Below, in pieces: positions 1-45,020 of a DNA stretch of 45,020 bases. Position 1 is the stretch's first letter; each line of letters begins with the position of its first letter. Source of the stretch: Candidatus Poseidoniales archaeon. Lineage in GTDB: Archaea > Thermoplasmatota > Poseidoniia > Poseidoniales > Poseidoniaceae. The translations under genes and the position numbers were made by a program. Location: the NCBI GenBank assembly GCA_003602485.1, contig QQSD01000035.1, forward strand, positions 1 to 45,020. Reading direction: 5' to 3'. Under the pieces are notes generated by a model. That model saw nothing but the letters and a program-made list of their open reading frames with translations. It had not been told where the DNA came from and searched no databases.

Positions 1-1997
1 TTCTCGTGTTCAACCGGCACCGGTGAGCCATGGACGGGTCCAAGTGGTGAGGGTATTACCGAGTAACCGTCCGCTAAAGCGAGTGCTTGATGGCCCAAGC
101 AGATGCCGAGTACGGGCATGTCCAATTGACCTGCAAGTGCGTGATGGGCCAGTGCGACGGTGATGTCAGCATCCATCGGTGTACCCGGGCCGGGACCAAG
201 AATGAGATGAGACGGTTGAAGAGCCTCGAGAAGATTGTGAAGGTTCACTGGGTCGAGATAGGGTGAGGATGCCGAGGAGCGAGCTTGCATGACGACAGCA
301 TCGTGGCCAAGTTCAGTGACGGCATTGATGATGTTGTAGGAAAACGAGTCGAGATTTTCTACAAAGAGAACACCTCCAACGGACTTTGATTGCAACGCAT
401 GTTCGAGCGTGACAACCGACCCCGTAGAAGTGGAAGCCTCATGTTGAAGGCCTTGTTCAATAGGATAAATTTCCAAACCTCCCTCCGAGACGTTGGATTG
501 CTCAGCAGTAATCCATCCTGTTGCTAAGCGAAGCGCGGCTGCCTTCCATGCCGCTTCTTCAACTTCTTTTTCTGGCTCCGAACCAATCGTGATGCCACCA
601 CCAGCCCCTACGCTACCAGACCACATTCGCCCGCTACGTTTTGCTTCAAGTGTGCGAATGAGTATGTTCCACGATGAAGCACCTGTGTGCACGTCGATCC
701 AGCCGATGGAACCGGTCCAAAACGAGCGTGGCATTTGCTCAATTTCATCGATAGCAGCACACACCATGGTGCGGGGACATCCAGTGATTGAACCGCCCGG
801 GAAAACGGCCTGAATGGCACTGTGTCCCGAGGCACCGGGTTTGAGAACCCCTGAGATATGGCTCACAAGATGCTGAACATTGGTGTAAACTTCGACATCA
901 AAACGGTCAACACCGACCGTTCCGGGCTGACAAACTTGAGTCAGGTCGTTGCGCATCAAATCCACCAGCATTCGGTGCTCAGCACGCTCTTTCTCGCTCT
1001 CGAGCATGGCCGTTCTGTAGGTTTCACTTTCCTCAGGGGAACTCCCTCTCGGGCAGGTTCCTTTGATTGGCGAGGTCGAAATGGTGTGTTCATCACAAGC
1101 GAGCAATGATTCGGGGGAGGAACTGGCCAGTGCAAATCCTAAGTCGTCAGCCTCAACATACGCAGAAAAAGGGGCTGGATTGTGTTGGGATAACCGTTGA
1201 AATACTCGGTATGGGTGGTCGATATCGCCTTGCCAGTGCTTCCCAACGTTGACCTGATAGACTTGACCAGCGACAATACCTTGCTGGATTCGTCGGATGT
1301 TTTCTTCATGGGTTTCATCGGTATGGGTTGCAGATTCCCTCCCGGGTTTGGCATTGTGAATGGTCATTGCATTCCACGGTTGGTTGATCGTTGTACTGCA
1401 GGCCTCAACCCATTTCAGGTCCTGTCCAAAGGAGATGACATCTCCCGTGTGGCGGTCCTCAACCACTCCGTTATCCACATACCATAACACGGCGAGAAGT
1501 GCTCCCTCATCGGGCGGATGCTGCAAGCGAATTGGCTGCGTCCACTGTACCAGGTCGTAAGCGAGTGCCCCCGACCAAAACGGTCGTTGAGGGCATCCAT
1601 TCGGTAGCGTCTGTTGGAACTCGTCTTGACTGGTGAGAGGTTGGAGCTTCTCCATCATGTCACCGAGATTTTTTGCTCGTAGTCTTACGGAATGATACCA
1701 ACTGCCGTGCTTCCATTCCTCAACCTCTGCGATGAGGACATCGGGCATCGGTGCCAATTGGATTCCATCGTTGAGCGGTGAATGTTGGGCTGCTTTGGAC
1801 AACATGTCCCTTGTTGGTTGGCGAATGGATACACGAAACGAGGGTGGACCGGCCATCATTGACCATCGTGCAAGATGGGAAGCAGGTCCTCCAGAAATCA
1901 GCATGACGCGGTCTGGACTTCCGTAACGGAACGCGCCTTGGCCGGTTAAATCAGCCTCGACTAATTGCTCAGCAAGCGCCATCAATCGGTCACTCAT
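1..1997 (-). CDS. pabB: Aminodeoxychorismate synthase, PabB-PabA fusion (3' end outside window)
   Basis: This gene should convert chorismate plus glutamine to 4-amino-4-deoxychorismate, the first step to p-aminobenzoate. The frame stays open from the ATG at 1997 to the window edge (665 codons). The N-terminal two thirds is a chorismate-binding domain. Lys312 sits in PIKGT, the aminodeoxychorismate synthase form of a motif that reads PIAGT in anthranilate synthase. The C-terminal part is a class I glutamine amidotransferase: an ENLDSFSYN stretch, GPGPGTP, and LGICLGHQ with the nucleophile at about Cys633. The catalytic His/Glu lie beyond the window. The start overlaps the pabC-like stop by 8 bases, which suggests translational coupling. 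The main alternative is a TrpE-TrpG fusion, but the PIKGT lysine and the PabC-like neighbour argue for the pABA branch. Confidence 0.88.
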   Translation of the reverse strand, partial: MSDRLMALAEQLVEADLTGQGAFRYGSPDRVMLISGGPASHLARWSMMAGPPSFRVSIRQPTRDMLSKAAQHSPLNDGIQLAPMPDVLIAEVEEWKHGSWYHSVRLRAKNLGDMMEKLQPLTSQDEFQQTLPNGCPQRPFWSGALAYDLVQWTQPIRLQHPPDEGALLAVLWYVDNGVVEDRHTGDVISFGQDLKWVEACSTTINQPWNAMTIHNAKPGRESATHTDETHEENIRRIQQGIVAGQVYQVNVGKHWQGDIDHPYRVFQRLSQHNPAPFSAYVEADDLGFALASSSPESLLACDEHTISTSPIKGTCPRGSSPEESETYRTAMLESEKERAEHRMLVDLMRNDLTQVCQPGTVGVDRFDVEVYTNVQHLVSHISGVLKPGASGHSAIQAVFPGGSITGCPRTMVCAAIDEIEQMPRSFWTGSIGWIDVHTGASSWNILIRTLEAKRSGRMWSGSVGAGGGITIGSEPEKEVEEAAWKAAALRLATGWITAEQSNVSEGGLEIYPIEQGLQHEASTSTGSVVTLEHALQSKSVGGVLFVENLDSFSYNIINAVTELGHDAVVMQARSSASSPYLDPVNLHNLLEALQPSHLILGPGPGTPMDADITVALAHHALAGQLDMPVLGICLGHQALALADGYSVIPSPLGPVHGSPVPVEHE

Positions 1998-2736
1998 CGT
2001 GCGTCCTCAGGTTGGACCATGTGGCCTCATCGGTAAAATGTTGGTCAAGGATGCGATGGGCAATCGACGAGAGAACAGTTGAGGAACCGATGCTCTCGCC
2101 ATCAATTGAATCCACCCTGCAGACTCCCATGCCGGTTCCGACAAGAATCAATTCATGGCAGCGGGCCACCAAGCGTTCATTCAAGCGGCCTCTGCTGACG
2201 GGGAATCCATGTTGTTTCAATTCCCGTTCCATGAGAGCGGCTGTGATTCCATCAACTCCCCCGTCCGATTCACTGGGCACCCAAACGGTGCCGTCCTCAT
2301 CCAAGAGAAGCGGAGTTGCTCGATCTGCATCAACGAGGGCGTGTTCATGAACCAACAAAGCTGCATCACATCCAGCCGCCACCGCAGACTGGTGTGCTTG
2401 TTGGTATGCGCCCCAATCCCCGTGCTTGCAACCATTGGTTCGTTGATTCCAACGTGGTGCTGGAAGTGTGATGGCGTCAATCGCTTCATTTCGAACACCG
2501 ACTGAGCGATATTCAACAATCCATTCTCGGCTCTGAGCATTGACTGAGACCCTCATCAGTTGCCACTCGTGGGAGTTGGTTGTCTGAAGTTCGGGAGTGC
2601 TGTCGGGCAGTAGAATCCGTAATCGCTTCGCATGGTGTTCAAGGCGAGAACGATGGGCGGGCCAATCTGCCACCATTGTGTTCTGATGAACCAGAAGCGT
2701 TGTGAACACGCTGCTGCGAGGTCCGACATCGTTCAT
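1990..2736 (-). CDS. Aminodeoxychorismate lyase-like class IV aminotransferase (PabC-like)
   Basis: This 248-residue protein resembles the fold-type IV PLP enzymes (PabC, branched-chain and D-amino acid aminotransferases). The visible signs are a probable PLP lysine in CKHGDWGAYQQA near residue 103, followed by a G-x-D-x-A-L-L-V stretch, and a later DGTVWVP...GGVDGITAALMER segment where the family has its cofactor phosphate-binding region. The usual Glu after the central strand appears as Asp. The gene lies between a surface protein and a PabB-PabA fusion, with 9 bp upstream and an 8-bp overlap downstream, so conversion of aminodeoxychorismate to pABA plus pyruvate is the best-supported role. 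GGTGAGGG just before the ATG is a good ribosome binding site. A transaminase acting on another substrate cannot be excluded. Confidence 0.75.
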   Translation of the reverse strand: MNDVGPRSSVFTTLLVHQNTMVADWPAHRSRLEHHAKRLRILLPDSTPELQTTNSHEWQLMRVSVNAQSREWIVEYRSVGVRNEAIDAITLPAPRWNQRTNGCKHGDWGAYQQAHQSAVAAGCDAALLVHEHALVDADRATPLLLDEDGTVWVPSESDGGVDGITAALMERELKQHGFPVSRGRLNERLVARCHELILVGTGMGVCRVDSIDGESIGSSTVLSSIAHRILDQHFTDEATWSNLRTHDE

Positions 2737-2745
2737 TCCCTCACC

Positions 2746-5700
2746 TCATAGCAGGTCGTCGAGGAAAGAAGTATCAATTTGTGGCGACGGTGGCGTTTGC
2801 TGTTGGTCGTCCAATAATCCGTCCAAGAGTGCGGTGTTCACTTGAGGCTGCAATACAGGCTGCGTATTTTCGTAAGCGGGTCGTCCGTATTGGTCGGACT
2901 GGATTCGGTCAGCAGCAGCATAGATGTCATTGGCCTGTTGCGTGGTAATTCCGGGTGGTGGAGCAGGTGTACTTTGAGGAGGTGTTGCTGGCGGGGCTGT
3001 TGAAGAATCCCATCCATCATTTCCTTGGATACCCCAGGTGGCTTCTTGGAGCTCCCAGCTCTTGTTGCGTTGCGTAGCATTGCTTCGGGACCGCACGATG
3101 ATGACTAGTAGGAGTACGACGATGAGAAGCATTCCTGCAGCGATCAAATTCGGCCCAGTGAGCAAGGACTCAAGAGAAAGTTGACCGTTTTCATCAACCG
3201 GGTTGGTACCTGATGTTTCTTCACCAAAGGGCAATAGTTCCACGGATTCAACGGTGCTCTTGCTCACGCTTTCATCAAAGGGAACCACTGCGACATACCA
3301 TGCAGAATCATTGGTCAAGTCAGGGAAGAGATTTGAGGTAATGAGGAAGGAATTCGAAGCACGAACTTCACCTACCATGGTTGCATCATCGGTTGACGAG
3401 AAGGACTCATCAGCGATGTAGACGAGGTAGCCTCGGACGCTGGCGTCAGTGGAATGCGACCATTCTACGAAGATGATTTGTTCCTCAAACCATGAAGCTG
3501 TCACGTCTTCGATATCGGGAAGGTATCCGCCAAGGTCTGTCACACCATCATCTACGGACGATGCCTGAACACTGAGCAAATCCGTCATGTACGCATTGCC
3601 CGAGGTATCTTCGACAACAACGGCGACCCAGATGGACTGACCTGGGATGACGGGTGTGTCTCCAGCGACGATGTCGATGGTCAACGGAAGAGTCGGGTTA
3701 CGGCCCATGGTTGCAATTGGCATCTGTGGACCGTCTCCTTGCATGGTGACATCATCGAAATCATAGGTCGCAGCGTACACCTTGTAGGTAGCAACATCGT
3801 CAGATGCTGAGAGGTCAAAGTCCAGCAACAAGGCACTTCCGTCATCATTAGGCCGGTCTGTAAGGGAAAGAGCACCTAGCCTGTCTGGAGCGGTCGTATC
3901 ATCGATGTTGTTGATTGGTGTGACCGTTGCTTGTGTGAGATTGGTAAGGTGAACATTGCCTTTCAGGTCGTGGACGGTGACGGCCACGAAGAGCTCAATA
4001 TCTGGCTTGATTAACTGAGGAGTTGCTTGAGTCAAATCCATCATGTCTCCGCTACCTCCGTAGAGTGCGGTTGAGATGGTGAGTTCAATCGGGTTGGTTC
4101 GTTCATCAATCCACTGCTTGTTGAGGGTGAAACACCCGCAGACATCTTCGTTAATACCGAATGTAGCGTAGGCCACGGAGAGGTCATTCACAGGTTGGTC
4201 AGCAACCCATATTGTGTATGCTGCGAAATCATCAATGGTTGAAGGCTCCCAAACAACATCAATGGCTGTACCATCATCATTGGCATGGTCAAAGGCCAGC
4301 AGTGAAGTGATACGCTCAGGAGTTGAACCCTGTCCGAGAATGTTCTGGAAAGGAGTGGCGGTGACAAGTCGAACCGAGTCAGTATTTCCGTTCAGCCACA
4401 CGTCGTAAGCAACAACACCGAGGGTGTAGATCTGCCCGTCAATGAGCGGCACGCCATCCAAGGAGGTGATGGTCGCTTGGGTGTCATCACAGGAATTGAT
4501 CACAGCAGCTTGTGAAAACCCATCAACGCTTCCAATGGAATCTGGACCTTCTCCAGTGTTCTCGCCCATCTTCATGAAGACCGTATAGAATGCACAGTCG
4601 TCGGCTGAACTTTGATTCCAATATACTGAGACACGACCCCCTTCATCATCAGGTATGTCGGCTGCTCCGGTTCCTTCTACTGGATCTGGGGCTTCATTGT
4701 CGTTGAGTTCGCCGGTCGGTACAACAGGCCCTACAACGGTGACATTGGAGAGATTTTCTTGATTCGCTTCATCAACACATGTGAATCCAATCCAGACTGG
4801 AACGCCCGGGGTGAGGCTGAGGATACTTTGGTTGCCTTCGTTGGGTTGGAGGGCTGCTTGGGGAACCATGCCCAGAGCGTCAGTCATCACGGAGCGAGAC
4901 ACATAGATATTGGTCCTTGCAAGGTCGAGCGCTGTGCATCGAGCCCATTCCAATTCGAGGTCACCGTCGTCACCGTTGCTGCCCATTGGTGAAGCCGTCG
5001 CCCACAATGGAGCTCCAGGGATTTCATCTGAAGGTGAGGACGGGCCGAAAGGAGCAGAGACTTCACCCCAGCGACCGTCGTTGTATTCCACAACCACAAC
5101 AGCGTAGTATTGGCTGCCGTCAACCAATGGCAAGCCGTTAGCGGTTTCAATGTCGGCACCAAGTCGGCTGTGCATTGAAATGGTCTTGTCGGGTGTTTGT
5201 CCCATGAGGTTGAGTTCGTTTGGAACGATACTCCACGGGCCCTCGTTAACGAAGATCAGATAGCGAGCAAAGTCTTCATCGTGAACTAGCGACCATGTGG
5301 CAGTAAGGACGCCTCCTCCGTCATCGGGTCGGTCAACCAGATTCTCCATGGCTACAGGCGTATCAGTACGAACATAATCATAGGTCATACGAACTTCCAT
5401 TGTGCCGTTTGATGGCGAATAGAGGCGCAACGACACGTGACGAGTATTGTCGTACAGAAGTCCGTTGTCTACGGCGGACTGAAGGTTAAGTTCGAGATTC
5501 GGGTCTTGACTCAAATCCAAGGTGGCATCGTAGTTGAGTGATACTGATTTGGCCCAAATTGCCGCACCTTCAACGGGTGAGGTGAAGACGAGTGGGACAT
5601 TTTGGAACAGGAGGCCGTGTACGCCTGGGGCTCCTTGGTCGGAATCAAGAGCATAAGGCGCTGACGGGTTCACGAGTTCAATCGTCATGCCAGGGTGTGT

Positions 5701-8700
5701 CATATCGGTGATGTTGACTCCTCCACCATTGGTAAGCGCCCTTACAGTAAGCGGTGAGGCTGAACGCATGTATTCTCCTTCAATCGGCGAATACACTCCA
5801 CCTTTCTCAAAGCCCCAAAGCCCTGTCGTGGTGGTCATCCAAATGTGGTTGGACGTGATGACAGCGTCTGAGGTGATGCCTTGGTTGAGTACGGTGCCGT
5901 AGGTCAATCCGTGTGAGGGCGATGTTGCTTCGATGACGTTGAACATGGTGTTGTCAAAGGCCATGAGCGTGGTACCGTCGCTCACTAATGATGTCGGTAG
6001 GCCGTAGATGTTCCCGTAACTAAGTCCGTCTTCGAAATCCGCACTGCTTGCGTTCCAATGCGTCAATGGACCAGTGTCGGTGCCGATGTGAAGTCCCCAC
6101 CAATCACTGGCCAAGGAGATGACTCCGTTGGACGGCAGTTGGTCAAAGCGATGTGTTGCCGTGACAAGTTGCGAACTTGTGTCCATGGTTGTCACGCCGG
6201 GTCGTTCTGACCCCCGACCGTCATGGCTCATGACGAGCGTCACAGCGCCGTTGGTGCCAGTGGACGTTGCAAGTCCCCAAACAGAATTGCCCATGAGTCC
6301 GTCGGCCGTGGTGAATGTACTGCCTGTGTTGGTCGTTTCATCCCAGACATAGAGCCCTGCAGGCGTAGCGATGTAAATATCCGTTCCAACAGCCAGGACA
6401 TCTTCAACGACGTTACTGGGTAATCCGCTGGTGATTGGGTTCATCCAGTCAGAGAGTGTGTAATTGAACCGTCCAACTCCTCCATTGGTGGCGATGTACA
6501 TGATGTCGGAAGTGCCGGTAAATCCATTCACGATGCTCGAAGGAAGGCCGGCAATCAACCGTCCGTTTCCGAATTGTTGAGTGTTCAAATCAAAGACTTG
6601 GACACCTGGTGGGCTTCCTCCATCTCCAGAGAGCCCAATGACCAATTCATTGTTGTAAAGGTGCATGGTGTCAAATTTATTGTGGAGTGCGCCATTGATA
6701 GGACTCAGTGTCCGAGTGGTTGTGTCAAGTTTGATCATTCCGTTGGGGTTGGTGGCGATGAAAAGGTCTGTGCCGCTCAAGAAAAGGTCATTGACTTCTG
6801 AATTACCAGCAAGTGTCCACCCATATTGCCATTCAACTTCGCCGTTGGGCAAGAAAGCGCCTTGAAGTAAACCGGAACCTGTACCGGTGAATTGACCTTG
6901 GCCGGGTTGCCCTCCAACCGCTGCCCAAATGTGGGTTGCGTTGCTGAGGATGGTTGGCACCTGTCCGCTGACAAGTCCGGGGAGGTCGACGACTTTCTGT
7001 GTCCCGAGGGAGTTGAGGGTTGAGACGTGACTGTAGCCAGAGGAGCCACCTGCTTGCCCCATCATCCAGCCTAAGGTGCTGCCCAACCACTGGAAGGAGG
7101 TCACTGATGAACCACTGCCTTGAACGGTGGCTTGCGTTGTTGTAGCTCCGTTGGAAGACATGATAGAGAAGCCTCCGCCAATGAGGTTGTTTCCTTGCAA
7201 TCCAAGTCCGTGGCCTACGATGAGTTGTCCATTTGCATGAGCCAACGAGTCGTACCAAATACGGTCGCTTGGTAGGTTGTGGCTGGCAGTGGTCAAACTG
7301 CTGAGGAACGCATTGCTTTGGAAACTGTACTTCGAAATCGGCTGATCATCTGCATAATAGCCGATGTAGAGCGTATCCGATGCATCACATGTGACAGAAG
7401 CAGGAGAGGTACCGTCAAGTTGACTGCGGTCGAAGCCCGAGAGAACGGTGCCGTTCACAAGGTCAATTCTAGCAATGCCTCCGTTGTTGTTGTACATTGC
7501 AACGTTGAGGGCGCCACCACACATTTCCATAGAAATGGGGTACCCGTCTGCGATGTTGTTGTAGGAATCTGCAGGGTAGGCAGTCCAGCTACCAGTTGCG
7601 TCAAGATGGGAGATGATACCTTCTCTGAATCCGCCCCAGCCTTGGAAGGTGGCTCCACCGACAACCAAATTATTGCCGTCGGTCCAAAGTTCATAGAACT
7701 GGGAACCAGCATTGTTGGGCAGGCCGTTGCCGGCCTCCCATGTAGAAAGCCATTGATTGGTAGATTCATCGTAGCGAAGAATACCATCTTCGGCAGCGAA
7801 GAGGACTTGGCTGTCGTATTCAACGATGCCGCGAATTGGGAGTTCAAAATTATCCCATGAATTCACTCGAACGCCCGTTGAATTGTAGAGGTCCAGCCTC
7901 AATTCACCCCAAGCGACCCACGTATTGCCGGTACTGGACCTGTACGAAGTGACACGGTCAATCGAACCAGTTGGCAAGATATTGGTTGCATAGGAGTTGT
8001 TGGAAGTGTTGTACATGGCAATACCGCCGGATCCGTCAACCTGCCACCATTGTCCCGAGGCAACGCTGACCATGAGCACATCACCCGTCATTTCCATGCC
8101 GATGATGTCGCCACCGTTCTGGCCGACCTGTGCGCCGATGTCAAGATTACCAACGCTGGCCAAGTTGGCTACGTCCATACGACTTACTTCATCACTGGAA
8201 GTGCTGGAATGATAGTACATAATGTTGTTATGAATCATCATGCCGTAAGGGCTGCCTGCTGCATCGTAGAGATTGCTATTTCTTTCGATATCGTAGGCCT
8301 CTGCCCCGGTTGTGACGTTGATCAACTGGAATCCATCGGACCCTCCAACCCACAATAAATTCGGTCGTATGTCAGCAACCAAGCCGGTTACATCGTCGTT
8401 TCCACCGTCGAGTACACCGTTGTCTTCAGTGAATGAAACAAGCCATTGGTTTGAGGTGATATTGTAGCGCATGACGCCCAGACCGTCCGTGCCGATGTAG
8501 GCGATATCGCCCATGATTTCGACGACAGCATTTCCTGTTTGCGTCCCCTCACCCCAGTTGTAGTCGTGCTGGAAATTGGATTTTGTGACGAGGCCAACGC
8601 CGGAGGTCGTGCCTCCGTAGACGTATGTATTGTCAACTCCCACGCTGTAGGTGGCCCAATTCGGCATGCCGTCGTAGACATTCTGGCAATCGTTGATGGC

Positions 8701-11064
8701 CATGGTAGCGATGTTGTACTTACACAAACCGATGTTCGTGCCCGCATAGATGCTTCCGCTACTGCTGCTCCCCTCGATAGCGAAGTCGAAGAATTGTTGC
8801 GGGCGGGTCTGCCAAGACGATCCTTGTCCGAAACTCGTGATTTGGTTCCCGTCCCATTTCCGTGCCCCTTGTTGGGTCCCAATGTAGAGGTTGTTTCCGT
8901 CTGTGTCAAGGGCATAGATTTGATTTGAAGGCAGAACCCCTCCATTGTTGCTTGCGAGGAGCGGTGAGAGAAGTTCTCCGGTTGAGAGGTCCTTACGAAC
9001 CACGCCGAAGCCCTGAAGCCCGAGGTGAAGAATGTCGCCCACTACGGCCACTGGAGCAAAGTCGACTCCATTCACGCCCGTGGAGCCCCATGGTTCAAGC
9101 CATGTATCGTTGGTGATATCGTAGCGCAAGACACCTTTGTCTTCGCTGGCAACATACGCTTTGTCAGCGTGCAGGGCAACATCTCCGAGGAAGGAAGAGG
9201 GTATCCCGTTCGACGTGTCATAGCCAGTGCAGGACCCCGAGGTCCTGTTGAGTATTGCAACTCCCCCATTTTCCAACGAAGCAACGACAACATCGTCGTC
9301 AACATCCATACTTAGGAAGTCTGAGCCAGTTCCCCAACACCCTTGACTTGTCCATTCAAGAAGCGTCGTTCCAGTTGAATCCATCTGCGTGATGGTGCTG
9401 GCTGATGAGGCCACAAAGAGGTCGGTGCCGTCGGTAACGAGAGCCAACGCATCGTCACCAAATGGAAGCGGTTCAAGCCAGAGCGTGCTAGCAATGTCGT
9501 ATCGGTTGATACCCGTTCCGTCGAGGCTGGCGATGTAGAGGATGTTGTTGAGTTCAGTGATGGTCCCCATTTCATCGGTGCCCGGGCCACTTGCGAGGCG
9601 CAACGTTCCTTCAAAGAACGGATTATTGCCTGGAGTAAGATGAGCTAGAAGCCCACTTGCATCGCTGACTACCAAGGCGTCCTGTGCAGGGGAGGCACCT
9701 CCTACGGAAGGCCACATCATCATGGCAGCACCTGAGAGACTCAATCCGAAATCTTGGATTTCAAAGGCAGAGGTGAAGACGCCGTTACTCGTATTGTAAG
9801 GTTGAAGATAATCACCGTTCATGATGTAGAGTTGGTTTCCAACCCGCTCGATGCCGTGGATTTCATTATCGTCTAGCCAATTGGCCGAAGTCCATGTTGA
9901 GAGCCAAAACCCTTGAGCATAGTCAAAGCGGCCAACGCCGTTATCCTCCGACCCGAGCAGAAGTTGGTTGCCAGACTGAGTCATGTGAGTCACGCTATCT
10001 GAATGGAGGTTGTTGGCTGTGCTCCATGTGGAAAGTGCAGCGTTTGTCGCCAAATCGTATCGCATGATGCCAACCCCGTCGATTGAAACATACACTTGAT
10101 TGTTCAATTCTAAGATGGCGAGAGCATCACGTGGACCATCACTGGCAGGGGGCGTCATCATCGATGACCACTGAGAGCCATCGAACATCATGACATCACT
10201 GCCGGATGCGGCCGCCACCGTTCCATCGCTAAGCAATACAAAGACGTCCATTGTTTCACCAGGGTCGGGTAAACCCGTGGCTGAACTTCCGTCGTTGAGA
10301 GTCTGTGCGAGGAACGTCCCATCACTACTGAGCATGTGGATAAGTCCGTTTGATTCATCGATAACGAGGTCAACAATGCCCCCATATGCTTCCATATCCA
10401 ATACATCTACAGCGAGTGGCGAGCTTTGTGCGTTGAGTAGGAAGACATCATTGTTGGCAGCAAGATAGAGCATTCCGCTGTCGGGGTGAACGGCAGCAGC
10501 GTGGATGTCAAGGGTGAAGGGCGTAAGTGAGACCAAAGGGTCACGAGGAGCGAGTGCTTCGATAATCATCTCGGTAATTTCTGCATCGGATGGCAAATCC
10601 CAACCTGCGTTGGAGTTTGAGTTTGGGTTGAGGCGACCGTTGTATGTGGGGCCCGTGGTGAAGGCATCGGTTTGCCCGAGGACGCCTAACGTACTCCAGT
10701 CGAACAAATTGGTGCCCATGCCGTTTACGGCAAGAAGTGGTTCTTCGATGGTCATACCGTTCTGACCGCTGACTCTTACCTCAAGTGATACATTCGAAAG
10801 TTCAGCACCGGGTGCAAATGAGAGGTTCCAATCTGCCGTTGCTTGAGTCCCTATTGAACCGTCAGCGCCCGTTGTAGCGAGTGTGACCCATCCAGTATCG
10901 TTACTACCTTCCAAAGGCCAGGTGACTCCACTGGGTTCAGCATGGGCTGAAACCGAGTGCAGTGTGAGGATTGGGCTCATCGACATGAGCACCATGAGGA
11001 GGACCATTCCGAGGGCTCTCGGCTCGTGACGAGCAAGGCGAGGCGTGTGGCCGAGTGTGTTCAT
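2746..11064 (-). CDS. Giant membrane-anchored surface protein with propeller repeats and Fn3-like domains
   Basis: The frame opens at 11271, but the ATG at 11064 is preferred. It begins a clean signal peptide (hydrophobic core MVLLMVLM, cleavage near VSAHA), gives 2,772 residues and has a TATA-like box 26 nt upstream. Residues of about 100-1900 are dozens of 40-50-residue beta repeats of the form GxxRYD-x(5)-W-x(10)-G-(N/D)-xLYI, like two-component-regulator propeller blades. About 1950-2600 holds five Fn3-like repeats, most opening with an acidic DxPxDDGG motif and carrying DDxAxYxVY. A single TM helix (LIAAGMLLIVVLLLVIIV) follows, then a cytoplasmic tail of about 140 residues, rich in Pro and Gln and ending in two LLDxLLDD/SFLDDLL motifs. 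The protein should be displayed outside the cell. Adhesion or polymer/substrate binding is plausible, but no catalytic motif was recognised. The stop lies 9 bp before the pabC-like ATG. Confidence 0.9.
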   Translation of the reverse strand: MNTLGHTPRLARHEPRALGMVLLMVLMSMSPILTLHSVSAHAEPSGVTWPLEGSNDTGWVTLATTGADGSIGTQATADWNLSFAPGAELSNVSLEVRVSGQNGMTIEEPLLAVNGMGTNLFDWSTLGVLGQTDAFTTGPTYNGRLNPNSNSNAGWDLPSDAEITEMIIEALAPRDPLVSLTPFTLDIHAAAVHPDSGMLYLAANNDVFLLNAQSSPLAVDVLDMEAYGGIVDLVIDESNGLIHMLSSDGTFLAQTLNDGSSATGLPDPGETMDVFVLLSDGTVAAASGSDVMMFDGSQWSSMMTPPASDGPRDALAILELNNQVYVSIDGVGIMRYDLATNAALSTWSTANNLHSDSVTHMTQSGNQLLLGSEDNGVGRFDYAQGFWLSTWTSANWLDDNEIHGIERVGNQLYIMNGDYLQPYNTSNGVFTSAFEIQDFGLSLSGAAMMMWPSVGGASPAQDALVVSDASGLLAHLTPGNNPFFEGTLRLASGPGTDEMGTITELNNILYIASLDGTGINRYDIASTLWLEPLPFGDDALALVTDGTDLFVASSASTITQMDSTGTTLLEWTSQGCWGTGSDFLSMDVDDDVVVASLENGGVAILNRTSGSCTGYDTSNGIPSSFLGDVALHADKAYVASEDKGVLRYDITNDTWLEPWGSTGVNGVDFAPVAVVGDILHLGLQGFGVVRKDLSTGELLSPLLASNNGGVLPSNQIYALDTDGNNLYIGTQQGARKWDGNQITSFGQGSSWQTRPQQFFDFAIEGSSSSGSIYAGTNIGLCKYNIATMAINDCQNVYDGMPNWATYSVGVDNTYVYGGTTSGVGLVTKSNFQHDYNWGEGTQTGNAVVEIMGDIAYIGTDGLGVMRYNITSNQWLVSFTEDNGVLDGGNDDVTGLVADIRPNLLWVGGSDGFQLINVTTGAEAYDIERNSNLYDAAGSPYGMMIHNNIMYYHSSTSSDEVSRMDVANLASVGNLDIGAQVGQNGGDIIGMEMTGDVLMVSVASGQWWQVDGSGGIAMYNTSNNSYATNILPTGSIDRVTSYRSSTGNTWVAWGELRLDLYNSTGVRVNSWDNFELPIRGIVEYDSQVLFAAEDGILRYDESTNQWLSTWEAGNGLPNNAGSQFYELWTDGNNLVVGGATFQGWGGFREGIISHLDATGSWTAYPADSYNNIADGYPISMEMCGGALNVAMYNNNGGIARIDLVNGTVLSGFDRSQLDGTSPASVTCDASDTLYIGYYADDQPISKYSFQSNAFLSSLTTASHNLPSDRIWYDSLAHANGQLIVGHGLGLQGNNLIGGGFSIMSSNGATTTQATVQGSGSSVTSFQWLGSTLGWMMGQAGGSSGYSHVSTLNSLGTQKVVDLPGLVSGQVPTILSNATHIWAAVGGQPGQGQFTGTGSGLLQGAFLPNGEVEWQYGWTLAGNSEVNDLFLSGTDLFIATNPNGMIKLDTTTRTLSPINGALHNKFDTMHLYNNELVIGLSGDGGSPPGVQVFDLNTQQFGNGRLIAGLPSSIVNGFTGTSDIMYIATNGGVGRFNYTLSDWMNPITSGLPSNVVEDVLAVGTDIYIATPAGLYVWDETTNTGSTFTTADGLMGNSVWGLATSTGTNGAVTLVMSHDGRGSERPGVTTMDTSSQLVTATHRFDQLPSNGVISLASDWWGLHIGTDTGPLTHWNASSADFEDGLSYGNIYGLPTSLVSDGTTLMAFDNTMFNVIEATSPSHGLTYGTVLNQGITSDAVITSNHIWMTTTTGLWGFEKGGVYSPIEGEYMRSASPLTVRALTNGGGVNITDMTHPGMTIELVNPSAPYALDSDQGAPGVHGLLFQNVPLVFTSPVEGAAIWAKSVSLNYDATLDLSQDPNLELNLQSAVDNGLLYDNTRHVSLRLYSPSNGTMEVRMTYDYVRTDTPVAMENLVDRPDDGGGVLTATWSLVHDEDFARYLIFVNEGPWSIVPNELNLMGQTPDKTISMHSRLGADIETANGLPLVDGSQYYAVVVVEYNDGRWGEVSAPFGPSSPSDEIPGAPLWATASPMGSNGDDGDLELEWARCTALDLARTNIYVSRSVMTDALGMVPQAALQPNEGNQSILSLTPGVPVWIGFTCVDEANQENLSNVTVVGPVVPTGELNDNEAPDPVEGTGAADIPDDEGGRVSVYWNQSSADDCAFYTVFMKMGENTGEGPDSIGSVDGFSQAAVINSCDDTQATITSLDGVPLIDGQIYTLGVVAYDVWLNGNTDSVRLVTATPFQNILGQGSTPERITSLLAFDHANDDGTAIDVVWEPSTIDDFAAYTIWVADQPVNDLSVAYATFGINEDVCGCFTLNKQWIDERTNPIELTISTALYGGSGDMMDLTQATPQLIKPDIELFVAVTVHDLKGNVHLTNLTQATVTPINNIDDTTAPDRLGALSLTDRPNDDGSALLLDFDLSASDDVATYKVYAATYDFDDVTMQGDGPQMPIATMGRNPTLPLTIDIVAGDTPVIPGQSIWVAVVVEDTSGNAYMTDLLSVQASSVDDGVTDLGGYLPDIEDVTASWFEEQIIFVEWSHSTDASVRGYLVYIADESFSSTDDATMVGEVRASNSFLITSNLFPDLTNDSAWYVAVVPFDESVSKSTVESVELLPFGEETSGTNPVDENGQLSLESLLTGPNLIAAGMLLIVVLLLVIIVRSRSNATQRNKSWELQEATWGIQGNDGWDSSTAPPATPPQSTPAPPPGITTQQANDIYAAADRIQSDQYGRPAYENTQPVLQPQVNTALLDGLLDDQQQTPPSPQIDTSFLDDLL

Positions 11065-11086
11065 GAGTGGAACCGGACTTTCACCG

Positions 11087-11095
11087 TATTTGAAA
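11087..11095 (-). promoter_or_regulatory. TATA-like box for the giant surface protein gene
   Basis: The minus strand reads TTTCAAATAC here, centred about 27 nt before the ATG at 11064. Archaeal TATA boxes sit about 26 nt upstream of transcription starts, so the message would be leaderless or nearly so. The same 10-mer occurs at nearly the same distance before the RND transporter gene at 22597. The call rests on motif and spacing only. Confidence 0.45.
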
Positions 11096-11269
11096 GCGGC
11101 CCCTTCGTGACTAAACAAAATGCGACTCAATGATGCAAAAAAACCGAACTTTTCGCCATTTTTTCCTTGCCAACGGGCATGAGGAAAAGGGTATGAGATT
11201 GGGGTCTTGCAGGAAATCCTTCGCACAACACTCAAACGATAGGCCCGTACCGACTGAAAAGGGATTCTC

Positions 11270-13588
11270 ATGGAACGAGAAAAGCGAGAGCGTCTTTTGC
11301 GTAAAGAAGCACTGGAATATCACGAGGCGGAACCCCGTGGTAAAATCAAGGTGGTTCCTACAAAACCCCACGCAACCGCTCATGAATTGAGTCTCGCGTA
11401 TTCTCCGGGTGTAGCCTATCCCTGTTTGGAGATTGAAGAGCGCCCCGAAGACGCATACCGCTACACTTCCAAAGGCAACCTTGTCGCAGTTATTTCGAAC
11501 GGAACCGCCGTTCTCGGATTAGGAAATATCGGTGCTTTGGCCAGCAAACCGGTGATGGAAGGGAAAGGGTTGCTGCTCAAGACCTTCGCAGGAATCGATG
11601 TCTTTGATATTGAGGTGGATACCGAAGACCCTGAAGAATTCATCAACACCGTCGTGAACATTTCCAAAACATTTGGTGGCATCAACCTTGAAGATATCAA
11701 AGCCCCTGAATGCTTCGAGATTGAACGCAGGATTGCCGAGGCTACAGATATCCCGGTTATGCATGACGATCAGCACGGAACTGCGATTATTTCTGCAGCT
11801 GCACTCATCAACGCTGTGGAACTCCAAGAGAAGGAACTCAGTGAAGTCCGAGTCGTCGTGATTGGTGCAGGTGCATCCGCTATTGCATGCGCTAACCATT
11901 ACGTCGCCGTTGGGGTGTCGATGAGCAACATAACCCTCGTCGACAGTGGGGGGATTGTCACAACGAAACGACTTGAAGAAGGTGAATTGAACGAATACAA
12001 AGCCCCCTTCGCCCAAGACCGAGAACCAGGAGACCTCGCTGACGCAATGAAAGATGCTGATGTAATGTTGGGGCTTTCACGTGGCGGCTTGGTCTCCACC
12101 GACATGGTTGCGAGTATGGCCGACAAACCGATTATCTTTGCACTTGCAAACCCGACGCCAGAAATTCTCCCCGAGGAGGTCCTCAGTGTTCGTACTGATG
12201 CCATTATCGCGACGGGTCGTTCAGACTACTCCAACCAGGTCAACAACGTGCTCGGATTCCCCTATATTTTCCGCGGAGCTCTTGACGTTCGCGCACGTGA
12301 TATCACACAGAACATGAAAATGGCAGCGACGCGAGCGCTCGCTGCGCTTGCCAAGGAACCCGTTCCCGATTATATCTCGGCTGCTTACGATGGCGTAGTC
12401 ATGCAGTACGGGCCAGAATACATCATTCCCAAACCGTTCGACCAACGGGTTTTGATTTGGGAGGCAGCCGCCGTTGCACAAGCCGCTATCGATGAAGGAA
12501 TTGCGGGTGTTTCAGCGGACGAATTTGATATTGTTGCCTATCGTGAAGAACTTGAATCACGCTTGGGAGAATCCTATTCAGTCATGCGCCAAGTTATCAA
12601 TCAAGTCAAGGGCAAAGGAAAGCGCATTGTCTTCCCTGAAGGCGACAATGAAACAGTTTTGAGGGCTGCTGCGCAACTCGCTGAGCAACGAATCTGTTTC
12701 CCAATTCTCTTGGGCCCCATTGACCGTATTGACAGAATGGTTGAGGAAATCGGCCTTCATTTCGAATACGAACGTTACGATCCGCGCTATGATGAGCGCA
12801 GAAAGACCGTCTATGCTGAAGCCTTTTTCCAGCGCCGTAAACGCAAGGGTACGACCTTACCCGACGCAGCTCGCCTGCTAAAGAGTCGTCCTTATTTCGC
12901 ATCCCAGATGGTGCAAGCAGGGGATGCTGATGGTTTCGTAGGGGGCGTGAGTAGAAATTATGCGGATGTCCTCAGACCGACTCTTGAATTAATCGGCAAA
13001 GACGAAGGCAGTCACTGTGTCATTGGTTGCTACATGATGAATATCAAAGGCCGAACCATCTTCCTCGCTGACGCAACAGTCAACGTTTACCCTGACAGCC
13101 GAACGCTTGCTGAGATTGCCGTTCAAACTGCTAAAGTCGCACGGCGATTTGGAGTGATTCCTCGAGTTGCCATGCTCTCCTTCTCTAATTTCGGCTCCAC
13201 ACGAGCCCAACGTAGCGACCGCATCGAAGATGCAGTGGAGATTGCTAAGACTCTCGACCCCTCGTTGATGATCGACGGTCCGATGCAAAGCGACACGGCT
13301 CTGAACCCTACCGTTCAACAGGAGTACCCGTTCATGGATCTCATTGGCCCTGCAAATGTTCTGATTTTACCCAACCTTGCTGCAGCAAACATCGCCTACA
13401 AATTACTGGAGGAATTAGGCGATGCAGAAATGACGGGGCCCATTCTCGAAGGCATGGCCCATCCCGTTCAATTGGTTGCCCGACAGGACGGTGTACGTCA
13501 CATTGTCAACATGGCTACCATCTGTACAGCGGATGCTTTGCGCAGTGATTCTTATTGGGAATCACTGGGTGAATCCTCAAAGAATTGA
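11270..13588 (+). CDS. maeB: NADP-dependent malic enzyme with C-terminal phosphotransacetylase-like domain
   Basis: This 772-residue protein matches the MaeB architecture in length (E. coli about 760) and domain order. It should decarboxylate malate to pyruvate, making NAD(P)H. The malic-enzyme half shows SPGVA (45-49), a catalytic lysine region near 98-104, metal ligands in GGINLEDIKAPECFEIE (ED at 141-142), HDDQHGTA (165-172) and a Rossmann loop IGAGASA (198-204). From about residue 445 a phosphate acetyl/butyryltransferase-like domain runs to the end. In characterised MaeB proteins this domain is regulatory (acetyl-CoA sensing) rather than catalytic, and I infer the same here. The start has a GGGATTCTC spacer. 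The gene diverges from the giant surface protein and its 3' end overlaps the convergent SUMF1-like gene by 37 bp. It looks bacterial and was probably acquired by an archaeal ancestor. Confidence 0.93.
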   Translation: MEREKRERLLRKEALEYHEAEPRGKIKVVPTKPHATAHELSLAYSPGVAYPCLEIEERPEDAYRYTSKGNLVAVISNGTAVLGLGNIGALASKPVMEGKGLLLKTFAGIDVFDIEVDTEDPEEFINTVVNISKTFGGINLEDIKAPECFEIERRIAEATDIPVMHDDQHGTAIISAAALINAVELQEKELSEVRVVVIGAGASAIACANHYVAVGVSMSNITLVDSGGIVTTKRLEEGELNEYKAPFAQDREPGDLADAMKDADVMLGLSRGGLVSTDMVASMADKPIIFALANPTPEILPEEVLSVRTDAIIATGRSDYSNQVNNVLGFPYIFRGALDVRARDITQNMKMAATRALAALAKEPVPDYISAAYDGVVMQYGPEYIIPKPFDQRVLIWEAAAVAQAAIDEGIAGVSADEFDIVAYREELESRLGESYSVMRQVINQVKGKGKRIVFPEGDNETVLRAAAQLAEQRICFPILLGPIDRIDRMVEEIGLHFEYERYDPRYDERRKTVYAEAFFQRRKRKGTTLPDAARLLKSRPYFASQMVQAGDADGFVGGVSRNYADVLRPTLELIGKDEGSHCVIGCYMMNIKGRTIFLADATVNVYPDSRTLAEIAVQTAKVARRFGVIPRVAMLSFSNFGSTRAQRSDRIEDAVEIAKTLDPSLMIDGPMQSDTALNPTVQQEYPFMDLIGPANVLILPNLAAANIAYKLLEELGDAEMTGPILEGMAHPVQLVARQDGVRHIVNMATICTADALRSDSYWESLGESSKN

Positions 13589-14421
13589 GCAGCACCTTCG
13601 TAGGTGAGGACAGAGCGACGCGGACGCCAGATGGCCCCGGTGAAGAATCCTGCACACAATCCTCCAAAGAGCAGGTTCACCCATCCTTCGGTGGCATATG
13701 CACTCATACCTCGCATGACGGGGATGAGAAAGGAAGGAATGATTCCCAAGACTGTGGTCCAAAAAACCTCGGAGCGGACATTGGCCCAGAGGTCGGTATT
13801 CTCTGGAACTCGTAGAGGCGTACCTGTGCGCACGGGGCTAAGAACCAATCGAGCCACAACATTGGGCAGCGGCCGTTCAAGGGGGACACTGGTCACTGCG
13901 ATGACCGATGGTTTTCGCGGATGAACGGCGATGGCTGCAGCCTGTGAGGATGCGGGACCTAACAATTCATTGGGGCGTGGCCGTCCATCCATCATCGCTC
14001 CACGGTAGTTCGATGCTGGGCCATCAGCGAGACGTTCGGTGAGGCCACTATTGAGCTGAATCACTTTTTGGGCGTGACCTTGACGCCATTCTGCTTCTGT
14101 CGGAGCACGCAACTCCCATTCACCCTGATTGGTAGCAAGAAAGAGTTTGAACGCTTCAGTTTTCGCAAGGTTGTCCGCGAGTTCATGGAGGTCAAAGGAG
14201 GTCAATGTCTCCATAGCTGAATCTGCCCCCTCGTTTTGAATTCCTAAAACAGAGCCTACTTCGCTCGAGGTGAGCGGGTGTTCAAGAGCAAAAAACATTG
14301 GAAGACGCGCTTCAAAACTGGGGCGTTGGCCGCCATAGACCCATCCGCCTTTGGTCGTACCCAGAATAATGGGGCCTTCTGAAACGGGTTGGAAGGACAA
14401 TCCACCGATGTTCACGGTCAC
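13552..14421 (-). CDS. SUMF1/FGE-like domain protein with two C-terminal TM helices
   Basis: The frame opens at 14574 inside the upstream gene. A GTG at 14421 preceded by TGAGGCG at 8-nt spacing is the better start, giving 289 residues. The first two thirds resemble a formylglycine-generating-enzyme/sulfatase-modifying-factor domain: a beta-rich opening (GPIILGT), a degenerate equivalent of the family's P-V-T-N-x-E-Y segment, and a clear PTEAEWRQG matching the family's LPTEAEWEYAARG hallmark. I do not see the cysteine pair of catalytic FGEs, so this may be a non-catalytic binding relative, like those in C-type-lectin-fold proteins. Two hydrophobic stretches near residues 225-270 suggest membrane attachment. 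It is the last gene of a three-gene minus-strand cluster behind the mPGES-2-like protein (10-bp gap). Confidence 0.62.
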   Translation of the reverse strand: MTVNIGGLSFQPVSEGPIILGTTKGGWVYGGQRPSFEARLPMFFALEHPLTSSEVGSVLGIQNEGADSAMETLTSFDLHELADNLAKTEAFKLFLATNQGEWELRAPTEAEWRQGHAQKVIQLNSGLTERLADGPASNYRGAMMDGRPRPNELLGPASSQAAAIAVHPRKPSVIAVTSVPLERPLPNVVARLVLSPVRTGTPLRVPENTDLWANVRSEVFWTTVLGIIPSFLIPVMRGMSAYATEGWVNLLFGGLCAGFFTGAIWRPRRSVLTYEGAAQFFEDSPSDSQ

Positions 14422-14431
14422 TTGATTCGCC

Positions 14432-15130
14432 TCACGCCAGGGTGCCTTCCATGCGCTTGTACCATGCCATACCGGATTCATGGTCGGTGAGAAGGTTGAA
14501 TTGAGGGAAGGGCGAGATTGAACGCATGTAGCCATATGCAGAGAAATCCACGAGGTCTGGTGAAGCGCCACCAAAGAAGGGTTGACCGTCGTGGGCTGCT
14601 GTGAATTCGGTCAGCAAGTCATGCCACAACTGCTTCGGCTTTCGTCCATCTTTTTTGACCCGCTTTCTTGCAATGATGCCCCACATGATGGGAAATCCAG
14701 CCCAAGCATACAGGCGTTTTGAGATGAAGCCAAAGTCTTCCAGTTTCGCAATCCGAGTAGTTGTCTTGAGGGCTGAACCCAGGGTTCCGTAGAGGATTGG
14801 AACCGTCGCTTTCGACATCTTTGCGTCGGTCCACTCCAACCACGTTTCTTGGCGTTCTTTGTCTCCTTGAGCACTCATTTTCCCTTCGTTGTAGGTGGTA
14901 TCGAGGTGGCGCAAAATAGGCGTTGAGTTGACCACGAATTGTCCCTGTTCATCGGTGAATACAGGTACCTTACCCCAATCCCCTGCGAAGGAAACGGATT
15001 TTTTGATGTTCATCCCGTTAACGCTGATGTAATCCACATCCATGCCAAGATGTTCGATGAGGCCCCGAACCTTCCAACAAAAAGGACAGGTATACAGCAT
15101 GTGAAGCGTAGCCTTTTGGCTCATGGACAT
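14432..15130 (-). CDS. Thioredoxin-fold/GST protein resembling membrane-associated prostaglandin E synthase 2
   Basis: About 232 residues from the ATG at 15130; an upstream in-frame TTG at 15154 is possible, but an AAGGAG lies between the two. The N-terminus is a glutaredoxin/GST-N fold with CPFC at residues 15-18, followed by KVRGLIEHLGMDVDYISV and KVPVF with its cis-proline. The C-terminal half is helical and follows the order known from animal mPGES-2: an E-W-x-D-x(K/W) segment, P-x-(L/V)-Y-x-T-x(2)-(S/E)-AL, a central ISKRL, and a final QPFFGGxxPDLVDFSAYGYMRS like the family's RPFMGGxxPNLADLAVYGVLR. I infer homology to that family. Prostaglandin synthesis is not implied; a glutathione- or thiol-dependent reductase or heme-binding role is as likely. 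It lies between a small hypothetical protein (20-bp gap) and the SUMF1-like gene. Confidence 0.75.
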   Translation of the reverse strand: MSMSQKATLHMLYTCPFCWKVRGLIEHLGMDVDYISVNGMNIKKSVSFAGDWGKVPVFTDEQGQFVVNSTPILRHLDTTYNEGKMSAQGDKERQETWLEWTDAKMSKATVPILYGTLGSALKTTTRIAKLEDFGFISKRLYAWAGFPIMWGIIARKRVKKDGRKPKQLWHDLLTEFTAAHDGQPFFGGASPDLVDFSAYGYMRSISPFPQFNLLTDHESGMAWYKRMEGTLA

Positions 15131-15150
15131 AGGTGAGGATATCTCCTTCT

Positions 15151-15492
15151 TCAAGGCTCGTTCGCCTCATGATTCTCAGGTTTCCATCCCGCTTTCCAGA
15201 AATCGAGGTTGTCAAGCCATGCCAACCATTCCTTGTCGGTGCAACTCAACAAGCGAAACGCTCTGCCCTCCAAACCCTCCCGTGTACTCGCAGGCAAGAC
15301 GCCACTATCGAGTGCCTCCTTCCATTCAACCTGCATGTAACGGATTTGACGGCGTGCTTCTTCGGGTTTGTCAAAATTAAGTTCGCAAGCATCCCTCAAT
15401 TCGCTCAACCACGTACGCGTGTCTTTGAGAATAGGGTCGTTGGAATTCGATGTTTTTTTGTTTGACTTTTTGCCAAACGGCCACCAACCCAT
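15151..15492 (-). CDS. Small hypothetical protein, lead gene of the mPGES-2-like cluster
   Basis: About 113 residues from the ATG at 15492 ([13 protein letters not shown]); the frame is open further upstream, but that part overlaps the divergent rlmH. I recognise no family. After a short basic start the protein is soluble and helical, with a Trp-rich end ([17 protein letters not shown]). The stop is followed at once by AGAAGGAGAT, which can serve the mPGES-2-like gene, so the two are probably co-transcribed. The coding call rests on synteny, codon usage and the absence of a better frame. Confidence 0.6.
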
Positions 15493-15571
15493 GCTCCCAA
15501 GGAAGCATCCATGGTTTTTGGTCTTGTCCATCATCCACGGGATTGAAGAAGCGGAGCATGAAGAGCGGACC

Positions 15572-16006
15572 ATGGGCCGAATCACCCTTCATGTTCACGG
15601 CGCCCCCCGTGAGCGAGCCATGAATACGCTGATTGAAATGTATGCCCAACGACTTCAAAACCGTGGAATACGCCTTGAGGTCCATGCGTCTAAATTGAGT
15701 TCTGTTGCATATGCAGAACGACTCTTAGCCCAGAGTGGCACACTGTACTTGCTTGATGAGGCGGGAATTCAAGAGGATTCGGTGGCCTTTGCCCAACGGG
15801 TTGATGCATGGGCGCTTTCCAGCGATGCAGTCCACCTTGCCATCGGTCCGGCAGAAGGTTGGCCTGACCTTGAATCGTTGAGCGACCTACCAAGGCTTTC
15901 TCTTTCTACGATGACCTTTCCCCACGAATTGGCTGCTGTAGTTTTGATCGAACAACTCTACCGGGCCACCGAGATATCAAGGGGCTCGAAATATCACAAA
16001 GCATGA
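15572..16006 (+). CDS. rlmH: 23S rRNA (pseudouridine1915-N3)-methyltransferase RlmH-like SPOUT protein
   Basis: About 144 residues from the ATG at 15572. The open frame starts at 15368, but its first 68 residues overlap the divergent neighbour and lack family character. RlmH is an SPOUT methyltransferase that modifies the pseudouridine in helix 69 of 23S rRNA using SAM. The C-terminal half carries the hallmarks: LDEAGxxxDSxAFAxR, the glycine-rich IGPAEG loop, and the closing [33 protein letters not shown], nearly the same as bacterial RlmH (TFPHxLxRxxLxEQLYRAxxIxxGxPYHK). The length fits the usual 150-160. It leads a plus-strand run ahead of a membrane protein gene (36-bp gap). Confidence 0.85.
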
Positions 16007-16042
16007 TATTAGACCGATGGTTGAGTCGCTTGAGGGGAGCCA

Positions 16043-16804
16043 ATGTTGATTGATGAAGCGATGGGCAAAACCCTCGTCCTTTTGCTCATGACGGTTCTTT
16101 CTGCTTCGATGGTCATCGGCAGCCGCCACCAACCTTTTCCCGAAATTTCAGGTCGTTTTGGATGGCTACTAGCGTCCATTACAGCGATGTTGTGGATTGG
16201 CGAGCAAGCCCCCCGCCCCATGAGCATTGACGCTCTTCTCGTGGTGACGCTCGGCCTCGGAAGCTACGGAATCCTCGTGGGTGTTCATCACATGGTCCGA
16301 ACACGGCGTGACGTGTTCATCGCACCCATGACCGGCTTCTTGTTCTGCACTGGAGCAGGTGGCCTTATGGTCCTCAGCTGGCCAGATTTGAACACTCTTG
16401 AACAGTGGTCAGGTTTTCTTCTGCTCGTTCTCTTAGGCGGAGGGCAAACATGGATGGTCTTCCGCGGCCTCCTCATCGGTCGCTTGCCCTTGGCATGGAG
16501 TCAAGCCGGCATGGTCGCCCTCCAACGTAAGCAACTCGAAGGCCCTCAAGGGGCACTCGCCTGCTTTGAGAAGGGATGGGACGCCGATGAAGAACATCTC
16601 AACCCAATGGCCTATGTCGCTCTCCATCGCATCCATCTTTTCTTGGGTGATGAACAAGAAGCCAAACAATGGCACGAAGCCTTTGAGGATGCAGGCGGTG
16701 AATCATCGGTTGCACCTCAATGGATTGATGCGGTTCATACTGCACTTCGTGCGATGGGCGGCGATGCTTCGCTCTTCCCGTCGCAAACCGATGACTCGGA
16801 ATAG
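16043..16804 (+). CDS. Multi-pass membrane protein with C-terminal TPR-like helical domain
   Basis: 253 residues, with a good ribosome binding site (TGAGGGGAGCCA before the ATG). Four to five hydrophobic helices fill residues 8-165. A soluble C-terminal domain follows: helices such as QGALACFEKGWDADEEHLNPMAYVALHRIHLFLGDEQEAKQWHEAFEDAGG, which read like two TPR-type hairpins (ALxxFEKG... and LGDxxEAKxWHEAF). I recognise no named family. The helical domain should face the cytoplasm and could bind a partner protein. It sits 36 bp after rlmH and may be co-transcribed with it. Confidence 0.7.
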   Translation: MLIDEAMGKTLVLLLMTVLSASMVIGSRHQPFPEISGRFGWLLASITAMLWIGEQAPRPMSIDALLVVTLGLGSYGILVGVHHMVRTRRDVFIAPMTGFLFCTGAGGLMVLSWPDLNTLEQWSGFLLLVLLGGGQTWMVFRGLLIGRLPLAWSQAGMVALQRKQLEGPQGALACFEKGWDADEEHLNPMAYVALHRIHLFLGDEQEAKQWHEAFEDAGGESSVAPQWIDAVHTALRAMGGDASLFPSQTDDSE

Positions 16805-16853
16805 GATTTTTCTTTCCACAAACTGGTAAGGAAGCGCACAATAGAAACGAGGA

Positions 16854-16861
16854 CTTATATC
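16854..16861 (+). promoter_or_regulatory. TATA box, probable leaderless promoter
   Basis: CTTATATC is centred about 25 nt before the ATG at 16883, the distance expected from archaeal TATA box to transcription start. The start codon would therefore lie at or next to the 5' end of the message. No ribosome binding site precedes the ATG, which agrees with leaderless translation. Confidence 0.5.
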
Positions 16862-16882
16862 TCCAGAGGTATATTTAGTAAC

Positions 16883-17173
16883 ATGGAAAAGAACAATCGG
16901 GCTCAAAAAGACTGGCCGATGAGCACCATTCTTTGGTTTGCCGTCGTGATTTGGTTCTCATCCAGTCTTCTTTCCCAATCTGCGTATCTGGCTATCTACG
17001 GCCTGCCCTACGATGCAGTTACGATGTTGAAATCACTCGGGCCTGTCTATTACGTGATCATCGCCCTTGAACTTGCAATGTGGATAGGATTGCTCACCTG
17101 GGGTGGTCGCCGCTTCATCCGCCGCCGCGAAGACCCGGCGAAGTCTGCTGGACCTCCTGCGGTCGGAAGTTGA
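16883..17173 (+). CDS. Small two-TM membrane protein
   Basis: 96 residues. After a charged N-terminus (MEKNNRAQKDW) come two membrane helices, about residues 13-36 and 50-75, then a basic tail (RRFIRRRE) and a Pro/Ala/Gly-rich end. By the positive-inside rule both termini should be cytoplasmic. No family was recognised. A TATA box at leaderless distance precedes the gene, so it probably has its own promoter. The stop codon lies inside a palindromic element at 17164-17214. Confidence 0.65.
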   Translation: MEKNNRAQKDWPMSTILWFAVVIWFSSSLLSQSAYLAIYGLPYDAVTMLKSLGPVYYVIIALELAMWIGLLTWGGRRFIRRREDPAKSAGPPAVGS

Positions 17174-17214
17174 TTTTTAGGCTAAAAATGATGATTCTTC
17201 ATCAACGACTTCCG
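17164..17214. repeat. Nested inverted repeats at a stop codon (possible terminator or RNA structure)
   Basis: An outer inverted repeat, CGGAAGT (17164-17170) with ACTTCCG (17208-17214), is extended by TGA/TCA after a two-base bulge. It encloses a perfect palindrome TTTTTAG-G-CTAAAAA (17174-17188) and a second hairpin GATGA-x-TCATC. The stop codon of the two-TM gene (17171-17173) is inside the outer arm. The internal T5 could support archaeal termination; the nested form could also be a cruciform or a structured 3' UTR. Confidence 0.45.
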
Positions 17215-17248
17215 ATGTGTTGAAAGAGTGTCAAGTTAAGCCGTCACC

Positions 17249-17734
17249 GTGCGTATTCCTCAAGACGAACCTTCCTATTCGGGTCTTCCCATGGAACTCG
17301 ACGCACTTTCACCTGAGGCAATATTGCCATATCCTCTCCCAGAAGGTGCCATGGTTGTCACCATTGAAGAGGCCCGCTCTTCATTGGTTGAAGCCAGCAA
17401 CGTCCTGATGGTGCTGCAGGCGATGAGCGATGAAGCCCACGACCTGACCGATGAGTTAGAATTGCTTCTTGACCAGTACAAGATGACTCACCCGCACGTC
17501 ATGGAGGTTGCTGAACATCTCGGGCAACTCGTGAATCAATGGCAAGGAAATGTTGCTCGGTTGGATTCTATTGGCGCCCGAATCGTTTCAATGGACCCAG
17601 GTCGCTTGGAATGGTACGGTGTCGTCGACCACCAGATGGCTCTCTTTTCGTGGGCAGTTGGTGAGGTTGATATTGAATGGTATTATCGGATGGAGGAAGG
17701 TTTCCCCGCCCGCAAACCACTCATAGAAGCATGA
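17249..17734 (+). CDS. DUF2203 family protein
   Basis: 161 residues from a GTG at 17249; the ATG at 17291 is an alternative start, as the conserved part begins later at VVTIEEARSSL. The layout matches DUF2203: an opening T-x-E-E-A segment, a long two-helix hairpin with acidic heptads, then the family's signature end in which a buried strand (GRLEWYGVVDHQMALFSWAVGE) leads to VDIEWYYRMEEGFPARKPL, like xCWRxGExxVxxWHxxxxGFxGRxPL. The biochemical role of DUF2203 is unknown to me. It lies 24 bp before cobalamin adenosyltransferase on the same strand and may share its transcript. Confidence 0.72.
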   Translation: MRIPQDEPSYSGLPMELDALSPEAILPYPLPEGAMVVTIEEARSSLVEASNVLMVLQAMSDEAHDLTDELELLLDQYKMTHPHVMEVAEHLGQLVNQWQGNVARLDSIGARIVSMDPGRLEWYGVVDHQMALFSWAVGEVDIEWYYRMEEGFPARKPLIEA

Positions 17735-17758
17735 TGTCCCAATGGATGAGGCAGCCCC

Positions 17759-18454
17759 ATGGTCAAGATAACCCGTGTTTATACCGGTGGAGGTGACAAG
17801 GGTGAATCATCCCTCGTTGATGGTTCACGACGCATGAAATCAGACCTGCGTTTTGAGGTCGTTGGCGTATGTGATGAATTGAACAGCCTCATTGGAACGG
17901 CTCTCATGGAGATTAATCGTCTTCCAAGCCATGAGGATGGGGGCGACAGAACCAATGTTCAACGGGTGCAAAAAGTGGTCGGGGAAGCTTTCGGGCGCGT
18001 CCAAAATGAACTGTTCGATCTCGGTGCAGAATTGGCTTGCCCGCCAGAAAACCTCCCTGAATACATGGTTCTTCTCAGTGAAACACAAGCGGACCTTTTG
18101 GTTGAGGAAATGGATGTATGGCTTGAGGACCTTGAACCTCTGTCAAGCTTCATTCTTCCAACAGGACCAGCACCGGTTGCGATGATGCATGTGAGTCGCA
18201 CGGTTGTCCGTCGATTAGAACGGGCCACGGTTCGTCTCATGGAACACGAGGGTGAGGGAGCAGTCCGAGCCCTCTCATTGGTATACATCAACCGTTTTTC
18301 TGACTGGTTATTCATCCTAGGCCGATGGGTTAGTTTGCAATTAAATCACGACGAGTCACTCTGGGTCCCCCTTGGTCAACGCCCCGCTGAACAAGGCGTC
18401 GCAGGGCGAGTTCGTTTGATGCGTTCAAACGACGACGATTTCACAGATTTGTGA
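17759..18454 (+). CDS. pduO: Cob(I)alamin adenosyltransferase, PduO/MMAB type
   Basis: This enzyme transfers the 5'-deoxyadenosyl group of ATP to cob(I)alamin, making coenzyme B12 for mutases or class II ribonucleotide reductase. The 231-residue protein has the family's N-terminal ATP loop TRVYTGGGDKGESSL (5-19), the K/R-x-D(L) segment that follows, FELFDLGAEL-like helix residues (ELFDLGAELA near 82-91), the PTGPAPVA turn, and the C-terminal R-x-x-E-R-A...NRFSDWLFILGR signature. An insert after residue 55 (HEDGGDRTNVQR) lengthens a loop. GAGG lies 7 nt before the ATG. The stop abuts the stop of the convergent Nudix gene. No B12-dependent enzyme is in this window. Confidence 0.92.
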   Translation: MVKITRVYTGGGDKGESSLVDGSRRMKSDLRFEVVGVCDELNSLIGTALMEINRLPSHEDGGDRTNVQRVQKVVGEAFGRVQNELFDLGAELACPPENLPEYMVLLSETQADLLVEEMDVWLEDLEPLSSFILPTGPAPVAMMHVSRTVVRRLERATVRLMEHEGEGAVRALSLVYINRFSDWLFILGRWVSLQLNHDESLWVPLGQRPAEQGVAGRVRLMRSNDDDFTDL

Positions 18455-18898
18455 TTATTGTCGCCCGTTGAGTTGGACAAAGCGTTGGGCTGCTCGTACG
18501 ACAGCTCTGGTTTCATCATGGGTGATGGTATCTAATGCTTGGTCCCAATCGAGCCACAGATAGCCCCGATGTTCATGAGAAAGTTGAACTTCGATGACAT
18601 CAGTTTCTGCAATGTACCAGTAGACCTGCTTTTCCTTTCTCTTGCCTTTGTGTCGGAAGGAATATTCTGTTCGCTGTTCAAAACCATCAAGCAGAGCAAC
18701 ATCAGCAATACCAGTCTCTTCTTCCAACTCTCGAAGCATGGTCGAATGCCTGTCTGCGTCATCGCCTTCGACATGACCCTTGGGCAAATCCCAATGCCCC
18801 TGCGGGTATTGCAGTAAAAGAACGGTGCCGTAATTGACGAGTACAACGCCGCAGGAAGTTTCCATAACTCGTTGCAAGAAGTACTCATTCATGGTCAT
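18455..18898 (-). CDS. Nudix hydrolase, Ap4A (diadenosine tetraphosphate) hydrolase-like
   Basis: 147 residues. The Nudix box runs from G41 to I64 (GHVEGDDADRHSTMLRELEEETGI in two parts: GHVEGDD and RELEEETGI). It is one residue longer than the canonical 23, with Asp where the first Glu usually stands; the catalytic R-E-x-x-E-E core is intact. The preceding QGHWDLPKGH and the later Y-W-Y-I and E-x-R-x-Y-x-W-x-x-W segments match the asymmetric Ap4A hydrolase branch (NUDT2-like). It would clear dinucleoside polyphosphates or similar nucleotides. It is divergent from the DHH phosphoesterase, with a short shared upstream region. Confidence 0.85.
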   Translation of the reverse strand: MTMNEYFLQRVMETSCGVVLVNYGTVLLLQYPQGHWDLPKGHVEGDDADRHSTMLRELEEETGIADVALLDGFEQRTEYSFRHKGKRKEKQVYWYIAETDVIEVQLSHEHRGYLWLDWDQALDTITHDETRAVVRAAQRFVQLNGRQ

Positions 18899-18924
18899 AG
18901 CGGAGAAAAGCGTCCCGAACGTTG

Positions 18925-19941
18925 ATGACTCGCAAGCACAGCGGTCAAACCATGACGATTCAGGCCTTGAGGGCAGAAGAGGTCCCTCATTACACGAGAA
19001 TCGTCGCCGACTCGGACCTTGACGGTCTGTGTGGTGCGGCGGTGTTGAAGGCCTTTCGTCCCGATGCCGAGGTGATGTTCTCGCATGCTGCTGCCATTCG
19101 TTCAGGTCTTGTTGACGACATCATCGACGCTGAAACCGTCATGATCGACCTTCCATTTCATCCCGCCTGCGGATGGTATGTTGACCATCACCTCACCAAT
19201 CGACCAAGTGAAGAAGAAGCCCTGCTTTTCGACAAAGGTGGTGGCACACGTCATTGGAAGCATACACCGTCAGCCGCTCGTCTTGCCTATGAGTTACTCG
19301 CAGAGGTAACCGACATGCAACATCTCGAACCCATGATGCCGCTGGTTGATGCTCTTGATTCAGGTGGTATCAGCAAAGATGTCTTTGTTGAAGACGGACC
19401 TGTGCTTCAGTTCGCACGGACCTGCACGCCGCGTGAACAGGAGTACATGCAACAGGTCGTTTCCCACCTTGCTGGAGGTGCTACACTCCATGACCTTCTC
19501 GACCACCCGTTGGTCCTCCCTCATCTCGAACGCGTGCGCGCAGAACGTGAAACCGCCCAAGCTCATGTAGCACAACGAACGGAAATCGTGGACCGCTTGG
19601 CCATATGCCGACTCGATGAAACGCCTCTGCGTATCAACGGCTACTTGGTCACTGCATGGGCGGGTGATGAAGTGGACGCTTGCTGCATTGTTCATGGCTA
19701 CAGCGACGGGTCGATTGAAACGCCCGAACGGCCCGCATTAGGAGCGAGTTTCTACGCTAATTCCTTCCTTCCAGAGGGGCAAGGGCGCTACGACCTCTCG
19801 CGTTTGGCTACCGCATTGGACCCGACTGGAGGAGGTCACGCGAACGCATGCGGCTGTCGTATTCAGCCTCCAGGATTGGATGCCAATCTCAACCATTGGT
19901 TGGAGATGTGGGCGTCCAGAGAGACAATCCTTCGGATTTAG
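18925..19941 (+). CDS. DHH/DHHA1 family phosphoesterase
   Basis: About 338 residues from the ATG at 18925 (TTG at 18922 and ATG at 18952 are alternatives). The N-terminal DHH domain shows RIVADSDLDGLCGAAVL with the metal-binding DxD, then DLPFHP and WYVDHH, the DHH motif. The C-terminal DHHA1 domain ends in GGGHANACGCRI, the substrate-phosphate loop of RecJ/NrnA relatives. The archaeal family includes GAN/RecJ-like nucleases and small-oligonucleotide phosphatases; the size favours an oligoribonuclease or cyclic-dinucleotide phosphodiesterase type over full RecJ. Two metal ions at the DHH site are expected. Upstream is the divergent Nudix gene; the stop lies three bases from the convergent coiled-coil gene. 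Confidence 0.88.
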   Translation: MTRKHSGQTMTIQALRAEEVPHYTRIVADSDLDGLCGAAVLKAFRPDAEVMFSHAAAIRSGLVDDIIDAETVMIDLPFHPACGWYVDHHLTNRPSEEEALLFDKGGGTRHWKHTPSAARLAYELLAEVTDMQHLEPMMPLVDALDSGGISKDVFVEDGPVLQFARTCTPREQEYMQQVVSHLAGGATLHDLLDHPLVLPHLERVRAERETAQAHVAQRTEIVDRLAICRLDETPLRINGYLVTAWAGDEVDACCIVHGYSDGSIETPERPALGASFYANSFLPEGQGRYDLSRLATALDPTGGGHANACGCRIQPPGLDANLNHWLEMWASRETILRI

Positions 19942-19944
19942 GTC

Positions 19945-20157
19945 TCAGAATTTTTGCATGTTGGTGCTGTTTTCGAGGTCCATTTCTTCCTCGACGACCT
20001 CTTCAATTGGACTGCCTGTATCCAATCGCTTGATGGTTGCCTTGAGGACTTCAAATTCAATTTCAAGGTCCTCAAGCGCTTCTTTGGTATCCTCAATGTG
20101 CTTCTCAACACGCTTGAGCATCTTGTCCACTTTCCTGAGCGTACGATCCCTTGCCAT
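19945..20157 (-). CDS. Small acidic coiled-coil protein
   Basis: 70 residues with a good ribosome binding site (CGAGGACAAACC before the ATG). Residues 5-50 form one amphipathic helix with regular heptads (LRKVDKMLKRVEKHIEDTKEALEDLEIEFEVLKATIKRL), and the tail is acidic (IEEVVEEEMD). It probably forms a helical dimer or hairpin. I recognise no named family. The clean frame, Shine-Dalgarno sequence and placement between genes support a real gene. Confidence 0.65.
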   Translation of the reverse strand: MARDRTLRKVDKMLKRVEKHIEDTKEALEDLEIEFEVLKATIKRLDTGSPIEEVVEEEMDLENSTNMQKF

Positions 20158-20272
20158 GGTTTGTCCTCGGACCGTTGTGGTTTGAAGATTTGCCCTATCA
20201 GGAGGCAGTGTAAACTGGACGTTTTGAGTGCTTATCGGTCGGCTGGGCTGAAGGATTCAACGGTCTCATCAT

Positions 20273-22597
20273 TCACTCTTCGGCACTGTCACTGTGCACG
20301 GCCGGCTTGGAAGGGCGAAGGAAGGCAGGAGCCCACCAATTCCATTTACCCATCAACCGCATTGTTGAGGGGACAACCAGTGCCCGAACAAAGGTGGCAT
20401 CGATGAAGATGGCCAATGCCAGCCCCAATCCGATTTGCTTGAGGATGATGACCGAAGAAAGCCCGAAGGCTCCAAAAACGACGACCATGATCGCTGCTGC
20501 CCCGGTAATGAGTCCGCCGGTTTTCTGCAATCCGTTTGCTACAGCAAGCGTGTTGTCGCCCGTGCGCTCCCACTCTTCATGGATGCGCGAGAGCATCAGA
20601 ACTTCGTAATCCATGGACAATCCGAACACAATACAGAACATGATGACAGGGTTGCCCGAATCAATGGGTTGAGCCGTGAAGTTCAGAAGGTCAGCCCCAT
20701 ATCCCCACTGGAATACCCAGACGAGCATACCGAAGGAGGCTGAAATGGATAGGATGTTCATGGCAATAGCCTTGATGGGAATCACGATTGAACGGACCTG
20801 CATGAAGATGAGGACAGATGTGGCAATGAGGATGAATGCCAATGCACGCGGAAGGTTGTCTGCGATTGCGTCAAGATTGTCCGCATTGTATGCAGCAAAA
20901 CCAGCGACGAGCAAGCGGTCATTTTGACCTGTTAAATCGTTGAGGAAGGCGTCCCTTTCATCTCGGATGTCCTCTACCATTTGGCGAGAATCCACGTTGG
21001 TTTGAGCGCCGACGAGTTGAATCGACATCATCGTTGCGTTTTCACCAACAAAAGCCCCTCTGAGACTTTCCCGTGCCGCGATTTGTTCAGCCGGCATGAA
21101 TTCGTCTGGAGTATTCCAGAATTGAACCACGTCATCAGCAGTCATGTTCGGGGCCGGCATTCCGATGCCGATGCCACCAGAGGTCCTTGAGTCGTTGAGT
21201 AAACTGGTGATGTAGGCATGTTGAGCCCGGAGGTTGATTTCTGAAAGAGGGTCAGCGCCGTCGGTATCAATGACGAGGAAAATCGAGTTTGCTGCCTGGT
21301 CGGGCCATTGCTCATCGATCAGTTCCATGCCTTGGCGTGATTCATCATCGGGTGGCAAGGCTTTCCATGACGACAGGGAAAATTCTGCATATGCGAACGG
21401 GAGCCCCGCTCCGATGAGCAAGATGAGGGTTGGAATCAATACCGCCCAAGGACGATCCATAACACGCTTGGCGATTCGAGCCCACATCCCGTCGTCTTTC
21501 GCTCGCATGTCGAAGGCAAAAGGAACCTTCCAGTTGTTGATTTTTGGGCCAAGAGAAGCCATCACTGCAGGGAGGACGATGGTGGAATAAATCATCGCGA
21601 TGGTGACTGCAATGGTCCCTCCAATACCCAGCGAAGGAAGAGAGGTATTGGTGAAAAAGAGCATGCCCATCAAACCGATGGCGACGGTGATTCCCGAGTA
21701 AAAGACGGCCTTTCCAGCAGTGGCGCAACTCATCGCTGTTGCGGTTCGAACATCGTGCCCTCGGTCCAATTCCTCTCTGAATCGGTTCACGAGGAACAGC
21801 GAATAATCAATAGAAACACCAATTCCGATGAGTGATACAATATTGGTAGCATAAACGGTTACGTCGGTTACATTTGACAGCCAGATGGTCATACCGACCG
21901 CTGCCAGCAGGGTGCCTCCGCCAATTCCCATGGGCAAAACAGCGGCGATAATTGAGCCGAAAATGAGGCCGAGAATGATGAGGGTCAGAGGAATAGCCAC
22001 AACCTCTGCCTTGACCAAATCCTTCTTGATTCGGTCGTCAAAGGTCCAATCAATGAAAATACCGTCTGTCATCCAGGCGTCGAATCCAGAACGCAGGTCA
22101 ACTAAATCATGCAGTTCATCGATGAGTGCCTTTGCGTCTTTCCGGTCGGTAGTGATGGTCACTTTGTTGATGGCGTAATACCCGTCTTCGTCGGAGGCGG
22201 TTACGTCTTCCCGGTCGACTTCTTCAACCTCCCATGAATATTCAACAACGACATCAGGGTGGTCTTCGAATGGCTTGAGTGCGTCGGTAACTGCCTCTTG
22301 CCAAAGAGGAGCGGTGTCGTTGATGACAGGATGGAATACCAGGTAACGGAAGGACTGTCCTCCGTCGTCGCTATCGGAGGCGAAGCGTTGTGAAATCAAA
22401 CGACCAGCATTCACGGATTCAACATCATCTTCTCCGAAACCCTCTGCCCAATCTGCTCCAATGCTGATGAGGCTGCCCATCAACATACAGGAAATGAGGC
22501 CAAATGCAATCATAGCCTTTCGGTTGTCGTGGATGAACAATCCCATTTTGAAGAAGGCTCTATCTTTGAGCATCTGAGGGTCTGTAGCACCTTCCAT
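20273..22597 (-). CDS. MMPL/RND superfamily membrane transporter
   Basis: About 774 residues from the ATG at 22597. The frame opens at 22666, but a TATA-like box 26 nt before 22597 and the protein's own start (MEGATDPQMLKDRAFFKMG) favour the shorter form. It has the tandem two-half RND plan: one TM near the start, a large extracellular loop of about 170 residues, five TM helices, then the same again. The proton-relay-type motif appears twice, GIGVSIDYSLFLVNRFREE near residue 270 and FGLSMDYEVLMLSRIHEEW near 660, as in MMPL proteins. These transporters move lipids, isoprenoids or hydrophobic molecules; the substrate here is unknown. No periplasmic adaptor or outer-membrane partner is expected in an archaeon, and none is nearby. 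Confidence 0.9.
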   Translation of the reverse strand: MEGATDPQMLKDRAFFKMGLFIHDNRKAMIAFGLISCMLMGSLISIGADWAEGFGEDDVESVNAGRLISQRFASDSDDGGQSFRYLVFHPVINDTAPLWQEAVTDALKPFEDHPDVVVEYSWEVEEVDREDVTASDEDGYYAINKVTITTDRKDAKALIDELHDLVDLRSGFDAWMTDGIFIDWTFDDRIKKDLVKAEVVAIPLTLIILGLIFGSIIAAVLPMGIGGGTLLAAVGMTIWLSNVTDVTVYATNIVSLIGIGVSIDYSLFLVNRFREELDRGHDVRTATAMSCATAGKAVFYSGITVAIGLMGMLFFTNTSLPSLGIGGTIAVTIAMIYSTIVLPAVMASLGPKINNWKVPFAFDMRAKDDGMWARIAKRVMDRPWAVLIPTLILLIGAGLPFAYAEFSLSSWKALPPDDESRQGMELIDEQWPDQAANSIFLVIDTDGADPLSEINLRAQHAYITSLLNDSRTSGGIGIGMPAPNMTADDVVQFWNTPDEFMPAEQIAARESLRGAFVGENATMMSIQLVGAQTNVDSRQMVEDIRDERDAFLNDLTGQNDRLLVAGFAAYNADNLDAIADNLPRALAFILIATSVLIFMQVRSIVIPIKAIAMNILSISASFGMLVWVFQWGYGADLLNFTAQPIDSGNPVIMFCIVFGLSMDYEVLMLSRIHEEWERTGDNTLAVANGLQKTGGLITGAAAIMVVVFGAFGLSSVIILKQIGLGLALAIFIDATFVRALVVPSTMRLMGKWNWWAPAFLRPSKPAVHSDSAEE

Positions 22598-22618
22598 GGC
22601 CGTGCGTGAGTCAAGGGG

Positions 22619-22627
22619 TATTTGAAA
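22619..22627 (-). promoter_or_regulatory. TATA-like box for the RND transporter gene
   Basis: The minus strand reads TTTCAAATAC, centred 26 nt before the ATG at 22597, at leaderless distance. The 10-mer is identical to the one before the giant surface protein at 11064. This is a motif-and-spacing call, and it also supports the start chosen for the transporter. Confidence 0.5.
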
Positions 22628-22739
22628 AAGCGTCTTGGGGCTGAACACCAAGTGTGGTTCAAACAACCTGCCTTCCCGGTTGAGCCGTCTCCAAAGACAG
22701 CCTTGTGCAGCGGATTCGCTGATGAGGCCTTAGGCTGTT

Positions 22740-23210
22740 TCAGATGAGGACATCGAAGGTGTAGATGAAGCCGAGGAAGGCGTGGATGAACACGAGGTAG
22801 ATGATGACATCTGCGGCTCGCCCGTGCTTGAGTTTACTCACAGCGAAGGATTCGCCAGCCTCTCGTTGAGCTTTTGCTTGCTTACCGTAACGTGTAAGGA
22901 CGACCATGAGTGCAAATCCTACAGGTCCCATAAAGCCGTGAAGGGATTGGGGCAGAAGTGCCGACCACGGGTCGCCTTCAGTGTACCATCCGTTCACGGC
23001 ACGCCCAGCAAATGCAACCAGAATCACACCGCCAGCAGCCCACAACAGGCGCTCACCGTTCTTCTCATGCATGGTGCGATGATGCTCGCGTTCTTCGCCC
23101 TTCAATTCGTAGGATTTCTTTCGCCATGCATACTGCCACCACACCCAAATCACGAGTCCACTGGCCAAAATGGGGTGGAGGAGAAGAGCGACAGTGGGGA
23201 TGAGTTCCAT
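22740..23210 (-). CDS. Four-helix membrane protein, DUF4079/cytochrome b561-like
   Basis: 156 residues with four hydrophobic helices at about 5-25, 55-75, 88-107 and 130-152. Histidines sit in positions suited to heme or quinone chemistry: LHP in helix 1, LHG at the start of helix 3, and an HGRAADVIIYLVFIHAF in helix 4. The layout resembles DUF4079 and b561-type four-helix bundles, but the resemblance is weak and heme binding is only an inference. A basic cytoplasmic loop (WRKKSYELKGEEREHHR) follows helix 1. The gene is on the same strand as the RND transporter, 142 bp upstream of it, and diverges from the PIN-domain gene. Confidence 0.55.
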   Translation of the reverse strand: MELIPTVALLLHPILASGLVIWVWWQYAWRKKSYELKGEEREHHRTMHEKNGERLLWAAGGVILVAFAGRAVNGWYTEGDPWSALLPQSLHGFMGPVGFALMVVLTRYGKQAKAQREAGESFAVSKLKHGRAADVIIYLVFIHAFLGFIYTFDVLI

Positions 23211-23356
23211 GGTTGCACCCGTCTCGGCTGAGGGTGCCTTGGTTCAAGGAAGTATGTGTTTGCAACCTCCTACCGTTCATCTATCTCCATCGGTGCATTG
23301 AAAGCACGCCGAATCGGGCGTGGAGATGAGGGGACGAATCGTTGGATGAGGCATAC

Positions 23357-26300
23357 ATGGAAACCTGCTTGAAGGCAGCGTTTTCAAGACCCATGACAAA
23401 GAATGTCAGGGTAGCCACCATGAACCGGGAAGCAGCATGGAAAATGCTTGACAAACCGCTACGCTCTGTACTCGTTTACGCCGCACATGAGGAAGAACCG
23501 CCTGCAGCAGACGAGGACGAGGACACCCCTACGCCACGCCGCTCAAACATGAACCGTCCACGAGGCCGAATGCGCCGCGGTGGCCGAGGAGCCGGGCAGT
23601 CGCACACAAGTTGGCTCCCTTCACCGCAAGCCGTCATCGACGAAACCCCCTATTCCACAGCCTTCCAACTTGCAACTCTCCTGATCCACAAGCAAATGGA
23701 CGCTGACGAGTGGGACGAGGCTTGGAACGAGAACGAGACGGCTCTGCGTGAAACCTGTATGAGCGAAGGCGTACATCCCGTCTGGCATCTCGTTGGGGAG
23801 AAGACGGTGCTGCTTTCACAATTTCTTGCCTTTCCCAAGGCAAAGGCAAAGCAACAAAGCAAGAAGAAAGCCATGGGGACCTCCTTTTTCAACATCGACC
23901 CACGCGACCGCAATGAATTGTTGACCGTGCTCAAACTCGCCAGTGCTGGGGCTGAAAACCCTGAAACAAAAGTCGCCTTGCAAAAGGTCACCAACCAAGT
24001 GAGCGGTCACCGAAAAGTCGTCCTGGGCGAGCATCTCATGGGCGTGAAAGATTCACTCGCCTTTGTCACCTTCCTGGTGATGATTCATGCCGGTCAACCG
24101 GTCACGAAAGCCATCTCTAACGCCTGTAAGAAGGCGGATGAAACACTGCATAGCGCACTGGAAGACCTTGCGAATCTCATGTCGGGCAAGGTCAATGATT
24201 GGGCTGGAACACTGGCAGCTGAGGGAGACGACTCTCTTACCAAAGCGCGCCACTTACTGGCTTGGGAACATGCCCCCAATGATGCAGAATCACTCACTTC
24301 CAGCGAACTTGAAGCGGGCATAACTCTGCTTTCCGAGGCTGGCGTGAGTGAAGCGATTGACCGCCTCACATGGTGGCGCCTCAAGGCACTTCATCGTGAG
24401 AAGAACGACCAAGAAGCGTTGGATGTATTGGAAGGCCTTCGTTTGGACGCCCATTCCGACGTTGTCGAATTGCTTCCCCTCATCATTTCCTTGGATGACC
24501 AACGTGCTAACGATTGGTTGCTCTCGTTCCTGCCAGATCTCGACGAGCAAGCATGGTTTCACATCATCAGTGAAGTCAAGCTCGTTGACCCGATCCGTCT
24601 TGCTGCTGCGAAGGCATTGACCGACCTGCAAGGGCACACATGGGCTGACATCAAATCCACGGCCATTCATCTGTTGATGGAAGGCTTGGACATTGAACGC
24701 TTGGCTCGCGTCATTTCCACGGATTCAATGTTGCCGCTTTCGCACCCCTACGTGGTACTCTTCGTTTGTCACATCGCCCCAGCTCGCCTCCCCTACGAAC
24801 TTCGAGAACACTTGGGTAGCTCTCGTGAGCAAGCACTTCAAGCCATTCATGGAGCGGAAGTACCTGCAGTATTGACGCCCATTGCCGAGCACCTTTTGCT
24901 CTTGATGGAAGGCATCTACAAGGATACGCCGGAATTGGCCGCAGTCTTCAACACGACCGCAATGAAGGCCTTCTCACCAATCAGTCGTGCGCTCACCAGC
25001 GATGGCGTTGTAAGTCACACGCACATCAAAAACATGGGCAATAGTTTGGACGAATTGGACATCTCACCCATCGAACGCCGTCTCTTTGACGCCATGTTGC
25101 TTTCCTTGACGATGAATGGGTATCTTCAACGCTATCACATTGGTATGGCACAATCTGAGGATGCAGAAGCAATCAACGCCATGATGGACGACCAGCATCT
25201 CCCTATGCGCCTGATGGATTCCTTCGCCTTCCTCGTGGTGGAACATGATCTTGGCCTCTCAGGCGTTGTTGAATGGTATCAACAACATGACCCCCGTTCC
25301 CCTTGGGCCCCACTCGCACGTGCTGCTCTCTTCGCATCGAACGGGGATGAACTCAACTCAGCAAGAGAATATACCCGAGCAGCCGAGTTGTTCAGTGCCC
25401 AGCGCCACAACACAAAGCAAAGCGACCAATCCGGCGAAAGCGACGATGACGATACGGCCATCGCTCTGCCTTTGGCTCTCTATCGAAAAGCACTCATTCA
25501 CTATGCACACGCTCAACAATACTCAGAAGCGGTGTCGCTCATGCAGAAAGTTCCTGCACTGAAGACAGCCATCACCGAGCGCTTCAAGCTCTATCTCAAC
25601 GTGTGTCATACGGCCTCCAAGGATACCGATGCTGCAACACGACTTGTCCGCTCCCATGTTCAAATGCGAAAAACCTACACTGAGGAAGATGTTGAAGGGA
25701 ATTTGATTGAAAAGTCACGCACGGTCTACAACGAAGAAGAATTGGATTTGTTGAGGAATTACCCCTATGAAAAATCCCACATCTTGCCACCCGAGCCGTT
25801 CCTCGGGCGCGTTACAGCCGCCTCTACACGCATCAGCAGAGACCTTCGTCGTTCGAGAAGCCAAATTGAACAGCAGTTCAGGCAAATCATGCAGAGTTCG
25901 TCACCAACCATGAATGAAATCTATGAACTCGCTAAAGGGGCTGCGGAAGAAGGCGCATTTGAGGGTCTCATGTACCTTGAGCGGGCCCAAAACTCGTCCA
26001 AGTTTTCCGCTTCGGACCGTCGCAGACTTGCCGGTGTCGAACAATCGCTTTTCTCTCAATACAAAGACAATATTACAACCTCTAAGCGCCGCTTCCTTCG
26101 AAATCTTTCGCTCGCTCCGCTGGTCATCATCGACACCAATATTCTCGTCGATGCCTTGGTTGAACGTGTTTACCAACACATGAAACTGGTCTTTGAAACC
26201 AATCTCAATATCCTTGGCTCCAACCGGTTCCACCATATTCTCCTCCATCATGCAACCGAAAAGCGGCTTTTCCTCATGATTCCAGACGACGTCCGAGGCG

Positions 26301-26791
26301 AATTGAAGCAATTTGCGAAAGACAACCGCTTGATGCATCGATTCCAAGGCGCCATGGTTGACGCTGATACACTCAAGAAGACATTGAGCGAAGACGTGAT
26401 GCTGTCGTTGGTCGATGAGGTCCTCGACCAGTACAGCACTTGGACGCCTACTTCTGAAATGCTCTCCGAACTTCCCTCCTCCTCCGAGCAACTCGATGCC
26501 TTCCTCAAGCATCATGCTGATGTGTTCGCAGATCTCACCTCGTTGAAGCAAATGCGAGGTATCACCTACCGAACCACCCTGGACAACAAGGAAATCTATC
26601 CCGAAGAGACTGACTTGGACATTTACCGACTCGCAATGCATTTGGCTTCGCAACCACTTCCCGACATTGGGTCTGTGCTCGTGGCGACGATGGACGGTGA
26701 TTTCACACTGCTCGACCGAGCCATCGAAGAAAAATTCGGGTTCAGTGTTACCAAGAATCATCGCACGCTCAAGCCTTGGCTCAAGCACTGA
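23357..26791 (+). CDS. Large helical-repeat protein with RG-rich segment and C-terminal PIN-like nuclease domain
   Basis: About 1,144 residues from the ATG at 23357, which GATGAGG precedes at 5-nt spacing; a TTG at 23342 and later ATGs are alternatives. Residues of about 35-80 are disordered: an acidic run (ADEDEDTP), then an Arg/Gly-rich segment (RPRGRMRRGGRGAG) typical of RNA binding. About 90-880 is nearly all helical, with TPR/HEAT-like pairs and no clear named family. The C-terminal 230 residues look like a PIN domain: VIIDTNILVDAL near 925 (first acidic residue), a mid-domain DLDIYRLAMHLA, and VATMDGDFTLLDRAI near 1112 (last acidic residues), spaced as in PIN metal sites. I infer a structure-guided RNase, perhaps in rRNA or mRNA processing. 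No antitoxin is next to it, so a simple VapC role is unlikely. Confidence 0.75.
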   Translation: METCLKAAFSRPMTKNVRVATMNREAAWKMLDKPLRSVLVYAAHEEEPPAADEDEDTPTPRRSNMNRPRGRMRRGGRGAGQSHTSWLPSPQAVIDETPYSTAFQLATLLIHKQMDADEWDEAWNENETALRETCMSEGVHPVWHLVGEKTVLLSQFLAFPKAKAKQQSKKKAMGTSFFNIDPRDRNELLTVLKLASAGAENPETKVALQKVTNQVSGHRKVVLGEHLMGVKDSLAFVTFLVMIHAGQPVTKAISNACKKADETLHSALEDLANLMSGKVNDWAGTLAAEGDDSLTKARHLLAWEHAPNDAESLTSSELEAGITLLSEAGVSEAIDRLTWWRLKALHREKNDQEALDVLEGLRLDAHSDVVELLPLIISLDDQRANDWLLSFLPDLDEQAWFHIISEVKLVDPIRLAAAKALTDLQGHTWADIKSTAIHLLMEGLDIERLARVISTDSMLPLSHPYVVLFVCHIAPARLPYELREHLGSSREQALQAIHGAEVPAVLTPIAEHLLLLMEGIYKDTPELAAVFNTTAMKAFSPISRALTSDGVVSHTHIKNMGNSLDELDISPIERRLFDAMLLSLTMNGYLQRYHIGMAQSEDAEAINAMMDDQHLPMRLMDSFAFLVVEHDLGLSGVVEWYQQHDPRSPWAPLARAALFASNGDELNSAREYTRAAELFSAQRHNTKQSDQSGESDDDDTAIALPLALYRKALIHYAHAQQYSEAVSLMQKVPALKTAITERFKLYLNVCHTASKDTDAATRLVRSHVQMRKTYTEEDVEGNLIEKSRTVYNEEELDLLRNYPYEKSHILPPEPFLGRVTAASTRISRDLRRSRSQIEQQFRQIMQSSSPTMNEIYELAKGAAEEGAFEGLMYLERAQNSSKFSASDRRRLAGVEQSLFSQYKDNITTSKRRFLRNLSLAPLVIIDTNILVDALVERVYQHMKLVFETNLNILGSNRFHHILLHHATEKRLFLMIPDDVRGELKQFAKDNRLMHRFQGAMVDADTLKKTLSEDVMLSLVDEVLDQYSTWTPTSEMLSELPSSSEQLDAFLKHHADVFADLTSLKQMRGITYRTTLDNKEIYPEETDLDIYRLAMHLASQPLPDIGSVLVATMDGDFTLLDRAIEEKFGFSVTKNHRTLKPWLKH

Positions 26792-26859
26792 AGCAGATAT
26801 TGCACGCTCGAGCACTGAAGCAGATATTGCATGCTCAAGCATTGCAGCAGATTAACACT
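26779..26859. repeat. Three tandem copies of a 27-bp repeat across a stop codon
   Basis: Units at 26779-26805, 26806-26832 and 26833-26859 begin GCTC(A/G)AGCA(C/T)TG and continue (A/C)AGCAGATATTGCA. Units 1 and 2 differ at two positions; unit 3 is more diverged. The period is nine codons in the PIN gene's frame, so the TGA stop in unit 1 is repeated in unit 2, while unit 3 has TGC there. The array fills the gap up to the convergent icd stop at 26860. Confidence 0.9.
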
Positions 26860-28107
26860 TCACATGTGTTGAATCATTGCATCGCCAAAGGCGCTGCATG
26901 AAAGCAATGTTGCATCGCCCATCAAGCGCTCAAAGTCATAGGTGACCGTCTTGTTTGAGATGGCGCCTTCCATGCCTTTGACGATGAGGTCTGCAGCCTC
27001 GGTCCAACCCATGTGTCGCAACATCATCTCTGCAGAGAGGATGAGTGAACCGGGGTTGACCTTGTTTTGGCCAGCATACTTTGGTGCGGTACCGTGGGTT
27101 GCTTCAAAGATGGAAATACCGGTGTCGTAGTTGATGTTAGCTCCTGGTGCGATACCGATACCGCCGACCTGAGCAGCGAGTGCGTCGGAGATATAGTCGC
27201 CATTGAGGTTCATGGTCGTCAAGACGCTGTATTCGGCCGGGCGGGTGATGATTTGTTGAAGCATGGCATCGGCGATAACATCCTTGATGAGAATCGTGTT
27301 TCCAGTGACTGGATTGGTCATGGTGCACCAAGGACCTCCGTCAAGTTCGGTTGCTCCAAATTCTTCCTTTGCAAGGGCGTAGCCCCAGTCTCGGAAACCA
27401 CCCTCGGTGAATTTCATGATGTTGCCTTTGTGAACGATGGTAACGCTTGGTTTGTCGTTGTCGATGGCGTACTGAATTGCTGCACGTACGATGCGGGCGG
27501 TTCCTTCGCTGGAGATGGGCTTGATACCGATTCCCGAGGTGTTGGGAAATCGAATCTTGTCAACGCCCATTTCGTTTTGGAGGAAATCAATGACTTTCTT
27601 GACATCGTCGCTGCCTGATTCCCACTCAATACCAGCGTACACGTCTTCGCTGTTTTCACGGAAGATGATCATGTCAACATCTCCTGGTGCCTTGACCGGT
27701 GAGGGGGTACCATCGTACCAACGAACGGGGCGAACACAAGCATAGAGGTCGAGTTTCTGTCGTAGCGCAACATTGAGTGAACGGATACCTCCGCCAACAG
27801 GGGTTGTCAACGGTCCTTTGATGGAGACAAGGCCGGTCTTCATGGCATCCAAGGTCGCCTGAGGCAACCATTCGCCCGTGGCATTGAAGGCCTTTTCTCC
27901 AGCGAGAACTTCGTTCCACTGAATTGCTTTCTCACCGCCGTAGGCTTTTTCCACGGATGCATTGACGACTTTCATCATGACCGGTGTAATGTCAACGCCG
28001 ATTCCATCACCCTCAATGTAGTGGATGATAGGGTCGTTGGGAATGTTGAGTTGTCCATTTTCCATTGTAACGGGTGTGCCAGTCATGTGTCTCATTTCAG
28101 GCCACAT
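26860..28107 (-). CDS. icd: Isocitrate dehydrogenase (NADP-type)
   Basis: 415 residues, equal to the bacterial enzyme. It oxidises isocitrate to 2-oxoglutarate in the TCA cycle. Family hallmarks: [35 protein letters not shown] with the substrate serine at about 110 (the AceK phosphosite in E. coli), [51 protein letters not shown], the catalytic aspartates near [14 protein letters not shown], and [17 protein letters not shown]. The lysine-tyrosine pair in this last loop marks NADP preference in E. coli. The last 60 residues are almost the E. coli sequence, so a bacterial origin is likely. ATGs a few codons downstream are alternative starts. It is divergent from an OsmC gene with only 37 bp between them. 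Confidence 0.95.
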
Positions 28108-28144
28108 GCGTCCACTTCAAGAATGAACCGCTCCTAGCCTGTCC

Positions 28145-28537
28145 ATGCAGGGGCGCGTAGAATGGACTGGTGGGCACAATATGACGTGTACCAATGAGGC
28201 AGGTCAATCGATTGAAATTGATTTTGAAGACGGGCCCACTCCAATGCAATTGGCACTCCAAATGGCCGGGGCTTGCTCCCTTGCCGATGTAGTGGTTGGA
28301 CTGAAAGATCGTGATTTTACCAAAGCATGGGTTGAATTGGATTCAACACGTGCTTCAACCTCTCCGAGAGTTTTCAAAACCATCACCATGGTCTATCATG
28401 TAGTGGGTGATGTTCCACTGAAATTATTGGAGCGAATTGTCTCCAAAAGTCATGAGAAATACTGTAGCGTGTCACATTCAATGGACTCGTCAATTGAGTT
28501 TGACTGGCGTGTCGAACTCAAGTCTTCAGAGGCTTGA
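28145..28537 (+). CDS. OsmC/Ohr family protein
   Basis: 130 residues. OsmC-like proteins are thiol-dependent peroxidases acting on organic hydroperoxides. The GPTPMQLALQMAGACSLADVV helix carries the first reactive cysteine (Cys44) and KYCSVSHSM the second (Cys107), at the expected spacing. The FK-x-I-x-M-x-Y strand and the helix RIVSKSHEKYC match the family fold. The start overlaps no neighbour; there is a 37-bp divergent gap to icd. The last 12 bp overlap the convergent acidic hypothetical gene. The sequence suggests the YhfA-like or general OsmC subgroup rather than Ohr. Confidence 0.85.
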   Translation: MQGRVEWTGGHNMTCTNEAGQSIEIDFEDGPTPMQLALQMAGACSLADVVVGLKDRDFTKAWVELDSTRASTSPRVFKTITMVYHVVGDVPLKLLERIVSKSHEKYCSVSHSMDSSIEFDWRVELKSSEA

Positions 28538-29050
28538 TGGTTGTCCTTGCTGAGAGAGTGCATCCGTCAAAGCCTTGCAAAGTGAATCATAGATTGGCTT
28601 CCATCGTGCGTGAAGTCCCTTGGGTGGGTTCATGGGCTTCCATTCATCTTCTACTGCGATGACAGTGGCAAAGGGCTTGATATGTTCTCCTCCCATGTCG
28701 ATGATCAGCGAGAGATGGTATGCGTCACGATCTTTGTGGACTCGCATTGAGTTCATGTCAGCCGTGAGATTTGGTAGTACTTTTTGGAGCAGTTCGTCAT
28801 CAAACAGACCACGTGCGAGGGTGGCTAGAAGCTCTTCTACGGGGACGGTGGCTGTTTCCAATTGGCCGTAGGTCAAGCCTTCTTCTTCATCGTCGTCCAT
28901 GAAGGCTGCGAGTGGGTCATGAAGGTCTTGGACTGCAACTGAATTGTCAAGCACTGCATCGTCGCCTACCGGGGTGTTCAAACCCAATGCTGCGTAAATG
29001 TCCATGTCGTCGTCGTCTTCAACTTCAGGAAGTTCAAATGCGCCAATCAT
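28526..29050 (-). CDS. Acidic hypothetical protein
   Basis: 174 residues from the ATG at 29050, preceded by GAGAGGTAGAT, a good ribosome binding site; the frame is open to 29161 but lacks signals there. The N-terminal third is highly acidic and probably disordered (ELPEVEDDDDMDIYAALGL, then FMDDDEEEGLTYGQLE). The rest is a compact alpha/beta region with a strand-rich middle (RDAYHLSLIIDMGG, FATVIAVEDEWKPMNPP) and a C-terminal helix. I recognise no family. It could be a small adaptor or regulatory protein; nothing here identifies a partner. Confidence 0.65.
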   Translation of the reverse strand: MIGAFELPEVEDDDDMDIYAALGLNTPVGDDAVLDNSVAVQDLHDPLAAFMDDDEEEGLTYGQLETATVPVEELLATLARGLFDDELLQKVLPNLTADMNSMRVHKDRDAYHLSLIIDMGGEHIKPFATVIAVEDEWKPMNPPKGLHARWKPIYDSLCKALTDALSQQGQPSSL

Positions 29051-29161
29051 ATCTACCTCTCCGCGTCTTATCCTACTTAATGGATGGTTTTTCTTGAACG
29101 CGCAATGCATCGTTTCCGGACGAACGGGAAGAATCATACGACACGGCTTTGACAAAGACAT

Positions 29162-29776
29162 GTGAACACCCTCGGCGAACGCATCGTTTTGCTCGGTATT
29201 CTCGTTCTATTTTTGATCGCACCCGCAGTAACAGGCTCCCCCTATGGACTTGGAAGCGAAGCAAACGAAGGGTGCTTGTGTCACACTCCAGTCGACTCAA
29301 CCGGAGTTGAACTTGCGGGCTTACCCGATGCCTACGAAGCGAACACGACGTACCCGTTGACGCTCACGGTAACCAGTGATGTTATGACACGAGAAAACGA
29401 ATCCCAAGGTGGGTTTCGAATGACGGTGAGCAACGGAACGTTGGTCCACAACGACTCGGAAATTCAGTATCTTGACGGAGGATGGACCCACCGGCTGAAT
29501 GGAACCTATCAGCGCGTTTGGAATATGAGTTGGGTCTCTCCGTCCGATAGTACAAGCCGGACAGATTTTGTCGTTAGCGGAAATGCTGTGAATGGAAACG
29601 GAGACACGAGTGGAGATGCATGGGCGACAGCAACCTATGCGATTGGCGGCGTGGATTTTGAAGGAGATCTGGTGCCAAGAGAAGGGATTGATGGCCTTGA
29701 TTCTAGCGACCGCATCCTCCTTCTTGTTGCTCTTGTGGGCATTGTAGCCCTTCTTTGGACCACCTCAAAGAAATGA
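29162..29776 (+). CDS. Membrane-anchored surface protein with CLCH motif (choice-of-anchor V-like)
   Basis: 204 residues from a GTG at 29162. A signal peptide or TM (IVLLGILVLFLIAPAVTG) is followed by NEGCLCH (Cys38, Cys40, His41), a beta-sandwich of about 110 residues (PLTLTVTSDV, GGFRMTVSNGTL), an acidic spacer and a C-terminal TM (ILLLVALVGIVALLWTT) with a short lysine tail. The order C-C-H, G-L-P-xx-Y-x(4)-TYPLTLTV and GGFRMTVSNG matches the choice-of-anchor V / reelin-like domain, in which CxxCH or a similar motif leads the domain. Here the cysteines are only one residue apart, so a standard c-type heme site is unlikely; metal binding or a disulfide is possible. The stop abuts the convergent ftsZ stop. 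Confidence 0.72.
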   Translation: MNTLGERIVLLGILVLFLIAPAVTGSPYGLGSEANEGCLCHTPVDSTGVELAGLPDAYEANTTYPLTLTVTSDVMTRENESQGGFRMTVSNGTLVHNDSEIQYLDGGWTHRLNGTYQRVWNMSWVSPSDSTSRTDFVVSGNAVNGNGDTSGDAWATATYAIGGVDFEGDLVPREGIDGLDSSDRILLLVALVGIVALLWTTSKK

Positions 29777-30928
29777 TCAGTTGACGAATTCAATCTGCCG
29801 ATTGCGCAACGCCCGAAGCTGCCTGTTTTCGCTTGAGCCGTGAATCTGTGCACTCTTGACCCCGGTGAGCACGAGCATCACACGAAGGTCATCGCCCAGA
29901 GATTCATCAACGGCTGCACCCCAGATGATTTTCGCATTCGGTGAAATCTGTTCTTGAATGAGTTGAGCGCACCGTTCTGCCTCTCCCAAGGTAAGGCTGC
30001 TGCCACCAACGACATTGATGAGCGCTCCTCGAGCATCGCTCATATCAAGTTCAAGAAGTGGTGAGTGAAGTGCTTCCATGGTTGCTGCCTCGGCCCGGCC
30101 TGGTCCTCGTGCAGCACCCAATCCAATCATAGCAACGCCGCCACCGGAATTAATCACCGCTCGCAAGTCTTCGAAGTCAAGGTTGACCATTCCGTCGGTG
30201 GTGAGTAATTCAGTCACGCCTGTAATGGAACGGACGAGGAGTTCATCACCAACGCGGAAGGCACTGGCAATTGGCAAGTCCTTCACTCCCTCGATTTCCA
30301 ACAAACGTTCGTTGGGAATCACGAGAATGGTGTCGCAATGTTCTCTTAAACGCTCCAAACCCCATTCAGCATTTTGCTTGCGGAGTGAACCTTCTGACTT
30401 GAACGGATAGGTGACTACGGCGATGGTCATCGCACCTTGTGCTTTTGCCAAGCGAGCAATATGCCCTGCTGCACCAGTCCCTGAGCCGCCGCCCATTCCT
30501 GCAGTGATAATGGCAAGTTGTGTATCATTGGTAATGCGACGCAATACCATTTCAGACTCGAGGGCTGCTGCTTCGCCTTTGGTTGGGTCACCACCAGCTC
30601 CACGGCCACGTGCAGTTCGCCCGATGAGCACCTTTTCTTCGATCGGAGATTGAAGCAAGGCCTGTGCGTCAGTGTTGATAGCGTATCCCGTTACGTAGGA
30701 GGAATCGAACAACTTCTCATCGAAGAGGCGATTGACAGCATTGCAACCTGCTCCACCGACTCCGTAGACTCTGATTCTCGGTTGAAGCGATTCAAGAAGG
30801 GCTTGCAATTCCTCTTCTGTGCCTTGGTCTGGCACTTGCTCGTGGGGAACAATTCGTTGTTCTTCATCAGAAAGTTCGAGAACACGCTCAATGAGATGTC
30901 GCATAAGCAACATTTTGCTTCCCGACAT
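29777..30928 (-). CDS. ftsZ: Cell division protein FtsZ
   Basis: 383 residues. FtsZ is the tubulin-like GTPase that forms the division ring on the inner face of the membrane. The GTPase domain begins after a 50-residue acidic N-terminal extension: GVGGAGCNAVNR (56-67), NTDAQALL, GRGAGGDPTKG, the tubulin signature GGGSGTGAA (146-154), and the T7 synergy loop VNLDFEDLR (248-256) that completes the GTPase site of the next subunit. The C-terminal domain ends in a short tail (RNRQIEFVN). The paralogue group (FtsZ1 or FtsZ2) was not settled. It follows radA on the same strand after 65 bp, and the two may share a transcript. Confidence 0.96.
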   Translation of the reverse strand: MSGSKMLLMRHLIERVLELSDEEQRIVPHEQVPDQGTEEELQALLESLQPRIRVYGVGGAGCNAVNRLFDEKLFDSSYVTGYAINTDAQALLQSPIEEKVLIGRTARGRGAGGDPTKGEAAALESEMVLRRITNDTQLAIITAGMGGGSGTGAAGHIARLAKAQGAMTIAVVTYPFKSEGSLRKQNAEWGLERLREHCDTILVIPNERLLEIEGVKDLPIASAFRVGDELLVRSITGVTELLTTDGMVNLDFEDLRAVINSGGGVAMIGLGAARGPGRAEAATMEALHSPLLELDMSDARGALINVVGGSSLTLGEAERCAQLIQEQISPNAKIIWGAAVDESLGDDLRVMLVLTGVKSAQIHGSSENRQLRALRNRQIEFVN

Positions 30929-30993
30929 TTTGAATGTGCCGCCATGGCGAGGGGCATTGGAGCCTGTTTAGCCCCTTTGTTCCGCTCACCGTT

Positions 30994-32028
30994 TCAGTCG
31001 CGCAGTCCGTCTTCCGTTACTTGGTAGACGCATTCGCCATCAGGGAGGTTAGGAGAGTCAACCAAACGAGCAATTCTTCGACCGCCCTTCGCCTTTCGAA
31101 GGTAGAGTCGGAAGGTGCTGGCGTGAGCGAGAATGTGACCGCCGATCGGCTTGGTAGGGTCGCCCCACATAGCGTCTGGCTTCGAGTGAACCTGATTGGT
31201 TACGAGCACCAAGGCGTTGTTGATGTCTGCTAATTGTTTGAGATCCTTCAGGTGGCTGTTGAGCTTTTGTTGTCGGCGAGCGAGCATTCCACGGCCGATG
31301 AATTCAGCACGGAAATGGCTGGTCAGGGAATCGACGATGATCATTTTGACATTTAAGCCCTTACTCATCCTCTTGATTTCATCAGCAAGAAGCATCTGGT
31401 GAGCTGAGTTGTATGCTCGAGCCACGTGTATCCGTGAGAGCACATATTCGGGGTCAAGCCCGTGACCGCGTGCCATTTGAGTGATGCGCTCTGGACGGAA
31501 CGTATCTTCAGTGTCGATGTAAAAGATATCACCATCAAGGCCACCTTGTTCCACCGGGAGGCTGCAGTTGACTGCAAGTTGATGACCAATCTGAGTCTTT
31601 CCGCTTCCGAATTCCCCGTAAACTTCGACGAGAGCCTGGGTTTCAAATCCGCCTCCGAGGAGGTCGTCAATGGATTGGACCTTGGATGAGAGTTTCTGTA
31701 CTTCACGGCGTCGCTCAAGGAGGGCGTCACCGGAAACGAATCCACCGATGTTTGCCATCTTCTTTGCTGCTGCGATGATCTTTGCCGAGACGGCCTCACC
31801 GAGTTCTGCTTCTTCAGCAAGATCGGCGGGAGACATTACAGCAAGCGCGAGGAGTTCTTCGAACCCAGCTTCACGGAGTTTTTCTGCGGTCGCAGGTCCA
31901 ACACCAGGCAAGTCCTCAATGGTCACTTTGACCTCTTCATCTTCTGCCATCAGAAGGTTCTCTTCCTCCTCAGGTGCTTCATTCTTTTCAACTTCAATCT
32001 TGACTTTTTTCTTGCTTTTCGTTGCCAT
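30994..32028 (-). CDS. radA: DNA repair and recombination protein RadA
   Basis: 344 residues. RadA is the archaeal RecA/Rad51 recombinase, which forms filaments on single-stranded DNA for strand exchange. A Lys/Glu-rich start leads to a helix-hairpin-helix domain ([16 protein letters not shown], 41-56), the polymerisation motif GGFVSG (95-100), Walker A GEFGSGKT (138-145), [13 protein letters not shown], Walker B MIIVDSL near 230, and the ATP-cap/L2 region [25 protein letters not shown]. The length and order equal typical archaeal RadA. The highly charged N-terminal 30 residues are somewhat longer than usual. A TATA box lies about 40 nt upstream. Confidence 0.97.
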
Positions 32029-32066
32029 TGTGCATCACGTCTTGTGTTCAACTGTGCAGGCTTCCC

Positions 32067-32074
32067 TATATGAA
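32067..32074 (-). promoter_or_regulatory. TATA box upstream of radA
   Basis: The minus strand reads TTCATATA, 39-46 nt before the radA ATG at 32028. With transcription starting about 26 nt downstream, a leader of roughly 15 nt is expected. It is the best archaeal TATA match in the 141-bp gap between radA and the lipoprotein gene. Confidence 0.45.
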
Positions 32075-32169
32075 GAAAGGAAAGAGGGCGCGACACCTTA
32101 TGTGCATCAATCAGCCAGTTAAGAAGGTAGTAATGGGCGAGCAGTACTCCGGAAATTTCAGTTTGCGTT

Positions 32170-33012
32170 TTAATTTTCTTTTTGTGAAAGTGAAATTTCT
32201 TGCTCGTTTGAAACAGGTGCTTCTAAGGGATTTGGAAGCGATTCTTCTTCGGCATAGAGCACCATCACGCGATGGCTGATATCGATGGAATCATTGCCCG
32301 CATCAATCGTTACTTCGAGTGACCAATCTCCCTTTGCGATGTTGTATTCAGAATGAGACCACGATGCGTTTTGGCCGTTTCCAATCTGTTCGGTATGGGC
32401 TGCTTCTTCAACGCTGTCTGGATTGATAAGATGCCAACTCACTGTGACTTGAGCACCCACAAATCCGCCGCCGTTGGTGATGGTGGAATCAAGACTGATT
32501 TTCTCGGGTGCTGCACACTCGCAATCAGGCATCGTTGAAACGGGCATGTTGCTGGGAGCATCCGTATTCGCTTGCGTCCATATCGTTTCTTTATCAATGC
32601 GAATTTGCACTTCCATGCTACGAGCATTATCGCTTTCGTCAACCGCAGTCAGTACGGCAGTAAACAACCCGTGTGTAAGATATGTGTAGGTGATTTCTGC
32701 TTGGTCATTGGCGTTGACGGTTATCGAGTTTGACCCGTCATCGTCATCTCCCGGGTCGTATGTGAAGCTCTTCATGACGCCTGCCTTTGAGGTGACACGG
32801 GCGAAGTCAAAGGATAATTCAACGCCCGTTGTTGAGATTGTTCTTCCGTTTTGGATGCGCTGTTCAATCATCCCCGCGGTGGCATCGTAATGCACGTTCA
32901 TGGTAATCGGGTTTTCATTTTCTGGTTCTCCCTCACTTCCGAGGCAACCAACCAGCGGGACGCTCAGCAAAATAACGAGCAACAACCACGCCTGCCGGGT
33001 CGTCTCTCGCAT
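32170..33012 (-). CDS. Secreted lipoprotein with beta-sandwich domains
   Basis: About 280 residues from the ATG at 33012 (33039 is an alternative). A lipoprotein signal peptide (MRETTRQAWLLLVILLSVPLVGC) has a clear lipobox ending in VGC, then a Gly/Ser/Glu/Asn-rich linker. Two Ig/PKD-like beta domains follow: residues of about 35-135 (VELSFDFARV, SFTYDPGDDDDGSNSITV, YTYLTHGLFTAVLTAVDE) and 150-255 (ITNGGGFVGAQVTVSWHLIN, GDWSLEVTIDAG). YTYLTHGLFTAVLTAVDESDN matches PKD-repeat logic. The DPGDDDDGSN loop may bind calcium. Function unknown; probably surface-exposed. It is divergent from the initiator tRNA. Confidence 0.75.
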   Translation of the reverse strand: MRETTRQAWLLLVILLSVPLVGCLGSEGEPENENPITMNVHYDATAGMIEQRIQNGRTISTTGVELSFDFARVTSKAGVMKSFTYDPGDDDDGSNSITVNANDQAEITYTYLTHGLFTAVLTAVDESDNARSMEVQIRIDKETIWTQANTDAPSNMPVSTMPDCECAAPEKISLDSTITNGGGFVGAQVTVSWHLINPDSVEEAAHTEQIGNGQNASWSHSEYNIAKGDWSLEVTIDAGNDSIDISHRVMVLYAEEESLPNPLEAPVSNEQEISLSQKEN

Positions 33013-33118
33013 GGTGAAGGGTAGCCCCTTCTGCTTCATCAATTCACTGCCGTCTGACCCCTTTCTTCTTGTTCCGCTTGGCGGTGGGTTCAAAACGGTG
33101 AATCGTGGCGCTTGGAGT

Positions 33119-33196
33119 AGCGAGGTGGGGTAGTCTGGATATCCCGTCGGGCTCATAACCCGGAGATCGATGGTTCAAATCCATCCCTCGCTACCA
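33119..33196 (+). tRNA. Initiator tRNA-Met (anticodon CAT) with encoded CCA
   Basis: The acceptor stem AGCGAGG pairs with CCTCGCT. The anticodon arm is TCGGG-CTCATAA-CCCGG and the T arm GATGG-TTCAAAT-CCATC. A1:U72 and the three G:C pairs next to the anticodon loop (GGG/CCC) identify an archaeal initiator rather than an elongator or tRNA-Ile2. Discriminator A is followed by a genomic CCA at 33194-33196. A TATA-like TTCAAAAC lies about 26 nt upstream (33089-33096). The 3' end abuts the stop codon of the convergent helical protein gene. Confidence 0.95.
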
Positions 33197-33982
33197 TTAT
33201 CCGTACTGGTAGTAGTCGTGCTTGGGCTGTAAATTGTCCAATGCAGACTGAAGACGTGCATTTGCCGCTTGCTCGCCCTGAAGGATGGCTTGTTGTTGAT
33301 TCTGAAGTCGTTCTTTCTCATGTTGACATCGCGTTGCAAGTCCTGCGACTTGCTGAGCACAGCCATCCAGTGACGTGAGCACTTCATCAAGCATCACTGC
33401 AGGTGAACCCTCGGGCTGAAGTTGGAACTGGCCGTTCGCGAGAATCACATCTCCTGCTGCTTGAATTGAATTGATGAAGCGTTCAACATGTGGCTTCGTG
33501 GGTGCAGACTGGGCACCATAAAGCGCAGCTAAAAGGTGGCCGGGTGAGAGTTTCTCACACATTGCAAAGGACTTTTTGGCAGCCCTCGTTTTTCCAGCAG
33601 CAGCATACAAACGACCCGCTCGCAGGTAGTCTTCTTCCTCGGGTTGCATGGATGCGAGCATGTTGGGCGCGTGCTTCTGGAGAAGTTTAACCAAGGCTTT
33701 GCGTTCTCGGTGCATTCGCTTGATGGTCACAATACTCTGGTCGGCTTTGTTACGCATCAAGTAGATGTCACACATCAAACGCAATCCTTTGAGCAAGAAT
33801 ACCTGGTCTTGTGGTTCACGCTTTTTCTTGGAGAGCATGAGGTCACAAAATTGTGTGGCCATGACCTCGGAGAGTTCCAAACGACCTCCGTCCATGTAGC
33901 GCTCGATTTGAACGAGCGTCTGTGAGGGGTCTTGCATACCGAACATGGCACCATGCTGAGGCAGGGACTCCTTGCCTATCAT
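33197..33982 (-). CDS. Helical (TPR-like) hypothetical protein with C-terminal coiled coil
   Basis: About 261 residues from the ATG at 33982, which a purine-rich GAGGTAGGAAAGG precedes; the frame runs further up but overlaps the divergent kinase gene. A later ATG at 33946 is possible. The protein is almost wholly helical, with helix pairs such as DYLRAGRLYAAAGKTRAAKKSFAMCEKLSPGHLLAALYGAQ reading like TPR units. A Gln/Glu-rich coiled coil (RCQHEKERLQNQQQAILQGEQAANARLQSAL) leads to a Tyr-rich end (HDYYQYG). No named family was recognised; a scaffold role is plausible. Confidence 0.65.
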   Translation of the reverse strand: MIGKESLPQHGAMFGMQDPSQTLVQIERYMDGGRLELSEVMATQFCDLMLSKKKREPQDQVFLLKGLRLMCDIYLMRNKADQSIVTIKRMHRERKALVKLLQKHAPNMLASMQPEEEDYLRAGRLYAAAGKTRAAKKSFAMCEKLSPGHLLAALYGAQSAPTKPHVERFINSIQAAGDVILANGQFQLQPEGSPAVMLDEVLTSLDGCAQQVAGLATRCQHEKERLQNQQQAILQGEQAANARLQSALDNLQPKHDYYQYG

Positions 33983-34019
33983 GCCTTTCCTACCTCGGGC
34001 GTATTGAGCCGCTGACCCA

Positions 34020-34027
34020 TTTACATA
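34020..34027 (+). promoter_or_regulatory. TATA box, probable leaderless promoter of the AK6-like gene
   Basis: TTTACATA is one mismatch from the archaeal consensus TTTAWATA and is centred 26 nt before the ATG at 34050. No ribosome binding site is seen near that ATG. Transcription probably starts at or beside the start codon. Confidence 0.55.
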
Positions 34028-34049
34028 GTGGCAGGAACCGCGAAGTAGC

Positions 34050-34601
34050 ATGACCGACAGCCGCATCATCGCTTTGTCCGGGACACCATGCGTTGGTAAG
34101 TCAAGCCTTGCTGAGGTCATGGCACAACGAGGTTGGAATCTTCTTTCACTGCGTGACCTTGCCGAAGAACACGGCTTCTTGGGCGAGGAAGATACGCACG
34201 ACGGAGCCGCTCCCGTTGACATCCATGCACTGGATGAAGCCTGGGAACAACCTACACATGGGAATCATATCGTCGACGGGCACCTTGCACATTTGTTGCA
34301 GGTTGACGCCATCGTTCTGCTCCGCTGCCGTCCGTCGATTCTCCGCCAACGACTCGAAGCGAGAGGATATACTCCCGAAAAGGTACGGGCGAATGCAGAA
34401 TGGGAGATGACCGCTGGACACTGGTCTGAACTCATTGAATTCGAGATCGATTTGCCCGTTCTTGAAATGGACAGCAGCGAAACAGATGCGAATGCCTTAG
34501 CCGATGATTTGGAAACTTGGCTGGACAAGAATTGTCCCTTTGACGGCATGGAAAACGCTGCAAGCGGTGCGCTTGATTGGCTCGCACAATCAGGTGATTG
34601 A
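34050..34601 (+). CDS. AK6/Fap7-type adenylate kinase-like NTPase
   Basis: 183 residues. The P-loop is GTPCVGKS (11-18). The acidic and DGHLAHLL segments near 76-84 and VLLRCRPSILRQRLEARGYTPEKVRANAEWE match archaeal AK6/Fap7 proteins, in which IVDGHLAHL and LRCxPxxLxxRLxxRGY are signatures. In eukaryotes and several archaea this enzyme acts in small-subunit rRNA maturation as well as in nucleotide balance. The C-terminal 30 residues (CPFDGMENAASGALDWLAQSGD) extend past the usual end. It lies 49 bp before the CDP-alcohol phosphotransferase gene on the same strand, and the two may share a transcript. Confidence 0.88.
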   Translation: MTDSRIIALSGTPCVGKSSLAEVMAQRGWNLLSLRDLAEEHGFLGEEDTHDGAAPVDIHALDEAWEQPTHGNHIVDGHLAHLLQVDAIVLLRCRPSILRQRLEARGYTPEKVRANAEWEMTAGHWSELIEFEIDLPVLEMDSSETDANALADDLETWLDKNCPFDGMENAASGALDWLAQSGD

Positions 34602-34650
34602 GCCAGAAAACCTCCACAAACCATAACAGGGAATCGGAGGTGGTTCGTGC

Positions 34651-35367
34651 ATGGCCCTTGAAAAAATGCGTCGTCGTTGGGAAGCAATTCTCCAACCTAT
34701 TTTGCGCTCCTTCTCATCGTTTTCACCGATTACCATCACGTGGCTTGCACTTCCCTTCGGACTTGCAGGCGGCCTGTTGGCGATGTATGCGCCTGATGAA
34801 TCGGCGGGCGGCTGGTGGTTGCTTGGTGGTGCGGTCATGATCGGGTTGGCCATGCTCTTCGACGGGCTTGATGGTTCACTGGCAAGGGCCAAAGGAGAGG
34901 TGACTCGGTGGGGCGATTACCTCGACCACACCATTGACCGCATCCTCGATGCAGCATGGGTTGTCTGCATCAGTGCTTCTGTGTTTGTCAACGATTTGGT
35001 ACTGGGTTTTGCTGCTGCCTTTTTCACGCTTTTAGGGTCGTACATGGGCACACAAGCCCAAGCTGTAGCAGGTTCACGGAATTACCGAGGCTTTTCTCGA
35101 GCCGACCGCACCGTCTTGACCCTACTCGCCTTGGTCTCCATGGGCGTGATGTTACTTGCTGGCTGGTCGATTGATGCTACCTATGTCGGATGGTACGACG
35201 ATATGAACGTCAATCCGTTGAGTTTGATCGTCTTTATTTCGGCTCTCGGAGGCTTGTGGACCTTCTTCGTTCGCTTCCTTCAGGCTCAACGTGAAATCAG
35301 AGCCATCGATGCTGCAGACCCCTTGCCTCAACCCAATGCGGTCGGCGAAGACGATTCTTCTGATTAA
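34651..35367 (+). CDS. CDP-alcohol phosphatidyltransferase family protein
   Basis: 238 residues, six TM helices. The family motif D-x2-D-G-x2-A-R-x8-G-x3-D-x3-D is complete: D71, D74, G75, A78, R79, G88, D92 and D96. These enzymes move a CDP-linked lipid onto an alcohol; in archaea the products include archaetidylinositol phosphate, archaetidylserine or archaetidylglycerol phosphate. The subtype cannot be settled from sequence alone. GGAGG precedes the ATG at about 10-nt spacing. The short acidic C-terminal tail (AVGEDDSSD) is cytoplasmic. A terminator-like hairpin follows at 35382. Confidence 0.9.
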   Translation: MALEKMRRRWEAILQPILRSFSSFSPITITWLALPFGLAGGLLAMYAPDESAGGWWLLGGAVMIGLAMLFDGLDGSLARAKGEVTRWGDYLDHTIDRILDAAWVVCISASVFVNDLVLGFAAAFFTLLGSYMGTQAQAVAGSRNYRGFSRADRTVLTLLALVSMGVMLLAGWSIDATYVGWYDDMNVNPLSLIVFISALGGLWTFFVRFLQAQREIRAIDAADPLPQPNAVGEDDSSD

Positions 35368-35381
35368 CGGATGGCCGCATT

Positions 35382-35403
35382 CGGTCCATTGATGACCGTT
35401 TTT
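35382..35403 (+). terminator. Hairpin with T-run after the CDP-alcohol phosphotransferase gene
   Basis: CGGTC (35382-35386) pairs with GACCG (35394-35398) over a 7-nt loop, followed by five T residues. It sits 15 bp after the stop codon and before the surface protein gene. Archaeal termination depends mainly on the T-run, so the hairpin may be incidental. Confidence 0.45.
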
Positions 35404-35454
35404 GACCCCTATGAAGCGACATAGTGATAACGGACGAAGGGCACATAAGGATTG

Positions 35455-38400
35455 ATGGGTAGTCTACCGACTGAACGAAACGGAAGTTCTCGCGCACTTT
35501 TCTTGGTGATGTGCATGCTCTTTGCACTCGTGCCTGTGAGTCACGCACAAGCTGAAGACCAAGGCTTGGCAAGCAATCTGCAAGCCCAAAATATTCAGGC
35601 GGTTTTTGATAGTGAAACAGAGACGACCGTCATCTCTTGGGACAATATTGATTCCCAAGGTGGTGAACTCAACGGACTGTTCAGCGCCACCTACAACGTG
35701 TACCGTCATACCACGCCAATTGACGAGACCAATCTCGCATCGATGACTCCCTTTGCCCTGATCGACGCCTGTGATACATCCGAAGCTGCTGGAAATCCAT
35801 TCAATTGCAGAGCAACAAACCATCCCGGTCACACGGTATCGTATCTTGTGCCGCCTGGCACCAACGGGTCGTTTTTCTACGCTGTTACAACCAGCCTTTC
35901 CAACGGAACGGAAGCGGCTGAACTCCTGATGAACGGCTCTCACATCGAAGACCCCGTACAAGAATTGACCACACCGGTCTACACTCCTTACATCATCTCA
36001 GCGGACTTTGATGCAACCACGAGCGAGACAACCCTTCGGTGGCTCAACTACAACACCATCTCTCCAGTCCTTCCCGTGACTGGACCCGACGCCCTCAAGA
36101 TTCACATCTGGCGCACGGATTACCAAGTGACTCGAGTTCTGGGTCCTGCCCTCCTCTCTACCGAAACTCCGCTTGCTCAACTCAACGCTTCAGAGACAGA
36201 ATATGTGGTGCAACTCCCACCTAATACACAGCGAGAAAGTTACTACTCCATCACCTACCTCTTGCCCAATTACACCGAGTCGGGAGAGGATTACGAAGAC
36301 GTCCGCTTCCTCGGCCAAAACACTCTCACAAACCCCGTTGTTGAGGATAATCAACCACCAGCTCAAGCAATTTTACTCGGGGCTGAATTCGTCTCAGAGC
36401 CAAGTACAGGCGGCGGTTACACCAACATCTCTTGGGGCGATGTAACGTCCGAAGAAGGCGAAACGTACCGCGTTTACCGGTCAGACCAACCCTTCACGAC
36501 CATCTTGCGAAACGACGTTGAACTCATCGTCAAAGACGTCCTCGAAGGAATCGGCTCCTACCAAGTCGTAGTACCTCAAGGCTACTTGGGCTACTCGTAC
36601 TACTGCGTCGTCACCGTTGATGTTACGGGCGTCATCAACACCAACACGGGTGGCGACTCTTGCACCAATGCGATTGAAGAGAATGCTTTCTATGGTTGGG
36701 TAGCGGAGCCAACCGATGTTCAAGCGACGTTCATGGGCGACCAAACGACCCGCGTCACTTGGGAAGACCAACTGGGTGTTGAAGGAGAAATCTACCACAT
36801 TTGGTACAGCACTTACAGAGTGATTGGCGCTCAATTTGTCGAGAATCAAACGCTGATGTATCTCGGCACGGTAGCCGACGGTGTCGGATACTTTGACATT
36901 GAAGTACCTTCAGACGAGTTCCGTACGAATTCCTTCTACTATGTCACTTCAGAGGCGCTTTACGGCAACGTGAACGGCACTTACCACTACACCGAACTTG
37001 TGCAAAATTATGCACAGGTTGACTTTGAAGACACACGCGCTCCAAATCCTGCCCGTATCAAGAATGCATTTTCCATCGGTTCCCTGAACCTGGTCAGTCT
37101 TGAATGGTTCAATGAGGACGAAGTGGACGAATCCTATGCTATTTGGCGTCATTATGGCGAACCCTTCGGCGCAGATGAGAACGATATTTCGACCATCGGC
37201 AGCGAGGGCTGGGAATTGGTGTTGCCAGATATCACAACTTCATCCTTCACAGGCGATACCATCACTCGTGAATTTGACATCCCTTCCGAAGTTGACCGCA
37301 ACGTTTGGTACGCTGTCACCATCACCGACCAATTCGGGAATTTCAACGACGAGATCTTCGCTGGCTTTGGCGGTAATGCCTTCAAGGTCGCTGAAGATAC
37401 GTTGTTGCCTGAAGGTGTCCTGACCGTCGTCGATAGCGACGGAGCGCCCTACGACAGTACCACGCTTGTTGCAGGTCAATACAGCCTGCGCATCCAGGTG
37501 AACGAAGACTTGGGCACGACCCCCAGTATCAACATCACCACCTCAAATGGCGGTATGCTGACCAACTCAGAGGAACCTCTGGCCATGTTGAACAACAACA
37601 TCAACAACCCAGACCTCGGACCTTTGTTCACCTATGACTTCAGTGTCTCCTCCCAAATGGAAGCGGGTGACATGGTCATCAACGTGACCATGGAAGACGA
37701 ATCAGGAAATGAAGTCATTCAAACCTGGACGATGCTTGCTATTGATGCTCAACTACCTCAGGTGTCCATCTTCTCTCCAACACCAGCCGGTGATGGGTCA
37801 AAGTACCTCTACGGCAACCGAATCAACCTTCTTGCAGGAGCAGAAGACGACGTCGTCATCACCTCGTTCCAGTACCGTTTCACCTACCACTTCGGTGGAA
37901 CAACTGGGAGTTCGCTCTCAACTCCTTGGGCTGACCTCACCGGTGTAACTGACCTTGGTGACAACAATCGCACCCTCACAGCAGACATGGAAATCACCAC
38001 GGGTAACTTCGAAGCAGGCTATCACGCTGTCACCGTTCGTGCCACAGATGGAGCAGGCAATGAAGTCCAGAAGCGTGTGGAATTCATCGTCGACTTCTGT
38101 CGAAACAGGCTTGACGGGACGACCTTCTGTACCTATGAAGAAGAATTGAAACCTCCAATTGAACCAGAGGTCATCACACCATCCTATTCCGACCCACCCT
38201 ACGTCATGGTGTGGATTATTGCCGCTGTGAACCTCCTTGCAATTGTCGTGTCCCTGCTCGTGATTCGTGCAGGCATGGCCGGGCCCAAGAAGAAGAAGCG
38301 CGGTGATGAAGAGGGCGATGACGATTGGATGGCAGAATTCATGGGCACCTCCCAGGACCTCGACATGGACGCTGTGACAGGAACCAGCAGCGGCAATGCA

Positions 38401-38715
38401 GAGGACGAAAAGAAAGAAGAATCCTCGGAAAGCGAATCACTCGAATCCGTTGAAGAAGAGGATGACCCCTTCGCAATCAACATCACGCAACGCAAGGAGC
38501 GCCGCCGTAAGAAGAAGCCAGAACCCGAAGACGACGATGACGACGACGACGACGACGATGACGACGACGATGATGATGATGACGATGATGACGACGATGA
38601 TGACGACCGCCCCAAGAAGAAGGCAGTCCGCCGTTCAGTTGGTCGTCGCGCAGCACCACGTAAGGCTCCACCAAAGCGTCGTGCAGTGAAAAAGCGTACG
38701 TCAGACGATGACTGA
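35455..38715 (+). CDS. Membrane-anchored Fn3/Ig-like surface protein with poly-aspartate cytoplasmic tail
   Basis: About 1,086 residues from the ATG at 35455 (TTG at 35452 is the first codon of the frame), with AAGGA upstream. A signal peptide (LFLVMCMLFALVPVSHA) is followed by five Fn3-like domains of about 100-130 residues, each closing its first sheet with a (T/V)-x-W-x-(D/N) strand and a Y-x-(V/I)-(Y/W)-R strand. Two Ig/cadherin-like domains follow (TLVAGQYSLRIQVNED; DAQLPQVSIFSPTP). One TM (YVMVWIIAAVNLLAIVVSLLVI) leads to a cytoplasmic tail of about 150 residues: KKKKR, an acidic stretch with WMAEFMG, 26 straight Asp residues, and a final block of about 35 residues rich in Arg and Lys. 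Probably a surface adhesin or receptor; no catalytic motif seen. The next gene starts 31 bp on. Confidence 0.85.
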   Translation: MGSLPTERNGSSRALFLVMCMLFALVPVSHAQAEDQGLASNLQAQNIQAVFDSETETTVISWDNIDSQGGELNGLFSATYNVYRHTTPIDETNLASMTPFALIDACDTSEAAGNPFNCRATNHPGHTVSYLVPPGTNGSFFYAVTTSLSNGTEAAELLMNGSHIEDPVQELTTPVYTPYIISADFDATTSETTLRWLNYNTISPVLPVTGPDALKIHIWRTDYQVTRVLGPALLSTETPLAQLNASETEYVVQLPPNTQRESYYSITYLLPNYTESGEDYEDVRFLGQNTLTNPVVEDNQPPAQAILLGAEFVSEPSTGGGYTNISWGDVTSEEGETYRVYRSDQPFTTILRNDVELIVKDVLEGIGSYQVVVPQGYLGYSYYCVVTVDVTGVINTNTGGDSCTNAIEENAFYGWVAEPTDVQATFMGDQTTRVTWEDQLGVEGEIYHIWYSTYRVIGAQFVENQTLMYLGTVADGVGYFDIEVPSDEFRTNSFYYVTSEALYGNVNGTYHYTELVQNYAQVDFEDTRAPNPARIKNAFSIGSLNLVSLEWFNEDEVDESYAIWRHYGEPFGADENDISTIGSEGWELVLPDITTSSFTGDTITREFDIPSEVDRNVWYAVTITDQFGNFNDEIFAGFGGNAFKVAEDTLLPEGVLTVVDSDGAPYDSTTLVAGQYSLRIQVNEDLGTTPSINITTSNGGMLTNSEEPLAMLNNNINNPDLGPLFTYDFSVSSQMEAGDMVINVTMEDESGNEVIQTWTMLAIDAQLPQVSIFSPTPAGDGSKYLYGNRINLLAGAEDDVVITSFQYRFTYHFGGTTGSSLSTPWADLTGVTDLGDNNRTLTADMEITTGNFEAGYHAVTVRATDGAGNEVQKRVEFIVDFCRNRLDGTTFCTYEEELKPPIEPEVITPSYSDPPYVMVWIIAAVNLLAIVVSLLVIRAGMAGPKKKKRGDEEGDDDWMAEFMGTSQDLDMDAVTGTSSGNAEDEKKEESSESESLESVEEEDDPFAINITQRKERRRKKKPEPEDDDDDDDDDDDDDDDDDDDDDDDDDDRPKKKAVRRSVGRRAAPRKAPPKRRAVKKRTSDDD
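38530..38607 (+). repeat. Asp-codon tract, 26 GAY codons
   Basis: Twenty-six consecutive GAC or GAT codons in the cytoplasmic tail of the surface protein. GAC and GAT are interspersed, with local pure runs of up to six GAC and four GAT, so the tract is a trinucleotide microsatellite whose protein sequence is kept while third positions have drifted. Length changes would stay in frame. Confidence 0.95.
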
Positions 38716-38746
38716 ACTTCGTTGCAATGCCTGAGGAGGATAGAGC

Positions 38747-39898
38747 ATGAGCGAACAAGTACACCCGTCTGCAGACCAGCATGGAGATTCAGAAAGCGGC
38801 TTTCTTTCTCTTGTTGATGTCCTCAACCCGATGAAGAATAAATTGAATTGGTTGCTTCTCGCAGTCCCAATCACGCTGTTTTACGAATTGAGTCATTCGT
38901 TGGAAATGGCCTTTGTCTTCTCGATGATCGCCATTGCGCCTCTCGCCTTTCTAATGGGGAAAGCCACGGAAGAAATCGCTCTGCGAACCGGTGAAGCCGT
39001 TGGAGGCTTGCTCAATGCAACCTTTGGAAATGCGGTTGAGATGATCATTGCCGGCATGGCTCTCTATGCTGCATCAAAGAATCCAGATGTTTTGGAAACC
39101 ATGGTGACCGTTACCCAAGCATCTCTGATTGGCTCGATTCTTGGCAACCTCTTGCTCGTACTCGGCATCGCTATGCTCTACGGTGGTTTGAAGCATCGAG
39201 AACAAAGTTTCGCTTCACAAAGCGGGCAAATGAACGGAGCCCTCCTGGTCATGGCAGTTGTCGCTCTCATCGTACCTTCTGCGTTCCATCTATCGGGTGG
39301 TTCCGAGAGTGATGTTCTACGCCTCTCTTACGCTACGGCTATCATTCTGCTCGCCATTTACGCGTGTTCCCTTTTGTTTCAGCTCAAAACACATTCAGAG
39401 GAGTTTGAATCAGGTGGCCACGGTGGTCACGAAGACCCACAACTGAGCATCAAAGACGCATGGACCTTGCTTCTTTTAGCGACCCTTTTCGTTGGCTGGA
39501 TGGCGCACATCCTCGTACACAGCCTCGAAGTGACCGTTGAGAAGTGGCACATGCCAGAATTGTTCATCGGTGTGATTCTCGTCCCCTTCTTCGGCAATGC
39601 CGCAGAACATTTCACTGCAGTTCTCGTAGCTGGAAAGGACAAGATGGACCTCTCGATAGCCATTGCCATCGGAAGCAGTGTTCAAATTGCTCTCTTCGTG
39701 GCTCCGGTCATGGTTCTCTTGGGATGGGCCTTGGGCGTTGGCCTTCCTCTTCAGTTCGGCCTTCTGGAAACTGCAGCGACCTTCGTATCGGTGTTCATCG
39801 CTATTGCCATCCTTGCGGACGGTAAAACCAACTGGCTGGAGGGCGTGATGTTACTCGCTTGCTACGCCATCCTAGCCTTGGCTTTCTTCTTCCTTTGA
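38747..39898 (+). CDS. Calcium/proton antiporter, CaCA superfamily CAX type
   Basis: 383 residues, about eleven TM helices. CAX proteins export Ca2+ (or Mn2+/Na+) in exchange for protons. The two inverted alpha-repeats are visible: GGLLNATFGNAVEMIIAGMAL (GNAVE at 94-98) and VPFFGNAAEHFTAVLVAGKDKMDLSIAIAIGSSVQIALF near residue 285, with the ion-binding Glu in each GNAxE motif. An acidic/His-rich loop (EEFESGGHGGHEDP) divides the halves, as in CAX relatives. GAGGATAGAGC precedes the ATG, a good ribosome binding site. It follows the poly-Asp surface protein by 31 bp and precedes a small membrane protein by 10 bp, so the three may be one operon. Calcium handling next to an acid-rich surface protein may be more than chance. 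Confidence 0.9.
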   Translation: MSEQVHPSADQHGDSESGFLSLVDVLNPMKNKLNWLLLAVPITLFYELSHSLEMAFVFSMIAIAPLAFLMGKATEEIALRTGEAVGGLLNATFGNAVEMIIAGMALYAASKNPDVLETMVTVTQASLIGSILGNLLLVLGIAMLYGGLKHREQSFASQSGQMNGALLVMAVVALIVPSAFHLSGGSESDVLRLSYATAIILLAIYACSLLFQLKTHSEEFESGGHGGHEDPQLSIKDAWTLLLLATLFVGWMAHILVHSLEVTVEKWHMPELFIGVILVPFFGNAAEHFTAVLVAGKDKMDLSIAIAIGSSVQIALFVAPVMVLLGWALGVGLPLQFGLLETAATFVSVFIAIAILADGKTNWLEGVMLLACYAILALAFFFL

Positions 39899-39908
39899 GG
39901 TGAATTTC

Positions 39909-40442
39909 ATGAAGCGACAGGAGACCATTGGTTACAGTGCGATTGTGGTATCCATTCTGCTTGTCATTCTTGGATGGAACGGTGTTGTCTTGGAGGGTGA
40001 AATCGAAGACATACCCACTCCCAACACGCCAAACCGCTCCTATTTTGCCGATGAACCTCTTCCAGAGAAGGGCTTTGGTCCTTTTCTTGCCGTAACGCTC
40101 GACCTCACTTGGGACCGTGATGATGTGTATGCGGTCATCATTGACCAAGACGAGAAAAATACCTGTGAATCTACTCCTCCAGGATTGCAAGATTTGGGTG
40201 ACCCAGCAACATGTGGTCCGTATGATGCGGACGTGATTACCGGAAGCACCGACGGCTCAACGGGCTTGACATGGCAAGTTGAAACCGGGACGTACTACGT
40301 TGGCATCGGTACCTTTGAGGCCGTTCCCGATGGTTTTGAGGTCAACATGGAATACAGCGTACACTTGCAGGCAGGCTTTGCGCTCTACTTCGTGTTCACG
40401 CTCATCGGTATTTTCGGTCTTGCTTACACTCGAGTTGAGTGA
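39909..40442 (+). CDS. Small two-TM protein with extracellular beta domain
   Basis: About 177 residues from the ATG at 39909, which GAGGTGAA precedes at 4-nt spacing; a GTG at 39900 is an alternative. One TM near the N-terminus (YSAIVVSILLVILGWNGVVL), an extracellular region of about 115 residues with two cysteines (CESTPPG and ATCGPYD, likely a disulfide) and strands TWQVETGTYYVGIGTF, then a second TM (AGFALYFVFTLIGIFGLAYT) ending in TRVE. The order resembles emp24/beta-sandwich or pre-peptidase-C-type folds but I make no family claim. It is the last gene of the plus-strand run, stop to stop with the deaminase. Confidence 0.68.
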   Translation: MKRQETIGYSAIVVSILLVILGWNGVVLEGEIEDIPTPNTPNRSYFADEPLPEKGFGPFLAVTLDLTWDRDDVYAVIIDQDEKNTCESTPPGLQDLGDPATCGPYDADVITGSTDGSTGLTWQVETGTYYVGIGTFEAVPDGFEVNMEYSVHLQAGFALYFVFTLIGIFGLAYTRVE

Positions 40443-41702
40443 TCATTCAACGCCGTCGTAATAGGTTGCAACCGCACCGTCTATTTCGTCCAAGATGGCG
40501 TGTTCATCCAACGTTAACGTCACGCCGTCTCGGCGAAGCGCCTGACCGTTGACCCAAAGGTCGAGGCATTCTGCTCCGTTGAAGATCAGGTTAGCAAGAT
40601 GACGGTTATCACTGCGGCCTCTTGGACGCATGCGCACGTCTTCAAGATTCCAAACAGCCCAGTCCTTGCTTCCTTTTGTTGCCAAATCCATAGCGTCCAC
40701 TGCCGGCAAGAGCGTTGAGTCCCAGTGGTCGTGGCGTTGAACCAAGGAGGCAAGACGAGCCTCCCCTTGCATGTTCAATCCATTCCCTGAAGAAGCAGCC
40801 CCGTCAGTTCCCAAACGAACGTCCACCCCTGCTTCGAGGTAGGCGGGGAGCGAGAGTGTTCCTCCACATGCCAATTTCATGTTGGAAGACGGGCAGTGAA
40901 CGGCGGTAGCCTCGTGCTTTTTGAGCATTCGAATCTCATTTTTCTTGACCCAAGAAGCGTGAGCACAGATGGTCCCTGGCTGGAAGAAGTCAATGCTGTC
41001 AAGATATTCTACGGGATAGAGCCCGTTGTCACGATGACAATCAGCAACTTCCTTCCGAGTTTCACTGACGTGGATATGCAAACGAGCCTTTCTTCGCTGT
41101 GCTAATTCTGATGCCCGTCGAAGGGTTTCTTCACTGCACAAATAGACTGAATGGGTGGCGATAGCGAATTGCACCAAATCCTGCTCAGAATTGGAAGCGA
41201 GAAGGCCGTCCAATTCCTCCAAAGCAGAGGCTGCATCAGGGTGGCTGGGTAAGGCAGCATCGCTAACAGGCCCACCGACCAGGCCACGCAAGCCCGCTTT
41301 CGTGAGTACATCTCCGGTAACAGCAGGGTGAAAGTACATGTCAGCAGCGAAGGAACTCCCGGTTCGAATCATCTCAGCTGCAGCGCATCGTGAGCCCATC
41401 CGAACATAGTCAGGAGTAATTCGGGCCTCGGTAGGAAAAATGGCTTCACTCAACCAACGGTGCAGCGGAAAACCATCGCTGAAATCTCTTGCATTCAATT
41501 GCATTGCCAAGTGAGTATGCCAGTTCTGGAAACTGCGTGTGATGAGTCGTTTGGAGCCGTCGATGTCGTCAAGAACATCTTCATCGCCCTTGGACGCCGA
41601 CCACGAACCGTCTGCGTGAAGCAAGACATCGCCCATGGTTTTCTGACCGCCACGGTCGTAGAGGACCGTGTTGCGATAGCGAACCGCTGTATCATCGGTC
41701 AT
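40443..41702 (-). CDS. Amidohydrolase, MTA/SAH (5'-deoxyadenosine) deaminase-like
   Basis: 419 residues from the ATG at 41702; the frame opens at 41813 but would run through tRNA-Thr. It has the metal-dependent hydrolase TIM barrel with all expected ligands: NWHTHL (His62, His64), LHIHVSE (His211 with Glu214), CAHASW (His248) and LGTDGAASSG (Asp300). The VHCPSSNMKLACG segment and LGTDGAASSGNGLNM closely match S-adenosylhomocysteine / methylthioadenosine / 5'-deoxyadenosine deaminases (MtaD/DadD). The family also holds chlorohydrolases and guanine deaminases. It would turn a SAM by-product into its inosyl form. Its upstream region is shared with divergent tRNA-Thr. Confidence 0.87.
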   Translation of the reverse strand: MTDDTAVRYRNTVLYDRGGQKTMGDVLLHADGSWSASKGDEDVLDDIDGSKRLITRSFQNWHTHLAMQLNARDFSDGFPLHRWLSEAIFPTEARITPDYVRMGSRCAAAEMIRTGSSFAADMYFHPAVTGDVLTKAGLRGLVGGPVSDAALPSHPDAASALEELDGLLASNSEQDLVQFAIATHSVYLCSEETLRRASELAQRRKARLHIHVSETRKEVADCHRDNGLYPVEYLDSIDFFQPGTICAHASWVKKNEIRMLKKHEATAVHCPSSNMKLACGGTLSLPAYLEAGVDVRLGTDGAASSGNGLNMQGEARLASLVQRHDHWDSTLLPAVDAMDLATKGSKDWAVWNLEDVRMRPRGRSDNRHLANLIFNGAECLDLWVNGQALRRDGVTLTLDEHAILDEIDGAVATYYDGVE

Positions 41703-41786
41703 GGTTGTGCCTGTTCGCCATGATTCATGAACGCTGAGGTTGAGACCGACTTCCTTATGTTTGATTGGGTCAGCGGGAAAATTACC

Positions 41787-41859
41787 GCCACTGTGGCTTA
41801 GTTGGTAGAGCATCTGATTCGTAATCAGAAGGTCGGGAGTTCGAATCTCCCCAGTGGCT
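41787..41859 (+). tRNA. tRNA-Thr (anticodon CGT)
   Basis: Acceptor stem GCCACTG pairs with CAGTGGC. The D arm carries GGCTTAGTTGGTAGAGC, the anticodon stem TCTGA/TCAGA closes TTCGTAA, and the T arm is GGGAG-TTCGAAT-CTCCC. The anticodon is CGT, reading ACG. Discriminator T is usual for archaeal tRNA-Thr. CCA is not encoded (CCT follows). TTATGTTT at 41755-41762 is a possible TATA box 28 nt upstream. Confidence 0.95.
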
Positions 41860-41864
41860 CCTTC

Positions 41865-43127
41865 TCACTCGTGAGGTGCAGCCGCCGTGATATCAACGCC
41901 AAAAGCGACGGCACTTTGCTCGAGACTGACCACGGCTGGCAGTGGGCGACCTGCGATGTAATCCAAGCAAGCACCCCCACCAGTTGAGACGTGTCCCATT
42001 TTGTGAGCAATACCACGCTTGGTGACCAAGGTCGCAGTGTGGCCTCCACCCATGACGGTGTAGGCATTGGATTCAGCACAGGCGTTGAGAATCTCAATCG
42101 TTCCGAGAGCAAAATCAGTGATCTCAAAGACACCTGCAGGACCGTTAAGAATGATGGTTCCAGCTTGTTTGATGGCGGCAGAAAGGTAGCGAATGGATGC
42201 CAGTCCGAGGTCGTGTAGGGGTGCTTCAAGCGGCAAATCTGCAAGAGGAAGGTCAACCCGATTCCCCTCAATATTAGCTGCGACATCAACGGGAAGGTGA
42301 ATCTTCGAGCCGTGCTCATTGAGAAGGTCACGAGCGCGCTGGACGGTGGGGGCCCACGCTTCCTTCAACTCGTTCTTGAGGAAATCACGGTTGACTTCAC
42401 CGATGTCAAAACCAGCGAGGTCGAGTAAGATGTTGGCGACACCACCGGTCGGCCAGACCTCATCGGCAATACCGTTGCGTAGCATGTTTTCAGCCACGAG
42501 GATGGAATCGTCGACTTTGACACCTCCGAGAACTGCCAAGCAAGGGCGTTTGGGCGTTTCGAGTGCCATGTCCAATTTCCGCAATTCGTTGCCCATGAGT
42601 TCTCCGGCAACGCAGGGAAGCATGCTGGCAAAACCAACGATGGATGGAGTGGAACGGTGTGCGCAGGCGAAGGCATCGTTGACGAAGAGGTCCGCTACGC
42701 TAGCGAGATTCTGAACGAATTGAGTTTCAGCCATGGCGTTCATGTCAGCTTTGCTGGTCATTTCTTCTTCGTCCATGCGGACATTGTTGAGCATCAAAAG
42801 TTGGCCTGCTTCAAGGCTTTCAATGGCGGCCATTGCTTTCGGGCCGTGAATGTCATCGACCCATTTGACCTGACGGCCAAGGAGGCGGCCGAGTTCACGT
42901 GCGTGGCCCAGGGTGCTGGTGAAGTCGTCTTTTCCAGGGCGTGATTGATGCGCCATGATGATGACTTTTGCTTTGACCAAACGCTGTAAAGTCGGTAGGA
43001 TGGCACGAATTCTCGTAACGTCGAGGAAGGACTTGGTGGAGGGGTCCATCGGGCTGTTAATGTCCACGCGAAGCAAGACCGTCTTGCCGTCAACATTGAC
43101 GTCGTCCAAGGTCAGGACCTTTGCCAT
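41865..43127 (-). CDS. pgk: Phosphoglycerate kinase
   Basis: 420 residues from the ATG at 43127. A start at 43157 has a better ribosome binding site (GAGGCGAGGG) but would add ten residues ahead of the conserved start. PGK interconverts 1,3-bisphosphoglycerate and 3-phosphoglycerate, with ATP, in glycolysis and gluconeogenesis. Hallmarks: LLRVDINSPMDP (substrate Arg, Asp and Asn), HQSRPGKDDF, LLMLNNVRMDEEE, VNDAFACAHRSTPSIVGF, LGGVKVDDSI (nucleotide-domain start), NGPAGVFE, and VMGGGHTATLV near the C-terminus. The shape is archaeal PGK, which lacks some bacterial loops. The stop lies 5 bp from the 3' end of tRNA-Thr. Confidence 0.97.
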   Translation of the reverse strand: MAKVLTLDDVNVDGKTVLLRVDINSPMDPSTKSFLDVTRIRAILPTLQRLVKAKVIIMAHQSRPGKDDFTSTLGHARELGRLLGRQVKWVDDIHGPKAMAAIESLEAGQLLMLNNVRMDEEEMTSKADMNAMAETQFVQNLASVADLFVNDAFACAHRSTPSIVGFASMLPCVAGELMGNELRKLDMALETPKRPCLAVLGGVKVDDSILVAENMLRNGIADEVWPTGGVANILLDLAGFDIGEVNRDFLKNELKEAWAPTVQRARDLLNEHGSKIHLPVDVAANIEGNRVDLPLADLPLEAPLHDLGLASIRYLSAAIKQAGTIILNGPAGVFEITDFALGTIEILNACAESNAYTVMGGGHTATLVTKRGIAHKMGHVSTGGGACLDYIAGRPLPAVVSLEQSAVAFGVDITAAAPHE

Positions 43128-43267
43128 TGACCATTCCAAGCGCTTTCGGTTTTTCATCCCTCGCCTCAGAGAGGTGATGTCGGATGTCAGGCAAGGGTGG
43201 CAAGACGCGCGTCTGACCGGGCACTCGGGCGCGAAAGGTGATAAAGCCCGCGACAACCTTGGCCTTC

Positions 43268-44224
43268 ATGGCTGATGAGCCGACGGTCAAGGATGCGCCT
43301 TTGGAGGGTGCACGACGTCGCGCCAGCACGGCAACTTCAGCCTTCGGAGTTTCTCGAAGAGAGGGTCACGACGCTACGACCTACTACACCAGTCGCTTGA
43401 ACGAAGGGTTGGTCGCTTCCCGTGAAGTTGGTGAAGTTCAAAACTTCCCACTCGAGCATCTTGACACCGTTCTTTGCGGCGATTCACGGGCCTTGCCCCT
43501 GCCCAATAATTGCGTTCATCTCGTTGTGACTTCACCACCCTACAATGCATCAAAAGAATATGACGAAGATCTTTCACTGCCTGAATACCTCAACCTACTC
43601 CACGAGGTCTTTGCAGAATGTTATCGTGTGCTCGCACCGGGTGGTCGCATGGTCATCAACGTAGCTAATTTGGGTCGTAAGCCCTACATCCCCCTCTCCT
43701 CCCACATCAACATCATGATGCACGAGATTGGATTCTTGATGCGAGGTGAAATTATCTGGGATAAATCAGCAAGCGCTGGTTCATCGTGTGCATGGGGCTC
43801 CTTCCAATCAGCATCAAACCCCTGCTTGAGAGACGTTCACGAATACCTCCTCGTCTTCTCAAAAGGCGATTACAAACTTCAGCGCTCAAAGCAGGAACGT
43901 GCAGAAGGTCGTCTTGACACGATTCCCAAAACGGACTTTATCCAGCATACCAAATCCATCTGGTCCTTTGCAACCGAACGGGCCTCTCGCGTGAACCATC
44001 CAGCACCCTTCCCGGTGGAATTACCCAAGCGATGCATTGAGATGTACTCCTTTACGGGCGATGTCGTCCTCGACCCCTTCAACGGTTCGGGAACTACGTG
44101 TGTTGCGGCAAAGCAGCACGGACGGCATTACATTGGCGTTGACCTGTCTGCTGAATACTGCGCCATCGCAGAAGAACGTCTTGCATCAACGCCATCACCT
44201 CAACAGGATGAATTGACAATTTAA
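43268..44224 (+). CDS. DNA methyltransferase, N4-cytosine/N6-adenine beta class (orphan)
   Basis: 318 residues from the ATG at 43268 (GTG at 43238 is an alternative). Catalytic motif IV is TSPPYN (88-93); the SAM-binding DPFNGSGTT (269-277) comes later, so the order IV...I is that of the beta group. The SPPY form is common in N4-cytosine enzymes but also occurs in N6-adenine enzymes. HPAPFPVELPKRCIEMYS just before the SAM motif is the usual motif X. The first 60 residues are basic and low-complexity. No restriction endonuclease or specificity gene is next to it, so it looks solitary and may mark DNA for regulation or repair. It is divergent from pgk. The last four bases overlap the convergent hypothetical gene. 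Confidence 0.9.
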   Translation: MADEPTVKDAPLEGARRRASTATSAFGVSRREGHDATTYYTSRLNEGLVASREVGEVQNFPLEHLDTVLCGDSRALPLPNNCVHLVVTSPPYNASKEYDEDLSLPEYLNLLHEVFAECYRVLAPGGRMVINVANLGRKPYIPLSSHINIMMHEIGFLMRGEIIWDKSASAGSSCAWGSFQSASNPCLRDVHEYLLVFSKGDYKLQRSKQERAEGRLDTIPKTDFIQHTKSIWSFATERASRVNHPAPFPVELPKRCIEMYSFTGDVVLDPFNGSGTTCVAAKQHGRHYIGVDLSAEYCAIAEERLASTPSPQQDELTI

Positions 44225-44916
44225 TCGTCGTTAATGCCGCCCCAGAAGCTTCCATCTGGACTTGCTTCATCTTCCGCAGCCTTCGCAACGGACACGACGG
44301 TTTCAGCCTGCTCAACAATGTCTTGATACATACTGGATTGGACTGGCTCAACAACTGCCTGGAAGGTCTGAACGGGTTGGCTTTGCCCCATCACCACTAC
44401 CTGGCTATTCTCCTGCGAGGCATATGCCGTACCCAGTCTGCTACTCCCGATAATCGCCAACATACCAAAGCAGCAAAAACCACATCCGAGGGATGAGATG
44501 AATTCACCAAGAGCGTAGTCACGCATGTACGCATCAATGTCGCCCTCGATGGCTAAAATTTCAACATCATCTGAGGCGTCAAAATTGTAGTTACCCGGTT
44601 CCAGTGGGTCAGATTTGTATTGATAGACATCTGAATCCCACCATTGTTCACAGTCGGTTTTCGTGAATGTGATGCGTTGCTGATTCTGATCATAAACATT
44701 GAATTCGTATTCTTCGCAATCAACCACCCTAAAATCGTCATAAACGATGATGGTCATGTCCGCTTCTTCTGTGGTGATTTCAAACGTCCCAGTTTGGCCC
44801 ATATCATGCAATTCAGTGGTATTGTGGGCCGTAAGTTCCTCGCCTAAGATGAAGGGGACCATGGCGAAAAGAACCAAACCCCATCCCAATCGTTTCACGA
44901 GAAGGTTGGCCTGCAT
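44221..44916 (-). CDS. Secreted/membrane hypothetical protein with Cys-rich TM
   Basis: 231 residues. The N-terminal signal peptide or anchor (LGWGLVLFAMVPFILG) is followed by about 110 extracellular residues of acidic beta-sandwich (MTIIVYDDFRVVDCEEYEFNVYD, KTDCEQWW, PGNYNFDASDDVEILAIEG) with two cysteines, likely a disulfide. A TM (FISSLGCGFCCFGMLAIIG) carries a CxxCC cluster, and a cytoplasmic tail of about 70 residues is Gln/Val/Glu-rich and ends in WGGINDD. The plan (beta domain, one C-terminal TM, short acidic tail) resembles the small protein at 39909. No family was recognised. The 104 bp between its start and the window edge hold no recognisable feature. Confidence 0.65.
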   Translation of the reverse strand: MQANLLVKRLGWGLVLFAMVPFILGEELTAHNTTELHDMGQTGTFEITTEEADMTIIVYDDFRVVDCEEYEFNVYDQNQQRITFTKTDCEQWWDSDVYQYKSDPLEPGNYNFDASDDVEILAIEGDIDAYMRDYALGEFISSLGCGFCCFGMLAIIGSSRLGTAYASQENSQVVVMGQSQPVQTFQAVVEPVQSSMYQDIVEQAETVVSVAKAAEDEASPDGSFWGGINDD

Positions 44917-45020
44917 GGAACTAACTCACTGCAGGCTGGTAAGAAGGTTGCTACCCCTACGGCCCCGCGAATTGAACAAAAATCTCGGCTCCATTTCCAC
45001 AAATCCGTGAGCAGAGGGTA

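Follow-up and report, generated by a model that had tools for sequence, protein, structure and literature searches.

The window analyzed here is a stretch of 45,020 nucleotides from a Candidatus Poseidoniales archaeon (contig QQSD01000035.1), and on its plus strand lies a gene that encodes a protein of 1149 residues in a single uninterrupted frame (Table 1). The first-pass annotation, made from the DNA sequence, had this frame begin at an ATG at 23357; the frame is indeed open from end to end, but the gene probably starts five codons further upstream, at a TTG at 23342. We favor the TTG because an ATG occupies that codon in three relatives (L030, L031, and L041, whose proteins begin MQE) and because an N-terminal motif common to the relatives in the family alignment, xxExYxxxCL, is counted from this position. 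A tandem repeat (2.7 copies of a 27-base unit with 89% matches, window 26779–26852) crosses the stop codon into the intergenic region that follows.

Table 1 Features of the large gene and of the protein that it encodes (coordinates are those of the window).
Feature	Coordinates	Strand	Basis
Whole gene	23342..26791	+	TTG start, 1149 aa plus stop; open reading frame read end to end
N-terminal helical segment, residues 1-56	23342..23509	+	AF2 helices 2-48; conserved xxExYxxxCL motif
Disordered linker, residues 57-85: acidic run, then Arg/Gly-rich basic patch	23510..23596	+	pLDDT < 50; R78/R79 nearly invariant; composition
All-helical TPR-like solenoid, residues about 88-916	23603..26089	+	AF2 secondary structure; weak TPR matches in relatives; solenoid structural matches
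PIN domain, residues 925-1149	26114..26788	+	model m53635ac892c0; PIN structures top structural list; weak PIN, PIN_12, and NYN profile matches in relatives
PIN motif 1, D931-T932-N933	26132..26140	+	invariant 39/39
PIN motif 2, E987	26300..26302	+	invariant
Helical insert between motifs 2 and 3, about residues 1000-1080	26339..26581	+	helices in domain model
PIN motif 3, D1091 (YPExxD)	26612..26614	+	invariant
PIN motif 4, D1118-x-D1120-F1121	26693..26704	+	invariant

The gene stands by itself. Upstream, and divergent from it, is a gene for a 156-aa membrane protein with a weak match to cytochrome b561 (22740–23210), 131 bases away; downstream, and convergent with it, is an isocitrate dehydrogenase-like gene across a gap of 68 bases. 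No operon partner that might point to a pathway is present at the locus, and no known RNA elements were found within or around the gene. Neither gap has space for an antitoxin gene, and there is no small adjoining gene on the same strand of the kind that marks VapBC modules. A toxin–antitoxin module is therefore ruled out, in agreement with the original reading that the protein has no antitoxin partner. Elsewhere in the window are a gene for a DHH-like phosphoesterase, recognized by sequence motif and without a Pfam match (18922–19941, plus strand), which stays near the large gene through most of Poseidoniales; an open reading frame of 2841 aa that matches nothing in Pfam at E 0.01 (2746–11271, minus strand); and a malic enzyme fused with a phosphate acetyltransferase domain, an ordinary fusion (11270–13588, plus strand).

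The protein is predicted to consist of a short helical segment, a disordered linker, a long helical array, and a C-terminal globular domain. The full-length model, built with 39 sequences, has a pLDDT of 83.4 and a pTM of 0.64, and drops below a pLDDT of 50 across linker residues 57–85. In most relatives the linker is acidic first and rich in arginine and glycine thereafter, as had been described for this protein, but the label RGG-like proved too specific: the exact RGG varies, most members of the same genus have RRSGR or RRTGR instead, and it is R78 and R79 that are nearly invariant over Poseidoniales in an alignment of 39 sequences. As judged from the alignment, the conserved element of the linker is a short RR-x-GR patch and not a multi-RGG box.

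Beyond the linker, helices run almost unbroken from about residue 88 to about residue 916 of the full-length model, matching the array of about 800 residues that had been proposed. Relatives give weak matches to TPR profiles (TPR_19 at 1e-4 in one, TPR_14 in four). Structural comparison of this part by VIA-align, in which candidate structures from Foldseek are re-aligned, returned generic helical repeats only (Ctr9, subunits of the APC/C, and chains of the Ski complex), with Z scores of up to 9.7, where matches between helical repeats carry weight only from a Z of about 13. Because these matches lie at the helical-repeat background level we label the solenoid TPR-like and go no further. A specific kinship to the repeats of Ski3, Ctr9, or the APC/C was considered and set aside, since the similarity does not rise above that background. 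The 14-3-3-like fold of SMG proteins is absent among the solenoid matches listed, and a missing match there is no evidence either way. Foldseek with the full-length model gave no match below E 0.001.

The C-terminal domain is where the comparison becomes specific. When residues 881–1149 were modeled alone the pLDDT was 85.8 and the pTM 0.84, and the leading 42 VIA-align rows for this domain were nearly all PIN structures, after which the list dropped to unrelated folds at a Z of 4.8. The best match was the toxin VapC (3zvk; Z 10.9, 133 of 133 residues aligned, rmsd 2.9), and others included a Chp1–Tas3 chain (3tix, Z 8.5), SMG6/EST1A (2dok, Z 8.2), Rrp44 of the exosome (4ifd, Z 8.1), the protein-only RNase P HARP (7og5, Z 7.9), and pre-ribosomal PIN proteins; for rows named by their complex alone (e.g. 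3tix, 8wmm, and 8cbj) we take the matched chains to be PIN domains. With the isolated domain as query, Foldseek itself returned no significant match in the PDB (none below E 0.001); the cause may be a helical insert of about 80 residues that interrupts the domain. This insert is less conserved than the entire PIN domain (0.42 vs 0.51).

All 39 relatives, with identities as low as 24%, share five acidic residues (D931, E987, D1091, D1118, and D1120), which fall in the order expected for PIN motifs 1–4. The first and last of these motifs had been noticed at the outset as a DTN near residue 925 and a D-x-D near residue 1112, which in the numbering of the 1149-residue protein are D931-T932-N933 and D1118/D1120. 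In a profile–profile alignment with VapC-like PIN proteins of the phylum, motif 1 was paired (P 2e-4), as was the region of motif 4 (P 8.7e-4); D1091 was not cleanly paired with the third aspartate of those proteins. The spacing from D1091 to D1118/D1120 looks to us NYN-like. Together the domain model and the conserved residues make a firm case that the C-terminal domain has a PIN fold (alpha/beta/alpha) with conserved acidic residues in four motifs, and the last 250 residues, which might have turned out to be unlike PIN, compare with PIN structures.

Sequence libraries do not recognize the protein at their cut-offs. Searched alone against Pfam, NCBIfam, and PDB sequences, the window protein matched no family, whether nuclease or non-nuclease, at cut-off, and profiles of its family gave only chance matches to PDB sequences. 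Single relatives match PIN_12 (best 1.4e-4, with one relative spanning the entire profile), PIN (1.1e-3), and NYN (0.011), and PIN_12 and NYN are among the strongest such matches; neither the window protein nor any relative with a printed score reaches the curated cut-offs of PF01850, PF16289 (PIN_12), or PF01936 (NYN). A search for literature pairing Poseidoniales or Marine Group II with the PIN domain found nothing relevant. The family is thus undescribed in the profile libraries searched, as had been suspected, though its catalytic fold is recognizable.

The closest public relatives are labeled Poseidonia, a genus that belongs to Poseidoniales, the marine archaeal order known as Marine Group II (PMC6461757). 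The gene is present as one copy in its own genome, in 29 of 30 genomes of the same genus, and in 240 of 293 genomes of the order, which represent 20 of the 22 Poseidoniales genera sampled. A family profile found no match in 211 Thermoplasmatota genomes outside Poseidoniales, six of which belong to a different family in the same class, and the PIN domain used alone as a query found no PIN-only homologues elsewhere in the phylum; beyond Thermoplasmatota, a genome collection was scanned with one sequence, a search that reaches close relatives only. The synteny of the flanking genes is kept in both Poseidoniales families, and the gene tree separates the two families from each other, root placement apart. 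Whole-gene dN/dS lies between 0.04 and 0.13, and in four of five pairs the value for the PIN domain is below that for the helical part. Given this breadth within genus and order and this degree of constraint, the locus is more than a chance open reading frame, and the sequence comparisons identify it as a gene for a conserved, vertically inherited, working protein under strong purifying selection. No relatives were found in phage, plasmid, and viral collections, and a mobile or viral origin was dropped on that ground.

Genera g9 and g14 have no copy that the family profile can find. In these genera the isocitrate dehydrogenase and DHH-like genes are still close together, and the stretch between them holds no trace of the large gene; in five gene-less loci (L113, L114, L115, L117, and L118) a TPMT-like methyltransferase gene lies between the two. 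The most fitting interpretation of the absence is that these lineages lost a gene ancestral to the order. Such a loss means that not every member of the order depends on the gene's role, and it argues for a function that is useful but replaceable. VapC-type PIN proteins (PF01850) are themselves nearly absent in Poseidoniales (one of nine genomes), whereas in many other Thermoplasmatota there are several, with counts that reach beyond 20.

Among known proteins, the layout most resembles that of SMG6 (EST1A) and SMG5 of eukaryotic nonsense-mediated decay, in which a TPR-like helical domain and a helix precede a C-terminal PIN domain. The order of catalytic residues (D/E/D/D) is the same in the archaeal domain and in SMG6, where they are D1251, E1282, D1353, and D1392 (PMC12923823). 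No sequence relation to SMG5/6 was found, however, and the archaeal protein carries a different insert. VapC toxins provide the closest structural match to the catalytic domain, but the archaeal domain is part of a 1149-aa core-gene protein, with its insert between motifs 2 and 3. HARP and PRORP likewise join a PIN-like metallonuclease to helical additions (a second structure, 7e8o, aligns at Z 6.0), although the archaeal protein is far larger than HARP and coexists with RNase P RNA. Rrp44 and Ski3 recall the PIN domain and the solenoid, respectively; unlike them, the archaeal protein is one polypeptide and has no RNB exonuclease.

We consider it likely that the gene encodes a single-copy chromosomal PIN endoribonuclease, ancestral to Poseidoniales and metal-dependent, whose target is chosen by the solenoid and the basic patch. 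The PIN domain would hold Mg2+ or Mn2+ through D931, E987, D1091, and D1118/D1120 and cleave RNA that is single-stranded or exposed. Cutting would be left to this domain; the solenoid and the disordered basic patch would bring the enzyme to a particular RNA, ribosome, or protein partner, such that cleavage would be directed by the scaffold and not by any sequence preference of the PIN domain. The role would be a housekeeping one in RNA turnover or quality control, though a dispensable one. We infer the nuclease activity, the RNA substrate, and this role from the PIN superfamily at large and from SMG6, which has a parallel layout; targeting by the scaffold is likewise a prediction. Some DNA nucleases and some inactive scaffold proteins also have PIN-like folds. 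A narrower version, which we regard as possible though on the unlikely side, is that the protein is an order-specific archaeal analogue of SMG6 that uses the solenoid and the basic patch to dock on ribosomes or messenger RNPs, makes internal cuts that initiate mRNA decay or quality control, and evolved independently of eukaryotic nonsense-mediated decay.

Other roles for a PIN protein of this size have to be weighed against this one. The enzyme might replace or assist in the maturation of stable RNAs, at tRNA 5′ ends or in rRNA, and the HARP matches are pertinent here, since such work is within reach of PIN-fold proteins with helical parts, as HARP and PRORP demonstrate. RNase P RNA was nevertheless found in eight of nine Poseidoniales genomes searched, carriers and non-carriers of the gene alike (the one miss being the window's own genome, which is 80% complete), and Nob1-type PIN_6 and Fcf1-type PIN_9 domains occur in 10 of 10 genomes searched. 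Because all three coexist with the gene, its replacing any of them is unlikely, and we dropped both the idea of a protein-only RNase P substitute and that of a Nob1 or Fcf1 replacement. The enzyme may carry out an additional rRNA or tRNA step; as a whole, a role in stable-RNA maturation is doubtful. More doubtful again is a catalytically idle PIN domain that acts as a scaffold for binding RNA or protein, as happens in Chp1, whose complex is among the structural matches, or in SMG5, one of the known cases of idle PIN domains inside large proteins (PMC12923823). Throughout the order, none of the acidic motif residues varies, a constancy that an idle domain would not need.

We give similarly low credence to a phage-defense or abortive-infection effector, in which the solenoid would sense infection and the PIN domain would cut host or phage RNA. 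There are precedents in PIN toxins and CARF-PIN effectors, one relative matches a CARF_PIN model (0.0055), and the gene is dispensable in two genera; but unlike mobile defense genes it is core, single-copy, syntenic, and strongly constrained in the order, it has no relatives in the plasmid, phage, and viral collections, its adjoining genes include none recognized as defense, and PADLOC gave no match to the PIN domain of the window protein. Flap nucleases belong to the PIN-like folds, so that a DNA nuclease of the wider PIN/FEN superfamily is conceivable. The matched structures are, however, mostly RNA-cutting PIN domains, and the adjoining genes are not repair genes (RadA is about 4 kb off and is not an operon partner), making this the least probable reading.

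The protein is a new architecture on a known catalytic fold, with a biological role that is predicted only. Few archaea are more abundant in the surface ocean than Poseidoniales, which, to our knowledge, have no cultured representatives. Here a core gene of the order goes unrecognized at cut-off by the profile libraries tested and yet carries a recognizable catalytic fold. If active, the protein would serve as a dedicated endonuclease in a lineage that has almost no VapC-type PIN proteins, and it would be an instance of a eukaryotic mRNA-decay layout, a helical scaffold joined to a PIN domain, arising in archaea. The two genera that lack the gene provide a natural comparison.
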